Of a stretch of 64,000 bases of DNA, positions 1-64,000 are shown piece after piece; within the stretch, counting starts at the first letter, position 1; each line of letters starts with the position of its first letter. The notes under the pieces are model-generated. The model did no database searches. It saw only the letters and a program-made list of their open reading frames with translations, and was not told where the DNA came from. The stretch comes from Loxodes magnus (lineage: Eukaryota; Ciliophora; Karyorelictea; Loxodida; Loxodidae). The stretch spans positions 310,001-374,000 of the forward strand of contig CAMPDV010000230.1 of NCBI GenBank assembly GCA_946699065.1, read 5' to 3'. Made by a program: the position numbers and the translations under genes.

Positions 1-164
1 ACTAAAACAGTCCATCAAAAAAATAAAAAGTAACGCAGATTGAGCCTTAATTGCAAGTCTAGTAATAAGATAATAAAGAAAAGTCTAATAAAGATCAATT
101 ACCAATATTATAGACAACAAAAGACTAATAAAACAACGTTTTGTAATCTGCTTATAATCTTTAA

Positions 165-713
165 ATGGAATAAGTAAAGTAAAACATTTAAAAGATAGAA
201 TAAACATATACAGTTTTGTTGGAGGGAAATTAAGATTCGATTAAAATATCTCATAATAATCAGATTCTATTGCTAGACTTACAAAACATTGTATCGATTG
301 TTCCTCAAGGTTTTTTGATTTACATAGACGAGGACTTGTTTGTTGTTTGCAAAAGTTGTTTTGTAACATTCAGCTATGAAAATGAAAGTTCTCTACATAA
401 ATTAAACGATCACCATAAGGAAACTCACTCTGATTCTTAACTTTTTATACTACTCTGTCCAATTTGTTAAGAGTTTAACTTTAAGCAAAATAGTGAATTT
501 TTAGGTCATATTGTACAACACTAGGATAATGGCGAGACCTTTTCTTTGCAGACATACTTACAATTAAGTTGTCAACGCTTATCAGAAGAAGAGTGCTAGA
601 AAATTTTCAAATAATAGTCTGAAACAGTTTTAAGGTAAATAAAGCAAGAGGACTTAATTAAAGAGAACAACGTCACTATAAATCCTATTATTAAAAGAGA
701 GTTGAATTGCTGA
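165..713 (+). CDS. Two-finger C2H2 zinc-finger protein, 182 aa
   Basis: ATG at 165, TGA at 711-713, TAA/TAG read as Gln, no internal TGA. Two C2H2-like fingers are visible. The first has C62-x2-C65 and H84-x3-H88 with a long 18-residue middle. The second, C98-x2-C101-x13-H115-x3-H119, is canonical. Before the first finger the chain reads ...IVPQGFLIYIDEDLFVVC, which resembles the start of fungal OrsD-type zinc-finger domains (a weak resemblance from memory). After the fingers come a Glu/Gln/Lys-rich tail and a C-terminus ...KRELNC. Likely a nucleic-acid or protein-binding adaptor; no partner can be inferred. It converges on the USP gene, whose 3' end lies 445 bp away. Confident of coding, moderate on family. 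Confidence 0.75.
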
Positions 714-1157
714 GTTATTCAAGTTTAATATAAACTTAATAAAACCTATATAACTATATTAATCTTTCAATTCTACTCTTACTCTCTATTGTTAAAACTT
801 TTATTAACTTATTTTATTTTCTAGTTTAAGGAAATAACAATAAATGGGGTTGTTCTCTTTAGTAAATTAATAGGATTAAACAATTTTAAAGGAGTTGTGT
901 ATAAATAAAAATGAGCTTAGTTAGAATAAACAAATAGAAGCTACTTAAGTAATCTGACTTTTGTAGATATTTTAAATATTGTACCACTAGTTTAAATACA
1001 AGGGTATAGCGTGAATTTTTCATTAAAGTTTAAATATAGAAATTAAAGAATATAAAAGTTCTTAAATAATCAGATTTATTAGAATAGTCAAACTTCTAAA
1101 TAAATGTTTTTTATTTATTAACATTTGGAATAAAAGGTTTTAAAACAGCCTAATATA
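714..1157. other. Intergenic, AT-rich, between convergent genes
   Basis: 444 bp between the TGA of the C2H2 gene and the TGA of the minus-strand USP gene. It should hold both 3' untranslated regions. No coding texture or repeat seen. Confidence 0.5.
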
Positions 1158-3299
1158 TCAGTAAACATTAACTTTTTCATAAAATAACAAATATGCTTCT
1201 TGTGAGACTAAAGAACTTTCGCTGACACTAAATTTAAAATCTTACTTGCTAACATTTGAATCATCAAATTTGAGTCAACTTCCATTTCTCTAACTGAAAG
1301 CAACGTAATGACCTGAGTTAAGTCCTCCTATGTGAACTACTATTGATTTTAACTTATAATCTGCTTATTTTTTGTTTATTACACAAAATTCATTTAAATT
1401 TAAAGTAATTCCAAAATTTATTGTTCCTCCTATCTTTTTAAAAGTTGGAAATGTCTAAAATCGTTTAAGGTGAATTACTAAAATTTAAGGAGCATTATAC
1501 AACAGAAATTATTTAGTTATTGCTCCTTTTTTTCTGCACTTCTCACAAAAATAATCATTTGCATTTATATTTTCAGCTTCAAAAAAATTTTCAAGGCATT
1601 TATTCAAACTTCTCTTGCTTGAAATTGGTATCGAAAGATCTAAGAAAGGATCAAATGTATCGGAATTGTTTTAGCAGTGCTTACAAGTTACTCTAGACAT
1701 CATTAAGCCAGCGAATAATTTATCAACGATAGAATTATTTCAATCTTAAAACAAGGTTCAAGCTTCTTCCGCTGTGTAATGATCTTTTTGCATTTGCTTT
1801 TGAATCTTTTTAGGTTTTCTAGGATTTAGCTCATCCTATAAACGGCCAATTATGTAAGTAAAAAATTCTTAACTATCATGTTAACTGTGAGAACTGAATT
1901 TCATGCTAGCAATCTGATGCATTTCTTTTCCTGAAATGTAATTTTTTGATTAGCATCATATTTCTTTCATTAAATTATGAATAGCCACTGAGATCATATC
2001 TCCTTTACCTTATCTTTCCTTTTTATAAATTTCAGCAAGAAAATAATCTCTTAGCTGAACTATACTAGCTAAGCACTAAAGACAACTGTTCGCATAGCAA
2101 TAATAAGCTTTATTGTATATACCAGTTTTTCCATCACTTAACTTAGATTTTATTTTTTCTGTATGCTTACCATTTTATTAGACTTAAGGATTACTTTAAG
2201 GGGAGTTTAAAAAGCTCTTATTCTCTTTAAAGATTATGCTATCCTCAATTTTAGTCGAATTTTTGCTTTGTGATACTGATTCATTTAAATGATAAACTTT
2301 CTATTATTTATTAGATTGCTGCATAATCTGTTGTTTTGATAAACTCAAGGGAGGCTTTTGAATGCTATTTGACTTCTTATTTGATTTAGTTTAAGTTTCA
2401 GAATTTAATTTGTTCGTCTCTTTTTTTTCTTTGTTTTAGTACCTTCTCATAAAATTTTCAACGTTCTATTGGGTTATATAATGATCAATTGAATCTTCTT
2501 GCTAGATATCTTAGTTTTAAAGATTAATTCCTTTTTTATGTTTTCCATTTTGATGATAATCGTGTTCTTTTGTACTTTCAGGTGAAATATTTGGAGAGTT
2601 TTGACGCTTAATTTTTGATTCTTGCTCTTATAGTTAATATCGCTTATTTCTTTTAGAATGATGCCTTTTAGATTTCTTTTCTTTTATTTCAATTTAAACA
2701 TTATTGATTTCAGTTTCTTCTTATTCTTAGTAGTCAAAACTATTAGGCAAAGGCTTACTATAAATATTATCAGCCTAGCTTCTAACAATGATTGGCTCTC
2801 CTCCATAGCTATCATATAAGCATTTTCACTGTTCTTAGCTAACAGTAACATAGTCTTTCTAAAACTCTAAGTCTTTCTTTATTTTCTACTTTTTATTTAG
2901 TAGAGGTCTATTATCTATTTAATCAGGAGGTTCTCCCTTAGTTTTTATGAAGCCTAGCCATTAATTATATCAATCTATGTGCATAATATACCAAACATCT
3001 GATATTGCGTTATTATTTTGCTAGAAATATTCGAATTCTTACTATCTACGCTATTTTAAATTTATCTACTAAGACTTACTGCTTGCTATTTTCCTGTCTT
3101 CTGATATATTTGTGGAATATGAACTCTTAAACTTAGGAAGTGTTATAGAAGGCACCTAAGCTTACTTACATTCATGTTTAATATCCTACTCCAACAACTC
3201 TCCACACTTTCCACAATATTTCGGTCTTTATTTCTAGATCTGTGAAGGTTATTACTTTTTATCAAGTCCACAGCACAGAAGTCATTTAAAAATTTTCAT
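1158..3299 (-). CDS. Ubiquitin-specific protease with DUSP and USP domains, 713 aa
   Basis: Cysteine protease that removes ubiquitin from proteins. Order: start MKIFKWLLCCG; a possible zinc site (CGKCGE...HEC) near residue 50; a DUSP domain at about 95-180 (DVWYIMHIDWYNQW, then DYVTVSQEQWKCLYDSYGGE); a Ser/Lys/Gln-rich linker; and a USP domain from about 385 to the end. Catalytic Cys401 lies in CYANSCLQCL, the QHDSQEF box follows, the zinc Cys pairs are C539/C542 and C565/C568, His664 lies in GHYVAF, and the domain closes with FDDSN. It ends ...AYLLFYEKVNVY-TGA, where USP domains normally end. Seven in-frame TGAs are present. Those at 1275-1277, 1758-1760, 1956-1958, 2826-2828 and 2970-2972 fall on tryptophans typical of the families; 1740-1742 and 3282-3284 are the other two. 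No intron or frameshift. Upstream tandem Trp codons use TGG. Very sure of the family. Confidence 0.95.
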
Positions 3300-4551
3300 T
3301 TCAATTATTAATAAAAATCTAGCAAATCATCTATTTTTATGAAAATTAACCTTATCTCTACTTACTACCTTCCCCCTTCTTAACCTATAAGGCCACTTCA
3401 ATTTCTCTAATTAAAGTCTATTCTGACTTTAATTTCCTATATCTAACTAGACATGAATCTAAATGGCTTACTATTTTACTCATAAGTAAATTCTAATATA
3501 AAAGTCTAGCTGTAAGGTTATCTAGATACTTCACTAAATCAAAATCATTCCAAATCTACTAATTATTTTAAACTAAACTGTCTTTAAGCTTTTTCTTTAA
3601 GGTATATAAGATAGGAACTTATATGCTTTTAAGCTATGATATATAATTTCTTTAAATTTAAAAGGTAAAGCAAGTTAAATAATTGCCTTAGAGCCTATAA
3701 AAGAGAATAAATAATAAAAAAGGAAGAAATAATTAAGCTTAATCAGGCTATAAATAAACCATCTACTTAATAATAGAGCCTTTAACTTATTACTTACACC
3801 AAAAATTAAAGAATAGAAAGAGCTGAAGTGAAAATAAATGAATTAAGTAACAATTTCTTCACTTAGATATAAAGCCAGATCTATGATTAATCGATTTATA
3901 GGATTAAAAATCATTACTAAACAAATAATTCATGCTTTACTAATTTAACTTTTAGATATTATACTCATTTAAGACTTTTAAATCCTTTATTTAATAACTA
4001 TCTTGGTCTAAGTTACATAGTAATCTAAATATTAGACTGAGTACTAAAAGGATAGTAGTTTAATACAATCGTTTTTGTTAAATACCAAAGCATAAGTTTT
4101 AAAATTCTTAATGTTGTAGCATTTCAAATTTACTACAAAAGGACTTAATAATAAGCTTTATACTTATCTCTTGATATACTCCAAACTCTTAAATTTTGAT
4201 ATTTATCTCTTTTCTTATGAAATATCACTTTAAAGATTTGAACTTGATATCCTAGTATTTAAAATAAAAATAGAGATTAATTAAATTGCAAGAATAAATA
4301 ACCTTTAGGTATTTATTCTTAGTCTTTAATTTCATTAAAGCTTTCCAACAATAGTTAATTTAGAAGGTAATAGATCTTAGTTTAGTACCTAAATATAAAG
4401 TTTATGATAGTTTACACTTCAATTAATAGGAATAAAAATATATGAATATTATAATATTAAAGCTAGCTTAAGAATCACTTTTATACAAGCTTTATTTTAC
4501 TATTAAGGTTATTGAAAGAGTATTTAAAGAAATTATCTCTATCAAAAATAT
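3300..4551. other. AT-rich intergenic spacer
   Basis: About 1.25 kb upstream of two divergent genes (USP on minus, coiled-coil gene on plus), so it should contain both promoters. No gene, repeat or RNA recognised. Short C-rich runs near 3370-3420 have no coding frame I trust. Confidence 0.4.
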
Positions 4552-5100
4552 ATGCAAGCTATAACGGGGAACCTTTATTGGAACTTAGGAGGTTAGTTTA
4601 TTAGCTATGCTCAGTAATTCGAACAGACACTTAAAAACTAGAAATAAATTGTAGTTTAGGAGATGGCTTATGATTGATCGGAAGTTTTGCTTTTGAAAAG
4701 ATGAGGACAGTATAGTGTTTTCTAAGGTCTAAGGGAAGAAAAGCAGAAGATTATTAACATAGAAGCAAATTAAAGAAGTATCAAAAAAATTAAAGATAGT
4801 ATAGTATGAGAAAGAGAGAAAAAAGGAAAGCAAGAGAATAAACGTAGAAAAGAATGCAATTATTATAAAAAATCTTATGATAAAAATAGATCCTAATGGT
4901 CTACTTAAGAACAAACAAAATTGATGGAAAAAGAAGCCAAATAGCAGGAAGAAGAGATAAATGTGATAAAACAAGAAAAAACAGAAATGATAATTAAAAT
5001 TAAAATAATAGATCCTGGTTTACCAAATAATGAAAGAGCCACGTTAATTTATTATTATTATTATTAAATTATCTAACTTAAAATGGATAGTGCATTTTGA
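4552..5100 (+). CDS. Basic, coiled-coil-like hypothetical protein, about 182 aa
   Basis: Not recognised. ATG at 4552 opens a frame reading GNLYWNLGGQFISYAQQFEQ, then a charged Lys/Glu/Gln-rich body likely to form coiled coil, with a few aromatics (YDWSEVLLLKRWGQYS). Trp comes from both TGG and TGA. Near the end a run of TAT codons encodes five Tyr. The frame reaches TGA at 5098-5100, but in this code that TGA could be read through: the next codons are also translatable for about 50 more. The start is favoured because the coding texture begins exactly there. The other two frames are poorer. Function unknown. Confidence 0.55.
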
Positions 5101-6011
5101 TATTAATTTAAATCATTTAACTTTTTAGAAGAAAAGATTAAATAATTCTATTTTCTAAGCAAACCTATTATATTTATAGAAATTTATAGAGTTTAAAACA
5201 AGCTTCAGAAAATTTTAAAGCATTAAATTCTGGTAAATTCATGAGTTAAAAGCAATAATTGATAATAGGATATTTGTTCATAGAGTTACTCTAATTTGAA
5301 TACTTTAAGTTATAAAAGTTAATAAAATATTTAAATCCTTCAATCTACTTAATCATTTTAGTTAAAACCATTCTTTTAAGGTAAATAATTTTTATTTATA
5401 CTCAGTAAAAATATATAAATGCTATGCTTATTTATTCTAGAAAGTTGGATAGTGCTTTTAGCAAATTTTATAGAATATAATTGGATCATATTATACACTA
5501 ACGTCTAGTTATTTAAGTAGCAAAGTAGAACTTTATTTGATAAACTCTTAAGTAGAATTACTAAATTTTGATTGGAGCAGTATTTAATAACCTTTTAACT
5601 ATTACTTTTATCTCTAGTCAAAATCAACTAAATTAAAGAATGCTTTACACTTTTCAATGAGATAGTGAAACATTTTCTTTATGATCAAAACTACTTTACT
5701 TCTATAAACTTTTATATCTAAAGAGGATAAAGTCTAGAAACAAAAAGCATGCTAAATCCTTATTGATCTAAGTTTATTATAGTAGTATGGATATAAATTT
5801 TATAGAACTTTAGCTTTTAAAAGTATAATAAATAGGAATGCTTCTTAGCTACTGACTTATAAACTAATAAAATTTAAATATAGTAAAGGGTTAAATTTAG
5901 GGGAAGATATAAAGTAAATAGAAATTAAATAATTAAATCCCTTATAAAGATAAAAGCTAGTCGTTACATTAACTCTTAGAAACATAAGCTAAACCATACT
6001 CGTTTAAATAA
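5101..6011. other. AT-rich intergenic spacer
   Basis: About 0.9 kb with no supported gene. If the TGA at 5098 is read as Trp, the first 150 bp could be the 3' end of the preceding gene. Confidence 0.35.
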
Positions 6012-6539
6012 ATGAAATCACTTGCAATTTTAGTTGTCATTCTTTCTGTTTCTTTGTCCTTTTCGCCAACTTTGATTAGCTTTGCTAGAAAGTTTAAGCA
6101 AATTATTCCTAAAGAAAATTAGCAGGATTAAGATGGAACTAGATGGGATGCTATAAAATAAAAATATGGAGACTTAGATGAGTTAGACGATAAATAGGAA
6201 GATAACGAGGATGATGTCGAAGATTAATAAGGAGATATTGAAGAAGAAAAAGATGATTAAGAAGATGATATTGAAGAAATTTTAGACGAGTTTCTGTAAA
6301 AACACTCAGATTAAATTTTTTTGAAAAGAAAAGATTCGTCGTTAGACCTTCCATTTTAAGAGAAAGAAATACCAGCAAATACTTCAGACTATGATTAATT
6401 TTTCGTTGTAAACTTTGATGATGAGGAACTTGAAGATAATTCAGAAAATCACAAGGATAAACTTGAAGATTTGCAGGATGATAATGATGATTATAAAGAA
6501 GATCAGAGTGAAGATGTGGATGATGAGATCTCAGATTGA
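6012..6539 (+). CDS. Secreted, highly acidic protein, 175 aa
   Basis: ATG at 6012, TGA at 6537-6539. Residues 1 to about 24 are a clear signal peptide (MKSLAILVVILSVSLSFSPT). The rest is dominated by Asp, Glu and Gln, with runs such as EDNEDDVEDQQGDIEEEKDD, and ends ...QSEDVDDEISD. No cysteines and no domain. Acidic secreted or luminal proteins of this kind often bind calcium, for example in secretory granules or the ER, but that is an inference from composition only. It uses TAA/TAG as Gln freely; the only TGA is the stop. Confidence 0.75.
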
Positions 6540-6845
6540 GATTATTTCTTTTCATTATAAATATTTTTTGAACAAATATTTAGCAATTTTGCATCCTTCT
6601 AACTATAGTTCTTTCTTCTGAGTACCTTCTTTAAATATTTGAGCATAGTTAAATGAAAGTAATTCTCTTTAATTTTTTTCGAATAACTAGTTTGAATTAA
6701 TAATGAAGAAATGATAAAAAAGAGTAAAGCTTTCTATAAATAAGATTTATTCTCTTGCTACGATATTTTATTAATAGAGAAATGAAATTGTCAATTATTA
6801 AAAATCTTATTCAGTTGATTTGTTTAAAGTTAATTTTAATATTAA
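6540..6845. other. AT-rich spacer upstream of the SPRY gene
   Basis: 306 bp. An ATG at about 6703 opens a different frame that also reads plausibly as protein for about 85 codons and overlaps the N-terminus of the next gene, so the 5' end of that gene is uncertain. Confidence 0.3.
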
Positions 6846-7880
6846 ATGCAAGAACTAAAGATAGCACACTCTTAACACTTTAATATCAAGGAATCAATTT
6901 CTTTTTAATTTAGCTAAATTAATAAGAAAGAACAAAGTCTAATAGCTTAGATATTGAAAGAAAATTATACAATCAAATATAGGGATATGACAATGGCTAA
7001 TTCTTTGGGGGAGTTTACCTATTGAAATAGAATTTTAAGTCGAAAATTGAAAGGCGGCGGGTAAAAATAGTCTAAATAAAAAGAGAAAAAACAAATAGTA
7101 AAATATTTGAATGTACAAAAAGATAGCAAAAATGAAAATAGCAAAGATAGCAAAAATGAAAATAGCAAAGAAAGCGCAAAAGAAAAAAAAGTAATTTAGA
7201 ACAAGTAAACTTTTGGAACCAAATAAATGTTCTTAATTAAAATTTTGAAAATCTGAAAGCTTTCACGCTAGGGTAAAACTAACTAACTAGGAAGAATTTT
7301 AGGAAAACTATAGCTGCTTATGACTAAGTACGAGTTGTTTCCTAATTTATGCTATTTTGTAAGCTTTAACAAAAAAACTTCTCCTTAGTGATTTAAGTTT
7401 ATAAATCCAAGTCATATAAAAAATCTAAAAAATTATTATGGAATATCATAAACTAACTTCTGAATAGAGCCATAAAAAAGTTATAGAATTGTATTTTAAA
7501 TAACTTTTTGCTAGAGTTTCTCAGAAATACTAATTGGAATTGCTTAGGCAGAAAAAGAATGATATAATTTTGATCCTCAAAAAGGCTTTGCAGTTAAAAG
7601 CAAAAACGAAATATTAGCCATGAATTTAAGTTCAGGTAAAATATGAAATGGTAAAAAATGATAAAACTATGCAAGAACTGTTAAATCCAAAGAATTTATA
7701 AAAATGGAAATAGATAGTAAAATAGGAACTATTAGCTTTTCAATAGAAAAAGAAAATTACGGTGTTGCTTATTCGAAAATTGATTTCAAAAATAGCGAAT
7801 ACTTTCCTTAGATTGCATTAAACTGGAAAAATGAAGAGATCAGAATTGTAGAAATCAAAGAAAATAATGAGAATTTGTGA
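6846..7880 (+). CDS. SPRY-domain protein, 344 aa
   Basis: The C-terminal part, roughly residues 200-335, is a SPRY domain, a protein-interaction beta-sandwich. Diagnostic stretches are EILIGIAQAEKEWYNFDPQK, GKIWNGKKWQNY, IDSKIGTISFSIEKENYGVA and YFPQIALNWKNEEIRIVEI, in family order. The N-terminal third is Lys/Gln-rich and contains two exact 24-bp repeats (7122-7145 and 7146-7169) encoding DSKNENSK. Most of its Trp codons are TGA, and several of these sit at aromatic positions of the SPRY core. The stop is TGA at 7878-7880, right after the last SPRY strand. ATG 6846 is the most upstream in-frame start with coding texture; 6987 or 6993 are alternatives. No RING or B-box is seen. Confidence 0.8.
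7122..7169 (+). repeat. Two exact 24-bp tandem repeats in the SPRY gene
   Basis: Unit 7122-7145 is repeated exactly at 7146-7169 and encodes DSKNENSK twice. The unit length is a multiple of three, so the frame is kept. Confidence 0.9.
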
Positions 7881-10199
7881 TCATTTAATAAATTTTAAAT
7901 GAGGAACTTAATAATTATTTCTAAAGATACTCTTGTAATCATTTATACACTTTCTATTATCAATCACTATATATATGCTAATAAATATTGATATACCTAT
8001 AAAATAATTATAAATAATCCATTCTGAAATTATCAAAATAATAATAAAAAGCCTAAAGATTATGATGTAGACTAGCATTTAATTAAATTATAAAACTTGA
8101 TATTGACTAGGATTTATATCAGGACATTTACCAACCTATGGTGAATTAATTAGTCCGGTTCAACAAAAAGAATTTGATGTCCTTTGTTAGATGAAAATAA
8201 AAATTTGAATTAATCATTATTAATATCTACTATCCTTCTTAAATTAATATTAGAGCTTTACATAACTATTAAATAAGTTAGTGAGTAGTTAAACTTTAGC
8301 TATGTTTTCATTATAAGTTTTCTTCTTTAGTTAAATTCAATGAATGTACTATTATAATTTAAAACCAATAATATTCAAACCTAAAGCTGGTATAATTTTT
8401 AATTTAAACCTTTCCTTAAATATTTATTAATATAACTAGAACCTTTAAATTGTAATGATGATTAAGGATTAATTTATATCTAGTGGGAAAATTAGCTGCC
8501 TCTGTAATTTAATTTTCTAATTTTATAATATTCTCCTACTAAGCACTATAAGTCTATCCTTAATTTATATAAGTTAGAATGAAAGCCTTATACTAATACT
8601 TCCTACAATCAGTTTTAATAAGATAGTTGTTAAGTTCTTTATAACTAGTTTACATAAAAGAAAAATAGCGTTCTATTAATCTTCGAATAAAGTTAAGAAA
8701 TTTTAAAATAAACTCTGTTTATCTTAGCTTAAAGTAGATTTTAATGCTTTTATTTATAAATATTAAAGTTTTGATTTTGTATTTAATCTTAAGAAAAATT
8801 TCTTGATTTACTTGTTTAGATTCATATTAATTAATGAACTTAAGCAAAAATAATCAGAGCTTATATATCATGTATGAGACTCTAGATTCCTAGTTAGTTT
8901 TAATTTTTTTTATAAAGAGTTATACATCAAAGCAAGTGTTATTAGTACGTGAAGCATGATTGAGCTAAATAAGCAATAATTATAATTATTTGATATACTT
9001 CTAATTATTTCATTGCTCATTTAATTAATTGCAACAACTTAAAGATCTTCACCTTTCACTGAAACACTTTTAATATCTGTTGACTTGCTACATTTGTCCA
9101 AACTAATTATAATAAAACTCATCAATTTAGCGAACAAAGTATCTTAGTAATAGATTGAAAATTAGATTTATAATGCATTTGTTTATTTCCCTTTGACTTA
9201 ACTACATAAGTAAAATATCTCTATTCATATTATTTAATTATTCTTAATTCTATTCTTAACTAATTTCTTCTCTTTGTACTAAAGAAAACTGAGTAAAGGA
9301 AGTTTCTATTTAAAAACTAGACCTCAAAATATAAATTTCTGAAAAAATGCAAAACTAATTAAATTACAATTCGTATTAGTTTCTAGTTTAAAGCTTCAAA
9401 TATTTTCAAGCCTTTATATATCCTTAAACGATAAATTTAAGCATTTGTAATCAAAGTTATTTGCTATATTTATATAATAAAAAGATTATTATATCTTGCA
9501 AATACAAGCAAGGTAATTACTTAAATAGCCCTGCTTAGAATGTCATTTAAGTTGTAAATGGATATATAAACTTCATCTACATCTTCCTTAACTTATCCCC
9601 AGCCTATTGGAATATTTTATTAACCCTGATATCTAAAGTATTTGATTATAACTATTAAGGCATAAATATATTAGAGTGAGAGGCTTATTTATTTAGTTAT
9701 ATAATCATATATAATTCTTATATAATTTAGAATCTAATGGACTTATTTTAATAAAGCTTGGCCTTTATTTTTATAATATAAACTTTTCAAAACATTTAAC
9801 TATTCAATAGATCTTAGAATCTATCAGATAAAGAATAAATATAGAAATAAAGGCTTAGAATAATTTAAGATTTAGTATCTTTTAATTCCTAAAATTAGCT
9901 TAAAGTTAAATCAAACAGCTATAAGGTATAATATAGGTACTAGGATAGATAAATCTGAGTATTAATAGCTTTTAAGTAATAAAATTTATTGCAATAAAAA
10001 AGTTTCTACACTCTTCATGGCTAGATAGAAGTATTTCCTACTTAAAATAGTTGACACTGGGTGATATCTTTAAAAGTAGTTAAAAGGTAGGATTATCCTG
10101 ATTTATAAATCTATTGAATGTAAAAAGGATTACTATATAAATACAAGTTTTGCTCAAAATGTAAATAGGATGTAAAGTAGATTTTAGTTTATAATAAAA
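7881..10199. other. AT-rich intergenic spacer with weak open frames
   Basis: 2.3 kb with no gene I can support. One plus-strand frame, ATG at 8956 to TGA at 9643-9645, begins with a hydrophobic segment and has one internal TGA, but its composition is close to the spacer background. Another protein-like patch lies near 8050-8220. Neither shows a domain. Confidence 0.3.
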
Positions 10200-10688
10200 A
10201 TGAAATTAGTCACTTCATTAGTCATTCTTATTACTACTATTATTGGATTTTCAGTTGGCTGTGATCCTAAACATGGGTGGAAGCCAACTACAATTGAAGA
10301 ACAAGCAATTAAAGCTGGAATAGTTTTAGAAGGCACAACCATAAAGGAGGAATTCAACTAATATAATAACCTTTATACAGTTACTTTGGATGATGTTAAG
10401 TACTATAAATCATGTGGTCCAACATAAGTAATTGTCACAGGATTTAGAAGTACAGCAGCTTGTGGTGTTGAACCTTTTGGTGTAGGATCAAGAATAATAG
10501 TTTTTGCTTGCTTAAACTCTTACAGTAGTCAATACGCAGATTTCATGCTAAATAATATAGGGATCCATACTGGAGCTACTTTTTGGACTGAAGAAAGTAA
10601 CTAGAAAGTATTAAAAGCTTTAGAAGTATATGGATCAGTTACTGAAGAAGAATGCGGAGATCCCTTTTATTTGGATTGTGAAGCTTGA
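10200..10688 (+). CDS. Secreted NTR/TIMP-like protein, 162 aa
   Basis: Signal peptide at residues 1-20 (MKLVTSLVILITTIIGFSVG) followed at once by Cys21, as in TIMP and other netrin-like (NTR) proteins, where the mature chain starts with a half-cystine. Six cysteines in the mature part suggest three disulfides. The order of features fits an NTR fold: C21...YTVTLDDVKYYK.C..., then TAACGVEPFGVGSRIIVFAC, then LNNIGIHTGATFWTEE and C-terminal EECGD...LDC. Known NTR domains inhibit proteases or bind extracellular partners, but this one lacks the TIMP CxC start, so the inhibitory role is only a guess. Both Trp codons are TGG; the stop is TGA. Confidence 0.75.
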
Positions 10689-10926
10689 ACAGATATTGAT
10701 AATTTTTTCATTTTTAAATATCAATAAAACTTAGTTTTTAAAACAATTACTAAATAAAACTTTTAAAGCTTTCTGCAAATCTAAATTATTTAACTTAAAA
10801 ACTTTAAAGCGACATTAAAAAATTATTTTTCGATCATTTGGAAAGAGATTGAGATACCAAAAGAAAAATAAGCAATTTTGAAAAATAAAATTAGTAAAAA
10901 TTATTAGCGAAAGAAAGTTCAGTATT

Positions 10927-12327
10927 TCAAAAGGAGTCTTCACTTGTAATTCTCACATTGCTTATCTTATTGCTGTTTTTATAATTCTCTTATATTATTT
11001 CAAATTCTGGTTTTATTTTGAATAGCACTTTTTACGAATTTGTATCTATTAATCGAAATTCGTTTTGCTTGATAATTCAATCGTTTTATATTACCTAGTT
11101 TCAGAAGCATACAGTTTTTTAATCTTATGAATTTACTTAATTTTCTATTTTTTTAATTTAATCATTGAACTCAATGATCATTTGATTTGCTTCTCAATCA
11201 ACTTGACCAGTGTTGAAAGCACTAATTTCTATATTAATCTACTATCCTATTTTCGCTCTAATTGGCTGATCTAAAATTACTAATGAGCCTTAAATTTATC
11301 CTTATTACATGATATTTAGCTACCGCTAGTTATTTTTCGGCAATGATCCCTAGTTAATATTTGAACTTTCATCCATAGTATTTCGACTATTTTTTTAATA
11401 AGTATAAGTTCGACTAAATTATTATTGTTTTTAATTTTTAATTTCTTCTAATCTTTACTCATTTTCATAAAATTTAGGATTCATATTTTTTAATTGATTG
11501 AGCTTATTACAATTTTATATCAGTTAATTTGAAAAATCTTTCTTCATGCTTTAGTTTTATTCCCCTGACTGATTTATTTTAATTTAAAAGCTATCTTAAG
11601 CATTTATACTACTAACCTTATAGTTTTATTTTTCAATCTAATAATTCTCTTAAAATTAAGACTTATTTTTTATAGGATTTTACTTGTATTCCTTAGATTC
11701 CTAATTTTCTAAAGTTTCTTACTACTGTTAAAAATTAGGAAATTTGCGGCACGTCTTTTGTTCTAAATAATCTGAACTACTATTTCGATTTTCTTCTTTA
11801 TAACTATCAACTTATGATTAAGATTTTTTAAATAAGTTATTAGTGATTTCTTAAAAAACACTTTTGAATTCCATTTGGAATCTTAATTGGGATTTAACAT
11901 ATTTAGAAAAATCAATATTCTAGATGCTCTAAAATATTTACGCGTTATTTCATTTTTTTTCTTGGAGGAAATTGAAAATTTCACTCCTTTTTTATTTCTC
12001 GCTTTGATCTAAATCTTATTATTTTTGTGTAAGCTGGTACCAAGTTTTACAAATATCACCAATTTACTAGCTTATATTCTCAACTCACTTATCAAGTCAT
12101 ATTTAGTAAAAATTAGATTATAGGATTAAAGTTTTTATTTACTAATTAACTTACTATTTCAAATACATTTATAATCTTTCTTTTAGCTTATAAGCAGCAG
12201 TTTAGATATCTTTAAGTTCCTTTATTGATTCATTAGTTACTTCTAGCTACTTTTAAATTCTCGAGACTCTGATTTATTAATCTGGATATTGCTAATTAAA
12301 TTCGTTATAATAGGACGCTTTCTTCAT
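10927..12327 (-). CDS. Hypothetical coiled-coil protein, about 466 aa
   Basis: Not recognised. ATG at 12325-12327 opens a frame rich in Gln, Lys, Glu, Asn and Ser. The N-terminal half looks helical and coiled (IQKQLEVTNESIKELKDIQ, then KSVFQEITNNLFKKSQSQ). The middle is polar and low-complexity, and the C-terminus is more ordered (VDWEANQMIIEFNDQIKKIE, VCFWNQVIQNDWIIKQNEF). At least seven Trp are expected, mostly encoded by TGA (IWLDKW, KKWNN, NDWII). The first TGA followed by loss of coding texture is 10927-10929, after SEDSF. The plus strand here reads as a run of Leu, Phe and Ile, which is only the complement of this soluble protein. The start is uncertain. Confidence 0.65.
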
Positions 12328-13290
12328 GTCTTTTCTAATTTTATTTAATTTAGATTTAAATATAACAATAATCAAATCCTTTTATCATAGTTTTCAGTCT
12401 AATTTACTTATACATCTTTTCCTATTAACAAGCTAATAAATTAAATTGCTAAAGAAGCAAATTATTATTTCTATCTTCGATATATAGTTAATACACATTC
12501 TACCTAAGTAACTAAAGCTCTTAATTACATATGCTATTACTACTCTAAATTTAATAGTTAGTAGTATTAATTTAATTATAGTGACTGTGCTGCTGATTTC
12601 TTAAATCTGTATATTCACTCTTTATATTTAATAATTTATTAGTATCTATAGAGAATTAAATATGACTTAACCATCTAAAAGTTATAGCCCTTTAAAAAAT
12701 TAGGTATGAAGCATAATAGAAGATTATAGCAAGTAATCAAGTTAGATGCTTATTTATTTAAGATTAACTTAACTATGCTTTTAATTAAAATTAGATAGCT
12801 TTACTATTCATTTTCAGATCATGCTTTAGTTAAATTTAGAGATAAAGTGAAAATATTCATTAAATAAGAACTAAAAAACTTAGCGTTGGTAGCACTAACT
12901 TGAGAAAAGAATGCTAAATATTAAAATAAATAGATAACTATATATAGCTATTAAATTAAAAGCTTAAGCCTAATAAATTTAATAAATATAGGAATATGAT
13001 GCTATTATATTAGCACTAAAATAGCTAAAATCTCACTTTTAAAGATTAAAATTTACTAATTCTCATTAATATTTAAATTAATTAAAAATAAAATTCATTA
13101 CGTTTTATAAATAAATGCTTTTATCTTTATTTTCAAATAAAGAACTACTAGGGAATATAAAAATGCTATATAAAATGTGAATTTTTAAAGAAATTTAAAG
13201 TAGTTCGTATTTAGTAGATCAGCTTCTTTATTTAAATTGGAATTTATAAATATAAACATTGGAATAAATTTCATTTCGTTTAAAAAACTT
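12328..13290. other. AT-rich intergenic spacer
   Basis: About 1 kb between two minus-strand genes. No supported gene, repeat or RNA. Confidence 0.4.
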
Positions 13291-14022
13291 TCATTAAACA
13301 TTAGAATCAACTAGAAAGGATTTTTTATATATCTAATTATTAAAATGAAAAAATGCTTATGAGATAATAATTCTATTTAACTTAAATCTAAGTTTTCCAA
13401 GTATTAACTTTAATTGTTTTATATCAAAGTAATTTATTATAGTTGTATTACACGTTATATCTTAACTTCTTTTAATTTTAGTTAATTAGTATTTTTCTTA
13501 TTCACTTTTAATATTATTATAAGTTCTTGCACCAGGAATTTGAAATTTTCCAGATCTTTTTCATCTTCAAATACGTTGTGCTTCATCTCTTTTTATCTCC
13601 TAGCATGAAATTTTCTTTATTTTATCTTAATCAAAAATATTTTAAGTTAATGCATGCTTTAAAATTGCCTTCCTGTACAGAGCTTGCTATCCGGAGTGAA
13701 ATTATTTTTATATAAGAATCATCTTCTTTTTTCACATATCTCCCTTTTCTTTTTCAAAATAATAATCTCCTTAATAATACATTTGCGCAATATGAGCATC
13801 CTAGTTATTTTTTGTTATTTTCTACAAGTTAGTATTTATAGCTATCTGTCCTAAGAATTATTTCCAGGGTCTTTAGGATACCAAATAATTAATTAACTCT
13901 TTTATAATTTTCTTATATTAATAATCAAGCAGAATCATCTACTATTTAGAACTTAATTTCAATTTTCTAGCTTCACTTCTTGACTCTCAGATTATATCTT
14001 CTGGAATTTGCTTGCATTTCAT
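13291..14022 (-). CDS. Basic hypothetical protein, up to 243 aa
   Basis: Not recognised. ATG at 14020-14022 opens MKCKQIPEDIIWESRSEAR, then a basic, helical-looking chain (GDYYFEKEKGDMWKKK, YRKAILKHALTQNIFDQDK, IKRDEAQRIWRWKRSGKFQ, IPGARTYNNIKSEQEK). Trp codons are mostly TGA; two fall close together in RIWRWKR. Base composition is clearly richer than the spacers over 13500-14022. The last part, about 70 codons to TGA 13291-13293, is AT-biased and may be untranslated, so the true end is uncertain. No domain, signal peptide or membrane segment seen. Confidence 0.6.
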
Positions 14023-15517
14023 TAATTAAAAATTATTTAAGATTGAAAAGGCAGCTTGATTTTAACCCAGTTTTTATTAGATTTTATTTATAGTAAAGTA
14101 AAATCAAAAAGATACATCTATTATTATATTTTAGATAAGCTACTGTTTAGAAAAATAAAGAGATGCTTACAAAAAGAAACCTTAAACACTTAAATTTTAG
14201 TTAAAGCTATATTAATATTAATATGAAACTCTAGTCTGTAAAAAGCTAAACTCCTTCCAAAGTTCTAATAGACTTAAACAACTAACTTTTATGTGGCTGA
14301 TAAAAATTATTAAATTAATAAGAAATTTAACCAAAACGAGTCTTAAGCTTCTTTTTCTAGTTCGATTAACTAAACATTAGTATTTCTTCTATCCTTTTTC
14401 TTTACCTTAATAAATGTATTTATTTTATAATTCTACTCATAGTTTAAATTTGAATTAGCACGATTTCCTGCTAAGATGCTTATAAATGATTAAGTGCATA
14501 TAACTAAATTTTATAATAGTTTTAAGACATTTCTATGAGAGTCAATAGCTGAAAAATTTCTAACTAATAACGATTCTTATAATGCTACTTATTTTCTATT
14601 TTCAGCATTATATCTCATATTATTTATTTTACTAGAATAATCTAAATCTCTTTGTATATTTATTAGATATATATAGTATTTTATATTATTGCATTATTTT
14701 ATAAGAGTAAGTGCTTTACCCTTAAGAAGGAACTAGAAATTATTTTAAAGCCTTCAGTTTTATAAATCGCAAAGATTCTCCTATTTAACTAAATTTTTTT
14801 ATCCTTAATCACATAAAATTAAAAATCGATGAATCTAGCATTAATAAATAATAGTGAAAGGTATTTAAAGCAAAAGGTTATTTATTAAGTTGATTGCTGC
14901 TTAGGTTTGAAATAAATCAAACATTTTTCAGGTTTAGAAACAAATTTAGTTATCTTTAGCTTCTGATTTTCAAAAGAATGGTGTTTAGTTTATAAGGCAA
15001 AATATATTGATATAGTTACCTCACTAATAATAATAAAATACTATGTCAAATTCTAGGTGGAATTTGTCATGTCCTCACAAAAAATTCTGATAATTAATTT
15101 TCGAAGATAATTGACTTTATCTGTCATTAAAAATGCTTGAAAAAAGCTATTTAAAAAGTAATTTAACTTGCTAAAATATAAGCATAGCCTAAGTTAAATA
15201 TTAATTCTTTAGAAATATAATGCTTAATCTATAGAAGCAGCATAATATACTACTGCTTAATTCTTTTTAGAGCTACTTACCTTAATTTTTAACTATTTAA
15301 TTTTGCTCATAAAATGGAAAATGACTAAGGGATGTAAAGAAAGTGTTTTTAGGAGTGAATTATATTTAAATAATCAATTTTGAAATATTTTCTTAAAATG
15401 GTTTGTAATTAAATAGTGTTTATCTCTATATCTAAAGCTATAATACTTAGATATATGAAGAAGTCTATTATGATAAATTTTATTTTTAGACCATAAATTT
15501 TAAATTTTATTTTATAA
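14023..15517. other. AT-rich spacer with one weak open frame
   Basis: 1.5 kb. A plus-strand frame from an ATG near 15042 (starting MSNSRWNLSCPHKKFWQL) reads somewhat protein-like for about 150 codons with several TGAs, but has no domain and overlaps the tail of the gene on the other strand. Not annotated as a gene. Confidence 0.3.
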
Positions 15518-15844
15518 TCATAGCTCTATTTTCAAGCCTTCTATTTGTCTCTACCACTCTGGATGCTTTCGTCAGCATTTCTTATAATCATATTTTCTTT
15601 TGCTCACCACAAATTCTAAAGACTAACCAATCACAAAATTATACCCTACTTCTAAATCCCCATAAATTTAATCGTAGCATTTAGAAGACATGCAATTAAA
15701 AGCGCATAGATCTAAGGCCAATTAGTTATTACGAGGCACTACTTTTACGCATGCCTTTTTACAAGCATTATTTGCAGGAGCTCATGACTTAGAAAGCAAA
15801 AAATTAGTTCATATTAGCAATAAAATCATAAGCTATCTTTTCAT
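15518..15844 (-). CDS. Small secreted cysteine-rich protein, DUF4787-like, 108 aa
   Basis: ATG at 15842-15844, TGA at 15518-15520. Residues 1 to about 20 form a signal peptide (MKRQLMILLLIWTNFLLSKS, its Trp encoded by TGA). The mature part has the spacing ACKKAC...LDLCAFNCMSSKCYDQIYGD, then a late Cys-Trp-Arg (KKCWRKHPEW). I recognise this as similar to a family of short eukaryotic secreted proteins of unknown function with C..C...LxCxxxCxSxxCYxxxY (DUF4787, recalled, not searched). The five or six cysteines imply disulfides and an extracellular or luminal site. Role unknown. The in-frame TGA at KCW lies about 20 codons before the stop. Confidence 0.7.
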
Positions 15845-16599
15845 TTTATCTTTCTTTAAAATACTTATCCTATTTTAAAAACAAATAAAGCAAACTAATA
15901 AACAAAAACTAAGCTCATCAATTATTGTCTCATTTTTATTCATACTCTAATTTAAAAATATAGCTATTATTCCCTAAACTTATCTAAACTTACTTCTTTA
16001 AGCTTATAAATATTTTTGAAAGCAAAAATAAAAGTTCATCTTCAAATAATTTAGTCTTTAGATTATCTTTGTTATATAGACAAAATATTTACAATGCACT
16101 AGAGAATATTTGAAGGCATTCATTTCATTTATTTTAAGTTTATCCTATTTTAGAATCTTAGTGTCATATTTAAAGTTTATTAAGTTAAGTTAAATTTGTC
16201 TAATAGATCAAAATTAAAATTTCTTTAGTTCTAATCTCTTCAGTATAAAATCTAGTTTATAAATAGATAGTTAGATAGATTTTAGGTGTAAGCTCTAACC
16301 TAAAATAAATCAGTCCAATTTGGCGTTATATTTGTTAGAAATAATTAGTTACTTGTATAAGCTTAAAAGAAGAAAAGTTTGAAAAACACTCTTGATTGAT
16401 ACTTTTAACTATATATAATAAATTAAATAGCTTTATTCTATTATTAAAGCATTAAAGCTATAAAACTTAATTTCACTAGGAAAAAATGAAAGCTTTATAT
16501 GATAAAATGGTATCTAAGAAACAATTCATATAAAACAGTATAGTAACTGACAATAAGATACCTTGATTGAGATTTATTTATTATAGCATGAGAGCAAAA
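15845..16599. other. AT-rich spacer between the gene-rich part and the retroelement island
   Basis: About 750 bp, no supported gene. Contains short TA-rich simple-sequence patches. Confidence 0.4.
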
Positions 16600-18060
16600 A
16601 AATTTAGGATGTAGTGAAGTAACTAATTCAGCAAATAAACAATCTTGAGTTAAAAATTAATAAATATAAAGTGCTAATAAAATCCTGAATACAGATTGAG
16701 TTTAAAAGCTTCTAAACATCTGCTTAATTAAGAAATCAAAAGTGTTGAAGGTAAAGCATAATAAATTAAAATTTTAATCAAATAAACCACTAGCAAGTTT
16801 ATGATTGAAGTTATAATGACCCAATAGAGACTGAGCAATCAACTTAAATACTAATCAAACATAAAAAATTAGATATTTATTAAAGTAATAAAAAGAAGAC
16901 CAATAATATGCTGATTCTGTAGAAGGATAGGTACATAAAAATAATTGTTGGATAAATCAGAAATTGCAAAAAAGCGAAAATCTAAAAAACCTAATTAAGA
17001 TTTATTACATATCTAAAGGTGATCTATATAGGAAAAAATATTTTAAGCCAATAAAGAGGTTCCCTTTTTTAAAAAGCAGTCAATAATTTTAATAAAAATA
17101 ACAGGGTTATAATTTATAAGAAAAATTAGGAAAAAGAATTAAAAAATCATCATTTCTTATTACAGAGAAACCTCAAACACTTTGAAGTGAATATTTTTAT
17201 TTAGCATTAAATTTTTATTTCGTGATTAACGTATTAAAGGTGAAAGTAATGCTAATTAATTGATATTTATGATATATAGCTTTATTTGCTTTAAAAATAT
17301 ATTATTTTTAACTAAAAATAAACAGAAAATAATAGCATAATAATTAGCAACAGAATTTTACTCTAAATACTCAACTAAAAGATTTCACTAAAGAAAATTC
17401 TTAAAATAAACTAGTAGAAAACAACAAAATTATTTTTCTGGATAATAATAATCTTAGAAACTTAAGAAAAAGTTGGAACAGCTCTAGCTTGATAAAAAAT
17501 ATATAAAAACACTGCTTTAACTTATAAAAATGTTTGAAGAAAATATAGAAAAGATAGAAAATAATTTAAGAATAATGACTCTAAAAAGTGAAAAATAACT
17601 TTGTGAAAGATGTAAAAAATCAAGATTTAATAATAAAACTAAAAAATAAAGACAAATTTGTTATAAAAAACGAAAAAAAACAATTAAGATTTGCCTAAAA
17701 ATATTACAATAGAAATTGAACTTAAGGAACTAAAAAACAGGCAAAAGAAAAGAATAAAGAAAAATGTTATATGTAATTAAGAATGTAATCTAGTAAGACA
17801 CTGATACATATTAAAAATTTATAAGAGATCATAAGAAAATGCATTGGGAAGAGCTGAAAAATGCTTTCAGATGATATCAAAACTATAGTAAAAAGACAGG
17901 CAATTCTATAAAAGAAAATCATGGAGTAAAGTAATTGGCAAGCCCTTTTATGCCAACAACTTTTAAGCAAACTTATTAATTTAAATTTAATATAATTTAG
18001 ATTAAAAATATTTTATTAAATATATACTTTAAGATAAACTTACTAAACATTTATTATACT
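16600..18060 (+). mobile_element. Retroelement ORF1 relic, family B copy 1
   Basis: A decayed open frame on plus. The 5' part carries a degenerate zinc-knuckle-like ICWFCRRIG. From about 17340 a clear coiled coil follows (KLKKKLEQLQLDKKY, MFEENIEKIENNLRIMT) with CERCKKSRFNNK; near 17775 comes CNQECNLVRH. Reading these needs at least one frame change, so it is not intact. The block 17340-18060 is homologous, in inverted orientation, to 22980-24060, and this shows it is a dispersed repeat. Coiled coil plus Cys/His motifs is typical of ORF1 nucleic-acid chaperones of non-LTR elements. Family assignment rests on motifs only. Confidence 0.6.
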
Positions 18061-18328
18061 TTTATAAATAAAAAATTAAAAAAAAGCAATTAAATAATAT
18101 TTTCTTTAACAAATTAAAATAAGGAATTACAAAATGTTTACAATTGTAAACTTAATAATAAAAAATGATTATTAAATTAAATAATTCAATTATAAATGAT
18201 GTAAAGCAGGAAAAAATGCTAAAATTTTAAATAAATTTAATTATATAAATGAAGTAAATGCACCTACTATTAATAAAAAATATGGATATAGTCGCGGTCA
18301 GGAGAATTAGAAGGGTATTGGAATTGCT

Positions 18329-18677
18329 TATACTGCATTTCGTGAAATCTCGCACTAGATGTCATCATGGGGAAGGGTGGACAAGATCGGAAGACAAGTC
18401 TTACTTGCATGAGAGTTCTCGCTAGCATTAAGAACAATTAACTGACGGGCCTGCTAGTGATTAATTAATAATTCTTATTTGGATCTTATTCAAGAAGACT
18501 GGAACTTTTTATTCAAGATTTAATAATAATTTTTAATAAGCAGATTCCCCATTTGAGAAGCTGACGTGACTCAATGGACGAAAAAAATGACAACAAAGAG
18601 TATGAAAATACCTCATTTTCATATTAAATATTAACATTAAAAAAGCAGCGCTCCAATGAGGTGCTACTTGCTCTATA
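18329..18677 (+). mobile_element. Retroelement 3' end, family A copy 1 (349 bp)
   Basis: Exactly the same length as 25548-25896 and about 97% identical by eye (nine substitutions, no indels). Both copies run from TATACTGCATTTCG to GCTCTATA and are followed by an AT-rich tail of ATTTATTA type, as at the 3' ends of non-LTR retrotransposons. One frame is open throughout when TGA is read as Trp (AREFSLALRTINWLACQW) and ends SSAPMRCYLL. The copy is 5'-truncated, consistent with target-primed reverse transcription. Confidence 0.75.
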
Positions 18678-19264
18678 ATAATATTTATTATTATTATTTA
18701 TTCATCATTCAAAGAAATCCTTAAATTTTTAGATTTGAAAATATATTGCAATAAAAATCTTAAATTTATTTTATTTTTTTAACTACAACACTTAGGGTTA
18801 TTTAATACGCTTTTATGAGGGTCTTGATTAAACTAATATAATCAATTAAATAAATAAAAAATAAAAATTAAATCTAACTAAACATAATAAAAATAAAAAA
18901 GAAAGTAAATAAATAAGTAATTAAAATTAAAATTAAAATATAGTCTAAATATTAATCAAGCAAAATAATTTAAATTTTTATGTTTTCTCTTTAATTTTTG
19001 GATAATTTATTTAGACAACATTATTACTTTTTTCATTAGTTAATAAAAGATAAAGTAATTTTCTTAAAAAATATAATTTAATTTTTATTTAAGTTAGTAA
19101 TTATTATGCTATTTTTAAAGATTAAGTTTAAAAAAATAAAATTAATATGGTGTTTTTTCTTATTTAATGTAAAATTTACATTTAACAAATTAAATTATTA
19201 AAGTTTGCTTTTAATTCTAAATTAATTAAAATTATTTTATTTTTAATTAAATGATTAAGAAAAA

Positions 19265-19801
19265 ATGGCAGACCTTAGTAAGAGGATTTTTAGCTCAAAA
19301 AATGGGAATTTGTTATACTCTGGGAGGCTTGGATCAGGTAAAAAATATCAGAAAAACTTTCCACTAGCCGAGACTCTTATCTGAAGAGAAGACTAGGAAA
19401 TAGATCTAGAATATTATTCGCTCGGAAATCTCATTTCACCTGGAACAATGGATAAGTGCTGATCGAAATAATGTTGAATCTTCAGGAAGAGATTTAGAAA
19501 GCAAAAGAAAGATAATAATAAATTTAGGAAGTGATTAGAATTATAGAACAAATCTATTAGAGACTTATGTTTCATGAAGGAGACTAAAACATATTTTTAA
19601 ATATGCGAAGATAGAGAAATCGTACATAGATCTAATAGACAATTTAGAAAAATATATTGTTACTTTCAAGGAAAAATGTATAACAGAAAATGAAGATATA
19701 ATCCATATTCTGATTATCAGAGAGGAGTGAAATTGAGTGAAAAATCTACTGCTCCAAAACGGATTGAAGTACCCAGCAAAAGGGCAAATAATACTAACAT
19801 T
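19265..19801 (+). pseudogene. Retroelement-like ORF, about 180 codons, open if TGA is Trp
   Basis: GC-richer than its surroundings. ATG at 19265 starts MADLSKRIFSSKNGNLLYSG, continuing through a basic, Trp-rich stretch (KCWSKQCWIFRKRFRKQKK, FRKWLELQNKSIRDL, YNRKWRYNPYSDYQRG) to STAPKRIEVPSKRANNT. All the internal TGAs fit Trp in basic/aromatic context. I do not recognise a domain. Position in the retroelement island and composition suggest a transposon protein or its fragment. No clear stop follows; coding texture fades near 19800. Confidence 0.45.
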
Positions 19802-19843
19802 TAGTTTAATTTCAAATATTAAATTATTAGAACAAATGTTGAT

Positions 19844-19873
19844 TAATTAATTTAGACATGTCTAAATTAATTA
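19844..19873. repeat. 30-bp perfect palindrome
   Basis: Bases 19844-19873 equal their own reverse complement, centred on GACATGTC. It lies about 40 bp after the end of the retroelement-like ORF, in AT-rich DNA, so it could be an element boundary, a terminator-like hairpin or a protein-binding site. Confidence 0.85.
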
Positions 19874-20057
19874 TACAAAGTATTTTAAAAGTATCATAAT
19901 CATATAATTAACTCATCAAAAAATAAAAAAAAATATATTTGGAAATATTAATTATTTAAGTAATTTTTATTAAATATAATTATCTAACATTTATTACATA
20001 TCATTCAGAGTGTCAGTATCAGTACTTATATTTTATATATATATTACTAAATTAAAA

Positions 20058-20990
20058 AGTTTAAATTGGAGTTTAGTGAACTTGGAGGACTTTCAACCTC
20101 GTGTTCACAGGACCAGTTTGATAACCTGGCTAGAACCAGCTCCCTTCAGAACTCTTTCTTCAGTCGCCTTGGATTGTGTACCACTTCGGTTTGTAGATTT
20201 GACCTCCTGACAGATAAAATTAGTTACAGAATTCTCGTCTAATCTTATCCTAATATTAGTACTATTATTTTTCTTATTATTTTCTATTCCAGTACTATTA
20301 TTTAATTAATTTCAATTTCTAACATTGTCTATATTTATGTCCAGTTTGTTTGCATACAAAATATCTTGGTTTATTCCTAATTCATTTCTTGTCTGGACTC
20401 CTCGGTAAATTAGTAGCTCCTTCTATGTCCATTGGATCTTGAATCGTCCTAACTTTGAATTCCTACTACTGTTGCTACTTGCTGTTCTCTTCAAGCACAG
20501 TTGTTCTCTTCAAGCACAGTTGTTCTCTTCAAGCACAGTTGTTCTCTGCTGCAGCAATCCCATTTCCCTGAAGAAAGTGTTTTGCTCTCGATCGTAGACT
20601 TCCCAGAAGCTTTCTTTCCATTCCTTGAGCTCAGTAACTTGATTTTTTAGAGCTCTATTCTCTAATCGTAGCCACTTTACTTCCTCCTTCAGGTCAGAGA
20701 ATGCGACTAAAATTTATGCCTGCTCTTCCTGGAACTGTGGCATCTCAAACTCTCGCACGGCTGCTGCTTCTTAGGTCTCCAGCACTTTTCTAGGTCCTTC
20801 CTCTTCAGTTGGTGTCATCGGGGTAGCCTTTTGGCGCTTTTGTCCCATCTTTTAGGTTGGTCTGGAAGTTCCTAGTTGAGTCTATTATTCTTGAAGGTTT
20901 TGGGAAGAAGATTATTTCTAGGAAGAAGATGTGTGAGTTAAAGATGAGGGTTCTTACTTTCTCTCCCCTTTTTAGGAGGTGGTATAAAAG
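20058..20990 (-). mobile_element. Retroelement ORF1/Gag-like relic with zinc knuckle
   Basis: GC-rich patch on minus. ATG at 20846-20848 opens MGQKRQKATPMTPTEEEGPR, then a coiled-coil segment (FSDLKEEVKWLRLENRALKN, then VTELKEWKESFWEVYDREQN) and, after a frame disturbance, RYFVCKQTGHKYRQC. This is a CCHC zinc knuckle (x-x2-C-x4-H-x4-C) whose first Cys has become Tyr. Coiled coil followed by CCHC is the usual plan of ORF1 in non-LTR elements. A 19-bp repeat present three times (20483-20547) shifts the frame between the two parts, so the copy is dead. The strand and composition differ sharply from the flanks. Confidence 0.65.
20483..20547. repeat. 19-bp unit, three tandem copies plus partial fourth
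   Basis: Units at 20483-20501, 20502-20520 and 20521-20539 are identical, followed by eight matching bases. On minus it encodes LEEN-type coiled coil in the ancestral single copy. Two extra copies add 38 bp and break the reading frame. Confidence 0.9.
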
Positions 20991-21139
20991 CCTTTCTTGA
21001 ATTTTTAATATAGAATCACTTTAGAAGTTTTTAAATTTATTATATAAAAAATATAGTTTTAAATTATAATTTAAAATGTTATGTATTATTTATTTATAAA
21101 ATAAATAAATAATTAATTAATGTGGTATCACCTCTATTA

Positions 21140-24060
21140 GAATAGCAATAAATAATAGAAGAAATCAAATTTTACTTTAGTAATAATCTAGAAAATGTTC
21201 CTAGCTTCACATAGTCTCTTTGATGCTCTTAAATTACTTTTAATTATTCTTCCTACATTTCTAATAATTATTAATTTGAGAAATTTATATCAGTTTCATC
21301 GAATAAATATTCCTTAAGTAGTTGAAAATAAGATGTCATATTTCGATTTTTTTATTTACCTGATTTTTCTCAAATTCATCTAAATGTCTTTTTTAACTTT
21401 CTTAATCTATTCCACATTATTATCAAAATTGTTGCATTTTTTTTTCTTTTTTACAAGTTCTTTATGTATTAAATTAGCTCACTTGAACCAGCTATTAGAA
21501 ATTTTCTTATTGCTTTATAATATGGGAGAGTTTTTTTGATATTTCAGCTTTCTTTTTTTCTAATATGTTTTTGATAAAATCTATATTCTACGAATCTAAT
21601 ATTGTTATTTCTCCACATATAATGATGGTTCTATGCTTTCAAATTCATAATTACCTCAAACTATTTTAGTTAGATTTAGTTTATTGAGCAATTTAACTGC
21701 TTAACTTTTATTAAATTTTCTTGCATTTAATTTCTTAGTTAATATAACTTTTTCTTACTAATAATATCAGCATTTCTCAATAATGTGAAATTCGTCTTTT
21801 TCCTCATTTTTATATAGACTACATAATATCACTTTCTAACAAGGATCTTACCTTTAATGTCTAGGGGCATTACTGTATTTGGTTCTTAGTCTAAACAAAT
21901 AGTAGATTTTCAAATTTTTAGCGATGCGATATTCACTATATTTAAATGCGCAAAATTCTTTTATTTTAATCTGAATCTATGTTTTCTGCATATGCTGAGG
22001 CGTTCTGCAAAGTTATCGATAATCGCTTTTGCTGCAAGTTCTTTTTTTATATTTTGTTAAAGTTTAAAGCCATAATCTTCAAAGTTTTATTTTTTTAGAT
22101 TCAGGTTTAATTTACTATCTTTACTTTATATTTTAATTAGTTATAATAATGTATAATTATAATTAAAAATGATTAATGACTATTGTTACATTTTGACTTT
22201 AAGCTAGCTACTTAGATAAGAGTTGACAGACCCTCGAGGATATTCTTAATTTATTCGAGGTTCCTGCTTGCTTAAAATCTCGACTGACTACTCGCTCCTA
22301 ATCTTTATCTACTGGTTCAGGATTCAAATTTCCTGACTTCACTTATCGTTGGATAAGATATATGATAAAAAACGATGCTAAATCATGAAGGCGATCTACA
22401 ACTTTTAACACAAATAACTAATTTAAGAAAAATTTGAAATTTGAAAGAATCCTTAAGTCAAGATCAAAAAAGAATTAACTATTGGAGAAACTTGAATGTC
22501 TCAAGATTGAATCATGATTTGTTCAATAATGATTCAAGAAAGATTCAAAAAGAATTAAAAATAATAATAGTATAAAAGAACACTAAAAATATTATTTTAA
22601 CTTAATTCGTGACAAACCAAAAAATGGTGACGTCATTTTTATTTATTCATTCATGCGGTTCAAGAAAAATTAAATTTAAGCTCCATTTTTTCGATTTTAT
22701 TTGAAAATAGGTGATTATTTTCAAATTTTATTTTATTAGTTCTTATTATGTGTATCACTCTTCATAATTTTTTGTGCCTATTTTAGTGATTTATCTTGTT
22801 TTGTGATGCTTTTTCTAAGTTCTTTTTTATTATGAATAGGGTAATTTTTATTAAATTTAGATTATTTTTGCAGGTCAAAGAAGTTTACTTTAACTTTTCT
22901 TGAATACCACGTTCTTTCTTTAAACTTATTATCTTGTTCATTTATACTTTATTCATAAGCGTATTACTTCTTAGTCACGCCTATATATAATAAAGTTTTA
23001 GTAAGTTTATCTTAAAGTATATATTTTATATAAAAATTTCAATCTAAATCATATTAAATTCATATTATTAAATTTGTTTAAAAGTTGTTGGCCAAAAAAG
23101 GGTTTGTCAACTACCTTACTCCATTATTTTCTTTTTATAGAAAAGCCTGTCTTTTTACTATAATTTGGATATAATCAGAAAATTTTCCAGCTACTTCCAT
23201 CTATTATTTTGTATTCTCTTTCATTTTTTAATTTGTAGAAGTGTCATACGTTATGACATTCCTAATTACAAAATATCCTTTTTTCTTTATCCTCTTCTTT
23301 TACCTGTTTTTAAGTTCATTTAGTTCAATTTCCACTTGAATTATTATTAGGTCAATCATAATTGAAATTTTTTATTTATTATTATATAAAAATAAATAGG
23401 GAGGAGCAATCCTCCAACTGACATTAACTTAAGATCTAATTCCAGGATGTACCCATGGGCGAAGAACTGAACAAGAAACTGAGTAGGAGCCAAGAGAGAA
23501 GACGAAGACTAAAGAGTTATCAATAAAGTTATTGATGAAAGATGCCAGATTCTAAGGCCTCTTAGGGAGCTTTCCGATCCCACCCTATAGAAGACGAGAC
23601 TCAAAAGGATGCTAGCACTGTGGAACTGTGGAAGACTTCAGAAAATACTTTTTTGACTTTAAAATCTTTATTAAAGAGCTGCACACCATTGAGGTGCTAC
23701 GCGTTCTCTAATCCCATTTATTTTTTATTTATAAATTACAAATTTGTCTCTATCTTTTATTTTATTTTTTAATCTTGATTTTTTACATCTTTTATAAAAC
23801 TATTTTTCACTTTTTAGAGTCATTATTCATTAATCGTTATCTAGCTTTTCTATATATGCTTCAAACATTTGTATAAGTTAAAGCAGTGTTTATGATATTT
23901 CCTTACAATATATATTTTTTTATCATGTTTGAGTTGTTCCAACTTTTTTCTTAAATTTCTAAATCACTACCATCTAGAGGAATAGTTTTGTTGTTTGCTA
24001 CTAGTTTTTAAGTTTATTCTCTAGTAAAGTCATTTAATAAATTCATTTTATAAGTCATTA
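21140..24060 (-). mobile_element. Non-LTR-like retroelement, family B copy 2, with nested insertion
   Basis: Reads on minus from 24060 to 21140. The first part (23750-24060) matches copy 1's coiled coil (RNLRKKLEQLKHDKK, IMTLKSEKQFYKRCKKSR). 22980-23400 matches the following segment. Between them lies the plus-strand insertion 23400-23710. Downstream, 22080-21650 encodes FAERLSICRKHRFRLKQK, then in another frame YYLFRLRTKYSNAP...ILCSLYKNEEKDEFHIIEKC. The last piece resembles the C-terminal cysteine/histidine region of LINE ORF2 proteins (C..C...E..H....C after an RLR motif). Frameshifts show it is inactive. The reverse-transcriptase core is not seen, so it may be lost or too decayed. Confidence 0.6.
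23400..23710 (+). mobile_element. Nested retroelement 3' end, family C
   Basis: GC-rich 310-bp segment interrupting family B copy 2. It starts with a hairpin (stem 23400-23405 with 23410-23415, loop GCAA) and ends with GAGGTGCTACGCGTTCTCTA, the 3'-terminal motif shared with family A and with 46695-46970. An ATTTATTTTTTATTTA tail follows. The insertion splits a repeat that is continuous in copy 1 at 17.6 kb, so it must be younger than that element. Confidence 0.65.
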
Positions 24061-24239
24061 GCAGAAAATTTACTAATACTCTTTTATTATGTTATGTATT
24101 ATATGAAAAATGTCACCTAATAAATAACAGGCCTCTTTTACAAAACCTAATAAAAAAACCAAACTTTTCTTATGTTTCTATTTACTTCAATTGGATAATT
24201 AGAAGCCAAAAAAATTAGCTTAAGACCTTAAATAAATGC

Positions 24240-25470
24240 CTTAATCTCTTATGATAAAAATAAAAAATTGATAAATGATTAGAACCCTTAGAAAGATTTT
24301 AAATAATAGACTAATTCTTAAGAGATGGATAGATAGATCAATCTAATCGAAAAGAGTTTAAGATAAAACTTCGACCAGAGAATCAGTTAACTGGAGTAAA
24401 CCTAGCTCAACTAATAATCATATCCAGAACCAAAAAATAAGAATCTATCCCTTAGTTTCACCTCTTAAAAAAGAAAAATTAGATGTTGACATTGCAAAAA
24501 ACATGGGCATAGGGTAAAACAAAGCTAGAAATTTAAATAAAATTAAGAAACAGAAAGAGGAATTAAAAACTTTTCCAAGATTTATTATTCGCTATGCGGA
24601 AGATTCTTTTAGAAAAAAATATTTCAGCCATATTTAGGAGCTTCCAAATTATGGATGATCTAAGAAGACTAGAGAAATGATATTATGGCATTCATTTTCA
24701 AGTGTTATCAAGAAAAGCAATTAATAAATTTATAAAGATTTTACGGCTCAGGAAGATCAGTAGAATACGATATGGAAACATTCTGATGATGAAAGATTTC
24801 TTAAAACTTTATTTCTTGGTAAGCTAAATAAAGGTGAAGTTACTTTAATATATTATAGTTTTTATTGTTATTTTTAAACAATTTTATTAAAAAATCTAAA
24901 CAATTATTTTTATTATATAAATATAGATTTGTTATCAGTTTATAACAAGATTTATAAGATCATGTGGACGATGAGACCACACACTGAATTTGTTACAAAA
25001 TAGGATATTAATAACAGATATCAAGAAATAGAATGCGATATTGTTAGACTAGATGAATAAATGGGAATAGACTTTTAAAAATATGAAAATGCCCTTTAGC
25101 AAGTAAAAGAAATTAAGCAAAGGTTAGAGAAATTAGAGAGCTAATAGCCATAAAAAATCAAGATTCATGATAATAAAAGAACAACCCATGACTTAAGAAA
25201 AATACTTTAAAAAAAGTGCTACATATGTGGCAGTCAATATCATCTTTGAAGAAGATGCTAGGGAAATAAGGAAATTAGAAAAAAGATTTGAAATGAATTA
25301 ACCATGTTTTATCCTTACCCGGATGGTTAATTATGACGTAAGAAGTTAACTCCAAGACCGTTCGGAAAGCTCGGAAGTGAACTTGGGTGGAGACATCTCG
25401 GAGTCCAAGACCCTGTAAAAGGTAATACAGGGGGGTTATGGATCTTTTAAGGGAACACTCCATTAACCTT
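24240..25470 (+). mobile_element. Retroelement ORF1 relic(s) with two zinc knuckles
   Basis: Two overlapping coding textures. In one frame EMDRQINLIEKSLRQNF... leads to RCWHCKKHGHRVKQS at 24484-24525 (CCHC with the last Cys changed). In another frame, 24570-25460 reads FPRFIIRYAEDSFRKKYFS, a coiled coil, and then a complete CCHC knuckle at 25217-25258 (CYICGSQYHLWRRC, its Trp from TGA 25247-25249). Downstream is GKLGSELGWRHLGVQDP...LWIFQGNTP, similar to the end of the 26.3-27.3 kb relic. Internal 24819-24926 has GTAAG...ATAG borders and could be an in-frame 108-nt intron or an AT insertion. It is followed after 80 bp by the family A 3' end. Confidence 0.6.
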
Positions 25471-25547
25471 AAAATTTTTAATTTAATTTAATATAAATAT
25501 GGATTTCAGTCACAGATAGAAAAACTTATAGGTAGTTTGTTGCAGTG

Positions 25548-25896
25548 TATACTGCATTTCGTGAAATCTCGCACTAGATGTCATCATGGGGAAGGGTGGA
25601 CAAGCTCGGAAGGCAAACCTAACTTGCACGAGAGTTCTCGCTAGCATTAAGAACAATTAACTGACTGGCCTGCTAGTGATTAATTAATAATTCTTATTTA
25701 GATCTTATTCAAGAAGACTGGAGCTTTTTATTCAAGATTTAATAATAATTTTTAATAAGCAGATTCCCCATTTGAGAAGCTGACGTGACTCAATGGACGA
25801 AAAAAATGACAACAAAGAGTATGAAAATACCTCATTTTCATATTAAATATTAACATTAAAAAAGCAGCGCTCCAATGAGGTGCTACTTGCTCTATA
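25548..25896 (+). mobile_element. Retroelement 3' end, family A copy 2 (349 bp)
   Basis: Near-identical partner of 18329-18677. Here it directly follows an ORF1 relic, with no room for a reverse-transcriptase ORF between them. That suggests a non-autonomous ORF1-plus-3'-end element or an internal deletion. An ATTTATTTATT tail follows. Confidence 0.75.
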
Positions 25897-26339
25897 AAAA
25901 TATTTATTTATTGCACAATCTATTGTAGTAAATTAATAAAATTTAGCATTTTAAATTAAACTTTAAAAAATTCTGATTATTATTAACTCTTTAATTTCTT
26001 AAATTTAATAATTTAATTTAAAGAAAAAAAAGACAAAATTAATTTTTTTAATACCTAATTTTGATAAAAAGTAGAAAAAGTTAGTAAACATATTTAATAA
26101 TTAAATTTATGAATTTTTAATTATTATTCTATCATAATTTATTTCTATAAATTAATTTTTTTTTAAAGTTTTATAAATTAATATTAATCAGTATCCTAAC
26201 TGGTTAAGTTGATATGAATAAGAGATTCATCTAACGAAGTAGTTATCATGTGGTTGTATCTAATGCTTGCATTGTTTTAAAACAGTTTTTAAAATTTTGA
26301 TTTTGATTGCATGAAGCAATCATTATTAAAATTTTAAAA

Positions 26340-27270
26340 TTTAGTCTGAATTACTACAAAACTTTATTCCTTAACTCAAGCTTGGATCATTAGAAAAATA
26401 TTTTCAATTAATAAAACTAGTTCAATAAGCAAAATAGCTGTAAGAGTTATAAATAAAGCAATAATCTCAAAAGGAAAATGCAAGGCAGACTTTAGAAGAA
26501 GATCAAAATATATTCCAGTTAATTTTGAGGAAGACGATATAATATTTGCCAAAGAAATAGTAAGAAAAGAGTTATTAATCGTCTAGTAAAATTAAATGAG
26601 AATATCTATAATTATAAGTAACAATCTTAAGATTTAGCTATTCATTAAGTATTTCAGAATATTCTTATTTAATATTAAGAATATTTTTACAAATTCTTAA
26701 TGAAATAAGTGTATTAAATTTTTTAAAGCTTAGCTAGCAGCAATATCAATTTAAGACTCTTGATTCGGGATCAAATTTTCAACACTTTTACTTTTCTAAG
26801 GATGTTATGAAATAAGAATAGGAGATTCAACTTCTTAAAGAATCAAGAATGGAACAACTCAATACCGGATTGATTCCAATGGTTGTCGAACACTAAGCTT
26901 AACCTCGGATGAGACTAATCCCGATTAGGAAGAGATGCTTCTGCTGCGGAAGCCAACAACATCTTTATCGGAACTGTCTTAAATTCCAATAGAAACAACG
27001 GGATTTCTGATAAGCAAAGCGAATAGAAAAAATTAGATTAAACAAGATTTTTTGCAACAAGAATGGAAGAATGTACAAGAAGAAGATGGAGGTAAATACA
27101 AGACTTGACTGGAATTTAGGACGGAAAACCTACTTTAAAAACCTGCGGATGGGAACGCATAATCTTCCTATCGACCCAAACATTTTAATTAACAGCGAGG
27201 AGCTTGAAGCGCTGTACTCCTGACAGGGTGAAAATCCCTAAAAACGGAGAAACTTTTTAGTTATTAAATT
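26340..27270 (+). mobile_element. Retroelement ORF1 relic with intact CCHC knuckle
   Basis: The 5' part, 26340-26600, reads LTQAWIIRKIF... ADFRRRSKYIPVNFEEDD. After an AT-rich interruption (26600-26740, containing a hairpin) the frame continues KEQEIQLLKESRMEQLN-like coiled coil to RKRCFCCGSQQHLYRNCLK at about 26930-26985. This is a perfect CX2CX4HX4C knuckle (26936-26977). The C-terminal part reads DWNLGRKTYFKNLRMGTH and LEALYSWQGENPQ, matching the layout of the neighbouring relic. Long stretches stay open if TGA is Trp, so decay is mild apart from the interruption. Confidence 0.65.
26641..26704. repeat. Imperfect 64-bp hairpin inside ORF1 relic
   Basis: Outer arms TTCATTAAG (26641-26649) and CTTAATGAA (26696-26704) pair perfectly. 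Inner arms AATATTCTTA and TAAGAATATT also pair, around an AT loop. It lies in the AT-rich interruption of the ORF1 relic, as a small inverted-repeat insertion would. Confidence 0.6.
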
Positions 27271-27479
27271 AAATTAAATTACTTTTCTAAGGAAATATAA
27301 ATGGTTAATTATTGGTATAGTTAATCGCAAGTAGATTAATAGATTAATATTTATATTAAAAGAATTAAGCGATTTAGTTAAATAATAATAAGCAACTAGA
27401 GATTTTAACTAGTATAAGTGTAGACAAATGTTTCTAAATTTTCGATTAAAGATTCTAACAACTTAACTATTAATAAGTT

Positions 27480-28500
27480 ACGTTAGATCTTTAATTAATT
27501 TAAAGTGGGGAAGATATCTTTTTGAGAAATGGGTTAGAATCCATTAAATAAGTCAAGATTTATTAATTAGATTTATTTATTATCGGAACTACCTCACATA
27601 AATAATCAAAATTTTTAGTAAAACTGAAATAAATATTGAATCTAGCAAAGATCTTACGATAGATTCAAGAAGAAATTGCCAATGTTATAATTATACTGAC
27701 TCATTAATTATTTAATTCACCTATCAAAATTTCCAAAATATCTATTTATCAAATGCGAATTTATTTAATACTACATTCACTAATTTCAACTTGTCGAACT
27801 CTAATCAATAATCAACAAATCTGAAAAATTCAAAATTTATTAACTGCAATTTGGATAATATCTACCTCTCATCTATCTAAACATATATCCTCACATCCTC
27901 ACTGGTCACAGTTCTGCTATAACTGCTGTAGCGATACCAATTGACAGCAAGGTAATGTTTTGGTAATTATGACGATACGTTATCAGGCTAAAACTCAAAT
28001 ACAGGGGTGCAAGACCATGAATTGCCACATTTCTTATGTAAGTTCGGCAGCGATATCTAGTAACGCTAAGGTAATCTTTTCCGGAAAAGATGATAAAAAT
28101 ATAAGAAGATAGGACGGAATTGCAGAGAAGAATAAGAGTGTTATGAGTGGTCACACATCTCCTGCCTATGCTGTATATTTCACCCATAAATCAACATTAT
28201 AGTATCTGGAAATGGAGATCAACCCATCAAACTATGGAACGCCAATATTTCTTAGTGTCTTTAGGTTCTTTCAGGACAATCTAGCTATGTGGATCCAGTC
28301 ACTTTCTCAAGTAACTCAATTTTATAATATTTGGTCCACTTGATAAGATAATAAAGATTTGTAATACAATTTCAGGCGAATTAGTGTGTAAAATATAAGG
28401 TAATAAGTAAAAGCAAGTTTAAATATAAATTGCAATGATAATATTTTCGTAAAAAGATTGAAATACGATTTATATTATTATGATTTAAAGGATTAAAATT
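27480..28500 (+). pseudogene. Broken pentapeptide-repeat / WD40-repeat gene
   Basis: First part on plus, 27500-27880: a run of pentapeptide repeats, A/S-N-L/F-x-x (YLSNANLFNTTFTNFNLSNS, then NLKNSKFINCNLDNIYLSS). From about 27895 WD40 repeats follow in shifting frames: LTGHSSAITAVAIP, MSGHTSPAYAVYF, IIVSGNGDQPIKLWNANISQ, VLSGQSSYVDPVTFSSNS, LDKIIKICNTISGELVC. GH and WD/LWN signatures are plain, but at least four frame changes are needed. Ciliates carry families joining pentapeptide and WD40 repeats, sometimes with a STAND NTPase; the region just upstream could hold such a remnant but I cannot identify it. Probably a dead gene carried next to the retroelements. Confidence 0.6.
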
Positions 28501-30979
28501 AAAGTATGAATAATACTTAGATGAGTCTAGAGGTAGATATCAAGTGAGTGAGAAACTAATTGAGATTATTTTAAAATTATTCTATTAAATAATAAAGGTA
28601 AAAGATAAGCTTTATTTCGTTTTCTTTATTCTAAAAATGTTTACTTATGCTTTTTTAGTTTTAGTGCAAAATTTATAATTATTATTAAAGTTTTAAAAGT
28701 AAAAAATCAAAAAGTTATTAAGTAAAAAATATTTTTTTTAAAATGTGTTAGAGTTTCAAAATGATAAAATTTTCTTAAATCTTTTAAGTAAAACAAGCTA
28801 ATTAAATCTTATTTAATTTTAAGATAAACTCTCGAGTTCATAAAATATAATATTATTTTAGATAAAATTTTTAATTTTGAAATGATTGAAGGAAGTGTAG
28901 ATCATTTTTTTTAATTATATAAAATGTTTTCTATTATGATAAATTCAATTTTATGTTTTTTTAATTGTATATTATTACTGAGTTATAAAATAAGAATTTG
29001 TATTAATAACTCAATAGTGCTTCAGTTTTTTCATAAAAGTTTGAATTTCTAATTATGATTTCATAAAAAATAGAAACAATCATTATGTTCTAAAGGAGTT
29101 TTGTCTGATTGACTGAAAGTTGGAAAGCAGGATGGAAAAATGTAAAAGAGGAATAATATTTAAAAGGGATTTAAATCAGAAAAATGGAGTTAAATAAAAA
29201 ATCTTAAATAAAGATTATTTTTGGAAAAAAGAGTTTAAAAAGGTATTCTGTGAGAATAAAAAGCTTTCAAAATTATAAAATTATAAAATTTTTGTTTTGG
29301 CTACTTGATTCAAGTAAAAGAAAATTTTAAAATTAGAACAAAACATTTATTTTTGAGAAAATGTTTAATAATTAAGAATGGAAATATTTTGATTAGATTT
29401 AATCTATAAGGATTTAACTTTATTTTAAGATAAATTAAAAAATAATTCAATTTTTTTAGAATTTAAAAAAAAATTGAAGCGATTGAAAAAGAGAAGGAAA
29501 GACTAGGTATTTGGAGCATGAAATTGTGAAAGTTTTTTTTTTGTTCAGAGTTTTATGCAACATAAGATTTTTGGGATTGACTTTAATTTCTATAAAATAG
29601 GAAATAGATCTTTGAAAGAAGGAAAAAGATTAAGGATGAAATTCTTCGTTAAGGAGTAGAAAAAGGATTAAAAAATATAAAAATACCAAAACCTTTTTTT
29701 ATTCTGAGTTTTATACTATAGAAAGATTTTAGAATGGAACGAAATTGGAAAAAATTAATACGACCTATATAAGAGTTCTAAAAATAATTTTTCAATAGAT
29801 TTTGAGAAATTTTGAAAAATACCCATCTAGTATAAAAAAAATTTAAAAAGCTCTTTCTCCAAGTTTTAACTTTTCAAATAGAAGAAAACGAGATATAATG
29901 CTATTTTCTATTACTTTTGTAGAATAAAATTTAAAGAACTAAAATATTAATTTAATAAGGATCAAAGCAATAAAGATAAACTAAATTATTTCTCTTATAT
30001 GCAAAAAAATTGTTAATTATATAAATAAAGCATAAATAAAGAATAAATCTATTTGAATAAAAAAACACATAAGAAAGATCAAAGTTAAATACCTGTTATC
30101 TAATAAAGTTTCAACTATTAATAACAAATATCATTATATTAATACGCTTAAAATAACAAAAACCTGTTTTAATAGCAATAATAGTTGAAGTTGTTTAATT
30201 TTAGAAAAAAAAGAATCTATTCTAATAATTTACCAAAGGTATTTATTATGTTCAATTTAAGAATAAAATGAACGTATTTAATATAAAAATAGTAAATTAA
30301 TATTTAAAATAAATTGAAAGCTCTGATACTGGGAATTGAATCTGGGTCGTCTGCTGACATGCAAAAAATAGTAATTTTTCTACTTCGTATCTTATTTTTA
30401 AATATTAAGGAGCCTTTAAGAAGAAAAAACTAAAGTCAAACAAAGATTGTGAGCACTAAATTGATTTAAATTTTTTATCATAGCATGCTTAAGCAATCCA
30501 TATAACGTGTTTGCAAATATATTATATTAATTCATTATGATTAATTTTAGATAGAAAAATAAAAATTATTCTTCATAAATAATGATGAATTAAGGGAAAT
30601 AAATTACTTTTATTTAGTAAAGACTAAGAAAATATAAAAAATATTTAATTCTTAGTTTGATAATTGATTTCTTCAATTAAGTTGAAAAATTCTTTAAGTC
30701 TAACTAGATCTAAAATAATCTAATTCTATAATTTTTTTTATTCAATAATTATTTTTTGATCTAGAAATAAAAATCTATTTATGACTATCTTCAATAATAG
30801 CTCATTTAAACTTTAACTAAAAAGCAGACTTAATTCAAAAGGTTTATTTATCTTATGATTTAAAATTATTTATTAATTAGTTTTTACTTTTATTTCAATC
30901 ATTAACAAAATAGAAAATTCTACTTTTATTTTAATTAAATAAAGTTAAAATTTATTTAATAAATCATCACTACTTTTTA
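28501..30979. other. AT-rich spacer with a purine-rich block
   Basis: 2.5 kb. 29090-29830 is strongly purine-biased on plus, as coding strands often are, and two frames read as Lys-rich protein, but I cannot choose between them and see no domain. Two similar patches with GAGTTTTAT (near 29548 and 29709) suggest an old duplication. 30317-30392 is a GC-richer island with a tRNA B-box-like sequence on minus. Confidence 0.35.
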
Positions 30980-32302
30980 ATGTAACTATATGATATTTTA
31001 AGGGTGGTATAGTGCGAGTTCGATATTGGAAGGCCTGTAAGATCGAAACTACTCTTCTATATTTAATTATTCCAATTAAGAAACTTAGAGATATTTTTAA
31101 ATTTAATTTATATTAATTAAATTCTGGCTTTTCTAACTTTTTTTTCTTTAAGAATTAAAAAATCCTTTTTAGTTAAGTTGCAATACATTTAAAATAAAAT
31201 ATATATCACTTTCCTTTGTTAATTTCAAATTTTGATATAACTTCATTTCTCTTCATTTTATCGGTATCAATGCTATTTATTTACTAGATTTTTAACTCAA
31301 ATTCCACTCTAAATTGAATTTACATCAACTCTTTATCTTTATATCTTGAAAAGGGATAGTAGAAAACTTATAAATAGCTATTTTAAAGCTTTTATATCAT
31401 TTCTTTTTATTTTTATCGTCCAAAAGTATTGTTAATTTCTAAAATTAAATACAAAATTGCCTTCTTCTTTACTCTTCAATTAAAAAAGGGTAATACTGAA
31501 CATCTAACATATTAAGATTTCTTGCTAGCAGACTTTATAATCTTATGATAGATTAATAAATTATAAAAGAGATATTTTAAAGGAAAAATCTGAAAGTGGA
31601 AGGTCTAAAATAAAGAAAAGAGACTTAGAAAATAATTTAATGCTTTAAGAGGCAAATTAATATAATCCTCTAGGTGCTGGATCAGATTTATCTAGTTTCT
31701 AAATAATGTAGATATATGGCTTTATCACTCCTAATTATGAGAATAGTTTCTTAAACTTTCATTAATCTTAACTTTTTAATTTATGTTTCTTGCTAAAATA
31801 AAACCTCTTAAGTCAGAACATTCAGAACTAGATTTAATATAAGGAATCATATGCAAAGATAATTAAATGCTTAATTGAAATAATAAATTAATAACTAATG
31901 GCAAAAAGCAACTTAATGGAAACAGAGGTTATCTTTGGAAAATAAAGAATTTAAACATAATAATTTAATCTAAAAAATGAACTCATATTCATGTATAAAA
32001 GAATACATTATTAAGTTTATTGGCTAGTCATATTTTAAAGATTAACTAAAAAGAAATAGAATAGAATCCCTTCTTAAAATGAATTAAAAATAGATAACTT
32101 CTTATTATATCATGACTGTTTATTTATAAAAAATATTATAAAAAGGTACTTAGAAGCAAATTTACATCCAAACCTCAGGAAAGTTATTTAGAAAAAATAA
32201 TAAAAAATCAATTACTTACTTGAAAATCAAAGTTATGCTGTTTTGCGCAAGATATATCCGAAGCAAGTTGTAAATAAATTAAAAAAATATAGAGAAACTT
32301 GA
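30980..32302 (+). CDS. Basic hypothetical protein, possible membrane segment, about 440 aa
   Basis: ATG at 30980 opens 440 codons with no TGA before the stop at 32300-32302, unusual in this sequence, where chance TGAs recur every 60 or so codons. The second half is convincingly protein-like (SESGRSKIKKRDLENNLMLQ, QYNPLGAGSDLSSFQ, GFITPNYENSFLNF, IIKRYLEANLHPNLRK, QSYAVLRKIYPKQVV). The N-terminal half is Leu/Phe/Ile-rich, with one candidate membrane helix (AFISFLFIFIVQKY), and less certain. It ends KLKKYRET. No domain recognised. The first codons include the compositionally distinct, hairpin-forming patch 31002-31054. The true start may be further downstream. Confidence 0.45.
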
Positions 32303-34019
32303 GAAAAAGGATTATTAAATTTGCAAGAATAAAGATTATTTTATTTTAAATTAACTAGCATCTTTATATAGATCTCATACCTTTTAAATGCAAAATCTCT
32401 CTAAATACACTAATATTTTAATATACTCATAAAATAAATTTTTTTGAAAATGTTTAGTTTTTATGATTAAGTCGAAATCAAAATAATATTTTAATACCTT
32501 AATCATATAAATGTTCACCTCAGCTTAAATGTAAGCTATATTAAATTTTTCAAAAGAAATGTATTTTTAAGAAATGAAATAAGGAAAATAAAATACCTCC
32601 GTAATACCATGAGCAATGTATATTAATAAATACTTCCATATATTTATAAACTTTTATATCTATTTAGTTTTAATTTTAGGCTTATTTTTTATTTTATTGC
32701 CTAACTTTTTTAAATTTTATTAATTATTAAGATTTAAATGAACTTTTCCTCTGCAAAAAAGTATTAAAAGGAGAATTGAAGGAGTTAAGAAATGAAATTT
32801 AAACGTTATTTACTAAATCTTAAGTTCATAACTTTTAATATTTTTATTAGGGAAAAAATTAAGTTTGATTTCTGAACTTTTTCTAGATTTCTCTTAACAT
32901 TAAATTTTAAAAAAATTTAAATCCCTTTCAAAAATTATTTTCACTCTAATTGTATAAATGAAAATTCAATAAGCCTGCTTCTCTTTTTAAATACTTATAT
33001 ACAATTAAATAGCTTTAAAAAGTTACCATTATAATTTTATTTTAACCACTCTTATCTTCTTCATATAAGCTAAAATAGTAAATAAAAGGGTTGATATTAA
33101 TATAACTTATGCAAATAATAGCTTCTAATATCTTTCTAGAGCTAAATAATAATAAATTAGTATGATATTTAGTTTCTTATTTAATACTTTATCTATCTAT
33201 ATATCTATCTTAGTGCTTTTTAGTAATTCTCCTTTACTTTTACTTGTTTTTTACAGGAGCATTTATCAAATATTTCATATATGCTTTAATTTACTCTTAA
33301 GTAAATGATTTTCAGACCTGTTTTTGGAGAAAAGCATTAATAAGAGTTGATTTAATTGAAATTATTTTATTAGAAGTATTAAATGGAAAACAATAATTGA
33401 AGTATAATTAACGTGAAAGCAGGCTAGGAGTAAAATTTTTCTAGGTATATTTAATCAAGAGAAACTGGAAGCAAAATATTGCAAACTGTATTAGAAATAG
33501 TGAAAAAGTGCTCTATATTAGATTTAGCTAACCTTAATTTAAATAATTTCTTCAGATCAATTATCTTAAGATAAATGCTTCAATTTTATTCAGTGAGAAA
33601 TTACGAAATTGGATAACTTAAATCTTAAATGATAAGGTTATATTTAGATTAATAAATAAATATTGATAAAAGTTATAAACATTAAATTAAGAAGGAAATT
33701 GATTTGAAAGAAAGGATTATATTCCAAAATATTAATGCTTATCGATATAATTTTAAATTAATGAAAACGGAAATTATATCATAAATAAGTCTGCATATAT
33801 ATCTAACTGAACTAATACTATAATAAAGTAAGACAAATAATAAATTTTACCAAAGTATACATATTTAGAAAAAAGTTCTTTGTAAATTAAAAAAAAAATT
33901 ATTTAAGTTTTAAAGATAAAATTTAATATCAATATCAGATATTTAAATATTTTAGCTTTAGATTTTGCAAAGCATTATAATTTTTAAGATTTAATTAAAA
34001 GTTAAGTTTATAGGAAGCT
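32303..34019. other. AT-rich intergenic spacer
   Basis: 1.7 kb between convergent genes. No supported gene or repeat. Confidence 0.4.
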
Positions 34020-35978
34020 TCAGTCCATAGATACTATTTCTTATTTAAAATTCATAAACATTCTCTTTTCCTAAGGCATTTAGTAATTTTGATTATGTGT
34101 GACAATTAAATTGCAAGAGATTTTCTTAATAGTTTCGATTTTAGTCTGACTTATCTTTTAGTTTCCTTTCAAGTTCAAGCTCCAGGCCTTCTAATAAAAT
34201 TCGTATATTTTTCCTTTTTTATCTCAGATTGGAAATCCATTATCAGTAATTTAAACAATGAATTAAAGACTCAAATATCTGATTTTCTGTAAATATTCGA
34301 ATATAAGCTACATCCCTGAATCACTTATATTATAGCAATAATCAAGAGTTAAGTTTTCGATATTTGGATTATTTTGAACAATAACTTAGACAATTTCATC
34401 ATTCACTTCCAAGCAATCTATTAAACTCAAACCTTTTAGTTAATTATTCCAGTCTATGAATAAATAGTATAAATCATTACCAAAATCTTTATTTTGGATG
34501 TTTTTCAAGCTTAGATAGGAAAGCTTATTACAATTCTTGAGATTCTTAATTAATTAGGTTTTGTATGCTTTAAATTCATCGGAAAAACTGAATTTGATTA
34601 AATTTGGACACAGTAAAACCAAATTCTCATCTATTTCAGGAACTTAGTATAATTTCAAAGATTCAATAGAATTTCCATTCTATTTCAAGTATTAAGTTAG
34701 ATATTCCATATTGAGCAATGAACTTTATATCGATAGTTATTTTAGCTTTAGCTTATCTATGTTTTCCACTAGGAAGGAACCGGTAATTGAGTTGCTAACA
34801 ATCTTAAATTTCTTCAACTAATTTTCTTTACTTTCTAATAAAAACTAGTCGTCTTTTTATTTCCCATAGTATTTGAAACTCTCTAAATTTATACACACTT
34901 TAAGCAAAGGTTTCAACTCTATATACCTTTTCATTTCTTAGATTTTAATCTCCCTTATTTTTTCTCCTATGGAAAGGATATTTTTTTGAAAAATAATTTA
35001 CTGCTTTTTATTAGGATTCTGAGATAAAAAATCTTTCCAATTTACGTAAAATAAGGTATTGATTAGATTTTGATTTATTTTTTCTATGTAGTAATCAAAA
35101 ATGTCCTTTCATAGTAATTGTATCTCTAGAGACTGTGGCTCTCTTGCTTTTATCAAATTCATAAACTACTTGAAAGAAAAATCCAAAACTTCATTTACTT
35201 TTATAGCGTCTGACTTGTTTTGATAAGATTCATTTCTACGATTTAATACCTCAAGTTAGTTATATATCAAATGAAGAATTTTAAACTTCTTTATTCTAAA
35301 AATTTTAGACACTTAAAACATATGTGTAATTTCATGAAAATTGAGAAGTCCAAAAATATGCTGAATTATGTTGATCTGGAGCTTATGAAAGTAATTTTAA
35401 GTTTCAAATTTACCTTCTTTTATGATTTCTTAATTTTGACTGATTTAATTTATTCCACTTAAGTTTGAGAATTTATTTTCTGGGTTTTTGCATATTTAGC
35501 TTTTATTACAGCTGAAAGTGATGTTTTCTTCTTCGGTAATTTAATAATTAGGTTCTTTAAGCTAATGATTAAGCTATTGCTCTTATAGAACATTCTCACT
35601 TTAAATCCCGCCTTACTTTCCGATAACTTTTTCTATTCCTCTTAAATTTTCATAGTAACATCTGCTTCCTCCCTTAAGAGAGTGATCTGATAATATTATT
35701 AGATGATTCTTTGCTTCATGTAAAGAAGTTTAATTTAATGATTATTTAAAATTCTTATCATATTAATATTTGTAATTTTCCTTTTAATTATTTAAATATT
35801 TTTGATGTCGATCAAAAATAGTTAGTTTGACTGAAAGATTTTAAGCATAGTAATTCAAAAACTTTAGATTTTATAGATTAACTCAGTCTTAAAAATAGCG
35901 TTGTTTGTGCTAGATATCTCAAACGTTTCGAATTTGCAGGGGAAAGTACTAGCTTTCATCATAGATATCCATTTTCAT
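34020..35978 (-). CDS. F-box and leucine-rich-repeat protein, about 652 aa
   Basis: Probable substrate receptor of an SCF-type ubiquitin ligase. After a polar N-terminal region with a Cys-rich bit (TFSCNKSQICKNP), an F-box lies at about residues 195-230: LQINIIQHIFGLLNFHEITH, then MFQVSKIFR. C-terminal LRRs of the cysteine-containing AMN1/F-box type follow: LIKNLKNCNKLSYLSLKNIQ, LKGLSLIDCLEVNDEIVQVI, NIENLTLDYCYNISDSGMQL, IRYLSLQFIVQITDNGF, WSLNLKGNQKIS. In-frame TGAs at 35919-35921, 35883-35885, 35109-35111 and 34224-34226 are read as Trp. The last must be sense because an LRR continues past it. Two other Trp use TGG. Stop taken at 34020-34022; the final 40 residues are less certain. ATG 35976-35978 chosen; no intron needed. 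Confidence 0.85.
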
Positions 35979-38900
35979 TATTATAAAATAAATGGCTGTT
36001 TTTATTTAATTTCAATTATACAAAATTTCATTGTAATTATTAACTGAACATTCCTTTAATTTTTTTGGTATTACTCAGAAAGGTTATAACCTTTATTTTC
36101 AACTTAATTTTAAAGCTTCTTTATTTTAATTTTCTTTGTTACTATTATTTATCCTTAAAAATATTCTTTACTGTTAACCTTTAGAGACATTTTTGAATTG
36201 ATATAACTAAAGCTATGTTTTCTATGGACTTAAAATAAATTAATGTTAAAAGTTATTTTAACTTTACACAGTAACTATGGAAAAAGGATTTCTAAATCAA
36301 GTTAGTTAAAGTTTTAGAAAGAAAATGAACTTACTAAATTAATATAATTATGTTCAGATCTAATTGGACTTTTTATTATTTCATTTAATCTTGTGTTTTT
36401 AACATTGTTTACATATTTCTTTCAAAGTAATAAGCTTTTAATATACTTTCAGATATACTGATCTTTAGTGAGATTATTAATTTTTATAGAAGCTTAGTAA
36501 TTGGTTTCTAATAAATAAGTTTGAATAAATTGATTTCATTCCTATCTATTTAGAAAATATTTGATCCTTAAATTAACCTAATAGCAGCATTAATTTACTA
36601 ATGATGTATTAAGATGATATTTAGTTGATAAATTCTTTATTTATAGCTTATTAAATAGTTATTTGGTTTAGACTAAGAATGTCCGTTTAAATTAACGATT
36701 TTAGTTTATCAGATACAATTAAATAGTAAGCTATTGCTATATTTTAATATTAAGCTTCTATATTTTAATGCTTCTAACTATTTATTTATTTAATCTCTCT
36801 ATTGAACTCTCTATTCTACTCCTATGATATTAACCTTTAAACTGGCTTGAAATATAAAATAGAATTAAAAGAGATTAAATTATTAAAGGAGTATTAAATA
36901 ACTGATTAGAGTTACTATGACGATATCCTTCTCGCTAGTAGATTTTGATATATCAGTTGATGAAAATAAAGTACTGTTATAGCAATAAATTTTGACAAGC
37001 AAATATAGTAATAAAGTATAAAAAGCTATTTAGTTACTAGATTATATTTCAGCCATATAATAAACAAAACTTATAAGACTTTTAGTAATTATAACTAATA
37101 AAAGGAAGAATCAGTCTATTTTTATTTATTACTAGTTGTAAAAATAAATAAATAGTTGTCCTTTTTAGATTTGTAGATAGATGTATAACTATTAAACTAT
37201 ATAAGCAATATAAAATTAACTTGTGCTAGTTACCTACATAAAGTATCTTTCTTCTTAATTTAGATAAGCTATCAAATATTTAAAATATCAATATATTAAA
37301 TTCTAATTTAGAATACCCTGTGTAAATATATTTCCCCTTGCTTTGTATTTCTTGAATACACTTAGATAGAGAGCAATTTAAGTATTTGAGGGTAGATTAG
37401 AAAAAATATTTGGGTTTCTTTAAATAAAATCTCTTAATGAGTAAATCACTTCTTAAGCTGTTTTAATAATAGATAATTATATAAAGCAAATAATACTCAA
37501 GGTAAGGAAATAAAATTTAAGGGAATACCCTTCAATTATCATAATTTATTAACCTTGGTACATACCTTTATTTTACATAATGTATAGAGGTTTGGCTAAA
37601 AATACTTATGAATAAAGATAAAAATATAAAAAATAAAATTTAAATTGGCTAATTTAAATCAACAAAGGTATAAAATACTACAGTTAAGATAAATTGATAA
37701 GCTTTACTCCAAGCTATAATTATTAAGCTTAGTTGATCTAAATTATTTCCTTTAAATTTTATAGTTGATATGGTATGCTTTTCTTTAGGTTTACCTAAAT
37801 AAATTTATTTGAGAATTTTAATTCTTAGATAGTTAATTGATAAATAAGTGTATTTAGATAGTACAATTCTTTAAGTTCTTAAGGATATATTTTAAGTTAT
37901 CTCTCTAAGGGAATGAAAGATCTTCTATTTTAAACTATAAATAATCATCTTAACTTTAACTTTCAAAAATAGCTTCCAAAAAAAAGAGATAAAAGAGCAG
38001 CTATTGCTAAACTAAGCAGATGGTTCCTCAATTAAAGCTAAATTAAGTTTAAAGGCTCTTAAGATTTCTAGAATAATCCTCAAAATCATGTTCTTTAAAT
38101 TGTCTGAAAGCTACTTTAAATTTATACTCAAGAACAACTTTTTTAAAATCCTTAGTAAAAGATTCTTTATCTACTTCAATTTAGTTAAGAATCTTTGCTA
38201 ATTATCTTAGAATAATACAGTGAAATTATTAATTAAATTAAAGAAAAAATAAGATAAGCAAGTGCTGTATAAAAATAGATAAATACATTAATAAATCCTA
38301 CACTAGTAGAAAATATATAAGTAAAATATGAAAGGCTATTGAATTAAAATTAAGATAGATTTAATTCTTAGATATTTAATTGAATTGGATAATGAGATTG
38401 TAGTTCTTAAAATCGTGCAAGTTCAATTTTTATATTTTTTAAAGGATTAAATACAAAATAATAAAGTAAATAGTGAGGAATTTTTTAAACTTATATAATA
38501 TAGAACTTTATTGTCATTCTAGTTAAAGAAATTTAACTAATCTTCAACTTTTAAAGAGAGATAAAATTATAAGAGTTTTAGTTCTTAAACGAATTTTAGT
38601 TTGAACTTTAATTTTGCTCGAACTTTTTATTATTTTAAAATGGTTTAATAAGCCAACAAAATTTCTAAAAGAATAAAAAAGCAAAGTTTATTAGTACAAA
38701 AATAAGAAAAAATAAAAAATCTAGAAGGATAATAAACTTTTATTAATGCTACTCTCTTTTATTATTTTCTAATTATGAGGAAGTGCTTCGGAGAAATACA
38801 TAATTTTTCATTAACCTATTTTTTATGATTGATATCTAGAGTTAATTTAAATAAAAATAATCTTTAGGCAGGCTTTTTATTTTTTAAAGTAAAATCCGTG

Positions 38901-40215
38901 AATTAAGCGTATTCTATAAGATTTCTTTTTTCAATTTTCGAATATTTAGCCAATCAATAAAAATTCATGTATCTTTTTAAATTAAAATAGTTTTTTACAA
39001 TTCACTTGAAAATCGAGTTTTTCATTAGATTTAAAAAATTGTATTAAAGATTAATGCTTAAAACGGAGAAGCTTCAATAGTTTAAGGGATTACCCATGTT
39101 CCTCTAGGATTTTCTACAAATATTTAAATTCTAAGTTTACATTACAAAAGGCCTTTACCATGCTCTTTACAAATGTCTATTAACTTTAAATTATTTTAAT
39201 TGAATATCTTATTTCTTATTAAATCCTTCTATAATAATTAAAAAAACTTGAAATACTTTTCTACTTGAAATTATATCATTTTTTAATTACTATTTGAAGT
39301 CCATTGTCTAATATTAATGCTTTTTGGTTTAGCTTAAACAGGATGAATATGTGGATAATTAATTAAGTTTTTTTATTTTTTCTTTAAGATTCTAGTATAA
39401 CTTCTTATGAAACTTGGTTATTTATTGCAAATCTTGCTGATTGACTTACGAATGTAATAATTACCCTAGTAATATTCTGATTACTCTTATTCAATATTTT
39501 GGTTAGAAAGATTTATTATATACCTTTTCAAACCTGGTATTAAGATTTACTGATAATTCTTAAAGAGAATATCTATACCTCTAGAAATAATTATGATTAT
39601 TATAATTAATGTAAGATTGTTACAAGAGTTGGCTAAATTTTTAACTAATTATAAGGAACTAAGATAACTTTATTATATTTACTAAAGTTTTTAATAACTA
39701 AATGTATTTCATCAATTAGAATATATCTAACTTAAGCTAAATTATCTAGTTTCAAATATCAATTTATTAAATTTTCATTTCATTAGCAAACTTTTAAAGC
39801 TTTCTCTTTATATCAAGCATATTAATCTAAAATGTGTCTATTTTTCCTTTATTATTTAGCATGAATATTTAATTTTTATACCTATTTAGCAAATTTAAGC
39901 AAAAATAATCTAAGATATTTATATACTCTACCAATTTAATTTTTTTAATACTCTTTGAAAAGTCTAGATCTACTATTCATACCTAGAGAGGAAAAAAGGT
40001 TAATATTTTCTAGCAAACACTTTTTAGATTACCTCATTATAGTCAACGATATACTTTAAAAAGGCATTCTTAGATTAATTTATCTTTAAAAATTTTAGAA
40101 AGATAAAAAATAATAACTATACTTCAGAAGATTATAGCTGATGCTTTATAATATATGTATTGCTTAAAGGATTCAAATCTTTTAGTTCAGTAAAGATCTG
40201 AATTTAAAACTTTAC
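35979..40215. other. Long AT-rich intergenic spacer
   Basis: 4.2 kb with no gene I can support on either strand. A few slightly GC-richer patches (37980-38230, 39060-39130) have plausible short frames but no motif. Confidence 0.35.
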
Positions 40216-41340
40216 TCATCCACTTTAATAATTTTAAATAAACCTTACTTTAAGTTAAGTTTCATATATAACTTTAATTGGTTCATTAGCTTATTATGAG
40301 GAATGCTTCATACACATATATAATAAAGTGGAATCTTTAGTCATTTTCTTCTTTTTCTACTTGAAGGTAAATTTTTTGCGTTTTTCCTGTTCTTTCTTTA
40401 TATTTGAATTTCTTTGAATACCTTGGAAAATAAAAAAGCTTCTTAGTTTACTACCTATGGATAAAAAGTATTTCTGATGCTTTAAGAAGTATTTTTTAAT
40501 TTCCTTGTCTTTAGTTGGTAAACATGATCTGCTAATTTTTCTCTACTCTCTATAGTTCTTTCATTTGTTATATAGTTTCACCACTTCAAATATAGTGATG
40601 GTGATAAACCCTGAAAGAGTAAAAAAGATAGAAATTAAAATGATGGCAAAAGCTAAGTTTTTAGTGTTTTTTTGTTCTTTATCTAAGTAAACTATCTCAA
40701 ATTAGAAGTTAGAGAAATAAATAAAAAGTCACAAAGCCTCTAAGGAAGCTTCTGATATACTAGCTAGTCTACTTTTGAATGATTTCACTATTATTATGAA
40801 AATAATTAAACATACACAATTAAACAAAATTATAAGGACTTATACTGATCTATTATTAAAAGCTAGAATTTAGATTTGCAAGATTATTAGTAGCAATTAT
40901 TCTAATTTACAATTAATTAGTTCATAAGCTAATTATAGACAAAATGGGATTATAAATGTGTATTTATGAAGTTTTGATTGTATCTAAATAGTAAAATAAT
41001 ATATACTGTATAATTTAGAAAAAATACTTAGAAAATTAATTGTTATTAGGAAATGCTTCTTTCATTTTTATTCGATTCTTGGACAACTTAACATAATTTA
41101 TCGACCTGATAAGAGAATTATATATAAGTGAAACATAAAATCTTTCTAGTTACTTAGTTAGTTTATCCTCTATAAGATAGTAGAATAAAATTTTATATTA
41201 AGCATGAAAATTTATATTTGATTTTAATTGAATAGATAATAAAATGAATGACTGCACAGTAAAGTCTAGATCGTTAATCTTTAATTTTAAAATGTTTCTT
41301 TTACTATTTTTAATTAATTTAAGAAGATTGAAATATTCAT
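40216..41340 (-). CDS. Polytopic membrane protein, about 374 aa
   Basis: ATG at 41338-41340, TGA at 40216-40218. Four or more hydrophobic helices alternate with polar loops: FIIPFCLQLAYELI, VQVLIILFNCVCLIIFIIIV, ALWLFIYFSNFQFEIVYL, LAFAIILISIFFTLSGFITI. A strongly basic cytosolic tail follows (VVKLYNKWKNYREQRK, KKEQEKRKKFTFKQKKKK). The loop SFKSRLASISEASLEA and the last helix are the most convincing. The arrangement recalls the C-terminal membrane part of large ciliate surface proteins, and the same frame is loosely open upstream to about 42100, so this could be the 3' part of a longer gene. Function unknown. Confidence 0.5.
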
Positions 41341-42328
41341 TAAACAAAGCGAAAATTAATCATATTTTAAGTCATCTGCTTTTATATGATAAACAAAAAG
41401 TTTTAAAATCTTTTGCTATTCTAGTACTATCTATTTGGTGGTTTGACTAACTTTATATTTTTAGAATTTATATAAGAAGCTTAATAAATTTCATATTTCT
41501 TTAGATAATCTTTTAATTTTTCCGTTTTCATAATGCTTAAAGCTTGGTTTAACATTGAATAGCTTATCAAATTTTTTGGTTATTTAGATTTCTTTCTTTT
41601 ACTTTATTATTCTAGTTACTTTGAAACTTAGTAGAGCTGGTTCAATTATAAAACTTATTCTCTTTAAAATCAGAATGCAAATAAAATTTCTTGACACTGT
41701 TGATGTGAATATAAGTCCTTTCTGAATCAAAATTAAAGCGAATAGTTATAAGTGAATTATAGTAGATATAAGTATAGTAGAATTTATCCTTACTTTAAAA
41801 CCATATATCTTAGTTCACTTTCATTGAGGCTAACTTTATTTATTTACTAAGTTAGATTTAATTAAAGTATTATAGGATTTTAGTCATTATAAATAAGCAG
41901 TTAGTAAGCATATTTTAGCTTGCTTGGAATATTTAAATACAAGTCATTAAGAATTACTATTCTTATAGTTCTTCTCTTTTACATATGGTTAATTCCATTT
42001 TCCTTTCTTAAATCTATGCTCTATTGTTTGAATTTTTTAACTCTTTATAAGAAGCTTCTTAATAAAGATAATAGAGAAGGAATATTTTAATGATAAACTT
42101 AAATAAAAAATTAAAATTAGAATAATTTATAAGCCAAGACTTAATAGTTGAGAGCTAGGTAACTTATTTGGCCTTTATGAGATTCTAAAAGCTTAGTATA
42201 ATACTTTAAAAGCCCTTGGTATTGTAATTGTTTTAAATTTAATTAGGAGTGATGTATAGTTAAAGCTATTGATACTTATAGTATTTAAAAATGAAATTAT
42301 TTCGAAAAATTAGGTTTTGGCTACCTGC
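41341..42328. other. AT-rich spacer, possibly 5' extension of the membrane-protein gene
   Basis: The frame of the gene below continues here without strong coding texture (IHLQLFALILIQKG and similar). No better reading found. Confidence 0.3.
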
Positions 42329-43024
42329 TCATTCTTCTTTCTTGAGTTCTTTTTTCCTGCCTCTAGTTAAAAGCCAAATAATTGCTGGAACGATTATCAA
42401 AACTATCGAAACGATAATTCCGATTTATGGATTTTCTTGGATCCACATTGTCTCACCAACATTAAATCTGTAGGCTAAATCAGTTGCTATTTTCTAGAAT
42501 TACTGCAGAGAAGGAATGTTTTATCTTGGAAGGTTTTGAAAATCTCCGTCTAAAAGATTTTTCATTTTTAGAAAATCTAAATCTTAAGGCGAAGGTACTA
42601 GAGTAGTAAAGTTGTAGTAGCTTCCATTATGGAAATATAAATACTAAGGAAAAGACTTAATTTTAAATCTTCATTATGTAGTAGGATTTCTTGACAGCTC
42701 TATCTTCCCTATCTTTATCTATCCTTTATAGTTTTATCACTTTTTAGCAAATTGTTTTCATATAGTTTAAGCAGTTAAAGACTTCCCTGCTTTTTACATA
42801 TACAATAATATGAACCAATCATATTTGTTTTGCTTGACTACTAGAGCATCAAAGTTCGAGTCAGTTATTGGATATGAATAATTGTCTATACTTGAGGATA
42901 TTTTTTTCAGAGTTTATGGTGGGATAATTTCTTCAGCTACTTTAGTAGACTTAATACGCTTCTAAGTTTGAGTAGTTGCTTACACAAGTATTAATGCAAA
43001 TAAAAGAAATTCTAATATTTTCAT
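42329..43024 (-). CDS. Type I membrane protein with redox-inactive thioredoxin domain, 231 aa
   Basis: ATG at 43022-43024, TGA at 42329-42331. Signal peptide MKILEFLLFALILVQATTQ. The thioredoxin fold spans about residues 50-150: ITDSNFDALVV, YDWFILLYM, IWKQFAKKWQNYKGQIKIGK, then RFKIKSFPQYLYFHNGSYY with the cis-Pro (SFPQ). Where thioredoxins have WCGHC this protein has MQKAGKS, so both active cysteines are missing. Then comes a membrane helix (GIIVSIVLIIVPAIIWLL) and a basic tail RGRKKELKKEE, with lysines typical of ER-retained membrane proteins. The plan matches TMX-type ER proteins, but as a binding or chaperone-like version rather than an oxidoreductase. Three Trp are TGA, three TGG. Confidence 0.85.
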
Positions 43025-44080
43025 TTTATTTATTATATCTCTAAACTCCTTTTTATATCAAAACTAAGAATTTTCACTTCAAGTAACTTATTTAAGTAAA
43101 ATCACTATCTCACTGTTTCATGCTCCTAATATAACCTACCCCTTATTATCAATCTCTTATTTTAGTTCAATCTAATGTAATTTTATGCATATTAAGTTGA
43201 AATACTTCTTGTGTTTTACAGTTAAAGTGTATGAATCTATATAGCTTCGATCCAACTATAAAGCTAGGTGTTTTGAATTTAGCATATTACTAGAATTAAA
43301 GCTAAGCTTAATGACTTTTAAGTTTAGATTTATATTTAACTTGATATAGGATAATATCAAAGCACTTAGTGCTATCCTCTAATATAAAAATTGCATATTT
43401 ATTAATGTTTAAAGCTCTAATAAGCTAATACCTCTACTCTGTTAGCATTATATATAATTACTTATTTAAGGGTTAAAATATTCCTTACTTTATATACAGT
43501 TTAAGTGTAAATTCCTCTTTTTACTTTTATTTTCTGTTTAAAATTGTTCTTATTTAGTCTGATTCTAGTTTAATATGCTTAAGTCTAGCGTCATTTTAAT
43601 CCTCAACCGCTAAATAAAATTAGACTCATCATTTAGTTGATACTAGAATAGGAACTTCTTAGGTACTGATAGTAGAAGAGATAGCACTAAATATAAACTA
43701 ATCTATGTACAGGAAAAGCCATTTACAAGCATAGTTATGAAGATTTAAAAATTCCATTTTCAAACTATTTCTACCTTATTCTAGTTGCTTTAAACCTAGA
43801 AAATAAAGCTAATATTTTGCTATATATAATAATCTTCTAGGATAATGAGCAATTATAATTTTTTAATCACTTAAAATAATTTTTCTAGTAAGTCTTAGGA
43901 ATAAATTAAGGAAGTAATTGATATCATCGCTGCTATAATAAAAGCAGATAAGATATAAATAGACAGATTCAATAGAAAAGAACAGAAGTATGGATAAAAT
44001 TAAAGAGAGATATTATTGATATAATGGCAAGTTAATTATCATTAATTATATTTATTCTTTTAAAATTAATAAAAACCATC
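43025..44080. other. AT-rich intergenic spacer
   Basis: About 1 kb between divergent genes; should hold both promoters. Nothing else recognised. Confidence 0.4.
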
Positions 44081-44875
44081 ATGGGTAGAAGAAAAGTTAA
44101 GAACAACAAAAAGCGAAGGAAAAACATTATTTAGCAAATAAATTTTGATGATTCTTCTAATTTACCTGATTAGATCAAAATTGAATTTTAATCAAGTCCA
44201 GCTACCACTTCTTCAACACCACCTGAAGTTGGCGGGTAAGAATATGTGTAAACTTAAGACTTCTAGGCTTAAGTAAATCAGTACATTTATCAAATTGCTA
44301 ATAATTGCAGCCATGATTACATTAATTAAGAAAGCGCTACTGCTAATAAAAATTTGATTATAGCAGAGTAATACAAGGAAGAAATATTTGATCTAATACA
44401 AAAAATCTATATGGATTGCTTGGGTGATCTTAAAAGGATTGATAGCGGAGAAGAGAATACTTCTGATTTTGAAGTAAATGAAAACTTTCTGGCTTAAATC
44501 ATGTTCATTTAGAAATGCTACTCCATCAAGCAGTTTTTAATTGATCTAACTGATCTTGCTCAATAATTTGTAGAGGTAAGCTTTAATTTCAGGAAATTCT
44601 TAACTGAACCTAGGAAGTAATAAAGAAAAACATTATAAATAGAAGAAATTCAAACTCTTTTAAAGAGTATACTGCTAACTATATAACATTAGCACGTACT
44701 ATTAAATACGGATACTAATGTACGCTGTAAGCAGTGAGTTTCATAAGACAAGTATTTGAACCACTATTTAATTAATGCAACTCTATTTATATACTACACT
44801 AAACTCTCTTTAGAGATGTAGTTCTTAAAGATTCCAAAATACAAGTAAGTTATTAATAAAGTAAATCATTATTGA
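44081..44875 (+). CDS. Hypothetical protein, 264 aa; first part of a possible two-frame gene
   Basis: ATG at 44081 starts a basic tract MGRRKVKNNKKRRKN, a Ser/Thr/Pro linker (SSPATTSSTPPEVGG), then a helical-looking domain (AEQYKEEIFDLIQKIYMDCL, MFIQKCYSIKQFLIDLTDLA, QIEEIQTLLKSILLTIQHQ) and CKQWVSQDKYLNHYLINATL, where Trp is a TGA. The frame ends at TGA 44873-44875, one base before the ATG of the next coding frame. GTAAGC at 44727 or GTAAGT at about 44845 could be splice donors. A splice from 44727 to the AG at 44886 would join this frame to the next one in phase. No domain recognised. Confidence 0.7.
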
Positions 44876-44876
44876 T

Positions 44877-45509
44877 ATGAAACTAGAAATGAATCTCAAG
44901 AGAAACTATTACTTTGAAATAAATCAGTTTCTTTAAATTGAGAGAGAGCTTAATTAAATAAATAGTTCCGATGTCCATTCTTAAGTTGAAAATTTCATTG
45001 AGCATATGAATTACTCCTGCAGTGAAGACGAAGATTAGTGTTCTATAAATTGTGAAAGCGAACCTTTAGACGAAGAAATGTATTTTAGAGCTTCTAACTA
45101 GTGATTTGCACAATAAAATTAGAACTAAAATCATTTAACGGAAGATTAATGCCAAAACATGGATATCGACCAAATTGTTAACTTTATTCAAGGTAGTAAA
45201 AATCAATAAGATGTGTCTAATGGTAAGAAGTAAGCTAAAAGGTAAAAACAAAAGCAAAAGTAAAAAGAAGATCCTCCAATAAGTGAGTAAGACTTAGAAT
45301 TAATAAGCTTCGAGGAGAGGCTTTAATAGCAATACAATTAAGCTGAGTAAAAAATTAAGCCAAACTTGAAAGAAGACTTTATCAAAAGGTTGAAAGATCA
45401 GGTTGAAATGCGGAGAAAAAATTTATCTTAATTTTTACCTTAAAGAATAAGTATTTCTGCTAGTTTCTTTTTTAGTCTTTAAATTTCAATCTGCATTTCT
45501 TTAATTTGA
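44877..45509 (+). CDS. Acidic-then-basic hypothetical protein, 210 aa; possible second part of the same gene
   Basis: ATG at 44877 opens MKLEMNLKRNYYFEINQFL. An acidic Cys-containing middle follows (YSCSEDEDQCSINCESEPLD), then Gln/Lys-rich repeats (KKQAKRQKQKQKQKEDPP) and a charged helix (LKEDFIKRLKDQVEMRRKNL), ending at TGA 45507-45509. One in-frame TGA (ASNQWFAQ) is read as Trp. Spacing to the previous frame is so tight that a separate gene is unlikely. A spliced intron (44727-44886) or a frameshift are the alternatives. The C-terminus after NLSQFLP is AT-biased and may be shorter in reality. Confidence 0.65.
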
Positions 45510-46694
45510 TTGGTCTCATTTATCGACAATGTTCATATTTATCTTTCTAAAGTATATTAGGAGATGGAAGTTCGTAATATCATTTAAAAGATAATATCAT
45601 ATATACATTCTACTTTATTTATTTTAAGTGCACTAATAAATATAATTACAAACTAGCAAGCAGATCTTTAGTTTAGATATTTATCATCAATTAAATTATA
45701 CAAAATACGCATTTTACTTAAAAGGATTTATAACTAGTTTAGTCATTAATAAAAGTTCACTTCCCAAGAGAAATTATTTTCCAATTAATTTTATGCTTAA
45801 GTAATAAACACTTCTCCTTATAAACTAGACTATTAGAGTTATTACCTATGTTGAATTTCAGTTTAGCTTCAATTACTACATGAAGTTGCAAAAGCTTTAG
45901 ATAATGAAACTTATCTTGGCTTTAAGTTAAAAATTAGAATCTAGTCAAAAAATCCAATAAAATAGGTAGAATTTAATGATATTTGCATAGACTTAATATT
46001 TTTGACCTTTTAACTTCTAATTTTGTGTATTTTATATTTTAAATTTGATTTGCCTCTTTGTAAAATAAACTTTGATATTATGATCATTATTCCTTTATAA
46101 GGATTTGTAGGAGGTATTAAGTTGATTTATTTAAAGTGACTAACCTAATTAAAAACAAATTTCTAGTTTAAAATACTTTAATATTCTTAGCTTATGCAGC
46201 TAAGTTAATTTTAGCTTCCCTTTTGGACTATCTAATTAAATTATTTAGCTTTTTTTAAATATCTTTAGTTATCTCTTCACTTAAATATAATAACTACAAC
46301 TACTTTATATTTAAAAAGGAATATTTTAGATAAATATATAAGAGAAAAGCAATAAAATTAAAATAATAAAAGCTTACTAGATTAATAACTTACCATAATT
46401 GAATATTCTAGCATCAATCAGTAGTAATAATACCATTCTTAAAGTGAATTAATTAATGAGATTATCAATAAAATGATGAATATAAGTGTTTAGCTATTCC
46501 TTAAATAAAAAGTATTTAGTGCTGCGAATTTAGAATAAAATATGTTAAAAAAAGCAAAAAGAAGAATATCTAATTTGCTAAATTGAAGCCTGTAATTAAA
46601 ATAGTTGATATCGTAATTTTATTAAAGTGCCAAGCTTATTTAGGTGCTTATTTATCTATAAATTATAAAACTATTGTTAAATTTAATTTAAATA
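45510..46694. other. AT-rich intergenic spacer
   Basis: 1.2 kb, no supported gene. Confidence 0.4.
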
Positions 46695-46970
46695 GGGTGG
46701 TCCTTACCTTCTAAGGTCGTGAGAAAAATTCCGCAGAGATGAACTGACTGTGAAACAACTTTTTCTAAATGTTGGACCTGATTAATCTCTTCGTCATGGG
46801 TTGGACATCTAGCTGTAATCGCCTGTTGACGTCCTGTGCTTTAGAGATTTTGAACCGCAACTTTGCCCTTAATAGAAGAGAGAATGCTATGGGAATATTG
46901 GAGATTAATGAGACTTATAAATTGACTTTTTTAAAGAGATGTGCCCTATTGTAGGGCTACGCACTCTATA
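46695..46970 (+). mobile_element. Solitary retroelement 3' end, family D
   Basis: An isolated GC-richer 276-bp segment in very AT-rich DNA. It ends with CCCTA-TTG-TAGGG (stem 46944-46948 with 46952-46956) and GCTACGCACTCTATAATAA, the same 3'-terminal motif as families A and C. A frame (LDLINLFVMGWTSSCNRLLT...) is open but unrecognised. Looks like a heavily 5'-truncated insertion far from the main island. Confidence 0.6.
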
Positions 46971-46976
46971 ATAACA

Positions 46977-49526
46977 TTTTAAAATATATTTATCAAGCTA
47001 ATTCTTAAATAAGCAAATATTAATTAATCTTTTAAGATGAAAGAACTTTAAAGTCAGTATTAAGTTTAATAATTAGAGTCTAATAAAGTAGATAAATAAA
47101 GGAATAATTTTACATCTTTATTATGCTATAACTTCAGAAATAATTAATTAAAGCATTTAAAAATAATAAAAAAGAGCTAGCATAATTAGCCTATTAAATA
47201 AAATGAAACAAGTTATTAATTTAGATAAGTTGATGTATCAGCTTATCTATTATTTTAAATATTAAAAAGAAAAATCATTAAAAATTAATTAAATCCTTAC
47301 AACCTTTTTTAAAGCTGAATTTAGAAATTGCTATGGAATGCTTTTTTTATTATCAAAGCTTAATAAAATTTTGCTTATTTATGGTTTAAAAGAAAGTGCT
47401 TTAAGTTATCTCATGCTATTATAAATCTTACTTGTAGAAAAATAAATTTAATGAAGGTAATTTAATAAATAAGGCTATTTCTCTGGATAAAATATAAACT
47501 TAGGCGGAAGCAATAAATAGGGAAATATCTAGATCTAGAATTTTAGCGAATTTCACTAAAAAGAAAATCATTTTATGATTTTAAAAATTAATAACTCTAA
47601 GAACTTTGTGAGTATTTCTATTATTGGATATTTAGCAAAATTTATATAGTAGAAGTTGATATTTAATTCTATAAAATAAGATAAGTTCAAACTGACATAT
47701 TAAAAAAATATAATTGCTGCATATAATAAATCTAAATAAATATAAGCAAAATAAATATATTTAATACATACAATAAAAATCAGTTTTTTAAAATTATGAG
47801 AGCAAAATAGATTCGTTAGTTTAAACACTCTAATTTATCTTATCAAATTAAAGAAATATTTAGTCTAATTGTAATAATTACCTTTGTGATTATAGTTATA
47901 ATTATATCTAAGAAAAATTACATTCTACCTTAAATATAATTTAAATTATAAAGAAATCACGGTAAATATCATTCAAAATCAAAATATTTATACTCTTATT
48001 AGCACTACTATTAATTAATTAAAAGAGATAAGTGAATTCATATTATAAAACTTTTAAATTCAAGCCCTTTGTCTTTCAGAATTAAATTTTATAAAATAAA
48101 ATTTAAGTTATTTACAATAAATATTCACTATGCTTTTTTATTATTTTAGACTAATTTTATTTTTTAATTATTTAAGCGATACCAAGACCTATAACTATAA
48201 ATTAGTTCATTAGTTGAGGATCTTAATTATCATATGCTAAGAATATTATTTAAAAAGTGTATCTAAGAAAAAAATAAAAATTTCATTTATACTCTACTTT
48301 AAGATACTCTCTAGTAGTTCTTTATTTCTTATTTGTTTTAATCTAGCAACTAATATACTTAACTAAGTTTAAAGTTAGCAGAACATTAATTTAAATCATA
48401 TTTCAATAATAATATTAAAAATCTCTAAAAGCTTATCACTTTTTTTACTTATATAGTTCTTTTTTATTATTTTCTATTTAATATTTCACTCTCTTTTTTA
48501 ATTTTTATTATAGCTATTAATATTTATTTTAAATACTTAGCATATTTAACTAATATTTAGCTTTTATTATTTTATAATTTCTCCTTTAATTAACTAATTT
48601 TAATTGTACCTTAAAGTAAAATAATCAAACAAATTTAAGAAAATTAGCTTAAAAGTCGTAATTCTAGAATGATATTTTAGTAGAAAACTTTAAATAATAT
48701 TTTCAGAGTTATTTAGTTATAGGATAAGTGACTGAAGTAATTTAATAGCCTAATTATTATTTATTTGGAATACCTAAATTTTAATTTGTATAAAATCTTA
48801 AGGCATTAAATTCCCTTAATACATTTATGCTTTTAAGCTACTAAATTTTTATTAATTGTTAGTATATTTAAACATATCATAAGATATTAATTTAAATCTT
48901 TTGTTTGCTTAAGCTTACTAGACTAAATGGCTTTTATAATTAGTTTAAATTATATCTGCTTAATATATTTATAACACTGTAAGAATAATTTTAAGAATAT
49001 AATATGAGCTATTTAGTTAAAAAAATAGAAAAGTTAATTAAATAAAATATGAATGAAATATAGATAATTGCATATTTTAAGCTAAATCTATTAGAATATC
49101 CAATGCTTTATTTATATTATATCAACTAACTATTTAAAATTTATTATATCAAAATTTATTTTCCTTAAATATAAATAAAAACTAGCAAAGTTATTCTAAG
49201 AATAGGGTTGGTTATTTCTAAGTATTATTTCACTAACTAATATTTAACAAGTTTAAGTTTTTAGTAAATATAAATTTTATAAAAGGAATAAAAATCTTGA
49301 AAATAATTAGATACTGTAATTTAATTTATTACAATACTTCATTTGTGTATTTGCAATTACTATTTTGCTTCTACTATTAAGTTATTAATTTGTATTAAGT
49401 ATTATCTTTTATCCCATATAAAGTTTATATATCTATATTATTAGAGCATTCATATCCTTTAGATGATTCATGATATAATGATCAGTAGATAACTTTATTT
49501 ATCTTTAATTATAAGCTTTTACTATC
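46977..49526. other. Very AT-rich intergenic spacer
   Basis: 2.5 kb, no supported gene, RNA or repeat. Confidence 0.4.
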
Positions 49527-49862
49527 ATGGATATTACTCTTATTCTTACATTCTTTCTTCTTTCTTAAATATGATATAGTTTGGATAAATATCTTTATGT
49601 AAAAAATTCGGAAAATGGAGAACACAAAGCATCGAAAAATTAGTAAAGAAAGGCTAAAGAGAAAAAACAAAAATATTCTGAATCTTAGTTATCGTATAAA
49701 GACAATTTTAGCAAAGCTTGGCTTAATATTAATGAGCATTTGGATTTGTATATATTTAGAATTAAGAATATTATGAAAAGTTTATTATAAATATAATATA
49801 ATTTCTTCTTTCAATGCTTAACAATAAATCTCTATAATTTTAGTTCAAGATTAAATAGTTGA
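49527..49862 (+). CDS. Small basic secreted or membrane-anchored protein, 111 aa
   Basis: ATG at 49527 opens a hydrophobic leader MDITLILTFFLLSQIWYS (Trp from TGA), then a basic polar chain (NGEHKASKNQQRKAKEKKQK, YSESQLSYKDNFSKAWLNIN) and a helical end. TGA at 49860-49862. Not recognised. Coding texture is clear for the first 80 codons; the last 25 are AT-biased. The leader could be a signal peptide or an anchor. Confidence 0.5.
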
Positions 49863-51968
49863 CAATGTAAGCTACTATCCCAATTATATTTCTCTATCTT
49901 AAATTACTAAACTTTAGCTTTTATAATATATAAAAATTTAACTAAAGCCTAAGATTTAAAATCTAAGCAATGAGAAATTTGTTAGTTTAGGAAAGAAAAT
50001 GTTTTAATTGAATATAACCTAAATTAAAAATTTAATAAAATTAGTTTTAATTAAAATAGTTAGATATAATAATTCTTCATTTAGTTATCTTTTTAGATTT
50101 TAGATTAAGCACATAAGCTATTTCTCTAATAGATACTTATCAATCGTTAAAATCGAATGAAAAGATATTCTCAACAATACATTTTTTTTAATTCTTTTAA
50201 TAATATAATTTCTCTATTTGTTAGTTAGTATCTTTATGCAAGATTTATTTTTTACCTTTTAGAGATTAATAACTATTTAGTATCTCATCTAATATTGATT
50301 TAAGTATTAAGCTTAAATATATAACTAGATTTATTGTAATTAGAGAAGAGTGATTGCTAATAAGCAGAAATCTATATTTATTTGATAGTTCATTAAACTT
50401 AAGATTACCATAAAGAGCAAAATACAGATATGATAAGTGTATAATCTAATCTCCATAAAGAAAAATCCTTTTTTATATAGCTTAGTAGTTATTTATTTAA
50501 TTTAGAAAAACTAGAAATAAATGCTCCTAGAGAAATAGCTTTAATTTTATATTTTTTATCTTTTGTTTTTTTAACTAAATCGAGGGTTTGGTATGATAAT
50601 ATTTTATATGCTTAGTAAATTTTAAACAAACGAAGAATAATTATATTACTAAATCTTAAATGAGATTCTCTATTATTTTAAATAATCATTCATAAAGTTA
50701 AGAAATACCTCAAAGTCATATTTTAGAAAAAAGGTTAAGCTTTAATAATTATTAGCTTGATTAAACTTAATGATATTATATATTCTTACCATTTACTATG
50801 ATTGAGATTTTTATAAAGCTTTATGTTTTCTCTAAGCTATCAAATTCCTGCTAATTATAAACATTTAATTTTAAAATAATTTTACAATTAAAAAACTATA
50901 AAATTGAAGTGAGACTTAAATAAATCATTATAAACCAATTTCTTTAATTGAAAGAAGCAACTTTTGCTACTAAGAACTTTTATCATAAATTAATTATCTT
51001 AAATAAACTCCAACAATTAACAGTCTTAAGTCATTTAAATTAAAGTTTTTCTAATTTTTAGTTTAGTAAATATTAAAATTAATTGTATATGGTAGCTAAA
51101 CAGCTTTTTAAGAAGTAAGGTTAAGATAAGTAAAATTAGAACGAAGATATTTAAGCATATCAAAATTATAAATAAATATCCTTGCAAATTAATTTAAGTT
51201 TATTATTTTCTATCTAATTAAAAATCTATAATCAAAAGTAAAAATAGCAATAAATAATTAATTAAAGTTAATGATAATTATGTAAAGTTCTATTTGCCTT
51301 ACTTTTAAATTACAATAACTTAAAAATAATTATCTAATAAAAAGAAATTATATAAGACAGCTGCAAATATTTTTAATCTAACTACGCTTTTATAATTGAT
51401 TAATAAGCAACTGTAAATTTTAAAAATTCTGGTAATAGAATACTCTAATTTATTATATATTAATTTTAATTATTCAAATAATATTTCTAAACAAAATAAG
51501 TTTCTACTTTAATTATTGCTGTATGTTTACATTTTTTCATCAGTCTTTAAGCCTAAATAAAACCAAGTTTAAGTTCCTTTGGTTTTTTTTTTTTTTTGTT
51601 AATTTTGATAATTTTTATGATATACTGAATATCACACTCTAGTTAAATATCTAATCCCTTTAATATCTGGGAACGATTCTACAATGTAGAATAAAGAAAA
51701 TTGAAGACCAAATAAAATTATAAGATTATAAATTTTTATATTTCAATCGTTTCTTAAAGCATTAGATGCTTTTACTCATCTCAACTTTTTTCACTTCTAA
51801 AAAACACAAAAATTAGAATTAAAAGCTCCTTAAATAAAACTTGATTATTGTGCTACTCTAAAGAATTTTTTAAATATTTCATTTAAGTAAATAATAGTTA
51901 TTATTTATTTATATAAGTCTATTAATCTCAATAACCTAATTTATCTTGCTAAAAATATATCTAGCACA
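49863..51968. other. Very AT-rich intergenic spacer
   Basis: 2.1 kb, no supported gene. Contains a T tract of about 16 near 51583-51598. Confidence 0.4.
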
Positions 51969-53141
51969 TCATTGAACTACTACAATATACATTTAATAGC
52001 TTGTATTCATATATTTTTCATATCTATTTTCATTTACTTTGGCTATAAACATTTAATTTTATATATTATTTGAAGATTCTATATCACTAATTGTGAGAAG
52101 TTAGAAAAGATTAAATTATTTTTATATGTGAAAGAAGTAAAAATTAATGATATGAGTTTTTCTTTTTAATTAGAAAATATAAAATTTTTAAGTGTAGTAG
52201 TCATTCTTTGCTAAGGATTTCCAGATTCCTATCTTTAGATCGTATATATAAAGAGATATCTACTGAGATTATTAATAACTGTAAATAAAATTTCGAACTT
52301 TGACTGCTGAAGCAAAAGAGTCGCTATATAACCACGTACTTCTAAGTTTTTCTCCATGCTCGATTCATTTAAATCCTCCTAAGTCAAAAATATAAGAATA
52401 TTTCAATCCTTTCTAAAGGAAGTTGAATACAAAGCATTAATTATTCGAAAGTTACACTGTTTAGCATGCAGATTTTTGGGGAAGTTTAGTATTTAAGGTG
52501 ATTCACTTCTGACTCATCAAGTAAAAGATTCTAATTTACTTAGAAGCAAGATCTTCCTAGGAATACCCTCCCATTACATAAATCTGGTTATTTATTAGAA
52601 TTTAGCCATGCTCATAGACTTCTTCATTTAAATCAGGTAACTAATAGAATTTTTACCGTTTTCAATCGAAAAAGATGCAACTTTTATCTTAAATACCTGA
52701 TATCATGAAAGTCTTATAATTAGATGAGCTTGTCCTGTGACTTTCTCTTTGCATCATATAAAATTATTATATCTACGTAGGCTAATAAATCTGAAGCATT
52801 TACCCTGAAATGATCAAATGTGAATGATTTAAAGAATAAGTTTCTATATAGTCAAAGTTAGAGTTTGTTGGTTCTATACTTGTAGACTAGGTTTGAATTT
52901 GATTATTCTTGATGGAATAACTTATTAGAGTGGAACTTTAAGGTATGAAAGTCATATAGCAATTAGTCGAATAACTTAAGTTGGAGCAAATCTAACATTT
53001 TACAATATTTAAAGGAATTCTCGAAAAACCCTGGGCAAGCTTATTATTCTACCTTCTCAGTCCTTGCTTAAATACAAAAAGCAGTTTGCTGATATATTTT
53101 TACTTCGCCTAAATACAGAGGTCCCTCCTTTATATCTCCAT
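51969..53141 (-). CDS. Kelch-repeat protein, about 390 aa
   Basis: ATG at 53139-53141. The N-terminal part (about 120 residues) is basic, with a lone KCQICSN. From about residue 120, kelch-type beta-propeller repeats are visible: FMISGIQDKSCIFFDWKRQK, NNQIYVMGGYSQEDLASKQI, IFYLMSQKWITLNTKLP, YIFDLGGFKWIEHGEKL, ISLYIYDLKIGIWKSL. Double Gly (GGYS, GGF) and the later Trp (SQKW, FKW, GIW) have kelch spacing. Several of those Trp are TGA: DWKRQ, QKWIT, FKWIE. Likely an interaction scaffold. The next in-frame TGA is 51969-51971, but the last 70 codons are AT-biased, so the C-terminus is uncertain. Confidence 0.75.
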
Positions 53142-55004
53142 TATAAAATAAAAACAAAGTACTGCATATTTAAATTAGAAAATAAAGATGCTAAAGAAAG
53201 ATAAATTTACAAGCTAACAATTATTTAGCAAAAAGGATTGTAAGTTTAATAAGTTTAGATTTAAGTTTATAATCAATGCATTTTAATTAATATACCATGA
53301 CATTAGAATAAACTTCTAGATATTTAAAGAATATCTTTTAGTTTATTATGTATTAATTTATAATTCTTCTTAATCAGGAATATTTTAAGTTGCTCAGTTC
53401 TGAATTAAATTTTTAAGTACTAAATAAAATTTATGGCAATGCAAGAAGTTAATGGATTATATCTATTTGTATATTTATATAGGATTTAATTAATCTTATA
53501 TTTTATATAAATTAAAATTAGAACATTAGAGAACTCTATTATACATCTAATTTTATAGATAAATTTTAACTTTCTATTATAAGATGCTTTTATAAAAGCT
53601 TAGCAAGCTTTCAGTTATATATTTAATTCGAATATATTAGATTCAATTTTTTATAATTACTCTAAACTAATGCAAAGCTATTTTCAACATATTGAATGAA
53701 ATAGCTATTTGAGTAAAGGATTATATATGCTTCAGATAACTATAAATAGAATTTTAAGTTTATCCCATAGACATAATAATACACTAGGTTATCAGTTAAA
53801 TAGTTAATAAATAGATCTATATTTAGATTAATAATAGAGTGAGAATTTTGAAACGGAAAGAAGATTAAAATTAAAAATAATAGTGAAGGCATTTTAAATC
53901 TTAGTGCTGCTTATGAAAATGTTAGTCTTAATATTTTGTCTCTTCTAAAAATTTAAAGGCAATTATTTAAGTTCTAAGTTTTCTCAAAGTTATTTTCCAT
54001 TTCAATGATTGAGATAAGACATTAGTGACCCAACATCTTAAATTATTTATCAGTTAAAAAATTATCATAAAAGAGATTTAGAAATACTCTAATTTTAAAT
54101 TTTTTTAAAGTTAGTTAAATTGAATTAATTTATATCAGCACTTTATATAAGAAGCTTTGATAGCCTTTAAAATTTCATAAGTATGACTACATTAGAATAA
54201 ATAATTAATGACTTCATTTTATCTGACAATGCAAAATGTAAATCAAAAATTATTGCTTATTTATTTTAACTCTAATGCAACACAGTCAAATGGTAAAAAT
54301 TTAAAGTCTGTTGGTTTAAGTAAAATATGTTATCTATCTGGTTAAATATAAAAGAAGCCTTATAATTAGATTCTAATTTATTTTCAAAGCTTCTTTCCAG
54401 TTCAATTCGCAAATTTTAACCTTTTTATATTTTTTATGAAGAGTATGAAAATGTAAAAGCTAGCAATAATCATAAGGAATAAATACTTTAAGAATTAAAG
54501 AGAGAAAAACTTTTAATTTAAAATTTAATTTAGCAGTATTTTAAAAATATCACAAATTTAGGAATTAAATACAAGAGGAATCATTAATTCAACTAGGCTA
54601 TCAATTCTATTGCTCAATATTTTCAGATATAAAAGAAGAAAAATTAAATTTGAGATGGAGATTTATTGAGTAATTTATGAAAGAAACAAAATATTTTAAA
54701 ATAACATTCTGATAAAAGAAGATAGATAATTATTAAGTTACTAATTTAAAGACATTTAATTATTTTAGAAACATGATTTATTAATTTAAATAAATTTAAG
54801 ATATAAAATGTTTTTTCTCTGAATTAAATCAATGCATAAATTAAGAAATAAATTATTTTATTTTATAAAAAGCTTGTTACTATGATTCTCATAATCAAAA
54901 CTTGAATCAGCAATCGCTTTTTTAATTTTGTTTGAAATTTAAATTTATTGAAGCTACAAGTAAAGCATTATTATTTTCAAATTAAATTAGCTTCTAATTA
55001 TTGT
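53142..55004. other. Very AT-rich intergenic spacer
   Basis: 1.9 kb, no supported gene. Confidence 0.4.
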
Positions 55005-55508
55005 TCAATTTAACTTTTCTGTTTTTAGGATTAATGAAGATCTTTCAAGCTTACTCTAATTGAGTGGTTAATCTTTTTTCTTTAATTATTTATTATTTAT
55101 TTTTAAATTTACTAGCTTATTCATTCTTTTTTATCTTATGCTTTTAGGTTATTTTTTAAATCTTTCCATAAAAAGTTTATTTTTAATTATTTTTATCTAG
55201 CTTTTTATTAGATCTTCTAGTGATACTAATTTATTATAATTTTAAAAGTATATAAGTTTTAAATAAATAATCTCTCTTCTTTTATAATTTAATTTACTTT
55301 ATATCTTAAGTCTACTAAGTTCTTCTTTCTCAAGCATCAGTATACATTGCATTATTATTATAACTACTATATGAACTACTATTAGAGAAGAGATGGAATT
55401 AACATTGCTTACATAAAAATAAAACTTAGACATAGTTCCAAAAGAGAAATTACTATTTATAAATATAGCTAAAAATAATTTCTCCAAAATAGTAAAATCT
55501 TCTCCCAT
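55005..55508 (-). CDS. Single-pass membrane protein, basic tail, 167 aa
   Basis: ATG at 55506-55508, TGA at 55005-55007, no internal TGA. The N-terminal half is hydrophobic with one strong helix (SSLIVVHIVVIIIMQCILML). The rest is Lys/Arg/Asn-rich (YKRREIIYLKLIY, MERFKKQPKSIRQKRMNKLV), consistent with a cytosolic basic tail. The first 69 codons have no in-frame TAA/TAG either. No domain known. Function unknown. Confidence 0.45.
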
Positions 55509-58500
55509 TAAATTAGCTAATAGAATATTCTAAATATTTATAATCCAATTAAAAGCAATAGCATACTTTTTAGAAACTATCTACATTAAAATTTAAGAAA
55601 CTTATAATTCGTAAAGCTTATTTTAGATTTTATCATTCTAATAAAATGCCAAATATATTAAAAGCATCCTTAAGGAATTTTTAAACATATTTCATCGCTG
55701 AAATTAGAGCTTATTTTAAGTTTTTCATCAATAAAAACTCTAAATTAATTAAAGAAAATGCTCCAAATTTTTGGTAGCAATATAATTTTTAATAATGAGG
55801 CTTCAAATTAAGATAAAATAGTTTTTAATATGAAATTAATTTTAATCCTAGCTAATTATATTACCTCTTGGCAGACTAATCCAATCCTATAAAAAGCAAG
55901 TTATTAAATATTCAGAATGCTTAATTTCATAGAGAATGAGAAACTAATAAATTTTAATTGTATATTTTACTTTTATCTTAACTATTTTTTAAGTTTTTAA
56001 CCTATTGCAAAATAACTATAGCAATTATTAATTTATTAGGTATTTTTCATTAGTCACTTTTATGAATTTTTTGCTTATTATGTACAAAGCTATAAGTGAA
56101 AAGAAAAATAAATAAAGGGCACTTAAAAGTATTTAATAGAAACTAAGGTATTAGAAATGATTCACTGTGGTTTGTTTGCTATTTATTTAATATTTATCAT
56201 TTAATTTAAGAAAACATTATATCTACTAGTATGATTAACCATTGAAACTATAGAGAAATTCATTATTCTACTAATTTTAAATTAAAATACTTTGATTGTT
56301 AGAAAGAGTTGTTCAAATTAGCAAAATAGATAGAAAAGTATCAAGATTTTTACCAGTCTTGTTAATTAAACAATAAATTTACCTTATAGCTTTAATTCAT
56401 CACTAGTCGTTTATTTAAACAAGTATATAAGAAACAAAGATATTTAATTTCTAAATAAAACAAACCTAGAAATAGGAACCTATATAATAGAGATAGAAAA
56501 TTAAATATTGTCATAAAGTCCAGTTATATAAAGCTAGATAATTAGATAGAATTTAAGTAATTACATTCAACCAATACTTTGCTATAAAGGAATGAAATAA
56601 AATAATTTTGAACAATAATGTATTTTAAGAAAAGTAAAAACTGAGAAATAATATGAAAATGAAGTTAAATCCTAGAATAATTTAAAAAGATTTTAGTAAA
56701 AATAATCTATTTTGCTCTTCCTTTTTTATTAAATTCAAATTTAACCTACAAGTCCTGCTTTTAAAATTAAAATATATCTAAACATATTAAATAAAATTAT
56801 AGGATTAAGCTTTAAAATTATCTTAGTGCTTATATATAAATCAACTAATAAAAATGATTAAGAGCTTTTATTTAAAAATTTAATTTCTCTTTAAAAAATT
56901 TAAACATTTGTAAATAAATCCATAAAATGAGGTTATATATGAAAAGAAGCATTGTTATTCATATTATTTTATAGTTATATAGCTCATAAATTTAACAGAT
57001 ACTAAATAAATTTATTTATAAATATAGTGATAAAGTATTATTATGATTTATTATTAAGAGTATTTTAATTATTTTACAAATTGTTTTATATTAAAATAAT
57101 ATAAGAGATTGTATAATATTGTCTTAAAAAGATAATATAGTTAAGTTAGTTATTATTATTTCGTTTGCTATAAAAATATTAATTCTTTATTGTCTTAAAT
57201 CCTTTATTAACTTTATAACTTGAGGGCTATTACTTGATATTCTCTCAAATTAATCTAATTATTAGTAAAATATTCTAGTATAATTTTGAATTTATCGTTT
57301 AGAGTATAAAGCACTGAAATAATAGTAATATTTGATATATTTTATTTATATTTTAATTAAAAGTCTCATTATACTTCTTAAATATCTTCTATTTTAAGTT
57401 TTATTTTCCTTTAAGTTAAAATAATAGCTAGCTTCTAATAATTTTATTTTAGTATTAATTATTAAAGAAAATTTAATAATTACCTTACTTTTTAAGCTAT
57501 AATCGCTATTTATTGGTTATGCTAAATTTAAATGTTCTAAATTTAAATATTTCATTCAAATTATAAAGTAGAAGGTATATCCATTTTATTAATATGATTA
57601 TAATTAAGCTTTAGCATTAGCATTAATTAAACCAAAATCTTAAATAAATTAATATTTTTATAAAGTTTCTATTTATATTTCAATGACAATGTAGAATATA
57701 TGCTATGTTGATTTTAAATAATTTGTAAATATAAGCAACATAAATAAATAATATTCATCTATTAAATAGAATTATTTTCAAAAAGAAAGTATAATATAAT
57801 GATAAAGAGAAATAACTAAGATAAAAGAAAGGAATAATAATTTACTAGGATTATAGTTTGTAGTTCAAAGAAAATTTTTTATATATTGATACGAACTTGA
57901 TCTTTTATCAATTTACTAAGATTATTTTCTAGATAAAAGAATAAACAATAGTAATTTAAAGCTATTTTAATAGTAAACTTCAAATAATGTTTATATTTTT
58001 CAAATTTTTATTTAAATTATTTATTTGGTCAAAGAAATAAAAAAAATAAAATAAATATTATTAATAAAATTATAGGATATTTTTAAGTTATTAAAAACTA
58101 AGCTGAAAAGTATCTACTTTATCATTCTAGACTTATCTACATTTTAAGATAAAAAATGCATTTGTATATTTTTTATCTAATCTTAAATCTAAAAGCTACA
58201 TTTTTATATTATTATAGCATACATCTATCAAAAATATCAACTATTTCAACATTTTTAAGAGTAAAGGACATTTAAAAATTTTCTATTTAGTTTAAAATTT
58301 TATTGAGTCTATACAACTTAATTAAAAAAGGCTTAGAAACAAAATAGACATAAAAAACTTAATTGAAAATTTTTACCATAAATATGTATCTAATGCTTAA
58401 ATAATAGCTTCAGTATGTAGAAAGTATTAAATTCTCATTTAATTTATTTACTAAATAATAAATAGTAAACTAATTAAAATTATTAAGTTTTTTATCTAAA

Positions 58501-61500
58501 ATTAAATTAAAGATAGTTAGATAATTTTCAAAAATGAAATGAGTGTATAAACCAAAATAATTAAATTCTCAAATATAAACTTTTTACTAGATTCACTATT
58601 TTAAGAAAAGCTTTAATTATTTGGAAATATAGATGTGTTTTAAATAGGAAGAATTTTCCTAAATCTAGTTCATAAGATAGTTACTTAAATTGAAATATTT
58701 ATAAATATAAAATAAAATACTTTATCTCTTAATTTTAACTAAATCAAAAAAATTAAATTTAAGAAATTTATTTAATTTATCATAACGAAAAATAGTTTAA
58801 GGTTAAATAAAATTAAGATTTAGATAGTAGTCAAAATATAAAGCTTTATCTTATTAATTCAGCTTAAATAATATCGAATTGCTTTATTTATTTCTCATAT
58901 CTTCTTTCTATCATTAGAAAGAAATATTCTTTAGAAATTATATTTCATAATATAAAGCTTGAAATAGCTCTTATTTAATTATATATTTTAAATTTAAATT
59001 TTTTAATTTAACTCTAGAATTTTCATTTAATTTAATTATTCTTTATTAAGCTTTTTAAACTATTAATTAATAAATCTATTAAAACCAATACGTTTACAGA
59101 ATCTATTTTTGAGTTAAAAGTAATGAAAGCTTTAAATTTTATAATTTTTAATTATTCTTAAATAATAAATGCTAAATTAAGTTTTATACTTTTTAATAAT
59201 TTTAATTAAATAGTAACTAAAACTAAATTCAGCAATTTTTAGTTGTATTAGTACTTAAAAAGAGAATTAAGCTACTAAAATAGAAAAATATGAAATTCAG
59301 AAAATTTATAGCTTAAGTAAATAAAGAAAATCTACATAACTATGACAAATAACTCTAAAGCTAAATATTACTAGCAATAGAAATATTGCTTTGATTAAAT
59401 GTCTTATAAAGTTTAATAATGCTTTAATAATTTAATTTAAAAGTTAAGCATAAAGATTATTAAATTTTATTTAAGAAAATAGCTATATAATTTCTATAAT
59501 AATAAAACTTTTAAAAGTTTTGGATACAATAAATTTACAGTAGTTACAATGGTATTTATTATGAAAAAGAAAAGCCATAATAAATAAAAAAAACTATGTA
59601 AAATCATAAAAACTAAGCGTTTACAAGAAAAAAAGCAGCATTCTAATAATTTAAACAATCTTAAATAGTAAATTTGAGCTAAAATAATAATAAGATTAGA
59701 TTTTATAGAGTTATATATGCTTAAATGAAATAATATTCCATAATGTTAATAGCTAACTAAAATTAATATAACTTTAAGATTTATTTGTAAGTAGCTTGAA
59801 TTTCTAATGTCTAGTCTGAGTAAAGATTAAATAAAGGTCTTCTAAGCCACTTTTATTAGATTATATATCAATATTAGAATTTAATATTTATTTCAGACTT
59901 TATTTGTTCTTCAATTTTCAGAAGCAAGGGATATGATTACAGTGTTCATGCATTTATCAAGTTTTATCTGTAGAAATTTATTAGTAAAAATATTTATTAA
60001 TATCTCATTCTATATTAGTGCTAGTTAATTATAAGTATATCTCTTAATTCAAGCATTAATAAATCTTCTTAAGAGATAAACCAACATTTTTATATTAATT
60101 GATGCTTTAAAATTATTAATAGAGAATTAATAAGAAATTATTTTATATGATTTGGGTATAAAAACAATTTCTCAACTTAAAAAATTACTATAATTAGAAA
60201 ATATATCAATCAATTATGATTTTAAATAAATAAAAATCAACTTTTTTTTAATTTAAGCTAGAAATAATAAAATTACATAAAGAAAAGTAAACTAAATTTT
60301 AGAGATAAATTAAAATAATGCATAGCTTGATTAGAATCTTCTTAATTTATAATTGGTTCAACTATTAATTAGTTGATAAACTAATTTTGAAATTATTTAA
60401 CTTAGAGACAAAATAAAAATGAAAATATGGATAATAGAACATTATGATTTAAGAATATTCCTTTATTTACTTCATCAAATGTTTTTTGGTTTATCTTAAT
60501 CATTTCTTTAAAAGCTTTATAAACATTTATTAAAATCTTCATACATTTCTACTTCTCATCTTAAAATACAGATTCTGTTGTATGTCCTTGTTCACATGAA
60601 TTATCAAAGCCCTAAAGTTTTATAGGCTTTAAAAAATAAATATAATAATCATAATTTAATTATTTTCTGAAGATAATAAAATTAAAAAATAAACTTAATT
60701 TAAGAGTAGGTATTTAATTAAACTTTTAAGTAGAGAATAAATTAGTAAGATAATTATAAATAATCCATTGAAATATAGGATATATTAATGCAAAACTTTA
60801 TAAATATGAGATGTTAAGATTAATTATAAGCTGGTTTAATACAAATAGCTATATTTATTTTAAATAATTTAATTTAAATTAGATAAAGCAAGAAAAAATT
60901 AATTATAATGTATGCAAGTAAAATAATTTAATAATAAGAGTCTAAAAGGATTTAATAAATAAATTATAATTCATTAAATTATAGAAATTAAAAAGTGATA
61001 AGAGTTTTATATCCACTCTCTCAATTATGAACAGCAAAAATTTAATCAGCTTCTATAACTCTCAACTAAATACTAAACTCAAAAAAATAATTTCAAATTT
61101 TAATTCTCAAAAAATATTAAAATTTTAACTAACCTTTTTGCTGAACTTTTAAGTTAGATAAAAATAAATTAAATGAGTAGAAGTTAAAGAATAAAATTAA
61201 ATTTTTTTAATTAGCAACATAGATTATTATTTTTCTAAGCTTTAATGTTGTAAATCTTTTATATTTATCATTTATCTTAATTTTTATTTAAATCAATTAT
61301 CTTTTTCTTTTTATGCATTTTATTAGTTACACATTAATTTTTATTTTAATATGAAAAAAGTTCTAATAAAAGATTTAAATATAAGAGTAGAAAAAATTGA
61401 TTTATGCTTATCTATTTATGTCTATTAAATCTTTTGAAAGTAATTACTTATACTAAAATTTAACATTAATACACTTTATCTCTTTAGTAAGCTCTAATTA

Positions 61501-64000
61501 ATTATTTATAGTTCTAATCATTTTAATTGGAACTCTTGAAGTCGTATTTATATTTTAATTCACTAAAATAATAACCATAATATCATCTAATATATTTAAC
61601 TAAGCTTAAATTTCATACATTTAATATTAGCTACTAAATAAAATTTAGATTTTAAAGATTATAAATATAAGTAAGAGAAATAAATAAGTTCTTCAGATTT
61701 ATTTTTAACTATTTTTGCTTGGTATATGAAAACAATTAAATCTTCTTTGTACTCTTAAGTAAGTTTGACTTAATATAATACATTTCCTGCATTAATAGCT
61801 TTCTAGAATTTTAATTTAAATAGGACTAAGAAAAGATTAAATTTATAGAAGAGATTATGAATGCTTTGAGATATAAATAAATATCAAAATCTAGGAAAAA
61901 ACTAAAAAAATATAAGACCATTGATTTATTTTATCTGTCAAAACTTAATTCTTAAATATTTCTATTTAATTTTAAATATCTTTTAGATCTATGAATTAGT
62001 ATATTATCATTATGCTTATTTATACAATCCTTACTATTATTTAATATTTCTACACTAAAAAAAGAAGACTCACTATGAATTTAAAGTTTTAAAAAAGCCT
62101 AAATGTTTAATAATTTTACAATATATAAATGTTAATTTTAGATTTTGCATTTATAAATAATCTTATATGCTAAATAAACAAGCATTATCTAAATAAAGCT
62201 CTAATAAATTCTATATGAATTTCTATTAATTATTATTTTATCTCTTAATAATCCCTCTAAAACTTCGTTCAAGATAATAAATATTTTTATGATTTAACAA
62301 GATTATTTATTTCTCAGCTGTTCTTACACTCTAATTTATTTACTAAAATATACTAAAATAGTAAATTTTATCTATAAAAGATTCTTATAGTTGATAGATA
62401 TGCTTTTATTTATCCTAATAAAATAAGTTTATTATACCTATGGCTTTGCTATTGATTAACGTGAAATTAATTTCCTTCTTAAAAAGTTTTAGACTTGCTT
62501 TAACTTACTTTTTATTAATCAGTTTACTAATTATTTCCAATTTGATATGCAGATAAAATCTTAAAAATTAGCTTCAGTCTTATGAAATAATTGTTTAGCT
62601 TTTTGAATTTATTTATTATAATGAAATAATTGTATATCAGCTTCTAGCGTTATCAAACAACTTATAGAAGAATATAAAATTATAAGGTAAATGTTCTACT
62701 TGATATATTCAAATATTTTAAAGTTATAAGCCTATCCTCAGTTTATTTCTGAATGTAATTTTAAGTTTTAATTTAATTTAATACTACAAATTTAGATTTT
62801 TAGACCCTTAATTAAATTACTATTTCTGATATAAGTAAAATTATTTTTTAATTTTGTCATATTAAAAGCTATAAAATCATATCTTTAACTTAATTATCTT
62901 AAAAATGTATAATACTTAGTTTTGGTGGATAATATTACACCTTCATTTTTACTATGAACATTTTAGATAAAATAATTTATTCTTATTAACTTAGCTTATA
63001 CCTATTTGAACTATCTGCTAATATCTAGAATAGTAGCAATTTAATTTTCCTTTTTAATATAAACTATTATGACTCTTTGATATTCAGCTTCAAGCCCTTT
63101 AAATTTTAAATTTTTAGGTAATTTTAATTTAAGTTTATTGTATCTCTCTTTTGGATATTTAGTATTCATAATGATTAATTATAAACATTGCTATACATGA
63201 ATAAAAGTGCTGCTTCATTATTAATAAATATAACTCTAAGTGTATAAATACTTATAATATAGATATATTAATAATTAGTGCTATGATTACTAGATTAGTT
63301 AGATTTATTACTATAAAGCTAAAAGTATTTAGTAGTTTACTTTCTAAAGCTTAATATAATTATTATTAATTGAGGATTTATATTGCACCCACTTAATTTA
63401 TTCTGTTAGTTAAATATACCCTTAATAAGGTATAGATACTTTAATTATTTTATTACTTAGAAATAAACTTTCCTTATATTGAATCTTCCTGAATGTAATC
63501 AAGCTTTATTTGATTAAATTAAAATTATTTCAGAAACTAATGATTTGCTAACTAAGTTTAGATAGCTTTAATACTTCTGTAGGAATATAAATCTCATTAT
63601 AATGGAAATAGAAAATATATTATATAATGTTTCTGCATTGCTACATTTAAAGTGAGGATTACTACATCATATAAGTCATCAATCTTATATAGTTATTAAG
63701 AATTTAAGATATATAAACTAATATCAAAATAGAAGAATTTTCTTAAAAATTCTAATATTTAAAATTATGTATGAAGCAACACTAACTTTCTATGATTTGG
63801 AATATAAACATCTAAATTAAGAATTTTATTTATACCAAATAAATAGCAAAAGGTTAGCTTTGATGCGCTTATAATACATTTTAAAGTTTTATAATATGAA
63901 TATGAAAGACTTAAGATGCTTTTTAGGTTTAATTTTGTAATATTAAGTTGAAATAATTATATCAATGCTTGAAATATTAAGTTAATAGTTTTCGCTATTT
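55509..64000. other. Very AT-rich region without recognisable genes
   Basis: 8.5 kb of low-complexity AT-rich DNA. I found no gene, RNA or repeat I can support. One short frame, ATG at 62440 to TGA at 62701-62703, begins with a hydrophobic segment (LALTYFLLISLLIISNLI) and could be a small membrane protein, but its composition is that of the spacer. Confidence 0.35.

Follow-up and report, generated by a model that had tools for sequence, protein, structure and literature searches.

Near one end of the 64-kb stretch of Loxodes magnus DNA analysed here (hereafter the window), a ubiquitin protease gene is crossed by in-frame TGA codons. We asked whether TGA encodes tryptophan in this gene, as the initial annotation had proposed, or whether the TGAs are nonsense mutations in a decaying copy, and how such a gene would end.

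TGA codons inside the DUSP/USP gene

The gene and the sites discussed below are as follows:

1158..3299, minus strand: DUSP and USP (ubiquitin-specific protease) gene, intact; 713 codons plus a TGA stop, no intron seen
2778..2999, minus strand: DUSP domain, residues 101-174 (Pfam PF06337, 66.3 bits, profile positions 2-74 of 77)
1179..2126, minus strand: UCH/USP catalytic domain, residues 392-707 (Pfam PF00443, 171.5 bits, profile positions 1-254 of 254)
3282..3284, minus strand: internal TGA, residue 6, not within conserved sequence; Lys in both paralogues reaching this residue
2970..2972, minus strand: internal TGA read as Trp, residue 110; Trp in 119/121 homologues, TGG in paralogue L010
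2826..2828, minus strand: internal TGA read as Trp, residue 158; Trp in 119/121 homologues, TGA in both paralogues reaching this residue
1956..1958, minus strand: internal TGA read as Trp, residue 448; Trp in 120/121 homologues, TGG in paralogues L011 and L012
1758..1760, minus strand: internal TGA read as Trp, residue 514; Trp in 121/121 homologues, TGG in paralogues L012 and L014
1740..1742, minus strand: internal TGA, residue 520; Arg in 120/121 homologues, TGG in paralogue L011 and TGA in the other four
1275..1277, minus strand: internal TGA read as Trp, residue 675; Trp in 121/121 homologues, TGA in 5/5 paralogues
1158..1160, minus strand: terminal TGA read as stop, residue 714, six codons past the conserved LLFY

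Once TAA, TAG and TGA are all read, an uninterrupted frame of 713 codons starts at the ATG at 3299. As the initial annotation stated, it holds seven internal TGAs (residues 6, 110, 158, 448, 514, 520 and 675) and no frameshift; the Pfam matches of both domains run nearly end to end without one and are separated by ~220 residues that match no Pfam family. Within the DUSP domain, W110 and W158 are encoded by TGA and W103 and W114 by TGG; within the UCH/USP domain, TGA stands for W448, W514, W520 and W675. Cys401 is invariant across 121 homologues and, with His664 and the Asp679-Asp680 pair also present, makes up what we take to be the catalytic residues. The best solved-structure match was USP15 (9vvv_A, E = 4.9e-49), and the combination of DUSP and UCH domains with a cysteine at the catalytic position suggests a USP4/USP15-like deubiquitinase. 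A search for introns in the 64-kb window gave nothing above control splice pairs, open reading frame lists under codes 4 and 11 held next to nothing in the window, and patterns back-translated by the standard code found no loci related to this protein in viral and genome contigs.

To assign TGA, the window protein was aligned, with TAA, TAG and TGA masked, to 121 homologues (125 fetched proteins minus the more distant P0006-P0009), taken mostly from the best 120 of 7,133 matches to a profile that included the window's own protein. Five of the six internal TGAs with aligned homologues fell on columns at least 98% Trp. These are the five that the initial annotation had placed at Trp sites of the family, and its positions were exact (minus-strand codons starting at 2972, 2828, 1958, 1760 and 1277). 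With the terminal TGA counted as a miss, five of seven aligned TGAs lie on the 13 Trp-majority columns among 566 aligned positions (hypergeometric P = 5.5e-8, from homologues that are nearly all animal USP4/USP15 and thus not independent samples); the two off Trp columns are the terminal TGA and TGA520. The annotation had held that a TGA on a non-Trp column would speak against its proposal. Judged by animal homologues, which carry Arg, residue 520 is such a case; the gene's own paralogues, however, have TGG in one instance and TGA in four, so that the residue is Trp in this lineage.

Two further tests agreed with the masked columns. When each of 20 residues was placed at TGA, Trp scored best in the UCH domain (171.5 bits; Tyr next, 162.5, a gap of 9.0) and in the DUSP domain (66.3 bits; Phe next, 59.6, a gap of 6.7). 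Among the window gene and five own-genome paralogues aligned with stops masked, TGA stood opposite TGA or TGG in 110 of 129 pairings, and TGG opposite one of the two in 30 of 36; for eight other USP genes of the genome the figure for TGA was 154 of 240. A masked codon-by-profile score also ranked Trp first for TGA (4 positions), by a method that named the standard residue for 24 of 37 ordinary codons and misassigned 13; the DUSP part, which aligned in the full 121-homologue alignment, failed to align in this HMM. The comparisons thus support the proposal that TGA encodes Trp inside the window protease gene, and point to the same meaning within genes as in nuclear code table 27.

Neighbouring window genes also contain TGAs, and Trp was favoured in one of the three others tried, a Kelch-repeat gene that gives a second example:

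52503..52505, minus strand: TGA read as Trp, residue 213 of the Kelch-repeat gene starting at 53141

Its best model gave 44.5 bits with Trp vs 37.7-38.3 with Arg, Phe or Ser, all below the model cut-off of 70. Trp was neutral in a thioredoxin gene (24.7 bits vs 25.2 and 24.4) and not better in a SPRY gene (33.6 bits; Phe 36.4, Arg 34.0). A home-made gene finder ended the Kelch gene (52503-53141) at this very TGA, although by homology it is Trp, which illustrates how a dual-meaning codon misleads annotation. Training of the finder presupposed TGA stops, which makes its predicted stops partly circular; in a sole-stop test TGA came ahead of TAA by 91 and of TAG by 106 log units, while among five control codons AAT was only 8 log units behind TGA and, without retraining, TTT 0.3 behind. 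Elsewhere the window holds a 300-nt direct repeat (97%; 18329-18628 and 25548-25847), a 137-nt inverted repeat (88%; 17507-17643 and 23755-23891) and, near them, zinc-knuckle-like predicted peptides (24325-24792 and 24962-25824), which together, around 17.5-26 kb, are perhaps a mobile element. In the genome assembly (705,730,643 bases, 7,843 contigs), USP genes cluster on contigs C1431, C1234, C365, C606, C4067 and C3033. Many are short (open frames of about 335 aa) and some have identical scores; the clusters look as if the ubiquitin proteases had expanded recently.

Glutamine codons, short introns and gene ends

The other two standard stop codons were examined in the same way. At TAA/TAG, Gln was the best of 10 residues tried in the UCH domain (171.5 bits; Lys next, 165.7), and led Lys by just 0.5 bits in the DUSP domain (66.3 vs 65.8). 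The masked codon-by-profile score put Gln first for both TAA (10 positions) and TAG (6). The window gene has 32 TAA and 18 TAG codons in frame, beside 14 CAA and 6 CAG; 14 USP genes (8,092 codons) have 351 TAA, 166 TAG, 116 CAA and 54 CAG. Read this way, TAA and TAG would both encode Gln here, as in table 27.

Four paralogues require an intron just upstream of the USP domain end to regain the conserved ending, after which they reach TGA within 4-8 codons. The most natural reading gives introns of 16-19 nt, with alternative splice choices possible for three of the four; L. magnus introns have a mean of 19.3 and a mode of 17 nt (PMC11441545).

The window gene itself ends in TGA, which the initial annotation missed. 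The stop comes 39 codons after the last internal TGA (residue 675), and GC content drops from 0.27 in the 60 nt before the LLFY point to 0.17 in the 60 nt after the TGA. To see whether TGA ends other genes, we collected USP tails from 80 places hand-picked from genome match lists (13 of the 80 without the end motif) and 10 further loci; seven run-on tails (L053, L059, L060, L064, L089, L093 and L096) were dropped by eye and 65 distinct tails kept. TGA occurs within 10 codons of the USP domain end in 48 of these 65, exactly four codons after it in 32. For Ras-family genes, the first 110 of 150 places were taken, of which 30 lacked a CC/CxC motif by the rule used and 80 were counted; TGA lies within four codons after CC/CxC in 66 of the 80, and many motif-less tails, such as five Ran-like ones, still end in TGA. 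On contig C196, two close eRF1-like genes (L016 and L017), separated by 35 kb, both end DEDFL-TGA, with more TGAs just after. NIKS and YxCxxxF are the usual eRF1 motifs; L016 and L017 keep NIKS and have FLCENTF at the place of YxCxxxF. These gene ends argue for TGA as a stop in this genome, again as in table 27, in which, for L. magnus, TAA/TAG are Gln and UGA is Trp or the only stop (PMC11441545).

Among the 17 USP tails that lack TGA, TAA follows after 3-6 codons in 11, where TGA sits in most others, and the other six show no TGA or TAA within 10 codons. Of the codons found at the stop position of these tails, TAA is the most strongly enriched (expected 4.0, P = 3.3e-4), a count from genomic sequence that is subject to family relatedness and assembly errors, as are the Ras-family counts. 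There, TAA occurs in 11 of the 14 tails without TGA within four codons (expected 3.1, P = 1.1e-5); one of the 11, L134, is doubtful, its frame being shifted and a TGA lying five codons further on. The tails with TAA at the stop position, L134 left aside, are:

USP tails: L001, L002, L008, L022, L032, L044, L052, L070, L083, L084, L088
Ras-family tails: L128, L141, L169, L172, L177, L179, L187, L206, L208, L209

The coding signal falls after the USP-tail TAAs much as it does after TGAs (-0.224 vs -0.236 log units per codon). In the USP tails with TAA, a search for GT-AG introns of 15-30 nt that would lead to a nearby TGA found none. The similar tails L083 and L077 read QKRN-TAA and QKRN-TGA, and their translations agree over the codons that follow. 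TAG without TGA or TAA within four codons was seen in 2 of 80 Ras-family tails, both of which look like chance motifs: L202 continues to a CKC-TGA end and L153 lies in a shifted frame. Outside these counts, the Ras-family tail L124, which has no CC/CxC, reads KCEKCLIF-TAA at its end, a sequence that would be consistent with a CaaX box terminated by TAA.

Tryptophan tRNA genes

The initial annotation had suggested looking for a tRNA-Trp with a UCA anticodon; with the single pattern used genome-wide it was not found (30 matches vs 67 in a reversed control). Several UCA-pattern matches recur as families, and the most tRNA-like family (3 of 7 members checked) gave no tRNA by ARAGORN or Rfam. What was found instead is a tRNA whose CCA anticodon sits on a shortened stem. 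The 64-kb window contains no tRNA genes; over the genome the CCA pattern gave 128 matches vs 13 in the control, and among the 100 CCA matches listed, 96 fall in two tandem arrays:

C67:482293-491213 (L220): tRNA-Trp(CCA) array, 48 genes, spacing about 187 nt
C148:157282-171862 (L212, L221): tRNA-Trp(CCA) array, at least 61 genes (48 listed plus 13 beyond), spacing 241 nt

The first pair of the anticodon stem (27:43) is broken, as A.C or U.C, in all 79 distinct array-linked copies read (48 from L220, 28 from L221, two from L212 and one from L216). The bodies are nearly identical in 47/48 copies on C67 and 28/28 on C148, and five array copies scanned scored 58-59 bits as tRNA in Rfam. Two dispersed copies on C110 have the first stem pair intact, and a copy on C12 gave no tRNA by ARAGORN. 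With a broken 27:43 pair, a CCA anticodon and an otherwise good tRNA, the array genes are predicted to encode 4-bp-stem tRNA-Trp(CCA), a type that raises UGA readthrough in reporters and is already known from Loxodes (PMC13092985).

We propose that UGA is most likely translated as Trp by this tRNA-Trp(CCA) with its four-pair anticodon stem, the genes of which would have been amplified in the two arrays; decoding by the array tRNA is inferred. At the last UGA, eRF1 would win because of the nearby poly(A) tail, a context rule taken from the literature, in which eRF1 prevails near the transcript end (Swart 2016, PMC4967479).

Alternative readings and known systems

The observed coding meanings, intact gene, stop position and tRNA genes are best explained by an ordinary protease gene of a karyorelict ciliate in nuclear code table 27, with TAA/TAG as Gln and TGA as Trp in the body and stop near the mRNA end, Trp most likely being delivered by the 4-bp-stem tRNA and eRF1 acting at the last UGA; we consider this explanation as a whole almost certain. 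The closest competitor, which we regard as very unlikely, is another code in which all codons can be sense, either that of Condylostoma, where all three codons are also stops, or that of the dinoflagellate Amoebophrya sp. Kv. The sense meanings of the three codons are identical in these codes, and TAA occurs at gene ends here too, as in Condylostoma (PMC4967479). UGA, however, makes up 0.042% of codons in C. magnum (PMC4967479) vs 69 of 8,092, or 0.85%, in the 14 USP genes here, and TAG as sole stop was not convincingly seen in the 80 Ras-family tails. Within its genus, Amoebophrya sp. Kv is AT-rich, and UAA makes up 58% of its in-frame stops, UAG 32.3% and UGA 9.7% (PMC12005148), comparable to the 32/18/7 of the window gene, but such stops occur in only about half of its genes, at 13.6 per 549 residues (PMC12005148) vs 57 in 713 here. 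The 16-19 nt introns here agree with L. magnus (PMC11441545).

It is still harder to credit that the gene is a decaying pseudogene and its TGAs nonsense mutations. Its 57 internal standard stop codons over 713 residues would fit such a view, yet both domains run end to end without a frameshift, and at the 13 Trp-majority columns the window has 5 TGA, 2 TGG, 3 Tyr/Phe, 3 other residues and no TAG or TAA. Moreover, each of the 14 USP genes compared has TGAs (69 TGA vs 31 TGG in total), as do the neighbouring genes, and its closest paralogue in the genome shares just 46% identity across residues 1-710. A mitochondrial or mycoplasma-type bacterial origin, although TGA = Trp is common in both, can be practically dismissed, since TAA/TAG are Gln here, the encoded ubiquitin protease is of eukaryotic type, the assembly measures 706 Mb, and code 4 leaves only three window frames of at least 100 residues, the longest 134.

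The novelty that the initial annotation implied is not supported: TGA = Trp is part of the published karyorelict code (PMC11441545), and this gene is one clean example that alone changes nothing. More deserving of a second look are UAA as a stop and the arrays of tRNA genes. On the genomic counts, Loxodes probably has two dual-meaning stops, UGA (Trp/stop) and UAA (Gln/stop in roughly one gene in 6-8 of the USP and Ras families; 11/65 and 10/80), with UAG purely Gln and the Trp reading of UGA resting on large tandem arrays of 4-bp-stem tRNA-Trp(CCA). Seah 2022 reportedly noted that UAA may serve as the stop in a small minority of karyorelict transcripts; our result would then put counts on a feature already suspected and would not be its first mention. 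UAA, but not UAG, is depleted just before stops in L. magnus (PMC11441545). If UAA is a stop, a UAA near the gene end would terminate too, which would directly explain a depletion confined to UAA. The UGA-only description would then be incomplete, gene predictions required to end at UGA would extend into 3' regions, and both the code annotation and the C-termini predicted for many Loxodes genes would change.

Compared with known systems, the closest is the karyorelict code of Loxodes and Parduczia (table 27), which shares TAA/TAG as Gln, the double use of TGA (Trp within genes, stop at their ends) and introns near 17 nt. UGA usage in the 14 USP genes (0.85%) is far above the 0.120% of Parduczia (PMC4967479). 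A second difference concerns the stops: the L. magnus paper describes UGA as the only one (PMC11441545), whereas a minority of the USP and Ras-family genes here look as if TAA ended them. Further papers used were PMC10553269 and PMC11687900. The Condylostoma code (table 28) is similar in that any of the 64 codons can be sense, context determines the ends and TAA can terminate genes (PMC4967479); it differs in its rare UGA (0.042%) and in using TAG as a stop as well (PMC4967479). Heterotrich introns are 15-16 nt (PMC11441545) vs 16-19 nt here. The main text of the L. magnus genome paper (PMC11441545) does not mention tRNA, and titles and listings gave no literature on arrays of such tRNA-Trp genes, the Loxodes tRNA paper itself lying outside that coverage. 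4-bp-stem tRNA-Trp(CCA), with the same CCA anticodon and broken first pair, also occurs in Blastocrithidia, Condylostoma, Blepharisma and Loxodes (PMC13092985); the tandem arrays are a feature of this genome, without mention for the known tRNAs in the account of PMC13092985. The window protein, finally, shares the DUSP and USP domains and the catalytic Cys with the USP4/USP15 family, whose GNTC before and at that Cys reads AYYC here.
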